Notes under the pieces: generated by a model
What the model was told of the DNA's origin: nothing
The model's input: only the letters and a program-made list of their open reading frames with translations
Database searches by the model: none
NCBI RefSeq assembly: GCF_003233725.1
Contig: NZ_QKQV01000002.1
Location: 124,001-188,000, forward strand
Length of the DNA: 64,000 nt
Reading direction: 5' to 3'
Origin: Mesonia sp. K7
Lineage (GTDB): Bacteria; Bacteroidota; Bacteroidia; Flavobacteriales; Flavobacteriaceae
Part shown: one piece after another, positions 1-64,000 of the stretch
How positions within the stretch are numbered: the first letter of the stretch is position 1
Layout of the letters: each line of letters starts with the position of its first letter
Position numbers and translations under genes: made by a program

Positions 1-1
1 C

Positions 2-883
2 ATCAGCTTTTCGATACAGCAATGGGCAAATGCGCTAACAGAAGAAAACTTAACTCATTGGCTTTCTAATTATTCTATTTCTGAGAAATTATCTTCTAAA
101 AAGGTGGCCATCATTATGGCGGGAAATATTCCTTTAGTAGGTTTTCACGATTTGCTTTCGGTTTTAATCAGTGGTCATCAAACACTTATCAAGCAATCTT
201 CCAATGCTCAAATTTTGTTGCCTTTTTTGATAAAAGTCTTACAAACTATCGAACCGCGTTTTAAAAATCGCATCACTTTCACCAAAGAAAAATTAGAAGA
301 TTTTGATGTGGTGATCGCCACAGGAAGTGATAATACCGCTCGTTATTTCGAGTATTATTTTAGTAAAAAGCCCAATATCATTCGCAAAAACAGAAACTCT
401 GTTGCCATTATTTCTGAAAACGATTCAACAGAAGATTTAGAAAAATTGAGTGACGATATTTTTAGATATTTTGGTTTGGGTTGTCGTAATGTTTCTAAAA
501 TTTACCTTCCAAAAGGCTATGACATACAAAAAATCTTCCAAGCACTATACAACTGGAAAGAAGTTATTAATCATCACAAATATGCCAATAATTACGACTA
601 TAACAAAGCGGTGTACCTGATGAGCAAGTTTCAGATTCTCGATAACGATTTTATTGTTTTAAAAGAAGATGAAAATTTTGCCTCTCCTATTGCTTCTCTC
701 TTTTATGAATATTACGATAACCAAAAAGAGTTAAACGAAAAATTGGACTTACAACAAGAAAAAATACAATGCATCGTTTCTAACCTAGATACCAATCACA
801 TTAAATTTGGGGAAACCCAACAACCAAAACTCAACGATTATGCCGACGGAGTAGATACCGTCAACTTTTTAACACAACTATAA
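2..883 (+). CDS. acyl-CoA reductase (LuxC-like), 5' end outside window
   Basis: C-terminal part of a LuxC-type, NAD(P)H-dependent acyl-CoA reductase with the aldehyde-dehydrogenase fold. The reading frame is open from base 2 and continues smoothly into the conserved block AGNIPLVGFHDLL, so the GTG at 104 is an internal codon and the true start lies left of the window. Conserved blocks include GSDNTARYFEYYF (a nucleotide-binding segment of this family) and GLGCRNVSKIYLP, which holds the only obvious candidate nucleophile cysteine. It ends 9 nt before serC, so the two are probably co-transcribed; I recall this acyl-CoA reductase/serC/serA order from other Flavobacteriaceae. The physiological substrate is unknown. 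Confidence 0.85.
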   Translation: MSFSIQQWANALTEENLTHWLSNYSISEKLSSKKVAIIMAGNIPLVGFHDLLSVLISGHQTLIKQSSNAQILLPFLIKVLQTIEPRFKNRITFTKEKLEDFDVVIATGSDNTARYFEYYFSKKPNIIRKNRNSVAIISENDSTEDLEKLSDDIFRYFGLGCRNVSKIYLPKGYDIQKIFQALYNWKEVINHHKYANNYDYNKAVYLMSKFQILDNDFIVLKEDENFASPIASLFYEYYDNQKELNEKLDLQQEKIQCIVSNLDTNHIKFGETQQPKLNDYADGVDTVNFLTQL

Positions 884-892
884 ACACCAACC

Positions 893-1957
893 ATGAAAAA
901 ACATAATTATAGTGCTGGACCTTGTATTTTACCACAAGAAGTTTTTCAAGAAGCCTCAAAGGCTATTTTAGATTTCAACAATTCCGGACTTTCAATTCTT
1001 GAGATTTCACACCGAAGCAAAGATTTTGTTGCCGTGGTTGAAGAAGCCAGAAACCTAGCTTTAGAGTTATTAAATCTCGAAAACAAAGGTTACACGGCAC
1101 TATTTCTACACGGTGGAGCAAGTACACAGTTTTTGATGGTGGCTTACAATCTTTTACAGAAAAAAGCGGCTTATCTCAATACCGGAACTTGGTCTAGCAA
1201 GGCCTTAAAAGAAGCAAAATTGTTTGGTGAAGTGATTGAAGTAGCTTCTTCTGCCGATAAAAACTTCAATTATATCCCGAAGAATTACCAAATCCCTGCA
1301 GATGCAGATTATTTTCACTGCACCAGTAATAATACCATTTTTGGTACACAGATGAAGAGTTTTCCGCAAACCGATGTTCGCATGGTTTGTGATATGAGTA
1401 GTGATATTTTCTCGCGACAGTTCGACTTTTCTCAGTTTGATCTTATTTATGCTGGAGCACAGAAAAATATGGGTCCCGCCGGAACAACTTTAGTTGTCAT
1501 CAAGAACGATATTCTCGGAAAAGTAGAACGTCAAATTCCATCGATGCTCAATTACCAAGTTCATATCGATAAAGACACGATGTTCAACACACCTTCGGTT
1601 TATGCCATTTATGTGAGTTTGCTTAATTTACGCTGGTTAAAAGCTCAAGGCGGAATTTCAGCCATCGAAAAAGTGAATACCAAAAAGGCAGATTTACTTT
1701 ATAACGAAATCGACAGAAACCCACTTTTTACAGGTTTTGCAGCCAAAGAAGACCGTTCGCCAATGAATGCTACTTTTAACCTTTCCGACGAAAGTCTAAA
1801 AGAAAAATTCAACACCTTGTGGCAAGAAGCCGGCATAAATGGTTTAAATGGTCACCGAAGTGTTGGTGGTTATCGCGCCTCGATGTATAATGCCTTGCCA
1901 TTAGAAAGTGTACACGTTTTGGTAGAAGTGATGAAAAATTTAGAACAAAAAGCATAA
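893..1957 (+). CDS. serC: phosphoserine aminotransferase
   Basis: PLP enzyme of 354 residues that makes O-phosphoserine from 3-phosphohydroxypyruvate and glutamate, the second step of serine synthesis (also used in the DXP-dependent pyridoxal-phosphate pathway). The start [14 protein letters not shown] is the family N-terminus. HGGASTQF binds the cofactor phosphate, SNNTIFGTQ is a family signature, and the lysine in [12 protein letters not shown] forms the Schiff base. Full length for the family. serA follows after 3 nt, so the two pathway enzymes are in one operon. Phosphoserine is also the substrate of cysteate synthase, a candidate for which lies at 51353-52393. Confidence 0.96.
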
Positions 1958-1960
1958 CTT

Positions 1961-2914
1961 ATGAAGATATTAGCCAACGACGGAATTTCCCAAAGCGGAG
2001 TTTTAGCATTAGAAAATGCTGGATATGAAGTACAAACCGTAAAAGTTGCTCAAGATCAATTGGCCAATTACATCAACCAAAATAACATCGAAATCTTATT
2101 AGTGCGAAGTGCCACCAAAGTGCGTCAAGAGCTTATCGACGCTACAAAACTTAAACTCATCGGTCGTGGTGGCGTTGGTTTAGACAATATCGATGTGGCT
2201 TACGCAGAAAGTAAAGGAATTCCAGTAATCAATACACCGGCAGCTTCTTCGCGAAGTGTTGCCGAAATGGTTTTTGCCCATATTTTTAGCGGAATCCGTT
2301 TTCTAAAAGATGCCAACCAAGAAATGCCTTTAGAAGGCGATGTAAAGTTTAAAGAACTTAAAAAAGCGTACAGCAAGGCAACCGAACTCAAAGGAAAAAC
2401 ATTAGGAATTATCGGTTTTGGTCGTATCGGAAAAGAAGTCGCTAAAATGGCAATTGCGTTAGGAATGCGAGTTATCGCCAGCACCGATAAACCTGATAAG
2501 GAAACTGTGACCGTAGATTTTTACGATAATCAATCCTTGGATTTTGTGATTAAAAAAGTAAAAATAAACGAGTTATTGTCGCAAAGTGATATTATTTCGC
2601 TACACGTTCCTGCACAAAAAAGTTATATGATTGGCGAAGCAGAAATCGATAAGATGAAAAAAGGCAGTGCGATTATTAACACTGCTCGTGGTGGCGTGTT
2701 AGACGAAGTCGCACTCATAAAAGCACTCGACAGTGGTAAGTTAGCTTTCGCCGGATTAGATGTTTTTGAAAAAGAACCCACCCCAGAAATTCAATTGTTG
2801 ATGCATCCTGGTATAAGTTTAAGTCCGCACATTGCAGGTTCTACTGTAGAAGCACAAGACAGAATTGGCAGCGAACTTGCAGAACAAATCATAGAAAAGT
2901 TTGGTAAACAATAA
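1961..2914 (+). CDS. serA: D-3-phosphoglycerate dehydrogenase, short form
   Basis: NAD-dependent D-2-hydroxyacid dehydrogenase of 317 residues; with serC beside it the likely reaction is 3-phosphoglycerate to 3-phosphohydroxypyruvate. The Rossmann glycines are in [14 protein letters not shown]. Catalytic Arg, Glu and His are in [19 protein letters not shown] and LSPHIAGST. It stops right after the catalytic core: there is no C-terminal ACT domain, so the serine feedback control of E. coli SerA is not expected. It starts 3 nt after serC, and its end overlaps the next gene by 14 nt. Substrate assignment rests partly on the serC neighbour. Confidence 0.92.
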
Positions 2915-3695
2915 ATCGACATATCTCTTATTACTCCTAAGTTTTTTTAGTTGGTGTACTATAGCCCAAACTCAAATAGGCGAAGCTTCTTTCTACGCCG
3001 ATTTTTTTGAAGGTCGTCTGACGGCAAGTGGCGAAACCTTTTCGCAAAAACTAAAAACCGCAGCCCATAAAAGTTTACCTTTTGGCACTTACGTGAAAGT
3101 AACCAACCTACGGAATAAAAAAGTAGTACAGGTAATCATTAACGATCGTGGACCATTTGTAAAAGGAAGAATTATCGATTTAACACGAGCAATGGCAAAG
3201 AAATTGGGTTTTATCCATCAAGGTGTAACTCCCGTTGAAGTGACCATCATTACCCAAAAAGGAAATCCACCAATTTCACAATTAGGGATTCACAAACAGG
3301 AGTTTGAAGCCTATTTCGAAAAGCAGAAAGCTGCTATAGAAAAACGAAAAAAAGAAGCCATCAAAAATTTCAAAAAGAAGGCGCTCGATATTAAAACCAG
3401 TACCAAAATTGTTGACAGCTTAAATCTAAAAAAGAAAATTGCTGAAGAAAAACTTGGTATACAAATTGTTGTCTTTAGTGAAAAAGAAAAAGCTTTTGAG
3501 GTAGCCAAAGAGTTTTTGTTTGAGGCGCAAAAAACAGTAATGGTAAAAGCTAAAACTGTAAATCAAAAAGAGCTTTTTGCTGTTTTGATCACCGATTTTA
3601 AATCGAGAGAAGAAGTCGAAGCCTTTCAACAAAGTATCAAAGAAAAATATCCTGACAGTTTTATTGTCGACTTAAATAAAATAGAAAATCCATAA
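2901..3695 (+). CDS. RlpA-like double-psi beta-barrel protein with SPOR domain
   Basis: Exported cell-wall protein of 264 residues. A signal peptide (about 1-22, ending CTIAQ) is followed by an RlpA-type double-psi barrel (about 25-115) with [19 protein letters not shown] and [20 protein letters not shown], which carry the typical catalytic Asp and the conserved His region [11 protein letters not shown] charged helical linker (about 130-180) leads to a C-terminal SPOR-like peptidoglycan-binding domain (about 185-262). RlpA relatives are septal lytic transglycosylases acting on denuded glycan. The start is TTG, overlapping serA by 14 nt; no ATG gives a complete signal peptide. The next gene starts directly after the stop. 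Confidence 0.85.
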
Positions 3696-4016
3696 ATGGA
3701 AAAATTAAAGAAAAAATGGGGAATTGAATCGAATTGGCAAATGGTCATCATTTTTATGGTGTTTGCGATCACTGGTTCGTCTTCGGTTTATGTAGCCAAA
3801 CCTTTTTTAGAATTGATTAACGTCACTCGTGAGACTTTTGCAGAAGGTTTTTGGGGCGGTTTTTTGTACTACACACTTCGACTTATTCTTATCTTCCCTT
3901 TTTACCAGGTTTTATTGTTGCTTTTCGGATTTATTTTCGGGCAGTTTAAATTCTTCTGGAATTTTGAAAAGAAAATGCTCAGTAGAATGGGCTTGAAGTT
4001 TTTGTTTAAAGAATAG
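3696..4016 (+). CDS. small membrane protein, DUF6787-like
   Basis: Protein of 106 residues with two hydrophobic segments (about 17-35 and 58-87), a basic N-terminus and a basic, aromatic tail, as expected of a small inner-membrane protein. Its pattern (GSSSVYVAKPFL, then a long second helix ending LFGFIFGQF) matches a Bacteroidota family of unknown function that I recall as DUF6787. It begins at the base after the RlpA-like stop codon, so translation is probably coupled and the gene is the last of the serC-serA operon. No catalytic motif is visible, and I assign no function. Confidence 0.75.
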   Translation: MEKLKKKWGIESNWQMVIIFMVFAITGSSSVYVAKPFLELINVTRETFAEGFWGGFLYYTLRLILIFPFYQVLLLLFGFIFGQFKFFWNFEKKMLSRMGLKFLFKE

Positions 4017-4155
4017 GTTAGATTTTTAGAACCTCAGATGATTAGAAGGTTAGAGAATTTGATGATCCATATAAGCGAATGTGTGAATGTTATAATGTGC
4101 TTATTCTTGTTTCTTACTTCTGAAACACTGCCAACTATTTTATACCCGCTTACCC

Positions 4156-4180
4156 GAAAACTTTAAAACCTGAAGTTTTC
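4156..4180. terminator. inverted repeat in the convergent gap
   Basis: GAAAACTT and AAGTTTTC are 8-bp arms around a 9-nt loop, between the converging serine operon and proline dehydrogenase. There is no long T tract, so it is only a possible weak bidirectional terminator. The rest of 4017-4197 shows nothing else recognisable. Confidence 0.35.
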
Positions 4181-4197
4181 AACTTTCAACTCAGACT

Positions 4198-5388
4198 CTA
4201 CCCTACTCGCTTCACATAAGTACCATCACGACGTTGTTTTTCTTCTTGTAACAAGGCATATTCCCTTCCGGTTTGCCCTTTCACGGAAGTGTTTTCTTGA
4301 GCACGACGCATCAAGTAAGGAATCACATCTCTAATGGGACCAAAAGGAACCAATTTTGCGGCATTATAACCATGGTTACCCAAATTAAAAGAAATATGAT
4401 CACTCATACCATATAATTGGCTAAACCATATACGGTCGTCGTCTTTGGCAATTTCTTTTTCTTCCATAAGTTGCATGGTCAAATAAGTACTTACCTCGTT
4501 GTGCGTACCAATATAGAGCGAAATATCTTCTAAATGTTGCATTGCGTAATACACCACCGCATTAAAATTGACATCGGTGGCTTCTTTGTCCTCGCAAATT
4601 GGGGTCGGATACCCCATTCTTTCGGCACGGGCATTTTCTTTTTCCATATACGCGCCACGAACTACCTTTGCTCCTACCTTAAAACCTTTTTCTTGCGCTT
4701 TGGCATGCAAATCTTTAATATATTGTAATCTATCCCAACGATAACATTGTAAAGTGTTATATACAATAGCTTTTTTTGTATTGTATTTTTCCATCATTTC
4801 CTCCAAAAGCTTGTCGGCAGCATCTTGCATCCAAGACTCTTCTGCATCAGCTAAAATTCTAACGTCTAAATCATACGCCAGTTTGCATATTTTATCTACC
4901 CTGGCAACCACTTTATTCCACTCTAATTGCTCTTCGTCTGTCAGTTCTTCCTTTGCCGATACTTTTTCCCATATGGCAAACCTTCCTATTCCTGTAGGTT
5001 TAAAAACCGTAAATGGTATTTCGTTTTTGCCTTTGGCAAATTCAACAATCCTACATTTTATATCCAAGTTTTTATCAAAATGTGCTTCTTCTTCTTTTCC
5101 CTCAGAAGAATAATCCAGCACACTATGCACATCTTTTTCGTGCATTTTTTTGATGATAGGCAAACATTCTGTTTTGGTCTCGCCGCCACAGAACATCTTA
5201 AAAATTGTCTTTTTTATCAAACCTTCAACAGGCAATCTAAGTTTTAGTGCCAATGGAGTGATGCGTGTACCAATATCTACTAAAACAGGACGGTTCATCA
5301 ACCCAAAAACAAAAAGAGATTCTTTTAGTTCCTTATCACTTTTTAAAGCAAATGCGCGCTTGGTATCGTTAAAGATTTTTTGTTCCAT
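4198..5388 (-). CDS. proline dehydrogenase (monofunctional)
   Basis: FAD-dependent proline oxidase of 396 residues that makes pyrroline-5-carboxylate and feeds electrons to quinone. Family marks are KVVRGAYMEKENARAERMGY, the substrate-proximal block IGTHNEVSTYLTM, and the C-terminal RRAQENTSVKGQTGREY segment with the arginine pair that binds the proline carboxylate. It lacks the P5C dehydrogenase half of PutA, which must be encoded elsewhere. I start at the ATG at 5388 rather than the in-frame start at 5427, because a TAnnTTTG box at 5411-5418 lies in between and the family begins near MEQKIFNDTKRAF. Confidence 0.92.
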   Translation of the reverse strand: MEQKIFNDTKRAFALKSDKELKESLFVFGLMNRPVLVDIGTRITPLALKLRLPVEGLIKKTIFKMFCGGETKTECLPIIKKMHEKDVHSVLDYSSEGKEEEAHFDKNLDIKCRIVEFAKGKNEIPFTVFKPTGIGRFAIWEKVSAKEELTDEEQLEWNKVVARVDKICKLAYDLDVRILADAEESWMQDAADKLLEEMMEKYNTKKAIVYNTLQCYRWDRLQYIKDLHAKAQEKGFKVGAKVVRGAYMEKENARAERMGYPTPICEDKEATDVNFNAVVYYAMQHLEDISLYIGTHNEVSTYLTMQLMEEKEIAKDDDRIWFSQLYGMSDHISFNLGNHGYNAAKLVPFGPIRDVIPYLMRRAQENTSVKGQTGREYALLQEEKQRRDGTYVKRVG

Positions 5389-5410
5389 AGAATAATAAAG
5401 CAATTTTTTG

Positions 5411-5418
5411 CAAATATA
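5411..5418 (-). promoter_or_regulatory. -7 box of proline dehydrogenase promoter
   Basis: TATATTTG on the minus strand matches the Bacteroidota -7 consensus TAnnTTTG, 22 nt upstream of the ATG at 5388. No clear -33 TTTG is at the expected distance. Confidence 0.6.
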
Positions 5419-5481
5419 ATTTCTCAATCGGGAATATTTGAGTTTTTCTCTTTAATTTCGAGTCAACAAACATCATTTTTT

Positions 5482-6549
5482 ATGCAAATGCTTATCGGTA
5501 ATCATACCAAGCTTTTTTATGGTGATCACGCTTACGCGGAATTAAATATGTGGCTCACAAAAAACACGTTTGCCAACATCTTTATTTTGGTCGACAGTAA
5601 TACACAAGCCTATTGTTTGCCACACTTTTTACCACAATTAGCAACCAGTTTACCTATTGAAGTTATAGAAATTGAAGCTGGAGAAGAAAACAAAACCATC
5701 GAAACTTGTACAGGAATTTGGGAAACGCTTTCTGAACTCGGTGCCAAACGCAATTCACTACTCATGAATCTTGGTGGCGGAATGACGACCGATATTGGTG
5801 GTTTTATTGCTTCTACTTACCAACGAGGCATCAGTTTTATCAATATTCCAACCAGTTTGTTGGGCATGGTAGATGCTTCTGCAGGCGGAAAAACAGGTGT
5901 CAACCTCAACACCTTAAAAAATCAGGTGGGTTCTTTTAAAATGCCAGAAATAGTCTTGTTAGACATCAATTACTTAGAGACTTTACCGCAACGCGAACTT
6001 AAAAGTGGCTTGGCAGAAATGTACAAACACGGTTTGATTACCAGTAAAAATTATTGGAAAGAACTTTCTGATTTGTCACAACTTTCGTTAGCCGATTTAG
6101 AAAATCTTATCCTGACTTCTATCAACATAAAAGACGAAGTGGTCACTAAAGATATTTACGAAAATGGCTTGCGTAAAATCTTAAATTTTGGTCATACTTT
6201 AGGCCACGCCATCGAAAGTTATTCACATCAGGACAACCAATTCAAAAACCTGACACACGGTGAAGCGATTGCTATTGGAATGGTTTTAGAAAGTCACTTA
6301 TCATATTCAGAATTAGACTTGCCACATAAAAAAGTAGAAGAAATAAAAAAAGTGCTTTTACAAACTTTCGAAAAAGTACATTTTACGGAAAAAGATATCG
6401 CAGAAATTATACAGCTGCTTCAATACGACAAAAAAAATAACAGCTCAGCAGTCAATTTTGTGTTGTTGGAAGACATTGGTCAGGCCAAAATAGATATCCA
6501 CGTAAGTGAAAAACAAATCATAGAGGCTTTTAGGTTTTATCTAGCCTAA
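5482..6549 (+). CDS. aroB: 3-dehydroquinate synthase
   Basis: NAD- and metal-dependent second enzyme of the shikimate pathway, converting DAHP to 3-dehydroquinate; 355 residues, normal for the family. The signature run GGGMTTDIGGFIASTYQRG, followed by IPTSLLGMVDASAGGKTGVN, is intact. Metal ligands lie in LAEMYKHG, LNFGHTLGHAIES and HGEAIAIGM. I use the ATG at 5482: the upstream in-frame ATG at 5380 would add 34 residues unlike the family and run through the divergent promoter region. It converges on bcp with no spacer, and no hairpin is evident there. Confidence 0.95.
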   Translation: MQMLIGNHTKLFYGDHAYAELNMWLTKNTFANIFILVDSNTQAYCLPHFLPQLATSLPIEVIEIEAGEENKTIETCTGIWETLSELGAKRNSLLMNLGGGMTTDIGGFIASTYQRGISFINIPTSLLGMVDASAGGKTGVNLNTLKNQVGSFKMPEIVLLDINYLETLPQRELKSGLAEMYKHGLITSKNYWKELSDLSQLSLADLENLILTSINIKDEVVTKDIYENGLRKILNFGHTLGHAIESYSHQDNQFKNLTHGEAIAIGMVLESHLSYSELDLPHKKVEEIKKVLLQTFEKVHFTEKDIAEIIQLLQYDKKNNSSAVNFVLLEDIGQAKIDIHVSEKQIIEAFRFYLA

Positions 6550-6999
6550 CTACAGTATCTGGTTGGCGTGATCTTTGGTTTTTACCTTGCCAATCACCTC
6601 TTCAATAATACCTTCCTCGTTAATCACAAAAGTGGTTCGGTGTATTCCGTCGAAGGTTCTGCCCATAAATTTTTTTGGTCCCCAAACGCCATATGCATTG
6701 ATAACTTCTTTCTCGACATCGGCTAATAAGGGAAAAGGTAAATCGTATTTTTTAACGAAATTTTTTTGTCTTCGCTTCGTATCTGCACTTACACCCAAAA
6801 TCTCGTAACCTGCTGCTTGAAATCGCTGCCAGTTATCTCTTAAATTACAAGCTTCTACAATACAACCCGGTGTATTGGCTTTTGGATAAAAGAAAATAAC
6901 CAATTTTGAACCTCTATAATCTTCTAACAAGTGTAAATTTCCGTCCTGATCTTCAGTTTTAAAACTTGGTGCTTTGTCTCCTGCTTTTAATGTGGTCAT
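6550..6999 (-). CDS. bcp: thioredoxin-dependent peroxiredoxin, BCP type
   Basis: Peroxiredoxin of 149 residues that reduces hydrogen peroxide and organic peroxides. NTPGCIVEAC holds the peroxidatic Cys and, five residues on, the second Cys typical of atypical two-Cys BCP proteins. The PxxxT/SxxC motif is here PKANTPGC. The N-terminal KAGDKAPSF and late FVINEEGIIEEV segments fit the thioredoxin fold. It is divergent from nth across 28 nt, which must hold both promoters. Its stop abuts the aroB stop region on the other strand. Confidence 0.94.
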   Translation of the reverse strand: MTTLKAGDKAPSFKTEDQDGNLHLLEDYRGSKLVIFFYPKANTPGCIVEACNLRDNWQRFQAAGYEILGVSADTKRRQKNFVKKYDLPFPLLADVEKEVINAYGVWGPKKFMGRTFDGIHRTTFVINEEGIIEEVIGKVKTKDHANQIL

Positions 7000-7005
7000 A
7001 ATTCT

Positions 7006-7013
7006 TATTTTTG
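7006..7013 (+). promoter_or_regulatory. -7 box of nth promoter
   Basis: TATTTTTG matches TAnnTTTG and ends 14 nt before the nth ATG, implying a very short untranslated leader. No -33 TTTG at the usual spacing. Confidence 0.55.
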
Positions 7014-7027
7014 TCTAAAATAAAGAA

Positions 7028-7696
7028 ATGACCAAGAAAGAAAAAGTAAATTTCGTAATAAATACCTTAAATGAACTTTATCCAGAAATTCCGATACCCT
7101 TAGACCATAAAGATCCGTATACTTTACTCATCGCAGTTTTGATGTCGGCCCAAAGTACTGATGTGCGTGTAAACCAAATCACACCTCTACTGTTTGCAAA
7201 AGCAGATAATCCGTATGATATGGTGAAGCTTTCTGTAGAAGAAATTAGAGAGATCATTAAACCTGTTGGGCTTTCACCGATGAAATCGAAAGGAATATAT
7301 GGGCTTTCTCAGATTCTTATTGAAGAACACGGCGGTAAAGTTCCGCAAAGTATAGAAGAACTAGAAAAATTACCTGCCGTTGGGCATAAAACCGCGAGTG
7401 TTGTAGTCTCACAAGCTTTTGGTATTCCTGCTTTTCCGGTAGATACACATATCCACCGACTGATGTATCGTTGGGGTTTTAGCAACGGAAAAAATGTGGT
7501 ACAAACCGAAAAAGACGCCAAAAGACTTTTTCCAAAAAATATCTGGAATGATTTACACCTGCAAATTATTTGGTATGGTCGTGAGTATTCGCCTGCTCGT
7601 GGTTGGAGTTTAGATAAAGATATCATTACCAAAACCATCGGAAGAAAATCGGTAATTAAAGCTTATTTGGATAAAAAAAAGAGCCTTAAAAATTAA
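7028..7696 (+). CDS. nth: endonuclease III-like DNA glycosylase without the iron-sulfur cluster
   Basis: HhH-GPD base-excision enzyme of 222 residues that removes oxidised pyrimidines and nicks abasic sites. The helix-hairpin-helix LPAVGHKTASVV holds the catalytic lysine (K120 in E. coli Nth) and VDTHIHRL the catalytic aspartate (D138). MSAQSTDVRVN is the family's early motif. The four C-terminal cysteines that bind [4Fe-4S] in E. coli Nth are missing: the tail ends WYGREYSPARGWSLDKDIIT plus a basic helix, and the whole protein has no cysteine. The fold is otherwise complete, so I expect an active enzyme with a restructured C-terminus. Confidence 0.9.
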   Translation: MTKKEKVNFVINTLNELYPEIPIPLDHKDPYTLLIAVLMSAQSTDVRVNQITPLLFAKADNPYDMVKLSVEEIREIIKPVGLSPMKSKGIYGLSQILIEEHGGKVPQSIEELEKLPAVGHKTASVVVSQAFGIPAFPVDTHIHRLMYRWGFSNGKNVVQTEKDAKRLFPKNIWNDLHLQIIWYGREYSPARGWSLDKDIITKTIGRKSVIKAYLDKKKSLKN

Positions 7697-7707
7697 GACT
7701 CTTTTTA
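7675..7707. terminator. bidirectional terminator between nth and the 50-codon gene
   Basis: AAAAAGAG-CTTAA and TTAAG-CTCTTTTT pair around a short A-rich loop with one mismatch in the stem. A/T runs on both sides allow it to serve both converging genes; it includes the end of nth. Confidence 0.75.
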
Positions 7708-7709
7708 GG

Positions 7710-7862
7710 TTAATTCAAAATCGTTTCAAATTTTTCTTTTTTATACGTTACTATTTTTAAGGCTTTTGAATAGTTGAGTATAAAATCAATGGTTTCTTGT
7801 TTAGGTTTTATCCCTTCCAAATTTTTGTTTGATCTTGGTTTTTTTGCGTAAAGTTTTGCCAT
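7710..7862 (-). CDS. small basic protein, 50 residues, unknown function
   Basis: An ATG at 7862 opens a 50-codon frame ending TAA at 7710. The product begins MAKLYAKKPRSNKNLEGIKP and ends KKEKFETILN; it is strongly basic in its first third and amphipathic afterwards (IDFILNYSKALKIV). Support for a real gene: it fills an otherwise empty 235-nt gap, ends exactly at the shared terminator, and lies on the same strand as the ECF sigma gene 69 nt upstream. The N-terminus resembles short conserved flavobacterial proteins I have seen, but I know no function. A nucleic-acid-binding or regulatory peptide is possible only as a guess. Confidence 0.65.
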   Translation of the reverse strand: MAKLYAKKPRSNKNLEGIKPKQETIDFILNYSKALKIVTYKKEKFETILN

Positions 7863-7931
7863 TTATTTGTTTTTTATTGGTATCTACTAACGTTAAAAAC
7901 GTAAAATGAAATGGCTTATTGTGTACCAAGA

Positions 7932-8519
7932 TTAATTTGTGAGAACAATATTGTGTTTTTCTATAATTTTTCTAAGATTGATGAGCGCATAACGCATTCT
8001 ACCTAATGCTGTATTGATACTTACATCGGTAGAAACGGCTATTTCTTTAAAGCTCATATCTTTAAAAATACGCATATTCAGGACTTCTTTTTGATCTTCT
8101 GGAAGCTCATCTATCAGACCAACCAAATCAAACTCGATTTGGTCTTTAATAATTTGTTTTTCAACATTTAGCCCATCATCTTTAATGAAATCAAAAATGT
8201 CGAAATCACCAAAACCTTCAAACTTTGGCATACGTTTATTTTTTCTGAAATGGTCGATGACCAAATTATGAGCAATTCGCATGACCCAAGGTAAAAATTT
8301 ACCTTCTTCATTATATTTTCCGCGTTTAAGCGTTCTAATTACTTTTATAAAGGTATCCTGGAAAATATCGTCTGCGACATCTCTATCATAAACCTTAGAA
8401 TAGATAAAGTTGTATAAACGTTGTTGGTGATTGTTTATTAATTTCGAAAGTGCTATTTCGTCGCCTGCGATATAGGCACTAACTAATTGAGCATCGGTTG
8501 GGGATTCGATCTTTTTCAT
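7932..8519 (-). CDS. ECF-type RNA polymerase sigma factor
   Basis: Sigma-70 family protein of 195 residues. Region 2 (about 25-95) includes YNFIYSKVYDRDVADDIFQD for core binding and -10 melting. Region 4 (about 135-185) includes LPEDQKEVLNMRIFKDMSFK and a helix-turn-helix for the upstream element. Region 1.1 and region 3 are absent, as in ECF factors. No anti-sigma factor or FecR gene lies beside it; its neighbours are a 50-codon gene and the divergent uvrA. What controls it, and its target promoters, cannot be read here. The adjacency to uvrA and nth makes a DNA-damage link conceivable, but that is inference. Confidence 0.9.
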   Translation of the reverse strand: MKKIESPTDAQLVSAYIAGDEIALSKLINNHQQRLYNFIYSKVYDRDVADDIFQDTFIKVIRTLKRGKYNEEGKFLPWVMRIAHNLVIDHFRKNKRMPKFEGFGDFDIFDFIKDDGLNVEKQIIKDQIEFDLVGLIDELPEDQKEVLNMRIFKDMSFKEIAVSTDVSINTALGRMRYALINLRKIIEKHNIVLTN

Positions 8520-8745
8520 ACAGCTACTTAGATTAAACGCACAATAGATGTGCTTATTAAAATTTAGAATTTTGGGTTAAAGTAACTGTATGTAATAGGC
8601 GTTTTTTTTATGATTACGGCATAAATATAACAACTTAATTTTCAGAATTCCAAAAAAGTTAAATATTTTAACATTTTTCTATTCCTTACTTTATTTTATA
8701 GAGCTCAAGACTTTACTTATCTTAGCAAACTATTTTTAGAAAGCT

Positions 8746-11526
8746 ATGCCTACAACACTTCAAGAAGTAAACCCCAAAGAAAACATCATTATCAAAGGAG
8801 CAAAACTGCATAACCTTAAAAATATAGATGTGGTCATCCCGAGAAATAAATTGGTGGTGATTACGGGTTTATCTGGCTCTGGAAAATCAAGTTTGGCCTT
8901 CGATACGCTTTACGCGGAAGGACAACGCCGTTATGTAGAAAGTTTATCTTCTTACGCCAGACAGTTTTTAGGAAGATTAGACAAACCTAAAGTAGACTAT
9001 ATTAAAGGAATTGCTCCTGCAATTGCTATCGAGCAAAAAGTGAATTCGACCAATCCGCGTTCTACGGTGGGTACAACCACAGAAATATACGATTACTTAA
9101 AGTTGCTATACGCGAGAATTGGTAAAACCTACTCTCCTATTTCGGGCGATTTGGTCAAGAAAGATTCGGTGACCGATGTGATCAATTACATCAAGCAATT
9201 ACCTGAAAAGGAAAAACTCTTATTGCTTGCACCTATAAAAGTAGAAGAAGGTAGAACCATCGAAAAAAAAATAGAGGTTTTACAACAGCAAGGTTTTAGC
9301 CGCATAAAAATAGACGATACCGTTTATAGAATAGATGAAAAACCGAAAATGCTCGTTGGCGAAATCTTTCTCGTAGTCGATCGTATTGTAAAGAAAGATG
9401 ACGAAGATTTCTTTCACCGTTTGGCAGACTCTGTGCAAACGGCTTTTTACGAAGGAAAAGGCGATTTGCTGCTCGAAAACTTAAACGACAATACCATTAA
9501 AGAATATAACAATCGGTTTGAAAAAGATGGAATTACTTTTAATGAACCTAACATTCATTTGTTCAGTTTCAACAATCCGTTTGGAGCTTGTCCCAAATGC
9601 GAGGGTTATGGCGATATCATTGGTTTGGACATCGATTTGATTATTCCCAACACTTCGCTTTCGGTCTACGAAGATGCTATTTTTCCTTGGCGTGGTGAAA
9701 GCATGAGTTGGTACAGAGATCAGTTGGTCAACAATGCCCATAAATTCGATTTCCCTGTTCATAAACCCTACTATGAGCTTACCGAATCTCAAAAAGAATT
9801 GCTTTGGGATGGTAATCAATATTTTGAAGGACTAACATCTTTTTTTGACGAATTAGAAGCCAAAGCTTATAAAATTCAGAATCGGGTAATGCTATCACGT
9901 TATCGCGGAAAAACAATTTGTCCTGAATGTAAAGGAAAGCGTTTACGAAAAGAAGCCAACTATGTAAAAATTGATAGCAAATCGATTTCAGATTTGGTCA
10001 ACTTACCTATTGATGAGTTAGCTAAATTCTTCAAGGAATTGAAGTTAAATGAAAATGATGAAAAAATTGCCACCAGATTACTCAAGGAAATCAATAGCCG
10101 GTTGTCTTTTCTGGCGCAAGTAGGTTTAAATTACTTGACGCTCAACAGAAAATCTAATTCTTTATCAGGAGGCGAATCACAACGTATCAATTTGGCTACT
10201 TCTCTAGGATCGAGCTTGGTAGGTTCAATGTATATTCTCGACGAACCTTCGATTGGTTTACATCCTAAAGACACCGAAAAACTCATTGAGGTGTTAAAAA
10301 AACTACGTGATTTGGGCAACACCGTAATTGTGGTAGAACACGACGAAGACATTATGAAAATGGCCGATGAGATTATTGATATTGGTCCGGAAGCTGGAAC
10401 GTTTGGTGGCGAAGTGGTAGCAACGGGAGATTACAAAACGATTCTAAAATCAAATAGTCTTACGGGAAATTACTTAAGCGGGAAACTTGAGATTGAAGTT
10501 CCGCGAAAGCGCAGAGATTATAAATATTATATCGATATCATTGGGGCAAGAGCCCACAATTTAAAAAATATAAATGTTCGTTTTCCTTTAGGCGTTTTCA
10601 CTGCGGTTACAGGAGTTTCCGGTAGCGGAAAAAGCACTTTGGTCAAAAAAATATTATACCCAGCAATTTTAAAAGAAATTGGCGGTTACGGCTCAAAAAT
10701 TGGTGAGCATACCAAAATAGAAGGTAAATTTGATAACATCAAAAACGTAGAGTTTATCGATCAAAATCCGATTGGGCGTTCTTCACGTTCTAATCCAGTA
10801 ACATACGTGAAAGCTTACGATGTGATTCGCTCGCTTTTTGCAAATCAGAAACTTGCGCTCAACAGAGGTTTTCTGCCAAAACATTTTAGCTTTAATGTCG
10901 ATGGCGGAAGATGCGAGACTTGTAAAGGTGAAGGTGAAGTAACCATCGAAATGCAATTTATGGCCGATGTTCATTTAGAGTGTGAAATATGTCGAGGCAA
11001 GCGTTTCAAAAAAGAGGTATTGGAAGTAAAATTCAAAGAAAAAAACATCGATGATGTTTTAAAGATGACCATCGATGATGCGATTGCATTTTTTAGTGAA
11101 CATAAAAAAACTAATATTGTCAAAAAATTACAACCACTGCAAGATGTTGGTTTGGGCTATGTTTCTTTAGGACAAAGCTCTTCTACCCTTTCTGGTGGCG
11201 AAGCACAACGCATCAAACTCGCTACATTTATAGGTAAAGCAGTCACCAAAGAAAAAACGCTTTTTATTTTTGACGAACCTACTACAGGCTTGCATTTTCA
11301 TGATATCAAAAAATTACTTGCTTCTTTTGAGGCACTTTTAGATCAAGGAAACTCAATTATTGTTATCGAACATAACTTAGATTTAATCAAATCTGCTGAT
11401 TATATTATTGACTTAGGAAAAGAAGGTGGTGACAAAGGTGGAGAACTTCTTGCCTTTGGAACACCCGAAGAGATCGTGAAAATTAACAAATCTTTCACAG
11501 CAACATACTTGCAACAGAAAGTCTAA
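8746..11526 (+). CDS. uvrA: excinuclease ABC subunit A, first copy
   Basis: Damage-recognition ATPase of nucleotide excision repair, 926 residues, acting with UvrB. Two ABC ATPase modules are intact: Walker [21 protein letters not shown] and [10 protein letters not shown], signatures LSGGESQRI and LSGGEAQRI, and Walker [11 protein letters not shown] and [10 protein letters not shown]. Zinc-module cysteine pairs are visible as CPKCEGYG, CPECKGKRL, CETCKGEGE and CEICRGKRF. It is a paralogue of the gene at 19984-22821; sequence between motifs differs throughout, so this is not a recent duplication. A degenerate -7 box (TATCTTAG, 8718-8725) precedes the ATG. A hairpin terminator follows at 11596. 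Confidence 0.96.
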   Translation: MPTTLQEVNPKENIIIKGAKLHNLKNIDVVIPRNKLVVITGLSGSGKSSLAFDTLYAEGQRRYVESLSSYARQFLGRLDKPKVDYIKGIAPAIAIEQKVNSTNPRSTVGTTTEIYDYLKLLYARIGKTYSPISGDLVKKDSVTDVINYIKQLPEKEKLLLLAPIKVEEGRTIEKKIEVLQQQGFSRIKIDDTVYRIDEKPKMLVGEIFLVVDRIVKKDDEDFFHRLADSVQTAFYEGKGDLLLENLNDNTIKEYNNRFEKDGITFNEPNIHLFSFNNPFGACPKCEGYGDIIGLDIDLIIPNTSLSVYEDAIFPWRGESMSWYRDQLVNNAHKFDFPVHKPYYELTESQKELLWDGNQYFEGLTSFFDELEAKAYKIQNRVMLSRYRGKTICPECKGKRLRKEANYVKIDSKSISDLVNLPIDELAKFFKELKLNENDEKIATRLLKEINSRLSFLAQVGLNYLTLNRKSNSLSGGESQRINLATSLGSSLVGSMYILDEPSIGLHPKDTEKLIEVLKKLRDLGNTVIVVEHDEDIMKMADEIIDIGPEAGTFGGEVVATGDYKTILKSNSLTGNYLSGKLEIEVPRKRRDYKYYIDIIGARAHNLKNINVRFPLGVFTAVTGVSGSGKSTLVKKILYPAILKEIGGYGSKIGEHTKIEGKFDNIKNVEFIDQNPIGRSSRSNPVTYVKAYDVIRSLFANQKLALNRGFLPKHFSFNVDGGRCETCKGEGEVTIEMQFMADVHLECEICRGKRFKKEVLEVKFKEKNIDDVLKMTIDDAIAFFSEHKKTNIVKKLQPLQDVGLGYVSLGQSSSTLSGGEAQRIKLATFIGKAVTKEKTLFIFDEPTTGLHFHDIKKLLASFEALLDQGNSIIVIEHNLDLIKSADYIIDLGKEGGDKGGELLAFGTPEEIVKINKSFTATYLQQKV

Positions 11527-11595
11527 TGGCACAGTTCTTGTAATCAAAGGGTGTACATTCATGTATTCATGATGTATAATTTTTTGGTTGGTTAG

Positions 11596-11624
11596 CAAAG
11601 GCTCTGTTTTATACAGAGTCTTTG
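11596..11624 (+). terminator. terminator of the first uvrA
   Basis: CAAAGGCTCTG and CAGAGTCTTTG form an 11-bp stem with one G-T wobble and a 7-nt loop, followed by a T-rich stretch. It lies about 70 nt after the uvrA stop. Confidence 0.7.
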
Positions 11625-11720
11625 TATTTTATAAAAGTCTCAAAAAGCCTACCAATAGTATCTTCACAAGTTTTGGCACATTATTTGTTTTCTAAATGGT
11701 GTAATTTAAAATATAGTATC

Positions 11721-12752
11721 ATGAAAAATTTCGTTCTCCTTTTAGCCCTGATGATTAGCTCATTTTCGTTTGCTAAAAACGAAACGAATGTTGCTGATCC
11801 GTTCTACGGAAGTAATCCTATCATCTTTATAGAAAACAATATTGAGTTTGCGGTTTATCCAGATGGTCAATTCGATTTTTTCTATCAACCTGCTGCACCA
11901 CGAGGATTTTATAGAAATCACAATATAAACATTAGCTTTAATAGCGGATATAACTACAATCCGTTTGTACAGTTTGATGATTACGGAGCGGTGATACAGA
12001 TAGAAAACACCCCTGTTTTCTACGATTATTACGGTAGAATTATTCAGGCAGGTGATGTTTTTATCAATTACAATCGTTTTGGTAGGGTTTCGAGCATTGG
12101 AAACATGAGGTTTTTCTACAATACCAATGGTCATTTTTTATACCGTAGAGGTTATATCAATCGTTTCAATAGAGTTTATGTAGTTAAACCTTGGCACCAT
12201 TATTATATGATCCCACCAGCACATTATACGATTGTTTATTACGAACCCTACAGGTATTATTACCAACCTTATCGTGTGAGTTATGTAGAATACAGAGACC
12301 ATTACAGAAGTAGTCATCACAATAATGTACGGAGTTTTTATAGACCTTCTGAGAAAGTAAGCAATTACACTCGAGGTGAAATGGTGACCAGACGTGATAA
12401 TGCTATTGCAGAAAATACCAGAAGTAGTAACACCCGTAGAGACGTAAATACCGAAGTAAATGCGAATACTAGAAGAAACAGCATTTCTACTTCTCCTAGA
12501 ACGAGAAATACAAATACTACTCGAAGTACGCAACCTACAAGACGTGAGGTCTCTCCTGCAAATAATGAGGTAAGAGAAATACAAAGAACAGACAGAAGAA
12601 GTTTGAGTGTAGATACCACTTTACCAACAAGAAGAACTGGTGTTTCTACTCCAATCAGTAATACACGAACAAACTTTTCTACTACAAGAAATGCGAGTTC
12701 AAACAGAAGTGCAACAAATACAAGAACAACTAATAACCGTACCAGAAGATAA
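11721..12752 (+). CDS. secreted Tyr-rich protein with 16-residue repeats and Arg/Thr/Asn-rich tail
   Basis: Protein of 343 residues that I do not recognise by function. It has a signal peptide (about 1-18, ending SFSFA) and then a beta-rich region with four consecutive 16-residue units at about 85-148 whose common form is Y-D/N-x-x-G-x-I/V-x-x-I. A Tyr/His-rich stretch follows (about 150-200), then a low-complexity tail of Arg, Thr, Asn and Ser (about 230-343) with very high positive charge. The start at 11721 gives the signal peptide; an upstream in-frame start at 11622 would put a hydrophilic extension before it and run through the terminator. I recall similar proteins of unknown role in Flavobacteriaceae. 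An envelope or polymer-binding role is a guess. Confidence 0.8.
   Translation: MKNFVLLLALMISSFSFAKNETNVADPFYGSNPIIFIENNIEFAVYPDGQFDFFYQPAAPRGFYRNHNINISFNSGYNYNPFVQFDDYGAVIQIENTPVFYDYYGRIIQAGDVFINYNRFGRVSSIGNMRFFYNTNGHFLYRRGYINRFNRVYVVKPWHHYYMIPPAHYTIVYYEPYRYYYQPYRVSYVEYRDHYRSSHHNNVRSFYRPSEKVSNYTRGEMVTRRDNAIAENTRSSNTRRDVNTEVNANTRRNSISTSPRTRNTNTTRSTQPTRREVSPANNEVREIQRTDRRSLSVDTTLPTRRTGVSTPISNTRTNFSTTRNASSNRSATNTRTTNNRTRR
11973..12164 (+). repeat. four 16-codon protein repeats
   Basis: Residues 85-100, 101-116, 117-132 and 133-148 align without gaps: FDDYGAVIQIENTPVF, YDYYGRIIQAGDVFIN, YNRFGRVSSIGNMRFF and YNTNGHFLYRRGYINR. The DNA is diverged, so the repeat is old and kept at protein level. 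Confidence 0.7.
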
Positions 12753-12774
12753 GTTGTTTTTCATAATGTAGTTG

Positions 12775-12806
12775 AAAAAGGGTTTTCTTTTTAGAAAATC
12801 CTTTTT
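12775..12806. terminator. bidirectional terminator
   Basis: AAAAAGGGTTTTCT and AGAAAATCCTTTTT pair (one G-T mismatch) around TTTT, between the converging Tyr-rich protein gene and the flippase gene. The hairpin includes the flippase stop codon. Confidence 0.8.
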
Positions 12807-14254
12807 TTATGAATTAAATTGTCGATACTTTGTTTGATTTCTTCTGAAAAATTGAGGTATTTAACTCCCAAAAAGAAAATCACACCAATCAGAATTGATT
12901 TTATCCCAATATCAATATACCAAACCTCAGTAAAAGCGATGTGATAAAAAATAGAGGAAACAGCACACACAAACAGGAAAACATAAAGACTTTTCTTTGA
13001 GAAGGGATGTATTTTGAACTTGTAGTAGACAATCAATAGTTTAGTCGTATTATACAACCCATAAGCCAACCCTGTTGCCAAAGCTGCTCCTAAAATACCT
13101 TGCGTAGGAATTAACCAAATATTGAGTAATACAGCCATTAGAATCGCAAAAATTCCGCTGTAAAGCACCAAACGGTAATAATCTGAATTGTAAAGTATAG
13201 AATTCGCATTTCCGAGGGCACTTTCGTAGATTTTAACCAAGCCTAATAAAATAATAATCAAAAAATTGAGCTGGTAATCTTCTGGTAAAAAACTATATAG
13301 CGCTTGGATATTACCAACAATAAGTGTAAAGATAAAACCTCCGATAACCAATAAGGTAATCGAACTCTTTTTCAGCAAAGATTTGAGTTCTGAATAATTT
13401 TTTTGGTTGAGTAAATTTGCAGTAATCGGTAAGGTAATTTGATGCATCGCTCGTGACGGAACCACAATTACAGCTGCAATGTAGGTAGCTATTCCGTAAA
13501 TAGAAACTTCTGAAATGGGTAAGAAATACTCAATCATAAATTTATCAAGATCTAACAGAGAAGTCGATACAAAACCTGCAATCAAGATAAGTAACGAATA
13601 TTTAAAAACTTTCGCGTAAGCGGTGGGAAAACCAAATATAAACTTTATCGGGAGTAATTTAAAAGCATAAACGCCCATCACAATTGCACGTATGATATAA
13701 ACAACGGCAATCGAATGAATAAGAATATTGAGATCAATTAACTCAAAAAAGTAAACTAAAAGCAGCGTACAAGTTAGCGCCCGATGGAAAACTTCTTTGA
13801 GAAAATTTCCAAAAACACTTTTGAGTTGCAATTTACTCCAAGCAAAAAAAACCTCGAAATAAGCGATGGAAACCGCAACCATTAAAATAAGATATACATA
13901 AGGTCTTACCAAAGGATTATCAGAAAAATAATCGTGTATTTTTTCTTGTAAAGCAATACCAAAAACTCCTAATAAAAGCCCAACAAACAAAGGAAAAACA
14001 AGAGCTAAAGAAAGTAATTTGTATTGATCAACTTTATCTTTATATGCTGAATAAAATTTAATAATCGTATTGCTAAATCCCCAACCTAAAAAGGGCCAAA
14101 TAAGCGTTCCGACAGAAAGTAAATAGGTAATCAAACCGTAATTTTCTGGTGTCAAAAATTTTGGATAAAGAAAAAGTACATTAAGCGCACCTATCAAAAA
14201 ACCGAAATAGGTCACCAACAAATTTTGATATGATTGCTTAAAAATGATGCCCAC
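12791..14254 (-). CDS. polysaccharide/lipid-linked oligosaccharide flippase (Wzx/MVF type)
   Basis: Inner-membrane protein of 487 residues with about 12-14 hydrophobic helices and the N-terminal pattern of the oligosaccharide-flippase family (YQNLLVTYFGFLIGALNVLF, then YGLITYLLSVGTL). Relatives move lipid-linked sugars or O-units across the inner membrane. The start is GTG at 14254, whose G is also the last base of the upstream glycosyltransferase TAG (a 1-nt overlap), so translation is coupled. It is the last gene of the DUF4834/YfhO/glycosyltransferase operon, which suggests a surface-glycan role. The precise substrate cannot be told. Confidence 0.85.
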   Translation of the reverse strand: MGIIFKQSYQNLLVTYFGFLIGALNVLFLYPKFLTPENYGLITYLLSVGTLIWPFLGWGFSNTIIKFYSAYKDKVDQYKLLSLALVFPLFVGLLLGVFGIALQEKIHDYFSDNPLVRPYVYLILMVAVSIAYFEVFFAWSKLQLKSVFGNFLKEVFHRALTCTLLLVYFFELIDLNILIHSIAVVYIIRAIVMGVYAFKLLPIKFIFGFPTAYAKVFKYSLLILIAGFVSTSLLDLDKFMIEYFLPISEVSIYGIATYIAAVIVVPSRAMHQITLPITANLLNQKNYSELKSLLKKSSITLLVIGGFIFTLIVGNIQALYSFLPEDYQLNFLIIILLGLVKIYESALGNANSILYNSDYYRLVLYSGIFAILMAVLLNIWLIPTQGILGAALATGLAYGLYNTTKLLIVYYKFKIHPFSKKSLYVFLFVCAVSSIFYHIAFTEVWYIDIGIKSILIGVIFFLGVKYLNFSEEIKQSIDNLIHKKRIF

Positions 14255-15540
14255 TAGTTCTTAATAATTTCTGCTAATTTTCGGGTTAAATCTTTACGAT
14301 GAAATTGCGATATCTCTTGATGGTCTACTTGTAATTTTTTCTCTAGATAAGCTTCAAACCATTGTAAGATTTGTTGTTTTATGGCTTCTCTGTGTGAGTA
14401 TTCGAAATGTGGACTTCCTGTAATTTGTTTTAAAATCACACCAACGTCCCAATCTTTGGGACCGATAGCTAAAATTGGTCTATTGGCACGTAAGTATTCA
14501 AAGAGTTTCCCAGGAATAATTCCTCGTGTTTTTTCTTCGTCAATCTCGACCAATAGCAAAACTTGTGTTTTCGACTGGTAATCAATCAACTTTGTATGTG
14601 CTAAATAGCCTAAATTCTCTATATGGCTTTCCAAAGCTCGATACCGCATACTTTGCAAAACATCTTCACTCACTTTTCCAATCAGGCGAAGTTTAAAATG
14701 TTCTTCAAATTGCTTGTTTTCTATAATGATTTCTTCTAGCACATCCCACAAAACCGTAGGATTTCGCTTGGTTAATAGCGAACCAATATGTGAAATGGTA
14801 AAATGTTCGTCTAATTCACTTTCGTGAATTTGCGCTCCGTCATAACCATTGGTCACACAAAAAACAGGCGTTTGGGTTTGCGATTCAAAGTCTTTTTGTG
14901 TGGTAAAACTCGTCGTGACAATCTTATCAGCCGTGTCTAAAACTGCTTGCTCTAATTTAAGATGCTTTTTTCTCGATGTTGAGGTAAGTTTAAGGTCTTC
15001 ATGGTAACCTATTTTTGTCCAGGGATCACGAAAATCGGCTATCCAATTAATATTAAACCTCTTTTTTAAATCTTTGGCGATTAAATGTAAACTATGTGGC
15101 GGACCGGTAGAAATTACTGTATCGATTTGTTCTTCTTCGATTACTTTAGAGAGAAAATTTACAGCAGGTTTTTTCCAAAATTTACGGGCATCGGGAATAA
15201 ACATATTTCCGCGAATAAAAAGCATTAAACGCTCGATGAAACCTTGTTTTTTTCTATCTGTAATTAATCCCGAACTAATTTCTTTAGCCTTGTTTTTGCT
15301 TCCAAACAAATTAGCGTAACGGTAGGGTTCCCAAATGGGAAGTTTATAAAATTTGAGGTTTTCCTGAATTTCACGCTCTAAACCTTTATCGATAATCGGG
15401 TAGTCGGGATTACTTGGTGCAAAAACAATGGGTTCGATACCAAATTCAGGTAAATATTTTACAAACTTCAGCCAACGCTGGACGCCAGGACCGCCAGCTG
15501 GTGGCCAATAATAAAGTATGATAAGTACTTTTTTATTCAT
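14254..15540 (-). CDS. glycosyltransferase, GT-B fold (family 4-like)
   Basis: Protein of 428 residues. The N-terminus has YYWPPAGGPGVQRWLKFVKY, the glycine-rich acceptor-side loop of a group of GT4-like enzymes, and the C-terminal half has GIIPGKLFEYLRANRPILAI, the usual donor-side motif with its conserved Glu. It would transfer a sugar from an activated donor at the cytoplasmic face. The start at 15540 overlaps the YfhO-like stop by 8 nt (ATGAATAA); an in-frame start further up at 15579 would overlap more and adds a non-family extension. The neighbouring flippase points to synthesis of an exported glycan. Confidence 0.88.
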   Translation of the reverse strand: MNKKVLIILYYWPPAGGPGVQRWLKFVKYLPEFGIEPIVFAPSNPDYPIIDKGLEREIQENLKFYKLPIWEPYRYANLFGSKNKAKEISSGLITDRKKQGFIERLMLFIRGNMFIPDARKFWKKPAVNFLSKVIEEEQIDTVISTGPPHSLHLIAKDLKKRFNINWIADFRDPWTKIGYHEDLKLTSTSRKKHLKLEQAVLDTADKIVTTSFTTQKDFESQTQTPVFCVTNGYDGAQIHESELDEHFTISHIGSLLTKRNPTVLWDVLEEIIIENKQFEEHFKLRLIGKVSEDVLQSMRYRALESHIENLGYLAHTKLIDYQSKTQVLLLVEIDEEKTRGIIPGKLFEYLRANRPILAIGPKDWDVGVILKQITGSPHFEYSHREAIKQQILQWFEAYLEKKLQVDHQEISQFHRKDLTRKLAEIIKN

Positions 15541-17962
15541 TAGAAGTTCTCTTTTTTCGCTCGTAAAAAATTCCTGCAAGAATTAATAATATAAATAAAA
15601 CTAACGAAATGATTGTAAGTGTTGTTCCAGTTTTAAGCACTTCTGGTTTAAAACTGAAAGTTATGGTGTGGTTTCCAGCGGGTAAAACAGCGGCACGTAA
15701 CAAATAGTTGCTTTTTAACACCTCTACTTCTTCCCCATCAACTTCGGCTTTCCATCCATTTTCATAAAATACCTCCGAAAAAACGGCTAACTTTCTTTCT
15801 GAAGTGTTGTATTGATATACCAACTTTTCTGGATGATAGTTAATCAACTTTATTTGAGCAAGCGAGTCATTACTTTGCGAAGAAACACCTGCAAGGTTTT
15901 GTCGGTATTCATTCTGTAAAACAGCTGTTTTTTTAGTGTTGACCTCTCCTATTTTGCGGATAGCTTCATCGGCAGTTTCTACCCATTTTACATTTTCTAC
16001 AAACCAAGCATTTCCGTTGGCTTCTTCATTTTTCTGTGGGACAACCGTATTGTCTTCCATAGGCGTGATGAAATATTTCACATTCATCATATTAAGTACC
16101 TCTTGATTGCCTTTAGCGACGTGGTAATCGAAAATATTTTGTAAACGCTTTGGTTTTGCCGCGTGATAACCTCCCAGGGAATTATGGAAAAAAGAAGCTC
16201 TCGCGGAATTCAATAAACTTTCGTTTAAGTCTAATACTCTAAAATGTGTCGTGTCTTTTTGAATTTCTACATCTGCTGGTGTCGCAGAAAAAGGTTGTTC
16301 CATCATTCTTTTAGCGACAAAGTCTTCGTTGTTAACATATTTTCTATCAACCATCACTAAATCTAACAGTATCAAAATTCCTATGGCAACCAACGAAACA
16401 TTCTTATTGATTTTCTGCTTTAAGAAAGCCCAAATCGTTCCTGCGATAGCAACTATAAATAACAAACTTCTCAATATATCGGCATTGAACATCGCTTTTC
16501 GGTCATCTTTTAAGGCATTTACAAAGCTTTGTCCGTAATTCTGAATAAAATACCCATCATTTGCTCCTGCAAAATCAAAAAAGACGCTTTTAAGCAAATA
16601 AAAACCAAATAAAATTCCGCCTACAATAAAACTACTTTTTTTAAGAGCGTTGATTAATTCCGCTTGAGCGAAATCTTTTTGATACAACTTCGATAAACCT
16701 ACCAGTGCTAACACAGGAACACACAACTCGATGAGTACTTGAATAGACGAAACCGCACGAAACTTGTTGTAAAAAGGCATCACTTCGAGGAAGAGTTTGG
16801 TGAGAATCGCAAAATTGTCACCCCAAGACAACAATAAAGCCAAAAGTGAGCCCGAGACAATCCACCATTTGAGTTTGCCACGCACTAAAAACAGTGCAAA
16901 AACAAACAAGAAAATAAGCGTTGCACCAATATACGCCGGAGCTCCGATATAAGTTTGATCGCCCCAATACGTTGGTGCATTTTCCGCAAAATCCTTTGCT
17001 TGCGCTGCAGTTGCTCCCATTTTCAGCACTTCTTTATACAAATGCGAATCGCTATCTAACTTTTCGGCACTCGAACCACCCATAAATCGTGGTACCATCA
17101 AGTTGAAAGTTTCAAAAATTCCGTAACTGTATTCGGTAATATAATCGTAATCGAGGCCGTTTTGTGTTTTCGGACTTCCGTCTGCATTTTGGGTAAGTTC
17201 AGCTTTACCACGCGTACTAAAATCAGCATATTCTTTGGTAGCTAAAATATTGGTAGCGTTGGTTCCTACCGCGATTACACTTCCCAAAATCAGCAACCCA
17301 AAAGCAATAAAAAAGGTTTTGAACTCCTTCTTTTTGATAAAGTCTATTAAATACACAATTCCTATCACCAAACACAACAACATCAAATAATAAGTCATCT
17401 GAAAGTGATTGGCGTTGAGCTCTAAAGCCAAACCAAGGGTAAACAACAGCCAACCCCAAAAATAATCTTTCCGAAAAATCTTTATCATTCCGGCGATAAC
17501 AATTGGCATATAAGCAATCGCATGTGCTTTGGCGTTGTGACCAACACCCAAAATAATGATGAGATAAGTACTAAAACCAAATGCCAAAGCTCCTAAAAAA
17601 GCAAGTTTGTAGTCTAATTTTAACGTAAGCAAAAGAATATATAAACCTATAAAGTAAAGAAACAAATAATCGGCTGGTCTAGGTAAAAAACGAATTCCCA
17701 AATCGATTTGTTTAATGACATTAAAAGGGTATTTAGCTCCGAGTTGGTAAGTTGGCATTCCGCCAAAAGCAGCGTCTGTCCAATACAGTTCTTCACCGTT
17801 ACTTTCTCTATAGTCTATTTGCTTTTTTGCCATCCCTGTATAATGGACAATATCACTTTGGTAAATGGTTTTTCCTTGCAAAACAGGGCTAAAGTAAGCT
17901 ACTGCTGCAACAACAAACAACAATAAGACGATAAGGTGCGGTATATTTTTTTTCAGTTTCAT
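15533..17962 (-). CDS. YfhO-like multi-spanning membrane protein (GT-C type)
   Basis: Protein of 809 residues with about 12 membrane helices, a first periplasmic loop with YQSDIVHYTGMAKKQIDYRE, and a C-terminal beta-rich soluble domain (about 590-775) before a last helix and the basic tail ERKKRTSNE. This layout fits the YfhO family, related to GT-C glycosyltransferases; in Gram-positives, YfhO members decorate lipoteichoic acid. Here the likely partners are the glycosyltransferase (8-nt overlap) and flippase downstream, so modification of a surface polysaccharide or glycoprotein glycan is plausible. Aspartates in the first loop could be catalytic, but I cannot establish it. Confidence 0.85.
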   Translation of the reverse strand: MKLKKNIPHLIVLLLFVVAAVAYFSPVLQGKTIYQSDIVHYTGMAKKQIDYRESNGEELYWTDAAFGGMPTYQLGAKYPFNVIKQIDLGIRFLPRPADYLFLYFIGLYILLLTLKLDYKLAFLGALAFGFSTYLIIILGVGHNAKAHAIAYMPIVIAGMIKIFRKDYFWGWLLFTLGLALELNANHFQMTYYLMLLCLVIGIVYLIDFIKKKEFKTFFIAFGLLILGSVIAVGTNATNILATKEYADFSTRGKAELTQNADGSPKTQNGLDYDYITEYSYGIFETFNLMVPRFMGGSSAEKLDSDSHLYKEVLKMGATAAQAKDFAENAPTYWGDQTYIGAPAYIGATLIFLFVFALFLVRGKLKWWIVSGSLLALLLSWGDNFAILTKLFLEVMPFYNKFRAVSSIQVLIELCVPVLALVGLSKLYQKDFAQAELINALKKSSFIVGGILFGFYLLKSVFFDFAGANDGYFIQNYGQSFVNALKDDRKAMFNADILRSLLFIVAIAGTIWAFLKQKINKNVSLVAIGILILLDLVMVDRKYVNNEDFVAKRMMEQPFSATPADVEIQKDTTHFRVLDLNESLLNSARASFFHNSLGGYHAAKPKRLQNIFDYHVAKGNQEVLNMMNVKYFITPMEDNTVVPQKNEEANGNAWFVENVKWVETADEAIRKIGEVNTKKTAVLQNEYRQNLAGVSSQSNDSLAQIKLINYHPEKLVYQYNTSERKLAVFSEVFYENGWKAEVDGEEVEVLKSNYLLRAAVLPAGNHTITFSFKPEVLKTGTTLTIISLVLFILLILAGIFYERKKRTSNE

Positions 17963-17982
17963 AAATGTAATTCTCCAGAAAG

Positions 17983-18249
17983 TTAGTCTATTTCTTCGTA
18001 TTCGATATACTCTCCTACTTTTTCTTTTTTGTTTTCTTTGTTCACTTTCGTGGAATGAGTTTCTTTTTGTTCAAAAGGATTAAACCCTGTTTGTTGCTGA
18101 AATCGTTCTCCCATTTTTTGGTTCACTTGTTTCATGACAAACTTTAAAATATAAGGTTTTAAAAGCCTAAATAGGAATTTTAATCCGAAATAGACCAATA
18201 ATATAATGAGTACGGTTTTTATAAATCCAGCAAATGAGGCGTATTGCAT
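17983..18249 (-). CDS. DUF4834-like small membrane protein
   Basis: Protein of 88 residues: one N-terminal membrane helix (about 8-30, FIKTVLIILLVYFGLKFLFR), then a basic amphipathic stretch (KPYILKFVMKQVNQKMGERF) and a mixed-charge tail ending YIEYEEID. This fits the Bacteroidota family DUF4834. It is 20 nt upstream of the YfhO-like gene on the same strand and probably opens that operon. No enzymatic motif; function unknown. Confidence 0.8.
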   Translation of the reverse strand: MQYASFAGFIKTVLIILLVYFGLKFLFRLLKPYILKFVMKQVNQKMGERFQQQTGFNPFEQKETHSTKVNKENKKEKVGEYIEYEEID

Positions 18250-18308
18250 GATAGAAATTTTTCTTTATTTAAATTATGGCTAAAAGTATGAAAAATCATA
18301 AAAATCTC

Positions 18309-18316
18309 TATATTTG
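18309..18316 (+). promoter_or_regulatory. -7 box before 18334 gene
   Basis: TATATTTG matches TAnnTTTG and ends 17 nt before the ATG at 18334. No -33 TTTG at normal spacing. Confidence 0.55.
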
Positions 18317-18333
18317 AGAGAAACAACTTAGCT

Positions 18334-19293
18334 ATGAAACCTTTATTTTTTATCCCTTTCTTATTTTTTTCCGCTTTAAGTTATAGTCAATATACCGAAA
18401 CCATTAATTCGAACCGCCCTGGAAACTCCCAAGGCGCATTTGCCGTAGGATATAATGTATTACAGTTTGAAGCCGGAGCTAGAATGGGTCAAGACGATCA
18501 CGAACTAACAGGCATAGAGACCGATCTGTTTGGTATTGATTACCAAGTGCGTTATGGTTTAAAAATAGAGCAGTTAGAGATAAGTTTGATTGGTTCACAC
18601 CTGACTTCTAATCATATGTGGGAAGCTGGCGGAGAAACAGAAGAGCTAAAAGAGGTAAATTTTGAAAGCAATACCCTTGGCGGAAAATATTTATTATATG
18701 ATCCCTATAAAAATAGGGTTTTTGAAAAACCAAACATCATTAGTTGGCATGCCAATCACCGTTTTAAATGGCGTGATTTGATTCCTGCTGTCTCGGTTTA
18801 CGCTGGTGCAAATCTTCTCTTTGGTGAAAATCCTTATAAATATGATACAGATAAAAGTATAAGCCCGAGAGCTGCCATTATCACCCAAAACAACTGGGGA
18901 CGTTGGGTTTTTGTAATGAACTTTATTGGCGACAAGATGACCGAAGAATACCCTACTTATGCGGGTATTTTTACCATGACACATTCCGTAAATGGTTATT
19001 TTTCTGTTTTTGCAGAATATCAAGCCATAAAAAGTGATTTGTATGCAGACGATATTGCTAGAGCTGGAGCAGCTTATTTGTTTACTAAAGATTTCCAAAT
19101 AGATGTTTCTGGTTTGTATAATTTTAAAGATACCCCTAGAAAATGGCAAGTGGCTTTAGGTCTCTCCTACCGCTTTGATATGCACACTGAAGATGAAATC
19201 ATCATGGAAGGAGGTAAAAAACAAGAAGATAAGCATAAGAAAAAGAAAAATAGTGAACTGGTCAATCCCGATGGATCGATGAATGAAGATTAA
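18334..19293 (+). CDS. outer-membrane beta-barrel, transporter/MetA-type
   Basis: Protein of 319 residues with a signal peptide (about 1-18, ending ALSYS) and an alternating aromatic/polar pattern typical of a barrel of 10-12 strands. The opening TINSNRPGNSQGAFAVGYN resembles the Phenol_MetA_deg ('transporter') family, whose members are small outer-membrane channels of mostly unknown cargo. The barrel ends with LGLSYRFDMH, and a highly charged tail with Lys/Glu repeats follows, which is unusual for a barrel and probably periplasmic. The next gene starts 30 nt on and is also exported. Confidence 0.75.
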   Translation: MKPLFFIPFLFFSALSYSQYTETINSNRPGNSQGAFAVGYNVLQFEAGARMGQDDHELTGIETDLFGIDYQVRYGLKIEQLEISLIGSHLTSNHMWEAGGETEELKEVNFESNTLGGKYLLYDPYKNRVFEKPNIISWHANHRFKWRDLIPAVSVYAGANLLFGENPYKYDTDKSISPRAAIITQNNWGRWVFVMNFIGDKMTEEYPTYAGIFTMTHSVNGYFSVFAEYQAIKSDLYADDIARAGAAYLFTKDFQIDVSGLYNFKDTPRKWQVALGLSYRFDMHTEDEIIMEGGKKQEDKHKKKKNSELVNPDGSMNED

Positions 19294-19323
19294 AAGAAAA
19301 CGCATAACAAAAAATTATAAAGC

Positions 19324-19887
19324 ATGAAAAAATTACTTATTACAGCCCTTGCTATTTTCGGATTGAATAGCATGCTTGCGCAAACTCAAGAAGAAATGAT
19401 GGCTTGGCAAGCTTATATGACGCCAGGTGATGCACACCAATGGTTGGCAACACTTGACGGAAATTGGGATGCCGAAGTAAAGATGTGGATGGATCCCGCT
19501 GCTCCACCAACAATTTCAAAAGCTACGACGACCAACAAAATGATTATGGGTGGAAGGTACCAACAATCCATTCACAAAGGCGATATGGGTGGAATGCCTT
19601 TTGAGGGTCAGAGCATTACCGCTTTTGATAATGCTAAGAAAAAATATATCGCTACCTGGATAGACAATATGGGAACAGGCGTTCTTATACTAGAAGGTGA
19701 TTATAACAAAGAAACCAAGCAATTAATTATGACTGGAACGATGGTTGACCCTATGACTGGTAAAGATATCCAAGTGAAAGAAGTAATGACTTACCTATCT
19801 AAAGACAAACATAAGTTTGAAATGTTTATGATCCAAGAAGGTCAAGAGTTAAAAACTATGGAAATCGTTTATACGCGTAAGAAATAA
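19324..19887 (+). CDS. exported DUF1579 family protein
   Basis: Protein of 187 residues with a signal peptide (about 1-19, ending SMLAQ), then a compact beta-rich domain with LATLDGNWDAEVKMW, GGRYQQSIHKGDM and GQSITAFDNAKKKYIATWID, the features of DUF1579, a lipocalin-like fold of unknown ligand. It is full length for the family. It lies 30 nt after the barrel gene on the same strand and may share its message. The role is unknown; a small-molecule or lipid carrier in the periplasm is inference. Confidence 0.85.
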   Translation: MKKLLITALAIFGLNSMLAQTQEEMMAWQAYMTPGDAHQWLATLDGNWDAEVKMWMDPAAPPTISKATTTNKMIMGGRYQQSIHKGDMGGMPFEGQSITAFDNAKKKYIATWIDNMGTGVLILEGDYNKETKQLIMTGTMVDPMTGKDIQVKEVMTYLSKDKHKFEMFMIQEGQELKTMEIVYTRKK

Positions 19888-19971
19888 AATTTACAAAAAA
19901 CAATATACCTGTTTTCTAAATTTACCATCAAAACTTTTTTAACCAAGTTTTCTATGTACCAAGCAAATATG

Positions 19972-19979
19972 TAAATTTG
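19972..19979 (+). promoter_or_regulatory. -7 box directly before the second uvrA
   Basis: TAAATTTG matches TAnnTTTG, followed by C. It ends only 4 nt before the TTG at 19984, so transcription would begin at or just after the start codon and the message would be essentially leaderless. Confidence 0.5.
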
Positions 19980-19983
19980 CGGT

Positions 19984-22821
19984 TTGCCTAAAGTTTTCAA
20001 TTTGGAAGAATTTATCGAAGTTTACGGAGCGCGCGAACACAACCTCCAGAACATCAACATCAAAATACCTCGGGAAAAATTGGTCGTTATCACCGGACTT
20101 TCAGGCTCGGGAAAATCTTCTTTGGCTTTCGACACCATTTATGCCGAAGGACAACGACGGTATATCGAAACATTTTCGGCGTATGCACGACAGTTTCTAG
20201 GTGGACTCGAACGCCCAGATGTCGATAAAATCGATGGACTTTCCCCTGTAATTGCTATCGAACAAAAAACCACTAGTAAAAACCCGCGAAGTACAGTTGG
20301 CACCATTACTGAAATCTACGATTTCCTTCGGTTGCTTTTTGCTCGTGCCAGCGACGCCTACAGCTATAATACCGGTAAAAAAATGGTAAGTTATAGTGAT
20401 GAGCAAATTAAAGATTTGATTTTGCAAGACTTTGATGGAAGAGCCATTAGTATTCTCGCTCCAAAAATTCGGTCTAGAAAAGGGCATTACCGCGAATTGT
20501 TCGAACAAATCGCCAAACAAGGTTATGTAAAAGTGCGTGTAGATGGTGAGATTGTAGATATCGAAAAAGGCATGAAGCTTGATCGTTACAAAACACACGA
20601 TATCGAAGTGGTTATCGACCGACTGAAAATAAATAAGGATACCGATGGAAAACGCTTGATGAATAGTATTTTAGTCGCGATGCAAGAAGGTAATGATGTC
20701 TTGATGGTCATCGAAAAAGATAAAACCGAAGGACGTTATTTTAGTCGTAATTTGATGTGTCCAGATACCGGCATTTCCTATCCTAACCCAGAGCCTAATA
20801 ATTTTTCGTTCAATTCACCCAAAGGAGCTTGTGATACTTGTAACGGTTTAGGCACAATCCGTCAAGTAAACATCCATAAAGTAATTCCCGACGAGAATAA
20901 ATCTATTAAAGCTGGCGGTTTAGAACCCAATGGACCACAAAAAAACAATTGGGCATTCAAGCAATTGGAAATCATTGCCAAACGCTATGATTTTAGTTTA
21001 TCAGACCCTATTAAAAAAATTCCGCAAGAAGCTTTAGATATTATCCTTTACGGAGGAAAAGAAAAGTTTGAGGTTTCTTCTAAAGATTTGGGAATCACCC
21101 GTGATTATAAAATCGATTACGAAGGCATTGTTCCGTTTATCGAAAGTACTTTTCACAACAACGATTCCTCAAGTTTACGTCGTTGGGCAAAAAATTATAT
21201 GGATAAAACCGATTGCCCCACTTGTGAAGGTACTCGACTCAAAAAATCATCGCTGTATTTTAAAATCAACGAAAAAAATATCGCAGAACTAGCAAATAAA
21301 GATATTGAAGAATTAGCTGATTGGTTTAAAGATTTACCAAAAAAACTTAGCAAAAACCAATTTACCATTGCCGAAGAAATCTTAAAAGAAATCAATGCGC
21401 GTTTGCAGTTTTTGGTCGATGTGGGACTCACTTACCTTTCGCTCAATCGTAGCTCAAAATCGCTTTCGGGTGGTGAGGCCCAACGCATTCGTTTGGCCAC
21501 ACAAATAGGTTCGCAACTGGTAGGCGTATTATATATTCTGGACGAACCTAGTATTGGTTTGCATCAGCGAGATAACGAAAAATTAATCAATTCATTAGTT
21601 TCTCTACGTGATGTAGGTAATTCGGTAATTGTGGTCGAGCACGACAAAGACATGATAGAAAATGCCGATTATGTGATTGATATCGGCCCAAAAGCAGGAA
21701 AACATGGTGGAAAAATCATTAGTCAAGGTACGCCTAAAGAGATTTTAAAAGATGATACCATTACCGCAGATTACCTTAGCGGAAAAAAAGAAATTGAAGT
21801 TCCCAAAGAGAGACGTATGGGTAACGGAAAAACGCTTAAACTAAGTGGAGCAACAGGAAACAACCTCAAAAATGTAAGTGTAGAATTCCCTTTAGGAAAG
21901 CTTATTTTGGTCACAGGAGTTTCCGGTAGCGGAAAATCTACTCTAATTAACGAAACACTCTACCCTATTCTCAATGCCCATTTTTTTAATGGCGTGAAAG
22001 TACCACAACCCTATAAAAAAATAGAAGGATTAGAACATATCGATAAAGTAATCGAAATCAACCAATCGCCTATTGGGCGAACGCCACGCTCTAATCCAGC
22101 AACATATACCGGTGTTTTTTCGGAAATTAGAAGCTTATTTGCTAAAACTCCCGAAGCACAAATTCGGGGTTACAAACCAGGTAGATTTAGTTTTAATGTC
22201 AAAGGTGGTCGCTGCGAAACTTGTAGCGGTGGCGGCTTACGTGTTATCGAAATGAACTTTCTGCCTGATGTCTATGTAGAATGTGAAACTTGCCAAGGAA
22301 AACGCTTTAACCGCGAAACCCTAGAAATTCGCTACAAAGGAAAATCCATCAACGATGTGCTGGAAATGACCATTGACGAAGCAACCGATTTTTTTGAACC
22401 CATTCCTAAAATTTATCGTAAGTTAAAAGTGATCAAAGAAGTTGGCTTAGGGTACATTACTTTAGGACAACAAAGCACCACACTTTCGGGCGGTGAAGCA
22501 CAACGTATTAAACTATCAACAGAATTGTCTAAAAGAGATACTGGTAACACTTTTTATATTCTCGACGAACCTACAACTGGCTTGCATTTTGAAGATATTC
22601 GGGTGTTGATGAATGTATTGGATAAACTCGTGAATAAAGGCAATACGGTTTTGATTATCGAACACAACCTTGATGTCATTAAACTGGCTGATTATTTGAT
22701 AGACATTGGACCTGAAGGCGGAAAAGGTGGCGGAAAAGTAATTGCCAAAGGAACGCCTGAAGAAATAATTAAAAATAAAAAAAGCTATACGGCTAAGTTT
22801 TTAAAGAAAGAATTAAATTAA
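19984..22821 (+). CDS. uvrA: excinuclease ABC subunit A, second copy
   Basis: Second UvrA of 945 residues, with both ATPase modules complete ([30 protein letters not shown], two [19 protein letters not shown] and [10 protein letters not shown]) and zinc cysteine pairs [26 protein letters not shown] and CETCQGKRF. Nothing suggests decay. The frame has no ATG upstream that is not followed at once by a stop (TAA at 19972-19974 lies in frame), so I use TTG at 19984; family similarity begins near [16 protein letters not shown]. The LOG gene follows after 19 nt. One copy may act on other lesions or in recombination; this cannot be decided from sequence alone. Confidence 0.93.
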
Positions 22822-22840
22822 CCGAAATAATATTGAAAGA

Positions 22841-23539
22841 ATGAGCATTAGAAGAAAAGACCAACGTAATAAAAGTTGGAATGAAATAAAAACCAATGAT
22901 AGTTGGGCACTTTTTAAAATCATGAGCGAGTTCGTCAACGGTTATGAACGAATGAGCCAGATTGGACCCTGTGTTTCGATTTTTGGATCGGCAAGAACAA
23001 AACCCGACAATAAATATTATGATTTAGCAGTGAAAATTGCTCAGAAAATTGTCGATCATGGGTACGGAGTCATTACCGGTGGAGGTCCAGGAATTATGGA
23101 AGCTGGTAATAAAGGAGCTCATCTTGGTGGCGGAACTTCAGTAGGCTTAAATATCGATTTACCGTTTGAACAACACGATAACCCGTATATCGACCCTGAT
23201 AAGAGTTTAGATTTCGATTATTTCTTTGTGCGCAAGGTGATGTTTGTAAAATACTCACAAGGTTTTGTTGTGATGCCTGGTGGTTTTGGTACACTCGACG
23301 AACTTTTTGAAGCAATTACCCTTATTCAAACTCATAAAATAGATAAATTTCCGATTATTTTGGTAGGTAGTGAGTTCTGGAGTGGTTTATTCGATTGGAT
23401 AAAAGATACGTTGCTGGAACGATTCTACAACATCAGCCCAGAAGATGTTAACCTCATACAAATTGTAGATACCGAAGATGAAGTTATTGAAATTTTAGAC
23501 GAGTTCTATAACCAGTTCAACTTGAGTCCGAACTTCTAA
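22841..23539 (+). CDS. LOG-family nucleotide 5'-monophosphate phosphoribohydrolase
   Basis: Rossmann-fold protein of 232 residues (TIGR00730/LOG type). The signature PGGFGTLDELFEAI has the catalytic Glu, and GGGPGIMEAGNKGAHLGGG has the phosphate-binding glycines. Family members hydrolyse the N-glycosidic bond of nucleoside monophosphates, making cytokinins in some organisms and probably serving nucleotide turnover in most bacteria. It has about 30 extra basic N-terminal residues beginning MSIRRKDQRNKSW. It sits between uvrA and the M1-like gene (19-nt and 12-nt gaps), an arrangement that implies one operon but gives no clear functional link. Confidence 0.9.
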   Translation: MSIRRKDQRNKSWNEIKTNDSWALFKIMSEFVNGYERMSQIGPCVSIFGSARTKPDNKYYDLAVKIAQKIVDHGYGVITGGGPGIMEAGNKGAHLGGGTSVGLNIDLPFEQHDNPYIDPDKSLDFDYFFVRKVMFVKYSQGFVVMPGGFGTLDELFEAITLIQTHKIDKFPIILVGSEFWSGLFDWIKDTLLERFYNISPEDVNLIQIVDTEDEVIEILDEFYNQFNLSPNF

Positions 23540-23551
23540 TCATCTTTTCTA

Positions 23552-26362
23552 TTGAGAATTATCTGCTGTTGGTTGCTGGTTATTTTAGGGTGCAAATATA
23601 GTTTTGCCCAAACTGCTGTTGTTGTTAATGCTCGTTTAGATAATGAAAAAAAGACATTATTTATTTCTCAACAAATAAATTATACCAACAACAGTAATAT
23701 AGCTCTCGAAGAACTTTATTTCTACGATTGGGCAAACGCTTTCAAAAACAACTCCACTCCTCTTGCCGATCGTTTTGCAGAAGATTACCAACGTAATTTT
23801 CATTATGCTAAAGACCACGAACGAGGTTACACGAATATCTCAAAGATTTTAGCGCACGGTGATTCTGTAAGTTGGGAAAGACCACCTAAACATCCTGATA
23901 TTATTTCGCTACAGCTAAAAAAAAGCTTGCAACCCAATGAGACAATAACAATAGATTTTGTTTATCAAATTAAAATTCCTGACGATAAATTTACACGTTA
24001 CGGATACCACAAAAATGGTTATGCGCTACAACACTGGTTGATTCTACCTGCGGTTGTTGATGACGAAAAATGGGTATATTTCAGCAATAAAAACCTTAAT
24101 GACATCTTTATTGAACCTTATGATATTCAGCTAAAACTAGAAGTACCACCGAGCTTCTTATTAAGCTCTAACTTACACCTCGTTAGCAGTCAATTAACTT
24201 CACTAAACAACCAATACCAATTAGAAGGGAAACAAATCATTCACACCAATCTTTATCTAGAAAAAAGTCCAAGTTTCCAGATTGCTGAAACATCGCATAT
24301 AAATGTACATACCAACATTTCTGATGAAAAAACAGCACCAGAAATGAAGGAAATTCTCATTAAACGAATTGTAAATTACCTTGAAAATAAGTTAGGCGAT
24401 TATCCGCAAGAAAAGATATTGGTAAGTGAACGCGATTACCTTTCTAACCCGGTCTATGGTCTGAACCAATTGCCGAGTTTTTTGAGTCCGTTTCCGGAAA
24501 GTTTTCAGTACGATATGAAATTGCTCAAAACCCTAACGCATCAGTTTCTAGACCAAACTATTGTGATTAACCATCGGGAAGAATATTGGGTAAAGGAAGG
24601 CATACTCACCTATTTGATGATGGATTATGTAGAGCAACATTACCCCGATTTAAAACTGTTAGGAAAATTTAGCGAAGTGATTGGTGTACGTTGGTTTCAT
24701 CTCGCCGATTTTAAGTTTAACGATCGTTATGCTTTTTTCTTTATGAATATGGCTCGTCTCAATTTAGATCAGGCCATCGAAACCGATTATGATAAGCTTA
24801 TCAAATTCAACCAGAATATTGCCAACCCATACAAAACGGGCATCGGTTTTTATTACCTCGAAGATTATTTAGAAGACAATCAATTGATGGAAAAAAGTTT
24901 AGCTTCTTTTTACCAAGAAAATCGCTTAAAACGAATTACTTCAAAGTCTTTCGAAACTATCCTAAAACAAAATTCCAATAAAAATGTTGATTGGTTTTTT
25001 GAAGAATACCTCGCTAAAAACAATTGGATAGACTATAAAATCACTCAGGTAGAGGAAGTTGGTGATTCGCTGGTGATAAAAGTTAAAAATAAAGAAAACA
25101 TCAAACTGCCTATTCCTATTTACGGCATTAAAGACAAAGCCATAGTTTCAAAAAAATGGCTTCCTCCTTTTGTAGGTGAACAAATCATCACTTTACCTAA
25201 AGAAAATACACAAAAAGTAGCCGTAAATTACGAAGGTATTGCTCCAGAATTCAATCAACGTGACAATTATTATCGGGTAACTACACTGCTAAATAAACCT
25301 TTTCAGATGCGTTTGTTGGTCGATGCCGAAGATCCTTATTACACACAGTTTTTTATTATTCCTGAGTTTGATTATAACTTGTACGACGGTTTTAAAATAG
25401 GCCCAAAACTTTATAACAAAACCATACTTGCTAGAAGATTTGAGTATAAAGTTTCTCCTAAATATGGGTTTGTAAGTAACGAAGTTTCAGGTTCTGCTTC
25501 TATAGATTATACCTTTCAGTATAAAAACCAGCATTTGTTTGCCATTCGCCCAGGAATTGGCGCTTCGCGTAACGCTTACGCGGAACAACTCTATTACCAC
25601 CGCGTGACGCCATTTATCAATTTTGCTTTTCGAGATCGTAATTTACGAAGCAATAAAAGACAATCTATTGGCTTTAGGAGTGTAAATGTTTTTCGGGATC
25701 GCGATGCTGCCAATCCTGTAGACGAACCCGATTATAGTGTGCATAATCTTGGTTATAGTTATAGCGATAGAAACTTCGACAACTTTTTTACAGGGAGTTT
25801 CGACTACCAATGGCATAAAGATTTTAGCAAGGTATCGATCACTACCAAATGGCGGAAGCTTTTTTTGAATAGTAGACAGTTAGAGTTTAGGCTTTTCGCC
25901 GGAACTTTTCTTAAAAACGACACACGAGAATCCGATTACTTTAGTTTTGCGCTCGATAGGCCCACCGATTATTTATTCGATTATAATTATTACGGAAGAA
26001 GCGAAGATACTGGACTTTTCAGTCAACAGTTTATAGAAGCAGAAGGTGGTTTTAAGTCGAAACTACAACCCGCTTTTGCCAACCAATGGATGACCACGCT
26101 TAACGGAAGCTACACCATCTGGAATTGGATTTTGCTCTATGGTGATGCTGGCTTAGTAAAAAACGAAAACCAAAGTGCTGCTTTTGTATACGATAGCGGT
26201 ATACGTCTCAACCTAGTACAGGATTATTTTGAAATTTATTTCCCGCTTTATTCTAACCTTGGCTGGGAGCCCAGTGAAGATAACTACGACCAGAAAATAC
26301 GTTTTATTGTATCTTTAGACATCAAAACCCTGATCAGATTGTTTACGAGGCGTTGGTATTAA
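23552..26362 (+). CDS. M1-peptidase-like protein lacking the zinc motif, fused to a C-terminal barrel-like domain
   Basis: Exported protein of 936 residues: signal peptide (about 1-20, ending YSFAQ), an N-terminal beta sandwich and a gluzincin-like region as in M1 aminopeptidases (about 25-560), then about 350 residues of alternating amphipathic strands ending RLFTRRWY, with a terminal aromatic as in outer-membrane barrels. Where M1 enzymes have HExxH, this protein has H330-Q-F-L-D, while the following block EEYWVKEGILTYLMMDYVEQ aligns well with the family's W..EG..TY segment. No other HExxH is present. It is therefore probably not a zinc peptidase. TTG start, 12 nt after the LOG gene; the start is fixed by the signal peptide. 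Confidence 0.78.
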   Translation: MRIICCWLLVILGCKYSFAQTAVVVNARLDNEKKTLFISQQINYTNNSNIALEELYFYDWANAFKNNSTPLADRFAEDYQRNFHYAKDHERGYTNISKILAHGDSVSWERPPKHPDIISLQLKKSLQPNETITIDFVYQIKIPDDKFTRYGYHKNGYALQHWLILPAVVDDEKWVYFSNKNLNDIFIEPYDIQLKLEVPPSFLLSSNLHLVSSQLTSLNNQYQLEGKQIIHTNLYLEKSPSFQIAETSHINVHTNISDEKTAPEMKEILIKRIVNYLENKLGDYPQEKILVSERDYLSNPVYGLNQLPSFLSPFPESFQYDMKLLKTLTHQFLDQTIVINHREEYWVKEGILTYLMMDYVEQHYPDLKLLGKFSEVIGVRWFHLADFKFNDRYAFFFMNMARLNLDQAIETDYDKLIKFNQNIANPYKTGIGFYYLEDYLEDNQLMEKSLASFYQENRLKRITSKSFETILKQNSNKNVDWFFEEYLAKNNWIDYKITQVEEVGDSLVIKVKNKENIKLPIPIYGIKDKAIVSKKWLPPFVGEQIITLPKENTQKVAVNYEGIAPEFNQRDNYYRVTTLLNKPFQMRLLVDAEDPYYTQFFIIPEFDYNLYDGFKIGPKLYNKTILARRFEYKVSPKYGFVSNEVSGSASIDYTFQYKNQHLFAIRPGIGASRNAYAEQLYYHRVTPFINFAFRDRNLRSNKRQSIGFRSVNVFRDRDAANPVDEPDYSVHNLGYSYSDRNFDNFFTGSFDYQWHKDFSKVSITTKWRKLFLNSRQLEFRLFAGTFLKNDTRESDYFSFALDRPTDYLFDYNYYGRSEDTGLFSQQFIEAEGGFKSKLQPAFANQWMTTLNGSYTIWNWILLYGDAGLVKNENQSAAFVYDSGIRLNLVQDYFEIYFPLYSNLGWEPSEDNYDQKIRFIVSLDIKTLIRLFTRRWY

Positions 26363-26417
26363 GAGTAGTTTTTTCCTAAAAAAACAAAAACAGCAAACAT
26401 ATCCTCAATAATTTCAA

Positions 26418-26448
26418 TTGATAAAAAGCCTAAAAATTCCTATCTTCG
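26418..26448 (+). promoter_or_regulatory. promoter of the E1 fusion gene
   Basis: TTG at 26418-26420, a 20-nt spacer, then TATCTTCG at 26441-26448 (one change from TAnnTTTG). This fits the Bacteroidota -33/-7 layout and lies 27 nt before the ATG. Confidence 0.6.
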
Positions 26449-26475
26449 CAGCATTCAAAAAATAAACATTACGTA

Positions 26476-28893
26476 ATGCAAAAAGAAAAAACCATCAGCC
26501 CAAGCGACTTGTCTTTTGAAGATTTTAAGCAAGAAGTAATCAAAGATTACAAAACTGCAGTCATTAGTAGAGAATGTAGTCTTCTTGGTCGACGTGAAGT
26601 ATTAACCGGAAAAGCCAAATTCGGAATTTTTGGTGACGGAAAAGAAGTACCTCAGTTGGCGATGGCAAAAGCATTTCAGAATGGTGATTTTAGATCAGGT
26701 TATTACCGTGACCAAACTTTTATGATGGCTTTGGGCTTACTTTCTGTGCAAGAGTTTTTTGCCGGTCTTTACGGCAACACCGACTTAGCACAAGAACCAA
26801 TGGCTGCCGGGAGACAAATGGGTGGTCACTTTGGCACACACAGTTTAAACCCTGATGGAAGTTGGAAAAACCTCGCCGAGCAACCCAACTCAAGTGCCGA
26901 TATTTCGCCAACAGCAGGACAAATGCCTCGACTGTTAGGTTTAGCGCAAGCTTCAAAAATTTACCGTCACGTAGACATTGCTGGCGCGGAAAAGTTCTCG
27001 AATAAAGGTAACGAAATTGCCTGGGGAACTATTGGGAATGCGAGTACCAGTGAAGGTTTGTTTTGGGAAACCATAAATGCCGCAGGTGTCATGCAAGTAC
27101 CGATGGTGGTTAGTGTTTGGGACGATGCTTATGGAATTTCAGTTCCTGCAAAATACCAAACTACAAAAGAAAATATTTCGGAAATCTTAAAAGGTTTCCA
27201 ACGTGATGAAGAAAACGATGGTTACGAAATCATCAAAGTGTGTGGCTGGAATTATGCAGAATTGGTAGAAGCCTATCAAAAAGCTAGTGATATTTCGCGT
27301 GAGCAACATGTTCCGGTGCTTATTCACGTTTATGAACTTACACAACCACAAGGTCACTCAACTTCTGGTTCGCACGAGCGTTACAAAAGTGAAGAAAGAT
27401 TGGCTTGGGAAAGAGAATACGACTGTAACCTACAAATGCGCCTATGGATGGTCGAAAATAATATCGCCACCGAAGAAGAACTTAGCGAATTGGAAAAAGA
27501 ATGTAAAAAGATAGTTCGTGAGGGCAAAAAAGCAGCTTGGGAAGCCGTAAACCTAATACCAAAAACAGCTCAAAAAGAAGTAATTTCGTTGTTAGAAAAT
27601 TTGGCGTCCGAAAGTAAAAATGCCAACTTTATCAATACGCTTAAAGCAGAATTAGAGAGCTTATCAACTCCAGAAAAACATCAAGTGTTGAGCGCTGCTA
27701 GAAAAAGTTTGCGTTACGTACGTGAAGAAAGCTTAAGTTCAAAAACAGCGCTCATCAATTGGATTAATACTTTCGTAGAAAAAACACAACCCGATTACAG
27801 CAGTCACTTACACAGCCAAAGCGAATGGGCGGCAGTAAACATTAGCGAAGTAAAACCAACCTACGATGATAATGCCGAAGAAGTAGATGCACGAGTCGTT
27901 TTACGTGATAATTTTGATAAAATTTTCGAAACCAGACCAGAAACCCTCATTTTTGGAGAAGATACTGGAAACATTGGTGATGTGAACCAAGGTCTTGAAG
28001 GCTTACAAGATAAATATGGTGAATTACGTGTCGCTGACGCTGGAATTAGAGAAGCTACCATTCTTGGTCAAGGTATCGGAATGTCGCTTCGTGGTTTACG
28101 TCCGATTGCTGAAATTCAGTATTTAGATTATATTTTATACGCATTGCAAATCATTAGTGATGATTTAGCATGTACACATTACCGTACCAAAGGAATGCAA
28201 AAAAACCCACTGATTGTACGTACTAGAGGACATCGTCTAGAAGGAATTTGGCATAGTGGTTCGCCCATGGGCGGAATTATCAATTTGGTAAGAGGAATGC
28301 ATGTACTTGTACCTCGCAACATGACCAAGGCCGCAGGTTTTTACAATACTTTGTTAGAAAGTGACGAACCAGGTTTGATTGTAGAGTGCCTTAATGGTTA
28401 CCGTCTAAAAGAGAAAATGCCTAGTAATTTAGGTGAATTCAGAACTCCTGTCGGTGTGGTTGAAACCATTAAAGAAGGTGAAGACATAACCTTGGTTTCT
28501 TATGGCTCTACCCTACGATTGGTAGAACAAGCCGCCAAAGAATTGCTGGAAGTAGGTATTAATGCTGAAATTATTGATATACAGTCGCTATTACCATTCG
28601 ACTTAAATCATGATATCGTAAAAAGTGTAGCTAAAACCAATCGTCTATTGGTGATCGATGAAGATGTTCCTGGAGGTGCTTCTTCTTATATTCTACAAAA
28701 AGTAGTAGAAGAGCAACAAGCCTATAAACATTTAGACAGTCAGCCGCAAACTTTAACGGCTAAAGCACACAGACCAGCTTACGGAACCGACGGAGATTAT
28801 TTTTCAAAACCATCAGTAGATGATATTTTTGAAACAGTGTATGCAATTTTTAACGAAGTAAATCCACAGCGGTTTCCTACTTTAAAGAATTAA
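26476..28893 (+). CDS. 2-oxoacid dehydrogenase E1, alpha and beta fused
   Basis: Thiamine-diphosphate enzyme of 805 residues: E1-alpha-like half (about 1-400), linker, and E1-beta-like half (about 465-800). It would decarboxylate a 2-oxoacid and acylate a lipoyl E2; branched-chain 2-oxoacids or pyruvate are the likely substrates. The beta half has GEDTGNIGDVNQG and the catalytic Glu in VADAGIREATILGQGIGM. In the alpha half the GDG...NN cofactor motif reads GNASTSEG (N188) and WDDAYGIS (D217), with the usual 29-residue spacing but Asp and Asn exchanged. No E2 or E3 gene is nearby. A strong terminator follows. Confidence 0.88.
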   Translation: MQKEKTISPSDLSFEDFKQEVIKDYKTAVISRECSLLGRREVLTGKAKFGIFGDGKEVPQLAMAKAFQNGDFRSGYYRDQTFMMALGLLSVQEFFAGLYGNTDLAQEPMAAGRQMGGHFGTHSLNPDGSWKNLAEQPNSSADISPTAGQMPRLLGLAQASKIYRHVDIAGAEKFSNKGNEIAWGTIGNASTSEGLFWETINAAGVMQVPMVVSVWDDAYGISVPAKYQTTKENISEILKGFQRDEENDGYEIIKVCGWNYAELVEAYQKASDISREQHVPVLIHVYELTQPQGHSTSGSHERYKSEERLAWEREYDCNLQMRLWMVENNIATEEELSELEKECKKIVREGKKAAWEAVNLIPKTAQKEVISLLENLASESKNANFINTLKAELESLSTPEKHQVLSAARKSLRYVREESLSSKTALINWINTFVEKTQPDYSSHLHSQSEWAAVNISEVKPTYDDNAEEVDARVVLRDNFDKIFETRPETLIFGEDTGNIGDVNQGLEGLQDKYGELRVADAGIREATILGQGIGMSLRGLRPIAEIQYLDYILYALQIISDDLACTHYRTKGMQKNPLIVRTRGHRLEGIWHSGSPMGGIINLVRGMHVLVPRNMTKAAGFYNTLLESDEPGLIVECLNGYRLKEKMPSNLGEFRTPVGVVETIKEGEDITLVSYGSTLRLVEQAAKELLEVGINAEIIDIQSLLPFDLNHDIVKSVAKTNRLLVIDEDVPGGASSYILQKVVEEQQAYKHLDSQPQTLTAKAHRPAYGTDGDYFSKPSVDDIFETVYAIFNEVNPQRFPTLKN

Positions 28894-28916
28894 ATATTTC
28901 GATAGAAAGATTTTAT

Positions 28917-28947
28917 AAAAATACCCTTTATTGGGTATTTTTTTTTT
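28917..28947 (+). terminator. terminator after the E1 gene
   Basis: AAAAATACCC, a 6-nt loop, GGGTATTTTT and a T tract: a perfect 10-bp stem. Nearly identical to the hairpin at 30486, so the peptide/oxygenase unit is bracketed by twins. Confidence 0.92.
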
Positions 28948-28999
28948 GCCTTTTTAGGATTAGTTTTATTGTAAACTATTTAATCATAAAATCATTATT

Positions 29000-29203
29000 A
29001 TGAAAACACTGAAAAAAAGTCAAATCAAATCGAAAAAGATTAATGTAAATTCTTCAACCATTGCAAAAGGAGTTGGAGCAATTGCTTTAGTAGCTGCAAT
29101 GGGTGCTTGTACACCTTGTGATAGTGACACTACTCGTTACGGTGATCCTGCAAGAGCTAGCGGAAGTGACTATGATGTTACTCGTTACGGTGATAGTTGT
29201 TAA
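29000..29203 (+). CDS. 67-residue peptide with TRYGD repeats, candidate modified-peptide precursor
   Basis: The N-terminal 23 residues are basic and leader-like (MKTLKKSQIKSKKINVNSST), resembling leaders of Bacteroidota modified peptides. A short hydrophobic run follows (GVGAIALVAAMGA), then CTPC and a hydrophilic tail with two copies of TRYGD (residues 45-49 and 61-65) in the contexts DTTRYGDP and DVTRYGDS, ending in Cys67. The 12-nt gap to the JmjC-type oxygenase implies co-expression. Two readings: (a) precursor whose repeated Arg/Tyr/Asp core is hydroxylated by the oxygenase; (b) lipoprotein, since MGAC could serve as a loose lipobox at Cys37. The hydrophobic run is short for a signal peptide. 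No family is recognised. Confidence 0.72.
   Translation: MKTLKKSQIKSKKINVNSSTIAKGVGAIALVAAMGACTPCDSDTTRYGDPARASGSDYDVTRYGDSC
29131..29194 (+). repeat. two 16-bp direct repeats coding for TRYGD
   Basis: TACTCGTTACGGTGAT occurs at 29131-29146 and, identically, at 29179-29194, a 48-bp (16-codon) period. Identity at third codon positions suggests recent duplication or gene conversion of the core unit. Confidence 0.85.
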
Positions 29204-29215
29204 ACTTAGAACAAC

Positions 29216-30448
29216 ATGAAATTTTCTGAGAAAAATACAGATTGGTTATTGCACCCTATTACCAAAGAAGATTTTATTGATAATTACCTCGAAAAAAAAT
29301 ACTTGCACATCTCTAATGACTCTAGAGGGAGAGAATACTATAGTTCTTTACTCAGTAGAGGTAAATTAGATTTATTTTTAAATGAGCAGTCAGTAAAATA
29401 TCCTAACATTAAATTAGTTGGAGTGGATGATGATTTCAAACATTCTGATTACACTGATAATGAGGGTAACATCCAAGTGTCGAAACTATACAAGTATTAC
29501 AGCGAAGGTGCTACCATTAATGTAAATGGCTTGCACCAATACCTACTTGATCTTAAAGAGTTGTGCCAATCTCTTACTAAAGAGACCTCGCACAAATACC
29601 AAACTAATATTTACTGTACACCTAAAAATTCGCAAGGTTTTATCACCCATTACGATTCTCATGACGTAATTGTTTTACAAGTTCATGGAACCAAAGAATG
29701 GGAAATTTATGATGATCCTGTAAAATTACCTTTAAAAGGAATTGAAGAATTTGAGAAAGGGATGCAACTTAATCCTACACTCAAAAAGACACTTACCTTA
29801 AAAGAAGGTGAACTATTATATATTCCTAGGGGTGTGATGCATAATGCAAGAACAAAAGATGAGTCTTCTATACACATCACTTTAGGTCTTATTGGTACCA
29901 CATACTACAACTTTATGGTTTCTATTATCAAAGACAAACTTATAAATGTAGAAGGATCGAGAAAGTATTTGCCTTTTGGCTTTTTAAATCATGAAGACCT
30001 TAAAAAGGAAATGGAAGAAAAGTTAAATGAAATATTAGAAGTGTTAGCCACAGAAGATATCAATATTAATCGGGACATTGAAAGAGTCAAAGCAGATCGC
30101 ATTAAAAATCAATCTAATCTTGTTCTCAACCAACTAGAGCTTATCGACAATATGCTAGAAGAAAAGCTCGATATAGAAAAATCAGTATTTAGGCTCAAAC
30201 AAAATATCATTACTTCAGCTAAAATTATTGGCGAAGAATATATTCTGTCAGCAAATGGTCAAGAGCATAAATTTCCAGATTATATCAAACCTTGTTTTGA
30301 TATTATTTTAAATGCAAAAGCTTTTTCGCAAGAACATTTAAAAGAATATTTAGACGAAGAAGGTATATCGGTTCTCTTCGAATATTTAATATGTGAAGGT
30401 CTTGTGGAAATCACCGATACAAAAAAATCACTCTTAAAAGTTGGATAG
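29216..30448 (+). CDS. JmjC/cupin-4-type 2-oxoglutarate and iron dependent oxygenase
   Basis: Protein of 410 residues related to the ribosomal oxygenase group (bacterial YcfD, an arginyl hydroxylase; human MINA53 and NO66, histidyl hydroxylases). The iron triad is complete: H145 and D147 in GFITHYDSHDVIVLQVHGTK and H209 in LYIPRGVMHNA, followed by SIHITLG. NIYCTP at 131-136 matches the family's strand before the first ligand. An all-helical segment (about 255-335) and a winged-helix-like C-terminus (about 345-408) follow, similar in layout to the dimerisation and winged-helix parts of ROX enzymes. Its gene lies 12 nt after the TRYGD peptide and ends before a terminator, so the peptide is its likely substrate. 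Confidence 0.85.
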   Translation: MKFSEKNTDWLLHPITKEDFIDNYLEKKYLHISNDSRGREYYSSLLSRGKLDLFLNEQSVKYPNIKLVGVDDDFKHSDYTDNEGNIQVSKLYKYYSEGATINVNGLHQYLLDLKELCQSLTKETSHKYQTNIYCTPKNSQGFITHYDSHDVIVLQVHGTKEWEIYDDPVKLPLKGIEEFEKGMQLNPTLKKTLTLKEGELLYIPRGVMHNARTKDESSIHITLGLIGTTYYNFMVSIIKDKLINVEGSRKYLPFGFLNHEDLKKEMEEKLNEILEVLATEDININRDIERVKADRIKNQSNLVLNQLELIDNMLEEKLDIEKSVFRLKQNIITSAKIIGEEYILSANGQEHKFPDYIKPCFDIILNAKAFSQEHLKEYLDEEGISVLFEYLICEGLVEITDTKKSLLKVG

Positions 30449-30485
30449 CACCACTTAAACATAAGATTATCAGTAAATTAAATAT

Positions 30486-30514
30486 AAAAATACCCAGTAC
30501 TGGGTATTTTTTTT
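30486..30514 (+). terminator. terminator of the peptide/oxygenase unit
   Basis: A perfect 26-bp palindrome, AAAAATACCCAGT with its complement, followed by a T tract. It shares its 10-bp stem AAAAATACCC/GGGTATTTTT with the hairpin at 28917. Confidence 0.92.
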
Positions 30515-30569
30515 GTTTGTAGGTTAACCTAATTTTATAAAAACTAAAAAATCTATAAATCTTGTCATT

Positions 30570-30998
30570 ATGAAAACAAATGAAAATAGAATTTTATTAT
30601 TTCTCTTTTTATTGTTATGTGTTGTCTTTATGAGTCCATATACTCATATGGTAAAGGCGGAAGAAAATGGAATTTCTTCCTACGAAAACATACAATCAGA
30701 TTGGAGCGAATGGAAAACTACCTCCTGCTTTAAATATTTAAATTATCGTGTAAAAAAGGGAGAAACAGCAAAAAAATGGTATATCGAGTTTAAAAACAAT
30801 TACAACCAAAACATATCGATGTCTGTAACCATAAAAAACGGCTTTGGTGGTGATCGCTCGACAATCAAATCAGGGGAAACTAAAAAATCATATTATTTTA
30901 CAGATGTAGAATATGCATCAAGAATAGATTTTGTCGTCGATAAAGTAAAATTTAATGACACCAGTTGGAGCGGTCCCTACGCCGAATGCGATTATTAG
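30570..30998 (+). CDS. small secreted protein of unknown function
   Basis: Protein of 142 residues with a signal peptide (about 1-30, hydrophobic LLFLFLLLCVVFM, likely cleavage after VKA) and a mature domain of about 112 residues that looks all-beta: WYIEFKNNYNQNISMSVTIK, FVVDKVKFNDTSW. Two cysteines (C53 and C140) could form a disulfide joining the ends of the domain. I recognise no family. It lies downstream of the peptide/oxygenase pair behind a terminator, so it has its own promoter. Its leader region copies that of the TRYGD gene in layout: same terminator stem, 53-56 nt to the start, and ATTATGAAAAC at the start. A functional link is possible but not shown. Confidence 0.75.
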   Translation: MKTNENRILLFLFLLLCVVFMSPYTHMVKAEENGISSYENIQSDWSEWKTTSCFKYLNYRVKKGETAKKWYIEFKNNYNQNISMSVTIKNGFGGDRSTIKSGETKKSYYFTDVEYASRIDFVVDKVKFNDTSWSGPYAECDY

Positions 30999-31030
30999 CT
31001 TTTAAAATTTTTTATTTGAGTTAGCCGAAG

Positions 31031-31055
31031 AGTGCCATTTGTAAGGCACTTTTTT
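31031..31055 (+). terminator. terminator after the small secreted protein
   Basis: AGTGCC, an 8-nt loop, GGCACT and a T tract. Confidence 0.8.
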
Positions 31056-31144
31056 AATGCTGAGCCCTTTAAAATCAACAAATTTGGAAAAGTCATTTTT
31101 TTTTCGTATAATGACTTGTTAAATTCAATACGATAAATAGATAC

Positions 31145-32011
31145 ATGAGACAGCTTAAAATCACGAAACAGGTCACCAACAGAGAATCAAAATCTTTAGA
31201 TAAATATTTACAGGACATTAGCAAAGTTGACCTCATCACCGCCGAAGAAGAAGTAGAGTTAGCACAGCGCATTAGAGCTGGAGATCAAAGAGCTTTAGAA
31301 AAGTTGACCAATGCCAATTTGAGGTTTGTGGTTTCAGTCGCTAAACAATATCAAAATCAAGGACTTACCCTACCCGATTTAATAAACGAAGGAAATGTTG
31401 GTCTTGTAAAAGCTGCCAAACGTTTTGACGAAACTAGAGGTTTTAAATTTATTTCTTATGCTGTTTGGTGGATTCGACAATCTATATTGCAAGCCCTTGC
31501 TGAGCAATCTAGAGTTGTTCGCTTACCGCTGAATAAAATTGGAGTGATTAATAAAATCAACAAAACCTTTTCGCACCTAGAGCAAAGTCTACAGCGACCG
31601 CCATCTGCAGAGGAAATCGCTAAAGAACTTGATATGGCTGTAAGCCAAGTAAAAGCAGCAATGAAAAACTCAGGAAGACACCTTTCTATGGATGCTCCTT
31701 TTAAGGAAGGGGAAAATGACTCAAATCTTTACGACGTGTTAAGCTCTGGTGAATCTCCAAATCCTGATGATAGCTTGATGTTAGATTCCCTCAGCATTGA
31801 GTTAAATCGTGCATTAGATACACTTTCTACACGTGAGGCCGATGTTATTCGTTTAAACTATGGCATCGGAAACCAACCTGCAATGACTTTACAGGAAATT
31901 GGAGACACTTTTGATTTAAGTCGAGAAAGAGTGCGTCAAATAAGAGAAAAAGGGATTAGACGTTTAAAACATCAATCCAAAAATAAGATTTTAAAAAAAT
32001 ATTTAGGATAA
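31145..32011 (+). CDS. rpoD: primary RNA polymerase sigma factor, Bacteroidota type
   Basis: Sigma-70 of 288 residues with regions 1.2 ([20 protein letters not shown]), 2 ([20 protein letters not shown], then [20 protein letters not shown]), 3 and 4 ([16 protein letters not shown], then [18 protein letters not shown]). It lacks region 1.1 and the non-conserved insert of E. coli RpoD, as expected for the housekeeping sigma of this phylum, which reads TTTG/TAnnTTTG promoters such as those listed here. It is monocistronic, with a strong terminator 4 nt after the stop. Confidence 0.95.
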
Positions 32012-32013
32012 AT

Positions 32014-32040
32014 AAAAAAGCGACTAAAAGTCGCTTTTTC
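32014..32040. terminator. bidirectional terminator, rpoD / SDR
   Basis: AAAAAGCGACT, AAA loop, AGTCGCTTTTT: perfect 11-bp stem between two converging genes, with A and T tracts on the two sides. Confidence 0.92.
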
Positions 32041-32044
32041 TTTT

Positions 32045-32776
32045 TTAATGCTGTCGAGGCATCGAAGGTCTTATTTCTATCTTGCTTGGCAGACTTCGCT
32101 TGTTCATCTTAAATATATCTACAACCAATTCTCCTAAATCTTCTTTTTGAATTTTCCATGCTTCATTTTCTTCCTTCAAATTAGGATCATTACCATTAAA
32201 GTGAGTCGAAACCGAACCAGGCATAATGGTTGAGACACTCACACCATCATTTCTTACATCAAGCATCATGGCTTGCGTAAAACCGGTTAGACCAAATTTA
32301 CTTGCATTATAAGCGGTACCTCCCGCAAAAAAATTAGTGCCCGCTAAACTGGAAATACTGATAAAATAGCCTTTCGTTTTTTTAAGTTCCTCAATAGTCG
32401 CTTTAGCTGTGTAAAAAACACCTGTTAAATTAGTGTCAATCGTTTCTTGCCATTCGCTTTCGGAAATTGAATAAATACTATTAAAATGCCCTAAGCCTGC
32501 ATTAGCAATCACATAATCGATACTTCCGAATTTCTCAATTATCTTTTTTACGGCTTCAGTTTGATCTATCAAAAGTCGAACATCTGCTTTCAACGGAAGT
32601 ACTTTCTTTTTTCCGTATTTTTCTGCCAATTGATTGGCTGCATCTTCGGCAGATTTAAGTTGCCTACTCGTAAGTGCTACATTTACACCCTCTTTTAATA
32701 AAGCTTCGGCAATTCCGTAACCAATTCCCTTACTTCCTCCTGTAATTAATGCTGTTTTGTTATGTAGTTTATTCAT
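32045..32776 (-). CDS. short-chain dehydrogenase/reductase
   Basis: NAD(P)-binding oxidoreductase of 243 residues. TGGSKGIGYGIAEAL is the classical dinucleotide loop, with an Arg after beta-2 (TSRQ) that favours NADPH; NAG occurs in VIANAGLG; and the catalytic set is Ser in SISSLAG with Tyr and Lys in GGTAYNASKFG. The family is close to 3-oxoacyl-ACP reductases, but the gene stands alone and substrate cannot be inferred. It converges on rpoD, and the terminator at 32014 serves both. Confidence 0.9.
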   Translation of the reverse strand: MNKLHNKTALITGGSKGIGYGIAEALLKEGVNVALTSRQLKSAEDAANQLAEKYGKKKVLPLKADVRLLIDQTEAVKKIIEKFGSIDYVIANAGLGHFNSIYSISESEWQETIDTNLTGVFYTAKATIEELKKTKGYFISISSLAGTNFFAGGTAYNASKFGLTGFTQAMMLDVRNDGVSVSTIMPGSVSTHFNGNDPNLKEENEAWKIQKEDLGELVVDIFKMNKRSLPSKIEIRPSMPRQH

Positions 32777-32924
32777 CTGAAATGTCTTTATTTTACTTAA
32801 AATTAAAAAACATTTCGCTTTCTGTACGTATAGAAAACTTTAAAAAAATCATAAAAAACTTAAAACTTTAGGGCTAAGCTATTTTCTTTTAGATTTTTGT
32901 AGACAGAAAACTCAAAATTTCTCT

Positions 32925-35237
32925 ATGGATAAGAAAAAGGTCATTAAATGGTTAAAGCGATTTACCATAGCAATAGGTGTAATTTTTGCCCTATTTATGC
33001 TTTTTTATGCTAGTATTTATTTTGGCCTTTTCGGAAAAATACCTACCAAAGAAAGTTTAGCCAATCTTAAGCAAAGCCAAGCGACACAAGTATTAGATAA
33101 AAATAGTGACCTAATCGGTAAGTTTTACATACTTGATAGACAATCAATAACTTACAATCAATTCCCTAAACATTTACTTGATGCGCTGATTGCGACTGAA
33201 GATGCTCGTTTTTATGAACATGATGGTATCGACAATAAGAGTTTATTACGTGTTTTCTTTAAAACTATTCTGATGTCTGACAAGTCTTCTGGTGGCGGAA
33301 GCACGATTACTTTACAATTGGCCAAAAACCTTTATGGAAGAAAAGATTATGGCTTTATGAGTATAGTCGTCAATAAAATCCGTGAAAGCATTGTTGCTAA
33401 ACGTATTGAAGAAATCTACCCTAAGCAAGATATCTTGACACTTTACCTCAATACAGTCCCTTTTCCGGACAACACCTACGGAATTGAAAGTGCCGCTAGA
33501 AAATTTTTTAATACTTCTACGCAAAAATTGAGCATTGCCGAAGCTGCAACGCTTGTAGGTTCGCTCAAAGCAAACCACAGTTACAATCCTAGACTTTATC
33601 CAGAACGATCACAATTACGTCGAGATGTGGTTTTGCAACAAATGGTGGCTTATGGTTATCTAGATAGCGAAACTGCTAACAAAATAATGCAGCAAAAGTT
33701 AGCACTCGATTATCAGTATTATGCGCCAAATCAGGGTTTAGCACCTTATTTTAGAACAGAAGTCAAAAAACAACTTGACAGCATTCTCAAAAATAAAGCT
33801 TTCGCGAAAGCAAACGGAGAGCCTTACAATATTTATCACGACGGACTTAAAGTTTATACAACACTCGATAACACCTTACAGCGTTATGCAGAAGCTGCGA
33901 TGCAATTGCATATGACAAAATTGCAAGCACAATACGAGAAATCCTATGGTAGCAACTATCCGTGGAAAAAGAATAACCCAATTATCAAAAGAGCGGTAAC
34001 ACGGTTACCTATTTACCAGAAACTCAAAAAACAAGGTTTAACCGAAAAGCAAATTCTAGATAGCTTATCAGAGAAAAAGGAAATAGAACTTTTCTCATGG
34101 AGCGAAAATACAATTGCAGAAATGTCGACCATCGATAGTTTAGCCTATTACAGCAAATTTTTAAATGCTGGTTTTATAGCTATTGAGCCTACAACTGGTG
34201 CGATTAGAGCATATGTTGGCGGAATTGACTATGTTTTTTTTAAATACGATCATCTTTCGTTGAGTAAACGCCAAGTAGGTTCTACCTTCAAACCTATTGT
34301 TTACACAGCGGCTTTAGAAAATGGCATGGATCCTTGCTCCTATTTTTCTGTAGGCGAAGTCACTTACACCGATGTTGACAACTGGACGCCTAAAAATGCT
34401 GGCGGACTGAACGATCCTAACACCAATTATAATTTAGAGAAGGCCTTGAGTCATTCCGTCAATACAATTGCGGTAAAGGTTTTATACGAAACAGGAATCG
34501 ACAATGTGGTGAAACAAGCAGAAAAAATGGGTATCGACAGCAAAGTTGAAAAAGTGCCTTCAATTGCTTTAGGTTCGTCCAACCTTCGCGCTATCGATTT
34601 AGCGAAAGCTTATACTACTTATGTAAATGAAGGGAAGCCTTCTACTCCACTCTTTATCACTAAAATTGAAGACAAATTTGGGAATACGATTGCTTCTTAC
34701 GAAGATTTATACGGTAAGCAAAAAACTGTTGATGAGGCTATTACCGAAGAAAACCGACAAATCATGTTAGAATTTATGAAAGCTACTGTAAATGATGGAA
34801 CCGCTAAAAGATTACGTAGCAGTTACCATTTTACAAACGATATTGCCGGAAAAACAGGAACTACACAAGACAACAAAGATGGTTGGTTTATAGGTATTTT
34901 ACCCGAATTGGTAACGGTTACTTGGGTTGGTAACGACAATCAAGAAATTGGTTTTAAAACTACAGCTATGGGTCAAGGAGCTAATTCTGCTTTGCCTATT
35001 TTTGCCAATTTCTTGGAAAAAGTAAACAACGACAGTGATTACAGTCAGCTTACCCAAGCAAAATTTGAGGAACCCAGTGAAGAAGTCAAAGAAATTTTAA
35101 CCTGCGCCTCTGAGAAAGAAGACGGCTTCTTCAAGCGTCTCTTTGGCAAAAAGAATAAAGAAAAAGAATTCCACGAAAGTGAAAACAAGAAAAAGAAAAA
35201 AGGTATTTTTTCTTGGCTTAAGAAAAAGAAAGATTAG
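32925..35237 (+). CDS. class A penicillin-binding protein (transglycosylase/transpeptidase)
   Basis: Bifunctional peptidoglycan synthase of 770 residues. One N-terminal membrane helix (about 12-32) is followed by a GT51 domain with EDARFYEHDGID (catalytic Glu) and GGGSTITLQLAKNLY. The transpeptidase domain has the nucleophile in GSTFKPIVYT, SVN in LSHSVNTIAVK and KTGTTQD. The tail is very lysine-rich (last 40 residues), presumably periplasmic and able to bind acidic polymers. Its 3' end overlaps the convergent gene by 4 nt, with no room for a separate terminator. Confidence 0.94.
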   Translation: MDKKKVIKWLKRFTIAIGVIFALFMLFYASIYFGLFGKIPTKESLANLKQSQATQVLDKNSDLIGKFYILDRQSITYNQFPKHLLDALIATEDARFYEHDGIDNKSLLRVFFKTILMSDKSSGGGSTITLQLAKNLYGRKDYGFMSIVVNKIRESIVAKRIEEIYPKQDILTLYLNTVPFPDNTYGIESAARKFFNTSTQKLSIAEAATLVGSLKANHSYNPRLYPERSQLRRDVVLQQMVAYGYLDSETANKIMQQKLALDYQYYAPNQGLAPYFRTEVKKQLDSILKNKAFAKANGEPYNIYHDGLKVYTTLDNTLQRYAEAAMQLHMTKLQAQYEKSYGSNYPWKKNNPIIKRAVTRLPIYQKLKKQGLTEKQILDSLSEKKEIELFSWSENTIAEMSTIDSLAYYSKFLNAGFIAIEPTTGAIRAYVGGIDYVFFKYDHLSLSKRQVGSTFKPIVYTAALENGMDPCSYFSVGEVTYTDVDNWTPKNAGGLNDPNTNYNLEKALSHSVNTIAVKVLYETGIDNVVKQAEKMGIDSKVEKVPSIALGSSNLRAIDLAKAYTTYVNEGKPSTPLFITKIEDKFGNTIASYEDLYGKQKTVDEAITEENRQIMLEFMKATVNDGTAKRLRSSYHFTNDIAGKTGTTQDNKDGWFIGILPELVTVTWVGNDNQEIGFKTTAMGQGANSALPIFANFLEKVNNDSDYSQLTQAKFEEPSEEVKEILTCASEKEDGFFKRLFGKKNKEKEFHESENKKKKKGIFSWLKKKKD

Positions 35238-36115
35238 TGTTCGTTTTTCTTATCCTCTTCTATCTCTACCTTTAAGATATTGGCATTTTTCCATTCTCCT
35301 TCGTTAGAAATGTAGAGTTTGTTCTCATCGTCAAAAGCTATACCTTCGGGTTGAGCAAACTCATCAGGATCAAAAACAATGAGTTTTTGTGCTTCCCACT
35401 TTTTGTTGAGAATTAGCAATTTAGGAATCGCACCATCTACCATGTAAATATCTCCCGTTTTTGGGTGAATGCCTATTTCTGAAGTTCTAAAAGTCTTTTC
35501 GTTACCCAATTCGTTCAAATCTTTAAAAATAGGGTCATCAAATTTTAGCTTATAAATTGGCTCTTCCATCATTTTTTTAGACGCCAAATCAAAACGATAG
35601 ATAGGTTTGTATAATTTGTCTCTATCCGGACTTTCTTTACACGCCAACCAAAGGCTATTGGTATTTTTGTCATAACATAAGCCTTCTAAATCATCTTCTT
35701 TTGTAAGTGGTGTTTGGTAAGTTTTTATTTCAATATTATCTGCCATAAAGTTCTTCACTTCATAGATTTTTCCGTCGCTTCGCGCTACAAAAGCATCTTT
35801 CCCTACAATGGCAATGCCCTCATAATCTTCGTAATCGCCAAATTTGATTGTTTTTACCACTTCACCTGAAGTTAGGTTATAAATAAAAATTTCGCCAGCT
35901 TCGTCTTGTATACAAGCCATATGATTTTTATCTACAAAAGCAATTCCTGAAATTTCGTCTAAACTGGAAGGTAATGTCCACTTATTAGCAATTTCTATTT
36001 TAGAAGGATTGTCATAATCGACGACGTATTTGTCTTTGAAAGTAAAATACATAATACTTACAAAAACCATAATCACTAGTGTGATATAAAACGGCGGACT
36101 TTTAAAATAACTCAT
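35234..36115 (-). CDS. SdiA-regulated-like beta-propeller protein, membrane anchored
   Basis: Protein of 293 residues with one N-terminal membrane helix (about 8-25) and a six-bladed-propeller-like periplasmic domain. Repeated blocks are LDEISGIAFVDKNHMACIQD, YEGIAIVGKDAFVARSDGKI, DLEGLCYDKNTNSLWLACKE and PEGIAFDDENKLYISNEGEW, matching the SdiA-regulated family (PF06977). Relatives are of unknown or possible phytase-like function. The ATG at 36115 gives the membrane helix directly. Its end overlaps the PBP gene end by 4 nt on the opposite strand. Confidence 0.82.
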   Translation of the reverse strand: MSYFKSPPFYITLVIMVFVSIMYFTFKDKYVVDYDNPSKIEIANKWTLPSSLDEISGIAFVDKNHMACIQDEAGEIFIYNLTSGEVVKTIKFGDYEDYEGIAIVGKDAFVARSDGKIYEVKNFMADNIEIKTYQTPLTKEDDLEGLCYDKNTNSLWLACKESPDRDKLYKPIYRFDLASKKMMEEPIYKLKFDDPIFKDLNELGNEKTFRTSEIGIHPKTGDIYMVDGAIPKLLILNKKWEAQKLIVFDPDEFAQPEGIAFDDENKLYISNEGEWKNANILKVEIEEDKKNEH

Positions 36116-36214
36116 AATGGGTATTTATAATTATTTCAAAAATAAGGAAAGTTGTTTGAATATTAAATGTATCGTTTTTAATATGATAAATAGATTCTAA
36201 AAACTCTCATAAGC

Positions 36215-37024
36215 TCAAATCTTTTTACGGGCAGATTGATATTCTTTTAACTTTGCCAAAGGACCTAAATGCCTATTCTTATAGCCGTGGACGCCACTGC
36301 TAACTACCAAAACAATTGCTACACCTAAAGAAGTATAACTCAAACTACTGTTCACACCCCAATTAGATACTGCTATGGCGATTAACGCCCACGATCCTAC
36401 AAGCGCAAATTCACGCATATTTCTACGCCATGTGATAAATATATTTAGAATTCCTGCAAAAACAACCATAATTATTGCCCAAATAGATACTTCTATTCCA
36501 CCAGCGTCCCAATTGATAAAAGTGAGATAAGCAGCGACATTACTTATAGTTGCTACACTTATCCATCCACTATAAAAAACAAAAGGCCACCACAAAAATA
36601 CAATAAGCGATATAGGTGCGTCCCATAGTTCCATCTCATTATTGACGATGATTTTAAGCAAGGAAAACAACAATACTCCCATCGCTATTACCGAGAGGCC
36701 AATATAACCATAAAGCCAGAAGAATAACCAGCTGATATTAGCCAAACAAGATAGAAAAAACCATCCTCCAGTTTTCATAATAAATACATCATCTCTTACC
36801 GTGACAAACAAACTTCTGCTCTGATACACGACAAAACCCAAAAGCAAAACATAGATAAACCCCCATATAGAGAAAGCATAACTGGCTGGTGTAAAAAGGT
36901 TTTCAAGTTTTTGCGAAACTTCACCTATCGTTGTGTGGTTAATCAAGCCTTTATTGCTCAAATAGTTGAAAATAATCATAGCTATAAAAGCAAGAATATT
37001 AACAATCTGTAAAGTTTTTTTCAT
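36215..37024 (-). CDS. tryptophan-rich TspO-like membrane protein
   Basis: Protein of 269 residues with about 7-8 membrane helices and many Trp (SIWGFIYVLL, ANISWLFFWLYGYIG, WWPFVFYSGWISVATISN). It matches a flavobacterial group annotated as tryptophan-rich sensory proteins, distantly like TspO/MBR but longer than the usual 160 residues with five helices. Ligand and role are unknown. I choose the ATG at 37024 over the in-frame start at 37039 because a TAnnTTTG box occupies 37039-37046 and would put the transcript start inside the longer frame. Confidence 0.8.
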   Translation of the reverse strand: MKKTLQIVNILAFIAMIIFNYLSNKGLINHTTIGEVSQKLENLFTPASYAFSIWGFIYVLLLGFVVYQSRSLFVTVRDDVFIMKTGGWFFLSCLANISWLFFWLYGYIGLSVIAMGVLLFSLLKIIVNNEMELWDAPISLIVFLWWPFVFYSGWISVATISNVAAYLTFINWDAGGIEVSIWAIIMVVFAGILNIFITWRRNMREFALVGSWALIAIAVSNWGVNSSLSYTSLGVAIVLVVSSGVHGYKNRHLGPLAKLKEYQSARKKI

Positions 37025-37038
37025 CTTATAAAGATACA

Positions 37039-37046
37039 CAAACCTA
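37039..37046 (-). promoter_or_regulatory. -7 box of the TspO-like gene
   Basis: TAGGTTTG on the minus strand, 14 nt upstream of the ATG at 37024. It decides the start codon. Confidence 0.55.
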
Positions 37047-37102
37047 AAGGCTTTCTAAAATCCACCCATTTAAATTTTAAAATCAAAAATTATAGTTAAG
37101 AT

Positions 37103-37134
37103 TTTGTCTATCCTTTTAGGGACAAGTATTTTTG
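37103..37134 (+). promoter_or_regulatory. promoter of the mechanosensitive channel gene
   Basis: TTTG (37103-37106), 20-nt spacer, TATTTTTG (37127-37134): a complete Bacteroidota promoter. It ends 14 nt before the ATG at 37149 and overlaps the longer in-frame TTG start at 37104, ruling that start out. Confidence 0.75.
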
Positions 37135-37148
37135 CAAAAACTATTTTG

Positions 37149-38459
37149 ATGCAAATAGAAAACTACAATAAATATTTTTATCAACTTTTTAAAGATTGGG
37201 GTTGGAATGATGTTTTGGCAGCTTACGCCAATCTTTTTGTGAATATTCTTATTTTATTTATCATTACCGCTTTATTCAATTTTTTCTTACGAAAATTCTT
37301 AAAGCGTTTTATCATTAAGCTTACCGCAAAATCTAAAACCAAACTCGATAACTTTTTAGTAAAGAACAAAACACTTTCTTATTTTTCGCTTTTTCTAACA
37401 CTCATCATCATTCGTTGGGCGGCACCAATTACAATGACCGACTTTACGGCTTATCAAAGCGGAATTACCACTTTGCTAAATATCATAAATATTATCGTGA
37501 TCATCTTTTTGGTGAGAGCAATTTTAAGAGGTTTTAAAGACTACCTCAAAACCAAAGACAATTATAAAGACAAACCTATAGATAGTTACATACAAGTCTT
37601 TATGATTTTCACCTGGATGATGGGCTTGGTTCTCATTTTTTCTATCTTTACAGGGAAATCTATCTGGTATTTCGTCACGGGATTAGGTGCATTTTCTGCA
37701 GTTGTTTTACTCATTTTTAAAGATAGTATACTCGGGTTTGTGGCAAGTATACAAGTTGCTGCAAACGACATGGTTAGAATTGGTGATTGGATTACCATGG
37801 AAAAATACGGTGCAGATGGTGATGTTATTGAAATCAACCTTTCTTCGGTAAAAGTGCGAAATTTTGACAATACGATTACCACCATTCCAACATATTATTT
37901 AATCTCTGATTCATTCAAAAACTGGCGCGGAATGATTAACTCTGGAGGAAGGAGAATCAAACGTGCCTTATTGATCAAAGCTTCGAGTATTCGTTTTCTC
38001 GAAAAAGAAGAGGTGAAAAAATTAGAAAGCATCAGTCTAATTCGAGAATACTTGACGCATCGCCAAGAAGATATTGATAAATACAACCAGGATCAAAATA
38101 TCGATAAAAGTGTTCTGATGAATGGTAGAAACCAAACCAACTTTGGTGTTTTTAGAAAATATATAGACAGTTATCTCAACCAACATTCGGCCATCAATAA
38201 AGATATGGTGATTATGACCAGACAGTTGGCTCCAACAGAAAAAGGTATTCCGTTAGAAATTTATGCGTTTAGTAAAGACAAAGTTTGGCAAAATTACGAA
38301 TATATCATTGCCGATATTTTTGACCACCTACTTGCATCACTTAAATATTTTGAACTAGAAATTTTTGAGTTACCTTCTGGTCAACAATTTGATATACATA
38401 TGACTAATAAAAATAAGGGTTTAAACGAAAACCAAAACACAGAAAAGTATAGAAAATAA
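37149..38459 (+). CDS. mechanosensitive ion channel, MscS family
   Basis: Membrane protein of 436 residues with about five N-terminal helices, then the MscS core. The pore-lining/beta-domain junction reads SILGFVASIQVAANDMVRIGDWITM, the beta domain has DGDVIEINLSSVKVRNFDNT, and a C-terminal alpha/beta region of about 180 residues follows, larger than in E. coli MscS. It releases solutes on hypo-osmotic shock. The start at 37149 is fixed by the promoter at 37103-37134. The next gene begins 33 nt downstream with its own -7 box. Confidence 0.9.
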   Translation: MQIENYNKYFYQLFKDWGWNDVLAAYANLFVNILILFIITALFNFFLRKFLKRFIIKLTAKSKTKLDNFLVKNKTLSYFSLFLTLIIIRWAAPITMTDFTAYQSGITTLLNIINIIVIIFLVRAILRGFKDYLKTKDNYKDKPIDSYIQVFMIFTWMMGLVLIFSIFTGKSIWYFVTGLGAFSAVVLLIFKDSILGFVASIQVAANDMVRIGDWITMEKYGADGDVIEINLSSVKVRNFDNTITTIPTYYLISDSFKNWRGMINSGGRRIKRALLIKASSIRFLEKEEVKKLESISLIREYLTHRQEDIDKYNQDQNIDKSVLMNGRNQTNFGVFRKYIDSYLNQHSAINKDMVIMTRQLAPTEKGIPLEIYAFSKDKVWQNYEYIIADIFDHLLASLKYFELEIFELPSGQQFDIHMTNKNKGLNENQNTEKYRK

Positions 38460-38471
38460 GTGTAAACTTAT

Positions 38472-38479
38472 TACATTTG
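38472..38479 (+). promoter_or_regulatory. -7 box before 38493 gene
   Basis: TACATTTG matches TAnnTTTG and ends 13 nt before the ATG at 38493. Confidence 0.5.
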
Positions 38480-38492
38480 TGCCCCAAGTTTT

Positions 38493-39113
38493 ATGACAAG
38501 AAAAAAAGTAACAAATAAAAAACCACGCTGGAAACTCTTACATCAGTATTATAGCTATACAGGCTTTTACTCGTTTGTAGGTAATAGTTTACTAAAAGCA
38601 GCTATTCCTATTTTATTATTTATTGGGGCGTTGGTCTGTGTGCACTTTTTTGTAGTCGATATCAATACGATTTTACTTTACATTACCGAAAATTTTCATC
38701 CACTTGGTGTTTTTTCTGTCTTTTTGGCTTCAGAATCTATTTTAGGACTCATTCCTCCCGAAATATTTATTGCTTGGTCTGGAAAGTCAGAGCTTCCAAA
38801 CCTTTACCTTTCCCTATTGGCATTATGTTCTTATATAGGTGGAATTATTTCTTATTTTATGGGAAGAGGAATCGCTAGCATTCCCTCGGTGTTTGTCTAT
38901 CTAGAAGTCAAAATGGCAAAACATATCAAAAACATGCGTAAATGGGGCGGCTTTTTAATTGTTGTTGGAGCGTTGTTACCAGTTCCTTTTGCGATATCAA
39001 GCATGGCTGCAGGAATTATCAAGTTTCCTTTCGGAAGTTATTTACTTTTTGGTTTGTTGCGTTTCTTGCGATTCTTTATCTACGGTGTAGCGATTTTTGG
39101 AGCATTGAACTAA
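38493..39113 (+). CDS. VTT/DedA-like membrane protein
   Basis: Protein of 206 residues with a basic N-terminus and 4-5 membrane segments, including two re-entrant-type hydrophobic stretches. SESILGLIPPEIFIAWSG resembles the glutamate/proline-containing first half of the VTT (SNARE-associated, DedA-like) domain, and KWGGFLIVVGALLPVPFAIS the second, with its conserved Gly and Pro. DedA relatives are lipid scramblases or flippases, for example for undecaprenyl phosphate. Substrate here unknown. Confidence 0.82.
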   Translation: MTRKKVTNKKPRWKLLHQYYSYTGFYSFVGNSLLKAAIPILLFIGALVCVHFFVVDINTILLYITENFHPLGVFSVFLASESILGLIPPEIFIAWSGKSELPNLYLSLLALCSYIGGIISYFMGRGIASIPSVFVYLEVKMAKHIKNMRKWGGFLIVVGALLPVPFAISSMAAGIIKFPFGSYLLFGLLRFLRFFIYGVAIFGALN

Positions 39114-39155
39114 CTTCAATAATTGCGGAACATTATATTTTTTTATTTTTAAATA

Positions 39156-39380
39156 ATGGGAGAAGTCGTATATGCTGCTATTGGCAGGGTTTATCTATGG
39201 GTTAGATATAGAAAGAAAGCCAAGGTAAAAGAGATTCTAGATAATAAGTTTGATGGTTCGTATATCAATGCTGGAGCAATTTCAACAATGAAAGTGATTG
39301 GTATAATACTAATTACTATCCTTTTTATTTCCCTTATTATTCTATTTATTAGAATAATTTTAAATCATTTACTTCAATAG
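39156..39380 (+). CDS. small single-pass membrane protein, unknown function
   Basis: Protein of 74 residues: a basic, amphipathic N-terminal half (MGEVVYAAIGRVYLWVRYRK) and one C-terminal membrane helix (about 46-70, KVIGIILITILFISLIILFI). It starts 43 nt after the VTT gene on the same strand and ends 10 nt before a hairpin terminator, so it has the context of a real gene. The overlapping frame at 38942-39205 is a shadow. No family recognised. Confidence 0.62.
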   Translation: MGEVVYAAIGRVYLWVRYRKKAKVKEILDNKFDGSYINAGAISTMKVIGIILITILFISLIILFIRIILNHLLQ

Positions 39381-39390
39381 AGTTCATAAA

Positions 39391-39413
39391 AAATTCCGCT
39401 TAAAGCGGAATTT
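39391..39413. terminator. bidirectional terminator
   Basis: AAATTCCGCT, TAA loop, AGCGGAATTT: perfect 10-bp stem between the small membrane protein gene and the converging helicase gene. Confidence 0.78.
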
Positions 39414-39418
39414 CTATT

Positions 39419-40918
39419 TTAATCCTGAAACTTTTCGTTGATTCGAAATCGCAACTTTCGGCAATAATCTTCAAATAGCCAGTCGCGATAGTTTTTTGTG
39501 TTGTTAATAATACAATACGAATAGCGTTTTACACGATCACGAATATCGTCTTTGAGTTCTTGCGCCAAAATACGGGCGTCAAAGACATCTTCGCTGTTTT
39601 CAACACACATTTGGGCGTGTTGTTCAATCGATTCTTCTAATACCGCTTTCGATTTTTCACCATTATTTACAGCTTGGTTGTACTTCTTTTTGATGTCAAA
39701 AGAAATGTCTTCTGAGTTTTTAAACAACTCTCGGACTTCTTGAGGCATTTTATACGTAAACTCCTGCTCTATCTCTTCGTCTCCACGTATGTTTTCTAAG
39801 AAATAATCGGGATTACTAAAAATTAGCTGCCAATCTACTGGGGCATCCCAAAGACCAAAACGTGCCATATTATTGCCTAGGTCAATCACTTTAAAAGTGT
39901 CTTTATTCGGTATTTTACGTGAGCCACGACCAATCATTTGGTAATACAATGTAAGTGATTTGGTCGCACGATTGAGAATGATATTTTCAACACTTGGTTC
40001 ATCAAAACCAGTAGTCAAAATACTTACCGAAGTTAAAATTGCATCGGGTTTATGTTTAAACCATTTTAAAATTTCTTTACGTTCTTTCTTGCTACAAGTG
40101 TTATCGAGATGTTTGATTTCGTAACCGGCATCCTTAAAAGTGTGGTAAACATACCACGAAGTGTTTATTCCATTATTAAAAATAAGGGTTTTTTTACCTT
40201 TGCAATGTTCTTCGTATGCCTGTACCAACTTCTCTTGCATGGTCAAATTGGTGTATAAATCTTCTGAAGACTTTACCGTATAATCACCGTTGATTCCTAC
40301 CTGAAGTGAGGTTAAACCAACATCATAACAAATGGTTTCTGCTTTTGCCAAAAAACCTTCCTGGATAAGTGATGAAATAGAATTACCCACAATAAGCTCC
40401 TGGTAATTGTCTTTCATTGGGAGTTTGATGTTCGAACTCAAAGGAGTTGCGGTAACCCCTAAAATAAATGAATCTTCAAAGTATTTAAAAAGTTTGGTAA
40501 ACGAGTTGTAATGTGCCTCATCTATAATGACCAAACCAACATTATCTACTTCTAGTTTTTCGTCGCTCAAACGATTGTTCAAAGTTTCAACCATCGCCAC
40601 AAAACACTGGTATTCGTCTTGATCTGGCAGTTCTTTTACCTTACTGTTGATGATTTTATTCTTTACTTGAAAACCATCCAGCATTTTAGAAGTTTGCTTG
40701 CAAAGCTCTATTCTATGCGTTAGGATAACCACTTTCTTTTCTGTTCGTTCTATATAACGACGAACAATTTCAGAAAACACAACGGTTTTACCGCCTCCTG
40801 TCGGTAATTGATATAACAAGTTGAAATTATCTGGAGCCTCATTTAAATAATGAAAAATCTTTTTTAAATCTTCTTCTTGATAATCGTATAACTTTTTTTC
40901 AACTTTTGCCTCGACCAT
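39419..40918 (-). CDS. superfamily 2 DEAD/DEAH helicase (SSL2/Res-like)
   Basis: ATP-dependent DNA/RNA translocase of 499 residues. Motif I is QLPTGGGKTVVFSE, motif II DEAH (VIIDEAHYNSF), motif III GVTATPL, and motif VI QMIGRGSRKIP, with motif IV/V regions KTLIFNNGINTS and LTTGFDEPSVENI. The C-terminal 90 residues are helical and charged with no known domain. It resembles the Res subunit of type III restriction systems, but no methylase or nuclease gene is near, so it is more likely a housekeeping flavobacterial helicase. It is alone on its strand. Confidence 0.9.
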   Translation of the reverse strand: MVEAKVEKKLYDYQEEDLKKIFHYLNEAPDNFNLLYQLPTGGGKTVVFSEIVRRYIERTEKKVVILTHRIELCKQTSKMLDGFQVKNKIINSKVKELPDQDEYQCFVAMVETLNNRLSDEKLEVDNVGLVIIDEAHYNSFTKLFKYFEDSFILGVTATPLSSNIKLPMKDNYQELIVGNSISSLIQEGFLAKAETICYDVGLTSLQVGINGDYTVKSSEDLYTNLTMQEKLVQAYEEHCKGKKTLIFNNGINTSWYVYHTFKDAGYEIKHLDNTCSKKERKEILKWFKHKPDAILTSVSILTTGFDEPSVENIILNRATKSLTLYYQMIGRGSRKIPNKDTFKVIDLGNNMARFGLWDAPVDWQLIFSNPDYFLENIRGDEEIEQEFTYKMPQEVRELFKNSEDISFDIKKKYNQAVNNGEKSKAVLEESIEQHAQMCVENSEDVFDARILAQELKDDIRDRVKRYSYCIINNTKNYRDWLFEDYCRKLRFRINEKFQD

Positions 40919-41050
40919 AAATTGCTTTTTCTGCGGTTTTAAAATAAACCCTGCAAAAATAAGAGATTTTAGGGGTATATTGAAATTTATCTCCTTAAAA
41001 TTTAAAATGATTTTTTAGAGCTTTCTGTTTTTTTACATTAAGCAAAAACT

Positions 41051-41058
41051 TATTTTTG
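41051..41058 (+). promoter_or_regulatory. -7 box before 41093 gene
   Basis: TATTTTTG followed by C, matching TAnnTTTG, ends 34 nt before the TTG at 41093. Confidence 0.55.
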
Positions 41059-41092
41059 CAATCGAAACGAACCTTTTTAAAAAATTACTATT

Positions 41093-41458
41093 TTGAAAGA
41101 CCAAAGAGCCCAAAAACTTATCAAAAAAATAATCGACGATTTAGAACATGCAGGTATCATTACCAATACATTAGTTAAAGATTTAAAAGCACTTCGACCA
41201 TTTGCTGTTGAAGAAAACCAACCTGTTGTTGCCAAGGCTTTACGTCTTGCTTACGAACATATCGAAGAAAACTATACCTTCGACATTGCAATACCAGAAG
41301 ACGAACCGCTTGATGAGGCAGATGTGATCACCGAAACAAAAATCAATGCAGACGAAAGCATGTTGTATTTTATGGATTTGATTAAAAATTCAGACAACAC
41401 CCTAAATATAGAGGAACTAAGAGAATACAATCTTGCACTTCAAGAATACGAGTTTTAG
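41093..41458 (+). CDS. conserved small acidic protein, unknown function
   Basis: Protein of 121 residues starting MKDQRAQKLIKKIIDDLEHA. The first 65 residues are helical (LVKDLKALRPFAVEENQPVVAKALRLAYEH) and the second half is acidic (DIAIPEDEPLDEADVI) and ends EYNLALQEYEF. TTG is the only sensible start, since a stop lies 5 codons upstream. It has a promoter box at 41051 and a strong terminator at 41478, so it is a monocistronic gene. It looks like a conserved flavobacterial protein, but I know no function for it. Confidence 0.78.
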   Translation: MKDQRAQKLIKKIIDDLEHAGIITNTLVKDLKALRPFAVEENQPVVAKALRLAYEHIEENYTFDIAIPEDEPLDEADVITETKINADESMLYFMDLIKNSDNTLNIEELREYNLALQEYEF

Positions 41459-41477
41459 CTTCTAAACTTATAACAAT

Positions 41478-41509
41478 AAAAAAATGCTCCAATTCAGGAG
41501 CATTTTTTT
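41478..41509. terminator. bidirectional terminator, 41093 gene / galE
   Basis: AAAAAAATGCTCC, a 6-nt loop, GGAGCATTTTTTT: perfect 13-bp stem between converging genes, overlapping the galE stop. Confidence 0.93.
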
Positions 41510-42518
41510 ATTGTTTTTGTTGCCACTTCCAAGCTGTTTTCAAGGCATGTTTAATATCGTATTGGGTTTGCCAACCTAGCTCTTCTTTAGCCCTTTGTGT
41601 ATCTGCATAAGCCGCCGTTACATCACCTTCTCTCCTAGCTACTATTTTATAAGGTAATTTTTGTTGGGTTACGTCCTCAAAAGCATTTATGACTTCCAAT
41701 ACGCTATTTCCTTTTCCTGTCCCGAGGTTAAATATTTCGTAGTTGGCTTTATTGTTATTTTCTATCAATCTTTTTAAGGCAACCACGTGAGCAATGGCAA
41801 GATCGACCACATAAATATAATCTCTAATCGCAGTTCCGTCTGGTGTTGGGTAATCATCACCAAAAACCGAAAGTTCTTTTCTAACACCTGCCATGGTTTG
41901 GGTAATATACGGAATAAGGTTTTGTGGTGTACCAATAGGTAGTTCGCCAATTAAAGCAGATTCATGGGCGCCAATTGGGTTAAAATAACGTAACGAAATA
42001 GCTTTGAAATTTTTATCCGCTGTAGCGAGATCTTCTAAAATATTCTCCCCTACTTTTTTGGTGTTTCCGTAAGGAGATTCTGCTTTTTTTATCGGTGCAT
42101 TTTCTTTAATTGGTAATTCATCGGCTTGACCGTATACGGTACACGACGAACTAAAAATAAAGTTACTGATTTCTCTTTTCTGCATCTCTTTGAGCAAGAA
42201 AACCAACGCATTGATATTGTTTTCGTAATACAATAAAGGCTTTTCAACACTTTCCCCTACCGCTTTTGAAGCTGCAAAATGTATCACTCCTTCGATATCG
42301 GGATGCTCGTCAAAAAGCTCTTGAATTTTTATAGGCTCGCGTAAATCTATTTTGTGAAACGCAGGTGTTTTTCCTGTAATTTCGGCAATACCTTCTAAAA
42401 CCGAAAGGCTTGAATTGGATAGGTTATCTACAAGCACTACATCATAATCGTTATTGAGTAACTCAACTGCAGTATGGGAACCAATAAAACCGAGACCTCC
42501 AGTGACTAAAACTTTCAT
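41508..42518 (-). CDS. galE: UDP-glucose 4-epimerase
   Basis: NAD-dependent extended SDR of 336 residues that interconverts UDP-glucose and UDP-galactose. The N-terminal cofactor motif is GGLGFIGSHTAVELL, the catalytic Ser lies in FSSSCTVYG, and Tyr/Lys lie in SPYGNTKKVGE. Family-typical blocks LRYFNPIGAHESALIGE and GTAIRDYIYVVDLA are present. No galK or galT gene is adjacent, so a role in supplying UDP-galactose for surface glycans is as likely as galactose use. Confidence 0.95.
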   Translation of the reverse strand: MKVLVTGGLGFIGSHTAVELLNNDYDVVLVDNLSNSSLSVLEGIAEITGKTPAFHKIDLREPIKIQELFDEHPDIEGVIHFAASKAVGESVEKPLLYYENNINALVFLLKEMQKREISNFIFSSSCTVYGQADELPIKENAPIKKAESPYGNTKKVGENILEDLATADKNFKAISLRYFNPIGAHESALIGELPIGTPQNLIPYITQTMAGVRKELSVFGDDYPTPDGTAIRDYIYVVDLAIAHVVALKRLIENNNKANYEIFNLGTGKGNSVLEVINAFEDVTQQKLPYKIVARREGDVTAAYADTQRAKEELGWQTQYDIKHALKTAWKWQQKQ

Positions 42519-42534
42519 GAAATAGGATTTTCTA

Positions 42535-42542
42535 CAAATCTA
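42535..42542 (-). promoter_or_regulatory. -7 box of galE
   Basis: TAGATTTG on the minus strand, 16 nt upstream of the galE ATG. Confidence 0.5.
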
Positions 42543-42596
42543 TAATAACAAAACAATTATTAATAGGTATTTTAGCAAAAAAAATTCCAAAACCCC

Positions 42597-42881
42597 ATGA
42601 GTTTAATCAAGATTTTTAAAATTGTGAGTGTACTCGAAGCGATTTCATTTTTACTTTTGTTAGGAGTGGCAATGCCTCTCAAATATGTTTGGGATATGCC
42701 CGAAATGGTAAGAATTGTAGGTATGGCTCACGGATTGCTTTTTGTACTCTACGTTTTTTTAGCCTATTGGATGTATGAGAAACTCAACTGGCCTTTTAAA
42801 ACATTCGCTATTGCAGTTTTATGTTCTATTTTACCTTTTGGTCCTTTTTATTTTGATAAAAAATATTTGCCTAGTACTTGA
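42597..42881 (+). CDS. DUF3817 small membrane protein
   Basis: Protein of 94 residues with three membrane helices (about 5-25, 38-58, 66-88). The family pattern is clear: KIVSVLEAISFLLLLGVAMP, then VGMAHGLLFVLYVFLAYWM with the conserved GxxHG, and LPFGPFYFDKK at the end. DUF3817 proteins are of unknown function and are found in many bacteria. Its TGA overlaps the TTG start of the next gene (TTGA), so the two are translationally coupled. Confidence 0.9.
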   Translation: MSLIKIFKIVSVLEAISFLLLLGVAMPLKYVWDMPEMVRIVGMAHGLLFVLYVFLAYWMYEKLNWPFKTFAIAVLCSILPFGPFYFDKKYLPST

Positions 42882-43945
42882 AACTTAAAAACTTTCTTAT
42901 CGGTTTTGGGTTTGTAGCCGTTCTACTCACCATCATTCCACTTTTTACGGTTAATTATTGGTGGATACGCTTATTTGATTTCCCACACGTACAACTCACC
43001 ATTTTAACGCTTGTCGCTACCCTCACTTACTGCATCAAATTTGATTTAAAAAGCAAAGACGATTATGCTTTTATATTGATGTTGGTGGCTTGTCTGGTAT
43101 TTCAGTTTTCAAAAATATTTATTTATACACCCTTGGCGGATAAACAAGTAAAAAAAGCTTCCGCGGATATAAGCGACTCCAAAAAACTGGATATTTACGT
43201 CGCTAATGTTTTACAGGATAACGACAAGCCACAAAAATTGCTTGCCGAAATCAATGAACTGAATCCGCAGGTGGTCGTACTTTTGGAAACCGATACAAAG
43301 TGGGAAGGTTACGTAGCTGATTTAGAAAAAGAATATCCGTACACGGTCAAAAAACCTTTGAGTAATACTTATGGTTTACTGATATATTCTAAAAAAGAGT
43401 TGATCAACCCAAAAGTTGAGTTTGTGGTTGCAGATTCAATTCCATCGGTTGATACCAAGCTAAAGCTGAATGAAAAAGACATCATTCAAGTTTATGTAAT
43501 TCATCCGACGCCACCAATGCCAAAGCACAACCCAAAGTCTACCGATCGTGATGGTGAAATGATGATTACCGCCAAAAAAGCAAGAAATTCTAAAATCCCA
43601 ACCATTGTCCTGGGCGATTTTAATGATGTAGCTTGGTCGGAAACCACTAAAGAATTTCAGAAGTTAAGCAGATTACTAGACCCGAGAATTGGTCGTGGTT
43701 TTTATTCAACTTATAATGCTGATATTTTTATTTTCCGTTGGCCTTTAGATCACGTTTTTGTCTCCAAAGAATTTGTAATTGATGAATTAGACAGAGGTGA
43801 ACATATTAATTCCGATCACTTCCCTATTTATGCGAGTATTGTTCTGCAAGAAGAAAACGATAACCAAATACCACCAGAACTCAAAGAAGCAGAACTTAAA
43901 AAAATTAATAAAACCATTAAAGAAGCGAAGGAAGCAAGAAAATAA
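42878..43945 (+). CDS. membrane-anchored endonuclease/exonuclease/phosphatase family protein
   Basis: Protein of 355 residues with three N-terminal membrane helices (about 1-90) and a periplasmic DNase I-like domain (about 105-325). Metal and catalytic residues appear as NVLQDN (Asn), VVLLETDTKW (Glu), IHPTPP (His), VLGDFNDVAW (Asp, Asn) and NSDHFPI (Asp-His). Substrates in this superfamily range from nucleic acids to lipid phosphates; membrane anchoring favours an extracellular nuclease or lipid phosphatase role. The tail is basic and helical. The start is TTG, overlapping the DUF3817 stop. Confidence 0.85.
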   Translation: MKLKNFLIGFGFVAVLLTIIPLFTVNYWWIRLFDFPHVQLTILTLVATLTYCIKFDLKSKDDYAFILMLVACLVFQFSKIFIYTPLADKQVKKASADISDSKKLDIYVANVLQDNDKPQKLLAEINELNPQVVVLLETDTKWEGYVADLEKEYPYTVKKPLSNTYGLLIYSKKELINPKVEFVVADSIPSVDTKLKLNEKDIIQVYVIHPTPPMPKHNPKSTDRDGEMMITAKKARNSKIPTIVLGDFNDVAWSETTKEFQKLSRLLDPRIGRGFYSTYNADIFIFRWPLDHVFVSKEFVIDELDRGEHINSDHFPIYASIVLQEENDNQIPPELKEAELKKINKTIKEAKEARK

Positions 43946-44034
43946 ATTTTTTCTTTCACTAAAATTCTAATTCTCAATAAAAATTTCACAAGAAAAATTT
44001 ACTCGAATTGACGAATTTCCAGAAAAATTACTAA

Positions 44035-44424
44035 CTAATTTTTCAACCGATCAGAAACATATTCGATTTGGGTTTTTCCGTGGGGCTTGGCATTTCCGTG
44101 ATCGTCTAAACCAACCATAATTATTTTCTCGATAGCAATAATCGTTTCTCGTGTCATCTTGTTGCGCACTTCACATTTTAATGTGAGTGAAGAGGCACCA
44201 AATTTTACAGGTTCTAAACCGATTTCAATAATGTCTCCCTGTTTTGCAGAACTTTTAAAATCAATTTCACTCATAAATTTAGTGACGGTCTTAGGGTTTT
44301 CCAACTGAATAATTGCATAAAGAGCCGCTTCTTCGTCTATCCATTCGAGTAATCGTCCGCCAAATAAAGTTCCATTGGGGTTTAGGTCTTCGGGTTTAAT
44401 CCATTTTCGTGTGTGAAATTTCAT
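44035..44424 (-). CDS. acyl-CoA thioesterase, YciA/hotdog type
   Basis: Hotdog-fold protein of 129 residues. The motif NPNGTLFGGRLLEWIDEEAA with its conserved Asn/Gly and Asp matches YciA/BACH acyl-CoA hydrolases, and FKSSAKQGDIIEIGLEPVKF is the following strand pair. It hydrolyses acyl-CoA, probably of a broad chain-length range, in the cytoplasm. It lies alone, 60 nt from the end of the NUDIX gene with a terminator between. Confidence 0.9.
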   Translation of the reverse strand: MKFHTRKWIKPEDLNPNGTLFGGRLLEWIDEEAALYAIIQLENPKTVTKFMSEIDFKSSAKQGDIIEIGLEPVKFGASSLTLKCEVRNKMTRETIIAIEKIIMVGLDDHGNAKPHGKTQIEYVSDRLKN

Positions 44425-44449
44425 TTTTTATTTGCAATTTACTCTTTTT

Positions 44450-44471
44450 AAAAAGGCTTTTGAATGCCTTA
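44450..44471 (-). terminator. terminator of the DUF72-NUDIX operon
   Basis: On the minus strand AAGGC, an 8-nt loop, GCCTT and T's. It lies 14 nt after the NUDIX stop. Confidence 0.65.
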
Positions 44472-44484
44472 TCATCTATAAAAA

Positions 44485-44907
44485 TTATAATATTATATTC
44501 ATTTTCTTTAACGCATCTTCAATAATTTCTGAATGATCAAAAGCTAAGCTTTTTAAGTTATTTACACTCACCCATTCTGTTTGAGCAGCATCATCATTTG
44601 CTTCTATTGGTAGTCTTTCTTGAAGTAAACTGGTATAAGCTACCGTTATCGTTCTTCCTCGCGGATCGCGATAAACAGCGTCATAAATTCCTACTTTTTC
44701 TATTTTTGATAGAACTAGACCCGTTTCTTCTTTTAGTTCCCTTAAACAACCTTCTACCAAAAGCTCATTTTCTTCTAGAAAACCTCCTGGTAAAGCCCAT
44801 TTTCCTTGATCAGGTGGGTTTCTTCGTTGTATCACTAATAAGAAAATCTCATTATTTTCTTGTGCAAATACCACAGCATCTGTTGTAATAGCAATATTTT
44901 GCTTCAT
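44485..44907 (-). CDS. NUDIX hydrolase
   Basis: Protein of 140 residues with a full Nudix box: GFLEENELLVEGCLRELKEE, then TGL, satisfying G-x5-E-x7-REUxEExGU. The pattern VIQRRNPPDQGKWALPGGFL is that of the ADP-ribose/8-oxo-dGTP group, with a family-typical RDPRGRTITVAYTS segment as in ADP-ribose pyrophosphatases. The ATG begins at the base after the DUF72 stop, so the two are an operon. Confidence 0.92.
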   Translation of the reverse strand: MKQNIAITTDAVVFAQENNEIFLLVIQRRNPPDQGKWALPGGFLEENELLVEGCLRELKEETGLVLSKIEKVGIYDAVYRDPRGRTITVAYTSLLQERLPIEANDDAAQTEWVSVNNLKSLAFDHSEIIEDALKKMNIIL

Positions 44908-45780
44908 TTAGTCAAGGGTTTCTGGGATTTTTAGAGACAGCCCAAATCTTTCGTTCATCTTTTTGATAAAATGTGCTGATAGTAGTGGTGATTCTTTTTC
45001 AAGATTCTGGTGTACAAAAAAGTAAAGGTTTTTTAAACCTTGGTTATACCAATCTTCTATTCTATCTATCCAATCGTCAAGACGGGTGTAATCACTCTTA
45101 TGGTTGGCACCATTGTAACGGATAAACGCGGTCTCAGTGGTTAGTCGCATATGCAACATATCTCGACGGCCAGCACTATCGGTAATAAGATGTGTAATGT
45201 TATTTTTTACCAATATTTGGTTGAGCTCGTCTGCAATAGTTTTGTCTATAAACCAATCTTCATGCCGGGGTTCAAATGCCAATGGAATTTCTTTGGGCCA
45301 CTTTTCAAAAAAATCGGGTAAACGGTCGATATTTTTAGGATGAAAATTCTCAGGCATCTGCAAAAAAGCCATTCCTAGTTTGTCTTTTAAACCAGTAAGG
45401 TTTGCGGTATAATCGGTTACTAACTCTTCGCTATCTAATAAACGTTTACGGTGACTAATGAGTTGCGGAACTTTCGGAAAAAACTTAAAATCCTCAACAG
45501 ATTTTTCTCGCCACTTTTCGTATTGGTCTTTTCCCCACATACGATAAAATGTCGCATTGAGTTCGATGCTATTAAACTGCGTAGAATAATATTCCAACTC
45601 ATCTTTAGTTCCTCTAGGATAAAAGTTTTTCAGGTCGGTTTTATTCCATTTCGCACAACCAATATAAACTTCGTTTAATGTTTTTGGTTGTTGCTTCGAC
45701 AATATTTCTTTGGTTTGCGGATGATCTTTGGGCAAGGTAAAATCTATGTTTCCTGGGTCATCTACTTTTCCGAATTTCAT
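44908..45780 (-). CDS. DUF72 family protein
   Basis: TIM-barrel-like protein of 290 residues of the DUF72 family. YIGCAKWNKTDLKNFYPRGT is the N-terminal signature, followed by YSTQFNSIELNATFYRM, FLQMPENFHPK, AFEPRHEDW and FIRYNGANH. The family's function is unknown; its fold resembles sugar isomerases and endonuclease IV. It is directly followed by the NUDIX gene without spacer, a pairing that may point to nucleotide metabolism, but that is inference. Confidence 0.9.
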   Translation of the reverse strand: MKFGKVDDPGNIDFTLPKDHPQTKEILSKQQPKTLNEVYIGCAKWNKTDLKNFYPRGTKDELEYYSTQFNSIELNATFYRMWGKDQYEKWREKSVEDFKFFPKVPQLISHRKRLLDSEELVTDYTANLTGLKDKLGMAFLQMPENFHPKNIDRLPDFFEKWPKEIPLAFEPRHEDWFIDKTIADELNQILVKNNITHLITDSAGRRDMLHMRLTTETAFIRYNGANHKSDYTRLDDWIDRIEDWYNQGLKNLYFFVHQNLEKESPLLSAHFIKKMNERFGLSLKIPETLD

Positions 45781-45792
45781 AAGCTGCTGGTT

Positions 45793-47850
45793 TTATTCTG
45801 GATATTCTATTCTCAGGTGATAAATATTTTTTAGCTTTCGCTTGAATATTTTCTTGACAATTCTAATTTCCTTAAAAGTAATATTCGCATTCAGAAACTG
45901 GTTTTCTTCCATTTGCTTGTCGATGATTTTTTCAACGTATTCATCTATCAAACTCGCATTCGGGTCTTTGATACTTTTGGTCGCAGCTTCTAGACTATCG
46001 CTCATCATTAAAATTGCTGTTTCTTTACTAAAGGGAATTGGACCAGGGTACTTAAAATCTTCTTCGTTTACAACTTCGCCGGTTTCTTTTGCTTTTTCCT
46101 GTGCCAATTTATAAAAGTAATAGACCAAAGTGGTTCCGTGATGGGTTCTAATAAAATCGATGATTCGATCAGGCAAATTGTTACGTTTGGCTCTTTCGAT
46201 ACCGTATTTTACATGGTTAATGATAATTTCTGCACTTTCGTGCGGATCTAATTCTTCGTGCGGATTGACAGAAGTGCTTTGATTTTCGGTAAAATACGTA
46301 GGGTTATGCATTTTTCCGATATCGTGGTACAAAGCGCCAACTCGAACCAACATAGCGTTAGCTCCTATTTCACTTGCCGCAGCTTCCGCAAGATTGGCAA
46401 CGTTTAAACTGTGATGAAACGTTCCTGGAGCTTGATTAGAAAGTTCTTTCAACAATTTTGAATTGGTATCCGAAAGTTCTAACAACGACATGTCCGACAC
46501 TAGGCCAAATAACTTTTCGTAAGCGTAAATAAGTGGTTGTACAAATAAAGTTGCAAATCCACCTAAGACGAACATTAGTAAAGTGACATAATCTATTTTT
46601 TCGAAATCACCTTCCTGAATAATCGTAAACGCTAAATAAGCAAAAATGTAAACTCCTGTGATTTGTCCTACAGAAATAAACAAATTGGCACGTTTATATA
46701 ATTCTGAAATGGTGAGAATGGTAACAATCCCTGCAATAATCTGCAAAAACATATATTCATAACTATTCGGAACCACAAAACCAAGAATGAGAACCGTAAT
46801 CACGTGCGTAAAGAGACCGAGTCTTGGGTCAAAAAAAGCTTTAAGTGTAAGTGGTAAAATACAGAGCGGGACTACATAGACATAATCTACATTGATTTTC
46901 ATCACGGTTACTGTTAAGAAAACAACCCACAAAATATTAAAGACAATAAATGTCATTTTGGTATTGTTCTCAAAAATGTCGTAACGGTATTTTTTGATGA
47001 ATAAAAACAACATCAATAACGCGAGGGAAACCAATAAAAAATAACCTATGACCACCACAAAATAACTCGAAGAAGTCCAAACTTTAGACTCATACTCTGT
47101 TTTGAGCGAAGTCAGAACTCGGTAAGTATCATTATTGATAATTTCACCTCTTTCGATAATCCGGCTTCCTTTGGGAACGCTACCTTTGGTGTACGATATC
47201 GAGTTGAGTTTTGACTGTAAGTCCTTTTCGGTGAGCTCTTCATTGAGGCTCACGTTTGGCTTTAAAATATCAAAAAACAACTGTTTGATTTGTGTGCTGT
47301 ATTCCTGAATACTTGAATTCTCTATTTCCCCATCAAGAAAGTTAGAAATTTCTTCTTGGTTGAGGATATTTTTATAAACCACTTCCTGAGCTTCATTTCC
47401 TTTTTTAAGGTAAACCAAACTGTTTTCGTTCAGTTTTTTAAGATCGTTCAGAATACCGTATTCGTAAATTTCGTTTAAAGTATTTCGCGAAAAGGTTTTT
47501 ATTTTGAGTTCATCCCGACGAAGAATACTATCTGAAAAAACAACTTTTATACGTTCATCGAGATTTTCTTTTATTTCGTTGGGAACTGTCGTGCTGTAAT
47601 TAAAATAAGGAATCTGGTTTGCCTTGATCTGATCTTGCTCTTTTGCAATTTCTTCCTCTGATTTTAAAATGGCAAAATCAAAAGGTGAGTATAAATTTTC
47701 GTGCTGCCAAGGCTTTCCTTTGGTAAAATCATACTTAAACTTACTTCCCTTCGGAAATAAATAAACAATAGTTACCGTCGCAATGAGGTACAAAAACATC
47801 TTGTAAAACAAAGATTGGTTTTTGTAAAAGTTGTTGATTAAGTTATTCAT
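45793..47850 (-). CDS. 7TM-HD phosphohydrolase, PgpH-like
   Basis: Protein of 685 residues: one N-terminal helix, an extracytoplasmic 7TMR-HDED region (about 35-255), a bundle of seven helices (about 260-460), then a cytoplasmic HD domain with FHHSLNVANLAEAA, GALYHDIGKMHNPTYF, NPHEELDPHESAEIIINH and RTHHGTTLV. This architecture is that of PgpH, which degrades cyclic di-AMP in Listeria, so c-di-AMP hydrolysis is the best guess. I use the ATG at 47850, nine bases inside the longest frame, where MNNLINNFYKNQ precedes the first helix. Confidence 0.9.
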   Translation of the reverse strand: MNNLINNFYKNQSLFYKMFLYLIATVTIVYLFPKGSKFKYDFTKGKPWQHENLYSPFDFAILKSEEEIAKEQDQIKANQIPYFNYSTTVPNEIKENLDERIKVVFSDSILRRDELKIKTFSRNTLNEIYEYGILNDLKKLNENSLVYLKKGNEAQEVVYKNILNQEEISNFLDGEIENSSIQEYSTQIKQLFFDILKPNVSLNEELTEKDLQSKLNSISYTKGSVPKGSRIIERGEIINNDTYRVLTSLKTEYESKVWTSSSYFVVVIGYFLLVSLALLMLFLFIKKYRYDIFENNTKMTFIVFNILWVVFLTVTVMKINVDYVYVVPLCILPLTLKAFFDPRLGLFTHVITVLILGFVVPNSYEYMFLQIIAGIVTILTISELYKRANLFISVGQITGVYIFAYLAFTIIQEGDFEKIDYVTLLMFVLGGFATLFVQPLIYAYEKLFGLVSDMSLLELSDTNSKLLKELSNQAPGTFHHSLNVANLAEAAASEIGANAMLVRVGALYHDIGKMHNPTYFTENQSTSVNPHEELDPHESAEIIINHVKYGIERAKRNNLPDRIIDFIRTHHGTTLVYYFYKLAQEKAKETGEVVNEEDFKYPGPIPFSKETAILMMSDSLEAATKSIKDPNASLIDEYVEKIIDKQMEENQFLNANITFKEIRIVKKIFKRKLKNIYHLRIEYPE

Positions 47851-47904
47851 AAAAAACAATATCTCTCAAATGTAATAAAAACTTAGCTTCTTGACCTAAT
47901 TCTT

Positions 47905-47937
47905 TTTGGGATGTTCTTTATAAATACCTTAAATTCG
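47905..47937 (+). promoter_or_regulatory. promoter of the thiolase gene
   Basis: TTTG (47905-47908), 21-nt spacer, TAAATTCG (47930-47937). It lies 26 nt before the ATG at 47964. Confidence 0.6.
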
Positions 47938-47963
47938 CAGAAACAGAATTGAAACATAAAATT

Positions 47964-49145
47964 ATGAACAAAGAAGTCGTTATTGTAAGTGCCAAAAGAA
48001 CTCCATTAGGAAGTTTTATGGGCAGTTTATCTACTATACCTGCAACCCAATTGGGTGCTATTGCCATCAAAGGAGCCTTAGAAGCCATCAACCTAAAACC
48101 AGAAGTAGTTCAAGAAGTTATTATGGGGAATGTCGTTCAGGCCGGAAATGGACAAGCGCCAGCAAGACAAGCCGCTATCGCTGCAGGAATTCCTCACGAT
48201 GTTCCTTGCACCACGGTAAATAAGGTCTGTGCTAGTGGAATGAAAGCTGTGATGCAAGCTGTGCAAAGTATTGCTTTGGGTGATAACGATGTGGTTGTTG
48301 CTGGAGGAATGGAGAATATGAGTATGATTCCACATTACATGCATTTGAGAAATGGTGTAAAATTTGGCCCTAGCCAAATGGAAGACGGAATGCAAAAAGA
48401 CGGTTTAGTCGATGCTTACGACAAACAAGCGATGGGCGTTTATGCCGACGAAACCGCTACCAAGTATAACATTTCGCGTGAAGCGCAAGACAACTACGCT
48501 ATCGAGTCCTACAAAAGATCGCAAAAAGCATGGGAAAACGGTTTGTTTAAAGACGAAGTGGTACCGGTAAGTGTTCCGCAAAGAAGAGGCGAACCTATTG
48601 AAGTAAGCGAAGATGAAGAATTTAAAAATGTAAAATTAGACAAGATACCAGCATTAAGAGCCGCTTTCACCAAAGAAGGAACAGTAACCGCAGCCAATGC
48701 ATCAACCATAAACGATGGTGCTGGCGCAATGGTTTTGATGAGTAGAGAAAAAGCAGACCAATTAGGCCTAAAACCTTTGGCTGTCATAAAAAGTTACGCC
48801 GATGCGGCACAAGAACCAAAATGGTTTACGACCGCTCCCGCAAAAGCATTACCAAAAGCTTTAGACAAAGCTGGCTTAAGCAAAGAAGATATCGATTTTT
48901 ATGAAATCAACGAAGCATTTTCTGTAGTGAGTTTAGCCAATTTACAATTGCTGGAACTGGATGCCGAAAAGGTAAATGTAAATGGCGGCGCGGTTTCTTT
49001 AGGACATCCACTCGGTTGTTCTGGAGTTAGAATTTTAATCACTTTATTGAGTGTATTGAAACAAAACAAAGCCAAATACGGAGCAGCAGGAATTTGTAAC
49101 GGTGGCGGTGGAGCTTCTGCCATGGTGATCGAAAACATCCTCTAA
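47964..49145 (+). CDS. acetyl-CoA C-acyltransferase (thiolase)
   Basis: Thiolase of 393 residues that condenses two acetyl-CoA or cleaves 3-oxoacyl-CoA. The nucleophile Cys is in TTVNKVCASGMKAVMQA, the second catalytic set in EINEAFSVVSLA and GGAVSLGHPLGCSGVRI, and the glycine-rich end is GICNGGGGASAMVIE. Start MNKEVVIVSAKRTPLGSF fits the family; the in-frame start 15 nt upstream is a TTG. No other beta-oxidation gene is nearby. Its NlpC/P60 neighbour follows after 11 nt and may be co-transcribed. Confidence 0.95.
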   Translation: MNKEVVIVSAKRTPLGSFMGSLSTIPATQLGAIAIKGALEAINLKPEVVQEVIMGNVVQAGNGQAPARQAAIAAGIPHDVPCTTVNKVCASGMKAVMQAVQSIALGDNDVVVAGGMENMSMIPHYMHLRNGVKFGPSQMEDGMQKDGLVDAYDKQAMGVYADETATKYNISREAQDNYAIESYKRSQKAWENGLFKDEVVPVSVPQRRGEPIEVSEDEEFKNVKLDKIPALRAAFTKEGTVTAANASTINDGAGAMVLMSREKADQLGLKPLAVIKSYADAAQEPKWFTTAPAKALPKALDKAGLSKEDIDFYEINEAFSVVSLANLQLLELDAEKVNVNGGAVSLGHPLGCSGVRILITLLSVLKQNKAKYGAAGICNGGGGASAMVIENIL

Positions 49146-49156
49146 TTATTTTCTGA

Positions 49157-49906
49157 ATGCAATACGGAGTTGGTCATCTTAATATCGTACCCGTTCGTTT
49201 AGAAAATTCTGATAAAAGTGAAATGGTCACACAACTTTTGTTTGGTGACCATTTTAAAATTATTGATAAGCGAAAGAATTGGGTCAAAATCAGAATTGCT
49301 TTTGATCAATACGAAGGTTGGATAGACCATCAACAATATATAGAAATTACAGAAGAAAACTACAAGCAACTAGATCAACAAAAAAATGTTTTGGTTGGTG
49401 ATTTAGTAGAATTTCTTCACGACCAAAACCATCAATTACAGCTGGTTTCTATTGGGGCAAATTTAAAAGCCTTGTCGCTACTCCCATTTCAGTACGATGG
49501 TAAAAAGATGGAGGAAAAATTACCGAAATCAGAATTGGTCAAAACCGCTTTGTTATATTTAAACTCTCCTTATTTATGGGGCGGAAAAACCCCTTTTGGT
49601 ATCGATTGTAGTGGTTTTACGCAAATGGTGTATAAAATTTGTGGTTATGCACTCAAAAGAGATGCCTCCCAACAAGCCACCCAAGGCGAAGCTTTAAGTT
49701 TTATAGAAGAAAGCGAACCCGGAGATTTAGCTTTTTTTGATAATGCCGAAGGCAACATTATTCACGTCGGTATCATTATGGAAAACAACTACATCATTCA
49801 CGCCCACGGAAAAGTTCGTGTCGACCGTATCGATCACAGCGGTATTTTTAATGTAGATACCAGCCGGTATTCACATAACTTACGGGTGATCAAGAAAATT
49901 GTATAA
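49157..49906 (+). CDS. NlpC/P60 (C40) peptidase with SH3-like domain
   Basis: Protein of 249 residues: SH3-like region (about 5-65, with KRKNWVKIRIAFDQYEGWID), spacer, and NlpC/P60 domain (about 125-248). The catalytic Cys is in GIDCSGFTQMVYKICGYALK, His in IIHVGIIME, and the third residue in YIIHAHGKVR; YLWGGKTPFG precedes the Cys as usual. It is probably a gamma-D-glutamyl-diamino-acid endopeptidase for muropeptides. It has no signal peptide, which fits peptidoglycan-recycling members such as YkfC. Confidence 0.9.
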   Translation: MQYGVGHLNIVPVRLENSDKSEMVTQLLFGDHFKIIDKRKNWVKIRIAFDQYEGWIDHQQYIEITEENYKQLDQQKNVLVGDLVEFLHDQNHQLQLVSIGANLKALSLLPFQYDGKKMEEKLPKSELVKTALLYLNSPYLWGGKTPFGIDCSGFTQMVYKICGYALKRDASQQATQGEALSFIEESEPGDLAFFDNAEGNIIHVGIIMENNYIIHAHGKVRVDRIDHSGIFNVDTSRYSHNLRVIKKIV

Positions 49907-49908
49907 AC

Positions 49909-49935
49909 AAAAAATCCGCTTTAAGCGGATTTTTT
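49909..49935. terminator. bidirectional terminator
   Basis: AAAAATCCGCT, TTA loop, AGCGGATTTTT with T and A tracts, between the NlpC/P60 gene and the converging oxoamine-synthase gene. Confidence 0.88.
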
Positions 49936-49956
49936 ATTGATTATTCTCTCAAAGAA

Positions 49957-51219
49957 TTACTTCCCTTGCATCGCTTCTGCTACGTGAGCTGAAAGTCTTT
50001 TGTAAGTTCCGTTTTCTAGACGCTCTCTAATAGCAGAGAAAGCCTCTAATGTTTCTTCGATATCTTGCATCGTATGTGTTGCTGTTGGAATTAAACGCAA
50101 TAAAATCAATCCTTTTGGAATGACTGGGTAAACCACAATCGAACAGAAAACACCATGGTTTTCACGTAAGTCTTTCACTAAGGCCATCGCTTCTGGAATG
50201 CTTCCTTTTAGGTAAACTGGAGTCACACAACTTTGTGTCGTTCCCAAGTCGAAACCACGATCACGTAAACCGTTTTGCAAAGCATTGACATTTTCCCAAA
50301 GCTTTTCTTTCAACTCTGGCATGGTTCTAAGCATATCCAAACGCTTTAAGGCACCTTCTACCAATTGCATTTGCAAAGATTTGGCAAACATTTGCGAACG
50401 TAAGTTGTATTTCAAATAATCCATCACTTCTTTGTCCCCTGCAATAAAAGCACCTGTACTTGCCATCGATTTGGCAAACGTTGCAAAATACACATCTATT
50501 TCGTCTTGAACACCTTGTTCTTCTCCTGCTCCTGCTCCTGTTTTTCCTAAAGTACCAAAACCGTGGGCATCATCTACAAAAAGTCTGAATTTATACTTTT
50601 TCTTAAGCTCAACAATTTCTTTAAGTTTTCCTTGTTCACCACGCATTCCAAAAACTCCTTCTGAAATTAGCAAAATTCCTCCTCCTGTTTGTTCGGCAAT
50701 TTTGGTGGCTCTTTCTAAGTTCTTTTCGATACTTTTTACATCGTTATGCTTATAGGTAAAACGCTTTCCTAAGTGCAAACGAACTCCGTCGATGATACAT
50801 GCGTGTGCATCTACATCATAAACAATTACATCGTCTTTGCTAACCAAAGCATCAATGGTAGAAACCATACCTTGGTAACCAAAATTCAATAAATAAGCGG
50901 CTTCTTTTTTAACGAATGAAGCCAATTCGTTTTGTAATCTTTCGTGCAAATCAGTGTGACCACTCATCATTCTTGCTCCCATCGGGTAAGCCGAACCGTA
51001 TTTTGCAGCTGCTTCTGCATCTGCTTTTCTTACTTCTGGATGGTTGGCTAAACCTAAATAGTCGTTGACACTCCAAGTAATAACTTCTTTTCCTCTAAAC
51101 TTCATTCGGTTACTGATTTCTCCTTCTAATTTTGGAAATACAAAGTAACCTTCTGCTTGCTCTGCCCATTTTCCTAATGGACCTTTATCTTTATAAATTT
51201 TATCGAAAAGATCTTTCAT
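49957..51219 (-). CDS. alpha-oxoamine synthase family, probable cysteate C-fatty acyltransferase or related
   Basis: PLP enzyme of 420 residues in the family of serine palmitoyltransferase and 2-amino-3-ketobutyrate CoA ligase. The cofactor lysine is in TFAKSMASTGAF, the Asp/His pair in FVDDAHGFGTLGKTGAGAGE, and ITWSVNDYLGLANHPEVRKA is the N-terminal substrate region. It joins an acyl-CoA or acyl-ACP to an amino acid with loss of CO2. Flavobacteria use such an enzyme with cysteate to make the sulfonolipid capnine, and the cysteine-synthase-like neighbour supports that. Serine palmitoyltransferase or glycine C-acetyltransferase remain possible. It has its own promoter box. Confidence 0.82.
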   Translation of the reverse strand: MKDLFDKIYKDKGPLGKWAEQAEGYFVFPKLEGEISNRMKFRGKEVITWSVNDYLGLANHPEVRKADAEAAAKYGSAYPMGARMMSGHTDLHERLQNELASFVKKEAAYLLNFGYQGMVSTIDALVSKDDVIVYDVDAHACIIDGVRLHLGKRFTYKHNDVKSIEKNLERATKIAEQTGGGILLISEGVFGMRGEQGKLKEIVELKKKYKFRLFVDDAHGFGTLGKTGAGAGEEQGVQDEIDVYFATFAKSMASTGAFIAGDKEVMDYLKYNLRSQMFAKSLQMQLVEGALKRLDMLRTMPELKEKLWENVNALQNGLRDRGFDLGTTQSCVTPVYLKGSIPEAMALVKDLRENHGVFCSIVVYPVIPKGLILLRLIPTATHTMQDIEETLEAFSAIRERLENGTYKRLSAHVAEAMQGK

Positions 51220-51249
51220 ACATCAATCAATTTTCTTTTTATTATGTGG

Positions 51250-51257
51250 CAAATGTA
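51250..51257 (-). promoter_or_regulatory. -7 box of the oxoamine-synthase gene
   Basis: TACATTTG on the minus strand followed by C, 30 nt upstream of the ATG at 51219. Confidence 0.55.
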
Positions 51258-51307
51258 GTGAAATTTGACCAACTTATTAAATGAGGTTTTAATTTGTTAT
51301 AAACAAA

Positions 51308-51332
51308 AAAAGCACCCAAATTGGATGCTTTG
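51308..51332 (-). terminator. terminator of the cysteine-synthase-like gene
   Basis: On the minus strand AAAGCA-CCAA and TTGG-TGCTTT pair with one internal mismatch, then a T tract. It separates this gene from the oxoamine synthase gene downstream, so the two are transcribed separately. Confidence 0.7.
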
Positions 51333-51352
51333 ATGTATAATTTGTTAATTTC

Positions 51353-52393
51353 TTACTTGATATACTCTATTTTTTCAACGTGGATATTATTCTCTGAATC
51401 TGAGAAACCTTGCTCGTGCATCCATTTATCACTGAAAATTTTACTCATATAACGCGAACCGTGATCTGGGAAAATTACCACTACTTTACTGTTTTTATCA
51501 AATTCGCCTTGAGCTTCTAATTGTTTAATTCCCTGGAAAGCGGCACCACTGGTATAACCAACAAATAAACCTTCGGTTTTTGCCAACTCTCTTGCGGTAT
51601 GGGCACTTTCTTCATCAGTTACTTTGATGAATTTATCGATAGCATCAAAATCTGTCGCCGTAGGAATTAAGTTTTTTCCTAAACCTTCAATACGGTAAGG
51701 GTAAATTTCTTCGGCATCAAACTCGCGTGTTTCGTGGTATTTTTTCAATACCGAGCCGTAAGCATCTATACCTATAACTTTAATATTCGGATTTTTTTCT
51801 TTTAAGTATCTCGCTGTACCGGAAATGGTCCCTCCCGTTCCACTACAAGCGACGAGATGTGTAATTTCACCTTGAGTTTGCTCCCAAATTTCTGGCCCGG
51901 TGGTATTGTAATGCGCATCGATATTCAACTCATTAAAATACTGATTGATATAAACCGAACCTTTGATCTCTTGATGTAAACGCTTGGCTACTTGGTAATA
52001 TGAGCGAGAGTCATCTGCAGAAACGTGAGCTGGACAAACGTATACTTTTGCCCCCATCGTTTTTAACATATCTATCTTATCTGCCGATGATTTTGAACTT
52101 ACTGCTAAAATACACTCATAACCTTTGATGATAGAAACCATCGCAATACTGAAACCAGTGTTACCCGAAGTGGTTTCGATAATGGTGCTACCAGGCTTCA
52201 AAATACCTTTTCTTTCTGCCTCTTCGATAATGTATAAAGCTATTCTGTCTTTGGTAGAGTGACCTGGATTAAAGGCTTCTACTTTAGCTAAAAATTCACC
52301 GTCGAAGTTTTGGGTAATTTGGTTAAGCTTGATAAGCGGAGTATTTCCTATAAGCTGTAAAACGTTATTATAAACTTTTGAGTTTTCTTTCAT
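51353..52393 (-). CDS. cysteine-synthase-fold PLP enzyme, candidate cysteate synthase
   Basis: Beta-replacing PLP enzyme of 346 residues. The cofactor lysine lies in [16 protein letters not shown], where CysK has SVKDR, and [20 protein letters not shown] is the substrate loop; [14 protein letters not shown] holds the PLP phosphate. CysK makes cysteine from O-acetylserine, CBS makes cystathionine, and cysteate synthase makes cysteate from phosphoserine and sulfite. The adjacent alpha-oxoamine synthase and the known need for cysteate in flavobacterial sulfonolipids favour the last, but motifs alone do not decide. It has about 20 extra C-terminal residues beyond typical CysK. Confidence 0.8.
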
Positions 52394-52476
52394 AAAATGA
52401 AATTCTTATTTATAATTTTTGTTTTAGGACTGATAAAAATAAGCCCAAAAAACATCGCAAATTTACATGATTTTTT

Positions 52477-54636
52477 TTAATTACGAATTTTTCCTTCCAA
52501 GTCTAGCAAAAAAGCATAGTCTTCGGCCACTTCCTTAAGCGCGTCAAAACGCCCAGAAGCTCCACTATGACCTGTTTCCATATTGGTGTGGAATAATAAT
52601 TTCTTGTTGTCTGTTTTATATTCCCTCAATTTTGCCACCCATTTTGCTGGTTCCCAGTATTGTACTTGAGAATCATGTAATCCCGTGGTTACCAAAACGT
52701 TAGGGTAATTTTGTTTTTTTACGTTATCGTAGGGTGAATAGGCGTTAATATATTCATAATATTTCTGATCGTTGGGATTTCCCCATTCATCATATTCTCC
52801 TGTCGTAAGCGGAATGCTATCGTCAAGCATCGTTGTGGTTACATCCACAAACGGAACTGCAGCAATCACACCGTTATACAGTTCTGGGTTGGTGTTAAGA
52901 ATTACCCCCATTAACAAACCGCCAGCTGAACCGCCCATGGCATACATATGTTGAGGTGATGAATAGTTTTGCTCGATAAGGTATTTTGTACAATCAACAA
53001 AATCGGTAAACGTGTTCATTTTATGTAACATTTTACCGTTTTCATACCAATCTCTACCCAAGTATTCTCCTCCTCTAACGTGCGCTATAGCAAAAATAAA
53101 ACCTCGATCCAGCAAACTCAATCTACTTATCGAAAATGATGGGTCTATGGTATTTCCATAACTGCCATAACCGTAAATCAACGTCGGATTTTTACCGTCC
53201 CGCTTGATGCCTTTGCGATAGACCAACGAAATAGGAACTTTGGTATTGTCTCGTGCCGTTGCCCAAATTCGCTCGGAAGCGTAATTATTTTTATCAAAAT
53301 TTGGATCTAAAATTTCCTGCTCTTTTTTGATTTCCGAAGTTTTATTTTCCATATCAAAATCGATCACTGAAGCAGGAGTCGTCATCGAGTTGTACTTGTA
53401 ACGCAATATTTGCGTATCAAAATCGGGATTGGTACTGGTATAAGCGGTATAGGTTTCGTTATCGAAGGGCAAGTAATAATCGGCTTTTTCGTCCCAACGC
53501 ATGATTCTAATTTTATTTAACCCATTAAAACGTTCAGAAACCACCAAGTAATTCTTGAAAATATCGATTCCCTCTAACAAAACATCATCGCGATGCGGAA
53601 TCACTTCTTGCCAATTTTCTTTTTCGGTAGCCGAAATCGGCGTTTTTTGAAGTTTGAAATTGGTTGCTTTATCTATATTGGTCAGAATATAAAAATGATC
53701 TTTGTAATGCGAAATGCTGTATTCTAAACCTCTTTCTCTAGGTTGAAAAATTTTAAATTCACCATCAGGTTGATTGGCATCTAAAATTCGATATTCATCA
53801 GACATCGTACTTCCTGAAGCAATAATGATGTACTGATGTGATTTCGATTTATACACATAAGCATTAAATGTTTCATCTTTTTCTTCAAAAACTAAAACAT
53901 CATTTGCTGGATTTTCACCGAGTTTGTGCTTAAAAATTTGATTAGCACGAAGGGTTTGTTCATCTTTCCGACTGTAAAACAAGGTTTGGTTATCATTTGC
54001 CCAACTTGAGCTTCCCGTGGTATTTTCTATTTTTGTGGGTAGAATTTCTCCTGTTTTCATGTTTTTTACCTGAATGGTATATTTTCTTCGACTCACGGTA
54101 TCAACCCCAAAAGCAATCTTTTGGTTATCCGGACTCACATTTAAACCTCCTAATTGGTAGTAACTGTGACCTTCGGCCATTTGATTTACATCAAATAAAA
54201 TTTCCTCATCATTGTCTAAGCTTTCTTTTTTACGTGCATAAATGGGGTAATCTTTTCCTTTTTCGTATCGGGTGTAATACCAATAACCACGAAGTTTATA
54301 AGGCACAGAACTGTCATCTTCTTTTATTCTACCTTTAATTTCCTGGAATAACTTCTCCTGAAAATCTTTGGTATGTGCCGTCATTTTATCGTTGTATTCA
54401 TTTTCTGCTTCGAGGTAAGCAATCACTTCTGGATTTTCGCGATCGTTCAGCCAATAATAATTATCGATGCGCACATCACCGTGTTTTTCTAGTTTCTTTT
54501 CTATTTTTTTTGCTTTCGGCGGAATAATTTCAGTTTTATTCATTTCTTGATCTTGGTTTTTACAAGCTCCCAATAAAAGGAACAAAGCATACAAATGAAA
54601 CAATTTTACCCGAGACCTACTTAATTTTAACGGCAT
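52477..54636 (-). CDS. prolyl oligopeptidase family (S9) lipoprotein
   Basis: Serine peptidase of 719 residues: lipoprotein signal (LYALFLLLGAC, Cys about 24), beta-propeller (about 85-430), and C-terminal alpha/beta-hydrolase domain. The nucleophile Ser is in MYAMGGSAGGLLMG, the Asp in TTGLHDSQVQYWEP, and the His in NMETGHSGASGRF. YGYGSYGNTIDPSFSISRLS is typical of oligopeptidase B/PREP. It probably trims Pro- or Arg-containing peptides at the cell surface or in the periplasm. I start at 54636; the longer frame to 54723 adds residues before the lipoprotein signal and would overlap the divergent ybaB. Confidence 0.92.
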   Translation of the reverse strand: MPLKLSRSRVKLFHLYALFLLLGACKNQDQEMNKTEIIPPKAKKIEKKLEKHGDVRIDNYYWLNDRENPEVIAYLEAENEYNDKMTAHTKDFQEKLFQEIKGRIKEDDSSVPYKLRGYWYYTRYEKGKDYPIYARKKESLDNDEEILFDVNQMAEGHSYYQLGGLNVSPDNQKIAFGVDTVSRRKYTIQVKNMKTGEILPTKIENTTGSSSWANDNQTLFYSRKDEQTLRANQIFKHKLGENPANDVLVFEEKDETFNAYVYKSKSHQYIIIASGSTMSDEYRILDANQPDGEFKIFQPRERGLEYSISHYKDHFYILTNIDKATNFKLQKTPISATEKENWQEVIPHRDDVLLEGIDIFKNYLVVSERFNGLNKIRIMRWDEKADYYLPFDNETYTAYTSTNPDFDTQILRYKYNSMTTPASVIDFDMENKTSEIKKEQEILDPNFDKNNYASERIWATARDNTKVPISLVYRKGIKRDGKNPTLIYGYGSYGNTIDPSFSISRLSLLDRGFIFAIAHVRGGEYLGRDWYENGKMLHKMNTFTDFVDCTKYLIEQNYSSPQHMYAMGGSAGGLLMGVILNTNPELYNGVIAAVPFVDVTTTMLDDSIPLTTGEYDEWGNPNDQKYYEYINAYSPYDNVKKQNYPNVLVTTGLHDSQVQYWEPAKWVAKLREYKTDNKKLLFHTNMETGHSGASGRFDALKEVAEDYAFLLDLEGKIRN

Positions 54637-54675
54637 ATTTTTTAATTTTGAGGAAAATCTAAAAATACAAAAATT

Positions 54676-54999
54676 ATGTTTGGAGATATGATGGGTATGA
54701 TGAATAAACTTAAAGAAGCCCAAGCCAAAGTAGAAGCTACAAAAAAAAGACTGGATACCGTAACGATTGAAGAGACTTCTTCAGACCAACTTTTATCAGT
54801 TACAATTACGGCAAATCGAAAAATAAAGAATATTTCTGTAGCTGACGAACTGTTAGAAGACAAAGAACAGCTCGAAGATTATTTGGTGTTAACCATAAAC
54901 AAAGCCATCGAAAAAGCCACTAAAATAAACGAAGACGAACTTGCCGCAGTCGCCAAAGAAGGGATGCCCAATATTCCCGGAATGGATATGTTTAAATAG
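54676..54999 (+). CDS. ybaB: YbaB/EbfC nucleoid-associated protein
   Basis: Small DNA-binding protein of 107 residues. The N-terminal helix [20 protein letters not shown], the central strands [20 protein letters not shown], and the final helix with [20 protein letters not shown], ending in the Gly-Pro-Met-rich [12 protein letters not shown], are the family layout; dimers form tweezers on DNA. It is divergent from the peptidase across 39 nt. The usual partners dnaX and recR are not adjacent. Confidence 0.92.
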
Positions 55000-55052
55000 T
55001 TTTATGTATGAGAAATTAGAAAATAGGTGTTAGATTTGAGATTTTAAAGTTA

Positions 55053-56009
55053 ATGTTAACAGAAAAGAATAGTAAAATATTACTTTGGGTAGGTTTAGCC
55101 CTCTTATTATTAGGTGTTATTTTCTTCCTTTGGAAGGAAAGTATTAGCTTTTCTACAAAAATAAATTCTAATAAAGCTGCTCAATTTGGAGATTTAATTG
55201 GAGGAATTGTTGGCTCACTTTGGTCTTTAGCAGGTGTTATTCTTTTTTATGTGGCATTAACAGAACAGAGGACAGATATTCAAATTAATAGAAAGGCATT
55301 AGAAGCACAAGTTCAAGCCTTAAATCAACAAATTCAAGAATTTGAATTGCAAAGATCCGAGCTTACCGAAACGAGAAAAGTTTTTGAGGAACAATCTGAA
55401 ACTCTAAAAATCCAACGATTCGAAAACACTTTTTTTCAGCTTTTGTCTCTACATCATGAATTAATAGATAAGTTAAATTTCAGTCTACATGAAATAAATT
55501 TTGGATTAAGAAATTATGAAAGTAGAGAAGTTTTATCAGAAGCATCAGCTAAATTAGATAACAAGATAGAAAGAAGTAATTTAATTTCGCAAAGAAATTC
55601 CTCAGGAGGATATACTTATATTGAAAATCCACCTGACTCAATATATAGTTCAGAGGAAAGATTGCTAGATGTTTATAAACAATTTTATTTTGAAGATTTT
55701 AAACAAATTTTAAGTCATTATTTTAGGAATATTTATCATATTTTTAAGTTTATATATAAATCAGAATTAATAATAAATTCAAAAAAACAATTTTATGCTT
55801 CAATTGTTAGAGCACAATTATCTTCTGACGAATTATTTTTAATATTATATAACTCTTTACAAAAAGATTTAGGGTATCCTAATTTTTTGTTTTTGATTAA
55901 AGAATTTGATATTATGCAAAATTTTGATTTTCGTATTATTGAAAAACATAAATTTCATAAAGAAATATACAATAATAAAATCAAAGATGTAAAACCAGAT
56001 TTTGATTAA
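55053..56009 (+). CDS. putative phage abortive-infection protein (AbiC-like)
   Basis: Protein of 318 residues: two membrane helices (about 9-26 and 46-68), a coiled coil (about 72-125, NRKALEAQVQALNQQIQEFE), and a C-terminal domain with QRFENTFFQLLSLHHELIDK, FKQILSHYFRNIYHIFKFIY and SDELFLILYNSLQK. This order matches the putAbiC family of putative abortive-infection proteins. The second half is visibly more AT-rich than its neighbours and the gene stands between two housekeeping genes, which suggests it was acquired. Anti-phage activity is known for few relatives; here it is inferred. Confidence 0.78.
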   Translation: MLTEKNSKILLWVGLALLLLGVIFFLWKESISFSTKINSNKAAQFGDLIGGIVGSLWSLAGVILFYVALTEQRTDIQINRKALEAQVQALNQQIQEFELQRSELTETRKVFEEQSETLKIQRFENTFFQLLSLHHELIDKLNFSLHEINFGLRNYESREVLSEASAKLDNKIERSNLISQRNSSGGYTYIENPPDSIYSSEERLLDVYKQFYFEDFKQILSHYFRNIYHIFKFIYKSELIINSKKQFYASIVRAQLSSDELFLILYNSLQKDLGYPNFLFLIKEFDIMQNFDFRIIEKHKFHKEIYNNKIKDVKPDFD

Positions 56010-56056
56010 TCCCAATCCGTAAAGCTAATTGCAAAAAAATTTTCACTATATATTCT

Positions 56057-57079
56057 TCAAACTTTCAACGCTCCTAAAACCTCCAAAAACTCTTGATGTT
56101 TTTCTGCCGTATAATCTAAATGCGTAACGACCCGTAATTTCCCATTCCCCATATTGCTAATGACCACATTTTTTTCTTGTAACTGCTGCATAAATTTTTC
56201 CTCATCAATACTATCTTTCAAATAGAAAATGACAATATTGGTTTCAATCGGTTCGACACTTTTTACATACGAAAGCGTTTGTAACTTCACTCCTATTTCC
56301 TGGGCTCGTTGGTGATCTTCTGCCAATCGATCGATATGGTGATCTAAAGCATAAATTCCAGCAGCAGCGAGATAACCTACCTGTCGCATTCCGCCGCCTA
56401 AAACTTTACGTACACGCATAGCTTGTACCATATAACGGTCATCGCCTACCAAAACCGAACCAATCGGAGCTCCCAAACCTTTAGATAGACAAATAGAGAT
56501 TGTGTCAAATAATTCGCCATATTGTTTTGGAGTTTCATTTTTAGCCACCAAAGCATTAAACAACCGAGCTCCATCAAGGTGATAACCCAACTGATGTTTT
56601 TCGCAGACTTGTTTGATTCTTTTGATTTCTTCAATATCATAACAAGCACCACCACCTTTATTGGTCGTGTTTTCGATACAAACCAAGCGCGTAAACGGAC
56701 TGTGATAAAAATCTGGCGGATTGATAGCTTCTTCTACCTGTTCGGCAGTAATCATACCGCGATGGCCATCTACCAATTTACAAGAAACCCCACTGTTAAA
56801 CGAAACGCCACCACCTTCATAATTATAAACGTGCGCCCATTTGTCACAAATAAGCTGCTCGCTTGGGTGAGTATGCATTTTTATAGCTGCTTGGTTCGCC
56901 ATCGAACCTGTCGGGAAAAACAAGGCTTGACTTTTCCCAAACATTTCGGCCACACGCATTTCCAATTCATTTACCGTTGGGTCTTCTTTATACACATCAT
57001 CACCAACCTCGGCGTTCATCATAAAATCCAACATTTCTGGGGTTGGTCTAGTTACGGTATCACTTTTTAAATCGATCAT
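56057..57079 (-). CDS. low-specificity L-threonine aldolase
   Basis: PLP enzyme of 340 residues that splits threonine or allo-threonine to glycine and acetaldehyde. MIDLKSDTVTRPTPEM is the family's N-terminus, ALFFPTGSMANQAAIKMHTH holds the cofactor loop, DGARLFNALVA the Asp/Arg pair, and the Schiff-base lysine is in ICLSKGLGAPIGSVLVG. It is a normal length with no oddity. It is monocistronic and divergent from prfB. Confidence 0.94.
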   Translation of the reverse strand: MIDLKSDTVTRPTPEMLDFMMNAEVGDDVYKEDPTVNELEMRVAEMFGKSQALFFPTGSMANQAAIKMHTHPSEQLICDKWAHVYNYEGGGVSFNSGVSCKLVDGHRGMITAEQVEEAINPPDFYHSPFTRLVCIENTTNKGGGACYDIEEIKRIKQVCEKHQLGYHLDGARLFNALVAKNETPKQYGELFDTISICLSKGLGAPIGSVLVGDDRYMVQAMRVRKVLGGGMRQVGYLAAAGIYALDHHIDRLAEDHQRAQEIGVKLQTLSYVKSVEPIETNIVIFYLKDSIDEEKFMQQLQEKNVVISNMGNGKLRVVTHLDYTAEKHQEFLEVLGALKV

Positions 57080-57140
57080 AAAATTTCAGCTTAAAGCGGA
57101 ATTAAATCTATAAAATCTTTTTCAATCTCACACTAAAATC

Positions 57141-57148
57141 TATTTTTG
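57141..57148 (+). promoter_or_regulatory. -7 box of prfB
   Basis: TATTTTTG matches TAnnTTTG and ends 24 nt before the prfB ATG at 57173. Confidence 0.55.
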
Positions 57149-57172
57149 TTTATCTAAATTGAAATTGAAGCA

Positions 57173-58271
57173 ATGATTACACAAGAAAACATACAAAACT
57201 TAAGAGATCGTGTCACCGCCCTAAAACAATATCTTTGACATCGATGCAAAGAAAATAGAAATCTCTAATGAAGAGGAAAAAACTTTTGCTCCCGACTTTT
57301 GGGACAATCCACAAGAAGCTGAAAAGTTATTACAATCGCTTAACGCAGAAAAAAAATGGGTGCAAGACTATGAAAAAGCCATCACACTGGTTGATGACTT
57401 AGAAGTCATGTACGAATTTTACAAAGAAGAAGGCGCTACCGAACAAGAGCTTAACGAAAGTTTTGACAACGCAAAAAATCACTTAGAAGATATCGAGTTT
57501 AGAAATATGCTTTCTACTGAGGGTGATAATCTTCCTGCTGTTTTACAAATTACTGCCGGCGCTGGCGGAACAGAAAGTTGCGATTGGGCAAGTATGCTGA
57601 TGCGGATGTATTTGATGTGGGCAGAAAAAGAAGGCTACAAAGTCAAAGAACTCAATTATCAAGATGGTGATGTTGCTGGAATTAAAACCGTAACCCTTGA
57701 GATACAAGGAGATTATGCTTTTGGGTGGTTAAAAGGTGAAAATGGTGTACATCGCTTGGTGCGTATTTCTCCGTTTGATAGCAATGCCAAACGTCACACG
57801 TCGTTTGCTTCGGTGTATGTGTATCCGTTGGTAGACGATACGATCGAAATTGAAATTAATCCTGCTGATATCGAAATTACCACTGCTCGATCAAGTGGTG
57901 CTGGTGGACAAAACGTGAATAAAGTGGAAACCAAAGTACAGTTGGTACATAAACCTACGGGTATTCAGATTTCGTGTTCAGAAACGCGCTCACAACACGA
58001 CAACCGAGCAAGAGCAATGCAAATGTTAAAATCGCAGTTGTATGAAATAGAACTTCAAAAACAACTCGAACAACGCGAAGATATTGAAGCTAGTAAAAAG
58101 AAAATTGAATGGGGTTCACAAATTAGAAACTATGTGATGCATCCTTATAAATTGGTTAAAGATGTTAGAACCAGTGAAGAAACTGCCAATGTAGATGATG
58201 TGATGGACGGAAATATAGACCGCTTTTTAAAAGCTTACTTGATGTTTATGGGACAACGAGACGAGGTATAA
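57173..58271 (+). CDS. prfB: peptide chain release factor 2, with programmed +1 frameshift
   Basis: RF2 of 365 residues after the shift, terminating translation at UGA and UAA. Translation starts at 57173 ([14 protein letters not shown]...), reaches CTT at 57233, meets TGA at 57236 and must slip +1 to read GAC at 57237; from there the frame is open to 58271. The tripeptide anticodon SPF is in [13 protein letters not shown] and the catalytic GGQ in [15 protein letters not shown]. The first 21 codons lie in a different frame from the rest and are easily missed. Low RF2 promotes the slip, giving autoregulation. Confidence 0.95.
57230..57239 (+). other. prfB programmed frameshift site
   Basis: TATCTTTGAC is the conserved slippery core (CTT-TGA-C). 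The Shine-Dalgarno-like AGGGGG that precedes it in E. coli is absent; the bases here are AAAACAA. Confidence 0.93.
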
Positions 58272-58365
58272 GTCTGAAATTTAAGATATGGGATTCTATA
58301 CTTGATTTTAAATTTCAAAAAAGTCTTTTTAACTTTAAAACTTTCAACTTTAAACATAGATAAAA

Positions 58366-58707
58366 ATGATCAAAATATACCACAACCCTAGATGTAGTAA
58401 ATCAAGAGAAGGATTACAGGTTCTGGAGGATTCAGGAAAAGACTTTCTCATTGTAAAATACCTAGATACTCCGTTAACCAAAGAAGAAATAAAAGATGTC
58501 CTAAAAAAATTAGGTATAAAAGCTATTGAACTTGTACGAACCAAAGAAAGCATTTGGAAAGAGAATTACAAAGGCAAAAAACTTTCGGAAGCTCAAATTA
58601 TTGATGCAATGACCAAACACCCCAAGCTTATCGAAAGACCAATTATCGTAAAAGATGATAAAGCAATTATTGGTCGCCCAACCGAAAAAATAAAGGAGTT
58701 TATCTAG
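58366..58707 (+). CDS. arsC: ArsC-family arsenate reductase-like protein
   Basis: Thioredoxin-fold protein of 113 residues of the glutaredoxin-linked ArsC family. YHNPRCSKSREGLQVLEDSG has the catalytic Cys and following basic residues; LVRTKESIWKENY and IERPIIVKDDKAIIGRPTEK carry family positions, including the Arg in RPI. It may reduce arsenate, but no ars operon is near and relatives (YffB/Spx-like) have other roles. It starts 94 nt after prfB; the gap holds three near-repeats of AACTTT(A/C)A. Confidence 0.85.
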   Translation: MIKIYHNPRCSKSREGLQVLEDSGKDFLIVKYLDTPLTKEEIKDVLKKLGIKAIELVRTKESIWKENYKGKKLSEAQIIDAMTKHPKLIERPIIVKDDKAIIGRPTEKIKEFI

Positions 58708-58804
58708 ATTTCAATAAAAGGGTATTGATATAGTTTAACGCTATTTTAACGGCAAAAGTACAGTTTCATAAGTATATTAAGCATTCACCTTAAAACCTAT
58801 AGTT

Positions 58805-59179
58805 ATGAAAAAAATAGTCGTATTATTCATATTTATGATGGGAAGTTTTTCGTTACATGCACAATTTATATCAAAAGATATAGTTCCTGAACACATTCAA
58901 GAAAGAGTTGAAAATCAAGTAGACTATCTTGCAAAAGAACTCGCACTTTCAGGAAAACAGTATACATTGATGAAAAACAAGCTTCTTGATTTTGAAATGA
59001 AAGAGCAGAAATTAGTGAACAGTGATTTACCGTTGAAAGAAAAAAATAAGTCTATTGCTGCTCTTGATATAGAAAAAATAAGAGAAGTGAGGGATATCCT
59101 TACCAAAACACAGTATGATAAGTATGTGCAGATTGTAAAAGAACAACGGAAAAACAATCTTGAAAACATAAGAAATTAA
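58805..59179 (+). CDS. small exported helical protein, Spy/LTxxQ-like
   Basis: Protein of 124 residues with a signal peptide (about 1-19, ending SLHAQ) and an all-helical charged mature part (LAKELALSGKQYTLMKNKLL, KEKNKSIAALDIEKIREVRD, TKTQYDKYVQIVKEQRKN). The helix pattern, with LSGKQ in place of LTxxQ, resembles periplasmic Spy/CpxP-type proteins. The following gene, 52 nt on, has the same build, so the two are probably paralogues or partners in envelope stress. Function is inferred from pattern only. Confidence 0.75.
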   Translation: MKKIVVLFIFMMGSFSLHAQFISKDIVPEHIQERVENQVDYLAKELALSGKQYTLMKNKLLDFEMKEQKLVNSDLPLKEKNKSIAALDIEKIREVRDILTKTQYDKYVQIVKEQRKNNLENIRN

Positions 59180-59231
59180 CTTTTGGCACGTTTTTAGATT
59201 TATACACTACAAACAATTAAAAATAAAAATT

Positions 59232-59723
59232 ATGAAAAAAATAATTTTAAGTGCATTTATCGCTATTTTCAGTATAGGAATAAGCCAAGCACAAGAAAGA
59301 CCAGCAAAAGCAGAACGTGCTGAGCGTGTTGCAAAAGTAGAAGCTAGAGCAGAAATTAGAAGAGATCACGTGAAAGACGAATTAAATCTTACAGAAAATC
59401 AAGGCCAAAGAATTAAAGCCATCAATATGAATTCTAAAGAGGAAATCAAAAAGATTATGGCGATGGATGAATTGACAAGAGATCAGAAAAAAGCAAGAAT
59501 AGATGCGATTCAAGAAAATAAACAAGCACAAATTGAAGCTGTACTAGACAAAGACCAAAAGAAGAAGTACAAAGAAATGCTTGAGAGAAGAAAAGAGCAT
59601 AGAAAAGCTAATGCCGAAAGAATGAAAAATCGCAGAAAAATGCTGAAAGACAGAAAAGAAGACATCGAAGATCGGCAAAGAGATATGAGAAAACGTAAGG
59701 TTGAAGTGGAAATTGAAGACTAA
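59232..59723 (+). CDS. exported highly charged helical protein, LTxxQ type
   Basis: Protein of 163 residues: signal peptide (about 1-20, ending ISQAQ), then LNLTENQGQRIKAINMNSKE, which contains an LTxxQ-type motif, and LDKDQKKKYKEMLERR, followed by a long single helix very rich in Arg, Lys and Glu up to VEVEIED. It resembles DUF4890/Spy-like proteins of Bacteroidota. Charge repeats in the last 60 residues suggest a stable alpha-helix or coiled coil. It lies 52 nt after a similar gene and before a terminator. Confidence 0.78.
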   Translation: MKKIILSAFIAIFSIGISQAQERPAKAERAERVAKVEARAEIRRDHVKDELNLTENQGQRIKAINMNSKEEIKKIMAMDELTRDQKKARIDAIQENKQAQIEAVLDKDQKKKYKEMLERRKEHRKANAERMKNRRKMLKDRKEDIEDRQRDMRKRKVEVEIED

Positions 59724-59764
59724 ATCTTTCACTACATAAAAACCTAAGTTAAGTTACCCTATTG

Positions 59765-59798
59765 AAAATCTGTAGTTTAATCGCTACAGATTTTTTTT
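59765..59798 (+). terminator. terminator after the small helical proteins
   Basis: AAATCTGTAG, an 8-nt loop, CTACAGATTT and a T tract. Confidence 0.85.
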
Positions 59799-59870
59799 AT
59801 TAAAAAATTAACGATTTTCCTTACAACCTTCCTGTAAAATAGAAGTCATACTCTACAAAGAATAAGTTTT

Positions 59871-62360
59871 ATGAATTTTAAAAATAGCTCCCTACTATTA
59901 GCTTTTGCTTTTAGTTTTTTTTCCTTCCTCACCTTTGCACAAAACACACACGTTGTTACCGGAAAAGTAACCGATAATGATGCAGGGATTCCTCTAGAAT
60001 ACGCCACTATAACCTTTAATGATGTTACTGGTAAACTTTCTGCACAAGGAGGAGTTACCGATTTTGACGGTAACTTTTCTATCGAAATAAAAGAAGGAAC
60101 TTATAACATTGTTGTAGAATACATTTCTTTTCAACCCAAAAAATACAATAATAGAACCATCAATAAAGATATTAACTTAGGGAATATTGTTTTAGAAATC
60201 AACCAAAACACCCTCAACGAAGTGGTCGTAAGAGCAGAAACCACAGAAGTAGATGTTCGCCTTGATAAAAAAATATATAATATTGGTAAAGATTTAACCA
60301 CACAAGGAGCTACCGTAAGCGATGCTTTAAGCAACGTACCTTCGGTAACGGTAGATGTAGAAGGAGGTATTAGCTTACGCGGAAATGAGAACGTACGCAT
60401 TCTCATTAACGGTAAGCCTTCTGCGATGGCTGGTTTTGGTGACACCAATATTTTTCAGCAATTACCTGCAGATGCCATCGAGCGTGTAGAAGTGATTACA
60501 AGTCCATCGGCGCGTTACGATGCAGAAGGAACTGCAGGTATCCTTAATATTATTCTGAGAAAAGAAAAGACTTTAGGCTTTAATGGTTCTATTTCTGCCA
60601 ATGTTGGTTTTCCTGCCAACTCTAGTATTTCGGCTAATCTCAATTTACGAACCGACAAGTTTAATATTTTCAATACCATAGGTAACTACTACAGAAAGTC
60701 TCCTGGTTATGGTTATTTCGATTCTAGATATGCCAACGCTGCTACCGATCAAGATGGTATAGCATATAACCGTGAAATAGAAGACCGTGATATGGACAGA
60801 CGTTATCAAGGTTTCAATAACAATTTTGGTGTTGAATATTTCATCAATGATCAATCATCGATTACCGGTAGCTTTTTCTTCCGTTATGGCGATGATAGAG
60901 ACGTAACCGAAAACAACACCATTGGCTATCTGAATGACGAGGTAAGTAGAAGGATTTACCGCGAGCAAATTGAAGAAGAAAAAGACAACAGTTATCAGGC
61001 TTCTTTAAATTATATGAACAAGTTTAATGACGAAGGACATCAACTTACTGCAGACTTTCAGTATTCTTATGATAAAGAAGACAGACCAACGACAATTGTA
61101 GAAACAAAAACTTTTCCGACAGAAGACATAACAGACTCTGAAAGTATTTTTGAAACCGAAATCCAAAATGAATTCTTATTACAAGCCGATTATGTTTTAC
61201 CGATGGGCGAAGCACAATTCGAAGCTGGTTTTCGTAGTAATTATGAAGAAGAAGAATTAGATTATGAATTGAAAGAGTTTGGTGTTCTAAATGACACCCT
61301 GACCAATGTTTTTACTTATACCGAAAATGTAAACGCACTTTACTCACAGTACGGTAATAAGTTTGGTGATTTTTCTTTTTTATTAGGTTTACGCCTAGAG
61401 CAAACCATTATGAAAGGAGAACTAGAAACTTTACTTCCTGAAAGTACTTTGGAAGAAAGTCTTGGTGTTGATTTTAATGCCAATTTCGACAAAAATTACC
61501 TCGGTTTATTTCCTACCGTTAATTTAATTTACGAATTGTCGGAAGACGAAAACATAACTTTGGGTTATAACCGTCGTATCAACAGACCAAGAGGATGGTA
61601 CATCAATCCTTTCCCTTCTCGATCTAGTGCTACCAACGTATTTCAAGGTAACCCTGACTTAGATCCGGCTTACTCTAATTTCTTTGATGTTGGCTATCTC
61701 AAAAAATGGGAAAAACTTACCCTAACCTCATCGGTTTATTATCAAAAAGAGACCAATAGCTTTGAGAGAATTGATGAAGAAATAGAACTCAACGGAAGAC
61801 CCGGCGTAAGAACTATACCGATTAACTTAGGTACCGATGAGCGTATAGGAGCCGAAATAGGAACAATTTACAATCCTGCGAAATGGTTACGACTCAATGC
61901 TAGTTTCAATTTGTTTAATTCACAAACCGAAGGTGAATATAATGGAGAAGAATACGGTACCGAAAACACAACTTGGTTTGGAAGGTTAAGCTCTAAATTT
62001 GAACTCCCAGCTAAAATAGATTTACAGCTAAATGGTTTTTATATGGGACCCCGTAAAAATGCCCAAACAGAAAACGATGGAATCTTTTCAGCTAACTTAG
62101 CGATGAGTAAAGAGATTGTCCCAAATGTGTTAACGGCTTCTTTTAATGTGAGTGATTTATTCAATTCTCGCGTAAGAGATTCATACACTCGACTTTCTAA
62201 TGGGACGATAAGAGAAAGTGAATTTCAGTGGAGACAAAGACAATATACCTTATCGGTTATTTACAGGTTCAACCAACCCAACGATCGTAAAAAACAAAGA
62301 GAAGGGCAAGAAGAGAATAATGGTTTTGGAAATGGCGACGAAAATGGTGGCGATTACTAA
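59871..62360 (+). CDS. TonB-dependent-receptor-like outer-membrane barrel protein
   Basis: Protein of 829 residues: signal peptide (about 1-23, ending LTFAQ), carboxypeptidase-D regulatory-like domain (about 27-110, VTGKVTDNDAGIPLEYATIT), plug domain (about 125-225, with LSNVPSVTVDVEGGISLRGN and RVEVITSPSARYDAEGTAGI), and a 22-strand-type barrel (OMP_b-brl_3 group). No SusD partner follows, so it is not a standard polysaccharide system; relatives import peptides, metals or unknown ligands. The tail after the last strand is Gly/Asn/Glu-rich (REGQEENNGFGNGDENGG), which is unusual. Confidence 0.88.
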   Translation: MNFKNSSLLLAFAFSFFSFLTFAQNTHVVTGKVTDNDAGIPLEYATITFNDVTGKLSAQGGVTDFDGNFSIEIKEGTYNIVVEYISFQPKKYNNRTINKDINLGNIVLEINQNTLNEVVVRAETTEVDVRLDKKIYNIGKDLTTQGATVSDALSNVPSVTVDVEGGISLRGNENVRILINGKPSAMAGFGDTNIFQQLPADAIERVEVITSPSARYDAEGTAGILNIILRKEKTLGFNGSISANVGFPANSSISANLNLRTDKFNIFNTIGNYYRKSPGYGYFDSRYANAATDQDGIAYNREIEDRDMDRRYQGFNNNFGVEYFINDQSSITGSFFFRYGDDRDVTENNTIGYLNDEVSRRIYREQIEEEKDNSYQASLNYMNKFNDEGHQLTADFQYSYDKEDRPTTIVETKTFPTEDITDSESIFETEIQNEFLLQADYVLPMGEAQFEAGFRSNYEEEELDYELKEFGVLNDTLTNVFTYTENVNALYSQYGNKFGDFSFLLGLRLEQTIMKGELETLLPESTLEESLGVDFNANFDKNYLGLFPTVNLIYELSEDENITLGYNRRINRPRGWYINPFPSRSSATNVFQGNPDLDPAYSNFFDVGYLKKWEKLTLTSSVYYQKETNSFERIDEEIELNGRPGVRTIPINLGTDERIGAEIGTIYNPAKWLRLNASFNLFNSQTEGEYNGEEYGTENTTWFGRLSSKFELPAKIDLQLNGFYMGPRKNAQTENDGIFSANLAMSKEIVPNVLTASFNVSDLFNSRVRDSYTRLSNGTIRESEFQWRQRQYTLSVIYRFNQPNDRKKQREGQEENNGFGNGDENGGDY

Positions 62361-62386
62361 AATTATTGTGTGTTAGTGTTAGTTAG

Positions 62387-62416
62387 AAAAAAAGGGAGCA
62401 AATTGCTCCCTTTTTT
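62387..62416. terminator. bidirectional terminator
   Basis: AAAAAAGGGAGC, AAATT loop, GCTCCCTTTTTT: strong stem between the barrel gene and the converging 59-codon gene. Confidence 0.93.
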
Positions 62417-62438
62417 ATTTTAAATATGTTTTTTGAAC

Positions 62439-62618
62439 TTATTTAGATAGTTCTTTTTTACGTTTTCTTTCTTCACGTTTTTCTTTAATCATTTCCATAA
62501 TCGAGCCTCCAACCCAATACGGAACAATAAAAGTTAATAATAATATCATTAACCAAAAACCAATCGTGGCAATGCCTAAAAATGCTAAAAAACCTAAATA
62601 CTGATCAAATTCGAACAT
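62439..62618 (-). CDS. small membrane protein, 59 residues
   Basis: An ATG at 62618 opens a 59-codon frame ending TAA at 62439: MFEFDQYLGFLAFLGIATIG, one long or two tightly paired membrane helices (about 8-39), then a strongly basic tail (KEKREERKRKKELSK). Support for a real gene: a complete promoter just upstream (TTTG, 21 nt, TATCTTTG) and a bidirectional terminator just downstream. Similar short proteins seem to be conserved in Flavobacteriaceae, but I know no function. Confidence 0.72.
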   Translation of the reverse strand: MFEFDQYLGFLAFLGIATIGFWLMILLLTFIVPYWVGGSIMEMIKEKREERKRKKELSK

Positions 62619-62639
62619 GACTTTTTTATTTTATAGGGG

Positions 62640-62672
62640 CAAAGATAGGATAAAGCATTGTTTTCTTCCAAA
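62640..62672 (-). promoter_or_regulatory. promoter of the 59-codon gene
   Basis: On the minus strand TTTG (62669-62672), 21-nt spacer, TATCTTTG (62640-62647) followed by C. It lies 21 nt before the ATG at 62618. Confidence 0.75.
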
Positions 62673-62713
62673 TGAATATGCGAATTTATTAACAATACTA
62701 TCAACTTCGATTC

Positions 62714-63136
62714 TTAAACTTCTTCAGTATACTTTTTAAAGTTGTTTAAAATAGCTTGCCAACCATCACGTTGCATTTCTACCGAATTTACATTTTCAGC
62801 ATCAAAAGTAGTAGTTATTTTGGTTTTATTTCCCTCTGGTTCAAAAAGCGTTGTCGCTTGTCTTCCATCAGGCATCGTATAACTTATGTTTTCTTGATTT
62901 TTTACTTCATCATACGTGGCTTCAAAGTCGAAACCAAAACCCCCATCTTTGGCTTCCATACGCGCAAGGTACTTTCCTCCTGCTTGTAAATTGTTTTCTG
63001 CTTTTGGGCAGCACCAATCGTCTGTCGCAAAATTCCATTGGGTAATGTGCTTTGGTTCGTTCCAACGTTCCCAAACTTTGTCTACTGGGGAGTTTACTTC
63101 TGCAGAAATCGTTACTTTTTTATTTTGTGTTTTCAT
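62714..63136 (-). CDS. SRPBCC/AHSA1-type START-like protein
   Basis: Protein of 140 residues with the AHSA1 pattern: ISAEVNSPVDKVWERWNEPK at the first strand and helix, HITQWNFATDDWCCPKAENN, GGKYLARMEAKDGGFGFDFE, and the C-terminal helix MQRDGWQAILNNFKKYTEEV. The fold is a hydrophobic-ligand pocket; ligands are generally unknown, and this group often travels with VOC/PhnB-like proteins. Here the VOC gene is 20 nt upstream on the same strand, in keeping with that. Confidence 0.9.
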   Translation of the reverse strand: MKTQNKKVTISAEVNSPVDKVWERWNEPKHITQWNFATDDWCCPKAENNLQAGGKYLARMEAKDGGFGFDFEATYDEVKNQENISYTMPDGRQATTLFEPEGNKTKITTTFDAENVNSVEMQRDGWQAILNNFKKYTEEV

Positions 63137-63156
63137 CTTTTGTGTTTTTTTGAGAG

Positions 63157-64000
63157 TTAGGAGTTATTTGCTTTTTCGATGTCTTCAATAATAATTTTAT
63201 TCATTTGCATCATCGCCTGCATTACCTTTTGAGCTTTTTCTTGATTTTCTTGGTTCATCAGTTCCACCAATCTTTTCGGGACAATTTGCCAACTCACACC
63301 GTATTTATCTTTTAGCCAACTGCATTTACTTTCTTCTCCTCCGTTTTCGGTAAGCAACTTCCAATAATAATCGGTTTCTTTTTGGTCGTTGGTCATCACG
63401 GTAATCGAAACACCTTCGTTAAAATCGAAATCATGCGCTGCAGAATTTTCCATAATCGCCATCGTAAAATCATTCAGCTGAAACTGAGCGTGAGCCACAT
63501 TTCCCTTAGGCTCATCACTTGCTTCTGGTTGCTCCATGATTCCTTCTACAGAAGAATTAGGGAAAACGGAAGTGTAAAACGCAATTGCCTCTTTTGCTTT
63601 CCCATTATTCTTATTCACAAACATCAAACTTGGCGTAAAATATTGGTCGGTATTACCTTTTTCACCCGTATATAATTGCCAATTCACACCAAATTTATCT
63701 TCTACCCAAGCATACTTTTCGCTAAAATGGTATTTGTCTAAAGGCATCAAGACTTCTCCTTCTTTTTCGAGCAGTTTATAAAGTCTTTCGGTTTCTTTTT
63801 CGTCTTTATTGGCAACTAAAAAAGAAAGACTGGCATTAGGTTTAAAAGGCGAACCTGCATCTAAAAGCATCAGTTTCTGACCGTCTAGCTCCAACATTTT
63901 TACCATGGGTGTATTTTTTACAACCTTGGTATTTTTAAAAACTTCGGAATACAGTTTTGCGGCTTCCTCTCCAGTTCCGTTCATCCAAACACAAGGATAG
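63157..64000 (-). CDS. VOC family (PhnB-like) two-domain protein, 5' end outside window
   Basis: Glyoxalase/bleomycin-resistance-fold protein with two repeats of the PhnB type. The first repeat has NGTGEEAAKLYSEVF and LLEKEGEVLMPLDKYHFSEK, then WVEDKFGVNWQLY; the second has GKAKEAIAFYTSVFPNSSVE and WLKDKYGVSWQIVP. The frame stays open to the window end and reads YPCVW immediately before the ATG at 63984, as in full-length relatives that begin with such a strand, so that ATG is internal. Enzymatic activity is unknown for this subfamily. Confidence 0.87.
   Translation of the reverse strand, partial: YPCVWMNGTGEEAAKLYSEVFKNTKVVKNTPMVKMLELDGQKLMLLDAGSPFKPNASLSFLVANKDEKETERLYKLLEKEGEVLMPLDKYHFSEKYAWVEDKFGVNWQLYTGEKGNTDQYFTPSLMFVNKNNGKAKEAIAFYTSVFPNSSVEGIMEQPEASDEPKGNVAHAQFQLNDFTMAIMENSAAHDFDFNEGVSITVMTNDQKETDYYWKLLTENGGEESKCSWLKDKYGVSWQIVPKRLVELMNQENQEKAQKVMQAMMQMNKIIIEDIEKANNS

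Follow-up and report, generated by a model that had tools for sequence, protein, structure and literature searches.

An aspartate-repeat peptide paired with an NO66-like JmjC oxygenase in Mesonia sp. K7 and in related loci of several bacterial phyla

Organization of the locus

The window, that is, the whole 64,000-nucleotide stretch of the Mesonia sp. K7 genome analyzed here, encompasses a two-gene unit on the forward strand. As proposed originally, an open reading frame (ORF) for a 67-aa peptide (29000..29203) is followed, after a gap of 12 nt and in the same reading frame, by a gene for a 410-aa oxygenase (29216..30448). The peptide, considered a precursor-like lipopeptide on the basis of its ORF and of the related peptides encoded beside oxygenase relatives, starts with a putative leader or recognition motif, KTLKKSQIKSKK (residues 2-13; 29003..29038), that was delineated from the AlphaFold2 model and its DSSP assignment and fits the loose leader pattern only. 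It is followed by a hydrophobic segment with a lipobox, MGAC, that includes Cys37 (29069..29110), and by two core units, DSDTTRYGD (29120..29146) and DYDVTRYGD (29168..29194), defined by the analysis of residue spacing in the cores. The TRYGD pentamer indeed occurs twice, at a spacing of 16 residues, and the DNA repeats starting at 29131 and 29179 are exactly identical over 16 bp. Given its basic and long N-region, the hydrophobic segment and the lipobox Cys, the peptide has the features of a lipoprotein, and such a signal within the peptide itself could explain why no transporter gene is adjacent. Neither Pfam nor NCBIfam contains a match for the window peptide at E≤1, and the matches of 10 related peptides are weak throughout, all of them short of the curated cut-offs and about half to Tat-signal models; no second copy of the peptide was detected in the same genome at E≤10.

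The second gene encodes an NO66-like 2-oxoglutarate/Fe(II) oxygenase of the JmjC_2 family (PF08007; E=3.6e-24 in the Pfam search), as judged by Pfam, PDB sequence and fold searches; among the Pfam and NCBIfam models, it matched those for JmjC_2 and cupin domains and no MNIO model. The predicted iron site, H145 and D147 of the HxD motif (29648..29656) together with H209 (29840-29842), is borne out, with the three ligands invariant in the 35-row alignment of the window protein and in all four alignments made. YcfD, the bacterial member invoked originally, turned out not to be the nearest known relative: in the search of PDB sequences, NO66 (E 5e-18), MINA53 (2e-15) and Bacillus subtilis YxbC (7e-11) come far ahead of YcfD (0.6), and the fold search with the window model also places NO66 and MINA53 first, with YcfD behind. 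For the model of a related oxygenase from a gammaproteobacterial pair of the Tat type (L055), VIA-align gives Z scores of 28.5 for NO66, 27.3 for MINA53 and 19.9 for YcfD. NO66 aligns with residues 131..525 of the L055 read-through model with an rmsd of 5.0 over 388 residues, including the C-terminal winged helix, and the alignment of the window model with NO66 spans 442 columns and runs through the catalytic and winged-helix domains end to end. The window enzyme is thus closer to NO66 (RIOX1 in humans) and MINA53, the nearest solved structures, than to YcfD/RoxA, the arginine hydroxylase of L16, although the latter shares the JmjC and winged-helix fold.

The C-terminal winged-helix domain of the oxygenase (residues about 325-399; 30188..30412) has its strands first and its helices after in the AlphaFold2 model, an RRE-like order. 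Homology of this domain to PqqD was considered and rejected, with hhalign probabilities of 0.5-1.8% indicating no sequence relation; the VIA-align listing consists of JmjC proteins only and is silent on any relation to RREs.

A pattern scan identified terminator-like hairpins on both sides of the unit, at 28917..28942 and 30486..30511 on the forward strand; the scan gave three matches against 0.9 expected, two of them being the second hairpin on both strands. The two hairpins have nearly the same stem, with AAAAATACCC/GGGTATTTTT in common. The original prediction that the unit has its own terminators holds as far as the presence of a hairpin at each flank is concerned, but the upstream one probably ends the preceding dehydrogenase gene. 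On the 3' side of the unit, a 142-aa secreted-looking protein with only sub-threshold matches in Pfam and NCBIfam is encoded at 30570-30998. The dehydrogenase and sigma-factor genes that flank the unit are separated in all 14 congeners that have both, lying about 150-310 kb apart on one contig in 5 of these and on different contigs in the other 9, so that no clean empty site is readable in the congeners.

Distribution of the oxygenase and its peptide partners

The distribution of the oxygenase gene is patchy. Counting the source genome each time, the gene is confined to 1 of 16 genomes within the genus, and relatives were detected in 4 of 299 genomes (E≤1e-10) and 6 of 397 genomes (1e-25) in two draws from the family, and in 7 of 395 genomes of the phylum. 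A scan of contigs yielded 444 relatives; the best 80 of them were retained and, together with the window and three loci from the family draw, make up a set of 84 loci that is, by this selection, biased toward near relatives.

An Asp-rich peptide is encoded near the oxygenase in 65 of the 84 loci, which belong to seven phyla (Bacteroidota, Pseudomonadota, Myxococcota, Acidobacteriota, Chloroflexota, Actinomycetota and, with one locus, Candidatus Rokuibacteriota); its gene can be upstream of, downstream of or divergent from that of the oxygenase. In this count, L007, which starts inside the oxygenase gene, and L039, which has about 170 bases upstream of it, figure as loci without a peptide, and L004, with its short acidic-tailed peptide, was left out. 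The peptide-oxygenase pair is a real unit, and similar pairs in several phyla seem to have been little described so far: among the matches listed in a search of the open-licence PMC literature, none describes PF08007 enzymes with Asp-repeat substrates that bear a signal.

The typical peptide consists of an N-terminal TLxxxQ/DI motif, a lipobox or twin-arginine-like signal and Asp repeats, often of the form DxDx5D. A strict leader pattern, [TSV]L.[DEPSM].[DEQ][IMVL], is present in 42 of the 65 peptides (shuffled sequences: mean 0.53, maximum 4). Six peptides owe their detection solely to visual inspection or to scans that score leader or Tat patterns; among the 59 found without such patterns, the strict leader occurs in 37 (shuffled mean 0.48, maximum 3) and a loose version of it in 52 (shuffled mean 12.8, maximum 23). 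The window leader, TLKKSQI, conforms to the loose pattern and fails the strict one. Some of the curated peptides begin at an upstream start codon and are perhaps too long at the N-terminus, and one (L034) is perhaps too short. In the 84-locus set, each of the 15 peptides from Bacteroidota contains a lipobox-like [AGST]C past the hydrophobic segment, and 41 of the 50 peptides from other phyla show an RR pattern ahead of it, the pattern being a loose one that takes in at least one peptide (L044) without a hydrophobic segment. Neither a lipobox nor an RR signal was found in eight peptides of Chloroflexota and Actinomycetota nor, by eye, in a Bacteroidota peptide from a later draw (L086:1112-1384), which combines the leader IDLSQDEL with a DG-repeat tail and is without a clear signal peptide.

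The association is also apparent from position. When peptides with the strict leader pattern, a hydrophobic segment and an Asp-rich tail were sought in the same 1.2 Mb around the oxygenases, 38 such peptides, in 33 loci, were located no more than 1 kb from the oxygenase and three farther away; these three are additional members of the family, from L041 and L052, loci that also hold near ones. The class defined without the leader requirement, which is the one that accommodates the window peptide, is not specific (93 near vs 119 far). No neighbor gene is common to most of the Asp-type loci among ORFs of at least 110 aa within 8 kb on each side (top 22 clusters): the widest cluster covers 12 loci, 5 of them Asp-type, and one cluster of 8 consists of the peptides themselves. 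In six Bacteroidota Asp-type loci (L003, L012, L019, L058, L076 and L080), the window not being one of them, a gene of a response-regulator-like family precedes the oxygenase gene by 0.7-4.5 kb. Two or three distinct Asp-repeat peptides accompany a single oxygenase in L017, L020, L023, L031, L037, L041, L052 and L074, which suggests several substrates per enzyme; L015 (7926-10345) encodes two tandem, slightly overlapping oxygenase frames and one Asp-type peptide.

The enzyme family is not limited to Asp-rich substrates: 19 of the 84 loci are without an Asp-rich peptide, and 6 of these have NHLP/Nif11-type ORFs within 6 kb. A later draw of seven new loci (L086-L092), inspected within 1.5 kb, added two Asp-type loci (L086, with the DG repeats, and L092, the peptide of which is identical to that of L006), two with NHLP-type precursors (L087 and L089) and three with neither type (L088, L090 and L091), L090 and L091 matching the catalytic part only. 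Altogether, NHLP/Nif11-type precursor ORFs occur near the oxygenase in L056, L060, L061, L068, L070, L082, L087 and L089; transporter-like genes, judged by eye, are concentrated in the NHLP-type loci, several of which have them in common, a multi-gene RiPP setting unlike the two-gene Asp units. Another possible RiPP cluster is found at L004 (428-3061), where a distant JmjC gene lies between genes for an ATP-pyrophosphatase-like protein (QueC-like by eye) and a GNAT-like protein (by eye), and a 45-aa peptide with an acidic tail is encoded upstream. In the tree of the oxygenases, from which L007 and L083 were excluded and in which the NHLP label of L081 stands for shared neighbors rather than for a peptide found by pattern, the window protein groups with those of L005 and L006 (support 100/100), and the 15 Bacteroidota Asp-type rows cluster at 91/80, under the starred support level.

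NO66 and MINA53 are named histidine hydroxylases of the ribosomal proteins L8 and L27A in the titles of their structure entries. As the best matches of the window enzyme in both fold and sequence, they could be taken to suggest a ribosomal oxygenase that acts on a ribosomal protein, with the peptide an unrelated neighbor. The co-conservation of the peptide across phyla, the presence of the gene in a single genome out of 16 in the genus, unlike that of a housekeeping modifier, and the predicted docking of the leader on the enzyme (see below) make such a role highly improbable.

Aspartate repeats and the candidate target

The pentamer TRYGD, originally seen as the core, is not in itself the unit conserved among the related peptides; that unit is D-x-D-x5-D, which both window units fit exactly. 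This motif is present in 38 of the 65 cores, against a mean of 5.4 and a maximum of 13 in shuffled sequences, with the caveat that related sequences inflate such counts. The commonest Asp-Asp spacings in the cores are 2 and 6, and the residues enriched next to Asp are S, T and A on the preceding side and S and P on the following side. That all cores contain Asp is in part a circular finding because Asp richness was the main criterion by which the peptides were selected. The absence of other residues is independent of how the peptides were chosen: 12 of the 65 cores are without Arg, 39 without His, 28 without Tyr and 30 without Cys, and 9 of the 12 Arg-free cores are among the 15 from Bacteroidota.

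These patterns bear directly on the nature of the modified residue. Each window unit contains one Arg, and YcfD has the same JmjC fold, in line with the original suggestion that a YcfD-like enzyme hydroxylates the Arg of TRYGD. This idea fails because, in the two closest relatives (L005 and L006), Thr or Ser replaces both TRYGD Arg residues and the Asp residues of both window units are kept; 10 other cores also lack Arg, and YcfD itself is matched at an E value of 0.6 only, so that a modified Arg is hardly to be expected. The histidine specificity of NO66 and MINA53 likewise differs from what would be required here, given the many cores without His. On comparative grounds, Asp would be the likelier target than Arg.

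There is precedent for such chemistry in RiPPs. PesHI, an MNIO with a partner, is reported to beta-hydroxylate peptide Asp (PMC13060819), and SmaO is also linked to Asp beta-hydroxylation in a RiPP (PMC13097080); the proposal made here shares the reaction with both and, compared with PesHI, involves a different kind of enzyme. For biphenomycin-type RiPP clusters, PMC12257519 reports one hydroxylase that is cupin-like and one predicted to be of the JmjC type (BpmG/PbsQ), a similarity to the present case at the level of the enzyme, but these are multi-enzyme antibiotic clusters and the target of PbsQ is ornithine.

A different outcome, namely a cross-link, for instance between Cys40 or Cys67 and Tyr47 or Tyr63, or another oxidation on Tyr, Thr or Pro in place of simple Asp hydroxylation, is conceivable but rather unlikely. 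The window core contains three Cys along with the two TRYGD Tyr, and PMC12636437 cites a RiPP in which a 2-oxoglutarate enzyme forms a Cys-Tyr cross-link; the same cross-link paper is referenced by Bregman et al. (PMC12710340) for the RiPP-like contexts of bacterial JmjC homologs. Since Cys and Tyr are missing from so many of the cores, a Cys-Tyr cross-link cannot be the chemistry common to the whole set.

Predicted leader docking and a proposed model of peptide maturation

Since the two window genes share a reading frame, the natural read-through of peptide and oxygenase was modeled, with the stops as Gly. The AlphaFold2 alignments had 35 rows for the window and 33, in a different alignment, for L055, and in each of them only two other rows span the peptide. 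In the window model (mean pLDDT 84.8), residues 1-10 are at 95, residues 11-20 at 69 and residues 18-72 below 50; the DSSP string of leader residues 2-13 is E---HHH-EEEE. The corresponding segment of L055, QTLSDADISTER (residues 14-25), has an identical DSSP string, with mean pLDDT of 87 and 85 in the leader blocks and values below 50 for residues 38-133. In this correspondence, TLKKSQIKSKK of the window is aligned with TLSDADISTER of L055. Since a strand assigned within so short a leader requires a partner, docking on the enzyme is the natural reading; the pLDDT values and DSSP assignments are consistent with a leader that docks on the oxygenase, perhaps on the C-terminal winged helix. Along with the co-conservation, this predicted docking motif supports the original notion of a RiPP-like pairing between a leader-bearing peptide and a 2-oxoglutarate oxygenase.

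Leader docking with an unplaced core, as in these models, could also be reconciled with a small acidic metal-binding lipoprotein for which the oxygenase serves as a metal- or oxygen-responsive chaperone or anchor that binds the leader without modifying the peptide. The iron ligands, invariant in the four alignments, imply catalysis, and we consider this possibility quite improbable.

The interpretation that we somewhat favor is a dedicated peptide hydroxylase that would modify Asp before export of its lipoprotein-like substrate. The peptide is very probably the dedicated substrate of the oxygenase, as suggested by gene pairing, the leader and the structure prediction. Its first 13 residues, with the TLKKSQI motif, would, judging from the model, probably dock on the oxygenase, with the C-terminal winged helix as the most likely site and in a role like that of a RiPP recognition element. 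Conservation of the DxDx5D repeats tips the balance slightly toward hydroxylation of their Asp residues by the JmjC domain, with the beta carbon as the probable position. From its sequence features, the peptide is expected to be exported after modification and lipidated at Cys37, which would leave a 31-residue acidic lipopeptide on the envelope, with Tat-like export in other phyla. Capture of the leader in the cytosol, followed by Asp hydroxylation and then by export and lipidation, fits the anatomy of the peptides: both Fe(II) and 2-oxoglutarate are found in the cytosol, and the Tat route is well adapted to substrates completed before export. As for function, binding of a metal, such as Ca or Fe, at the cell surface by the array of hydroxy-Asp residues is a tentative guess prompted by the acidic spacing.

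DUF2063/DUF2282 systems are linked to MNIO metallophores, the 'bufferins'. The RRE-associated precursors in these systems carry, like the peptides described here, an export signal, which in their case replaces a clear recognition motif (PMC12710340), but the signal is of the Sec type and the enzyme belongs to another family, whereas the present units combine a PF08007 enzyme with a recognizable leader motif and Asp units. Another parallel is provided by Bregman et al. (2025; PMC12710340), who describe fusions between PF08007 and RRE-like domains from fish and algae and place the closest bacterial JmjC homologs, at about 30% identity, in RiPP-like contexts. The fusions resemble the window enzyme in that a PF08007 protein has a domain with the bbb-aaa, RRE-like order of strands and helices; they are fish and algal proteins, and the available sections of that article give no Asp-repeat precursor or recognition motif.

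More speculatively, the pairs might represent an exported, RiPP-like class that cuts across phyla, in which NO66-type oxygenases with a leader-binding winged helix write beta-hydroxy-Asp into DxDx5D repeats and the metal-binding products leave the cell by the Tat or lipoprotein route. If so, human NO66 and MINA53 would descend from bacterial peptide-maturation enzymes, with the winged helix a relic of leader recognition, and the pairing would bear on the origin of eukaryotic ribosomal oxygenases. The common leader motif would provide a handle for finding substrates in genomes, and an orphan branch of JmjC oxygenases would gain genetically linked, testable substrates, in what may be a minimal system, of two genes, that hydroxylates a peptide prior to its export.
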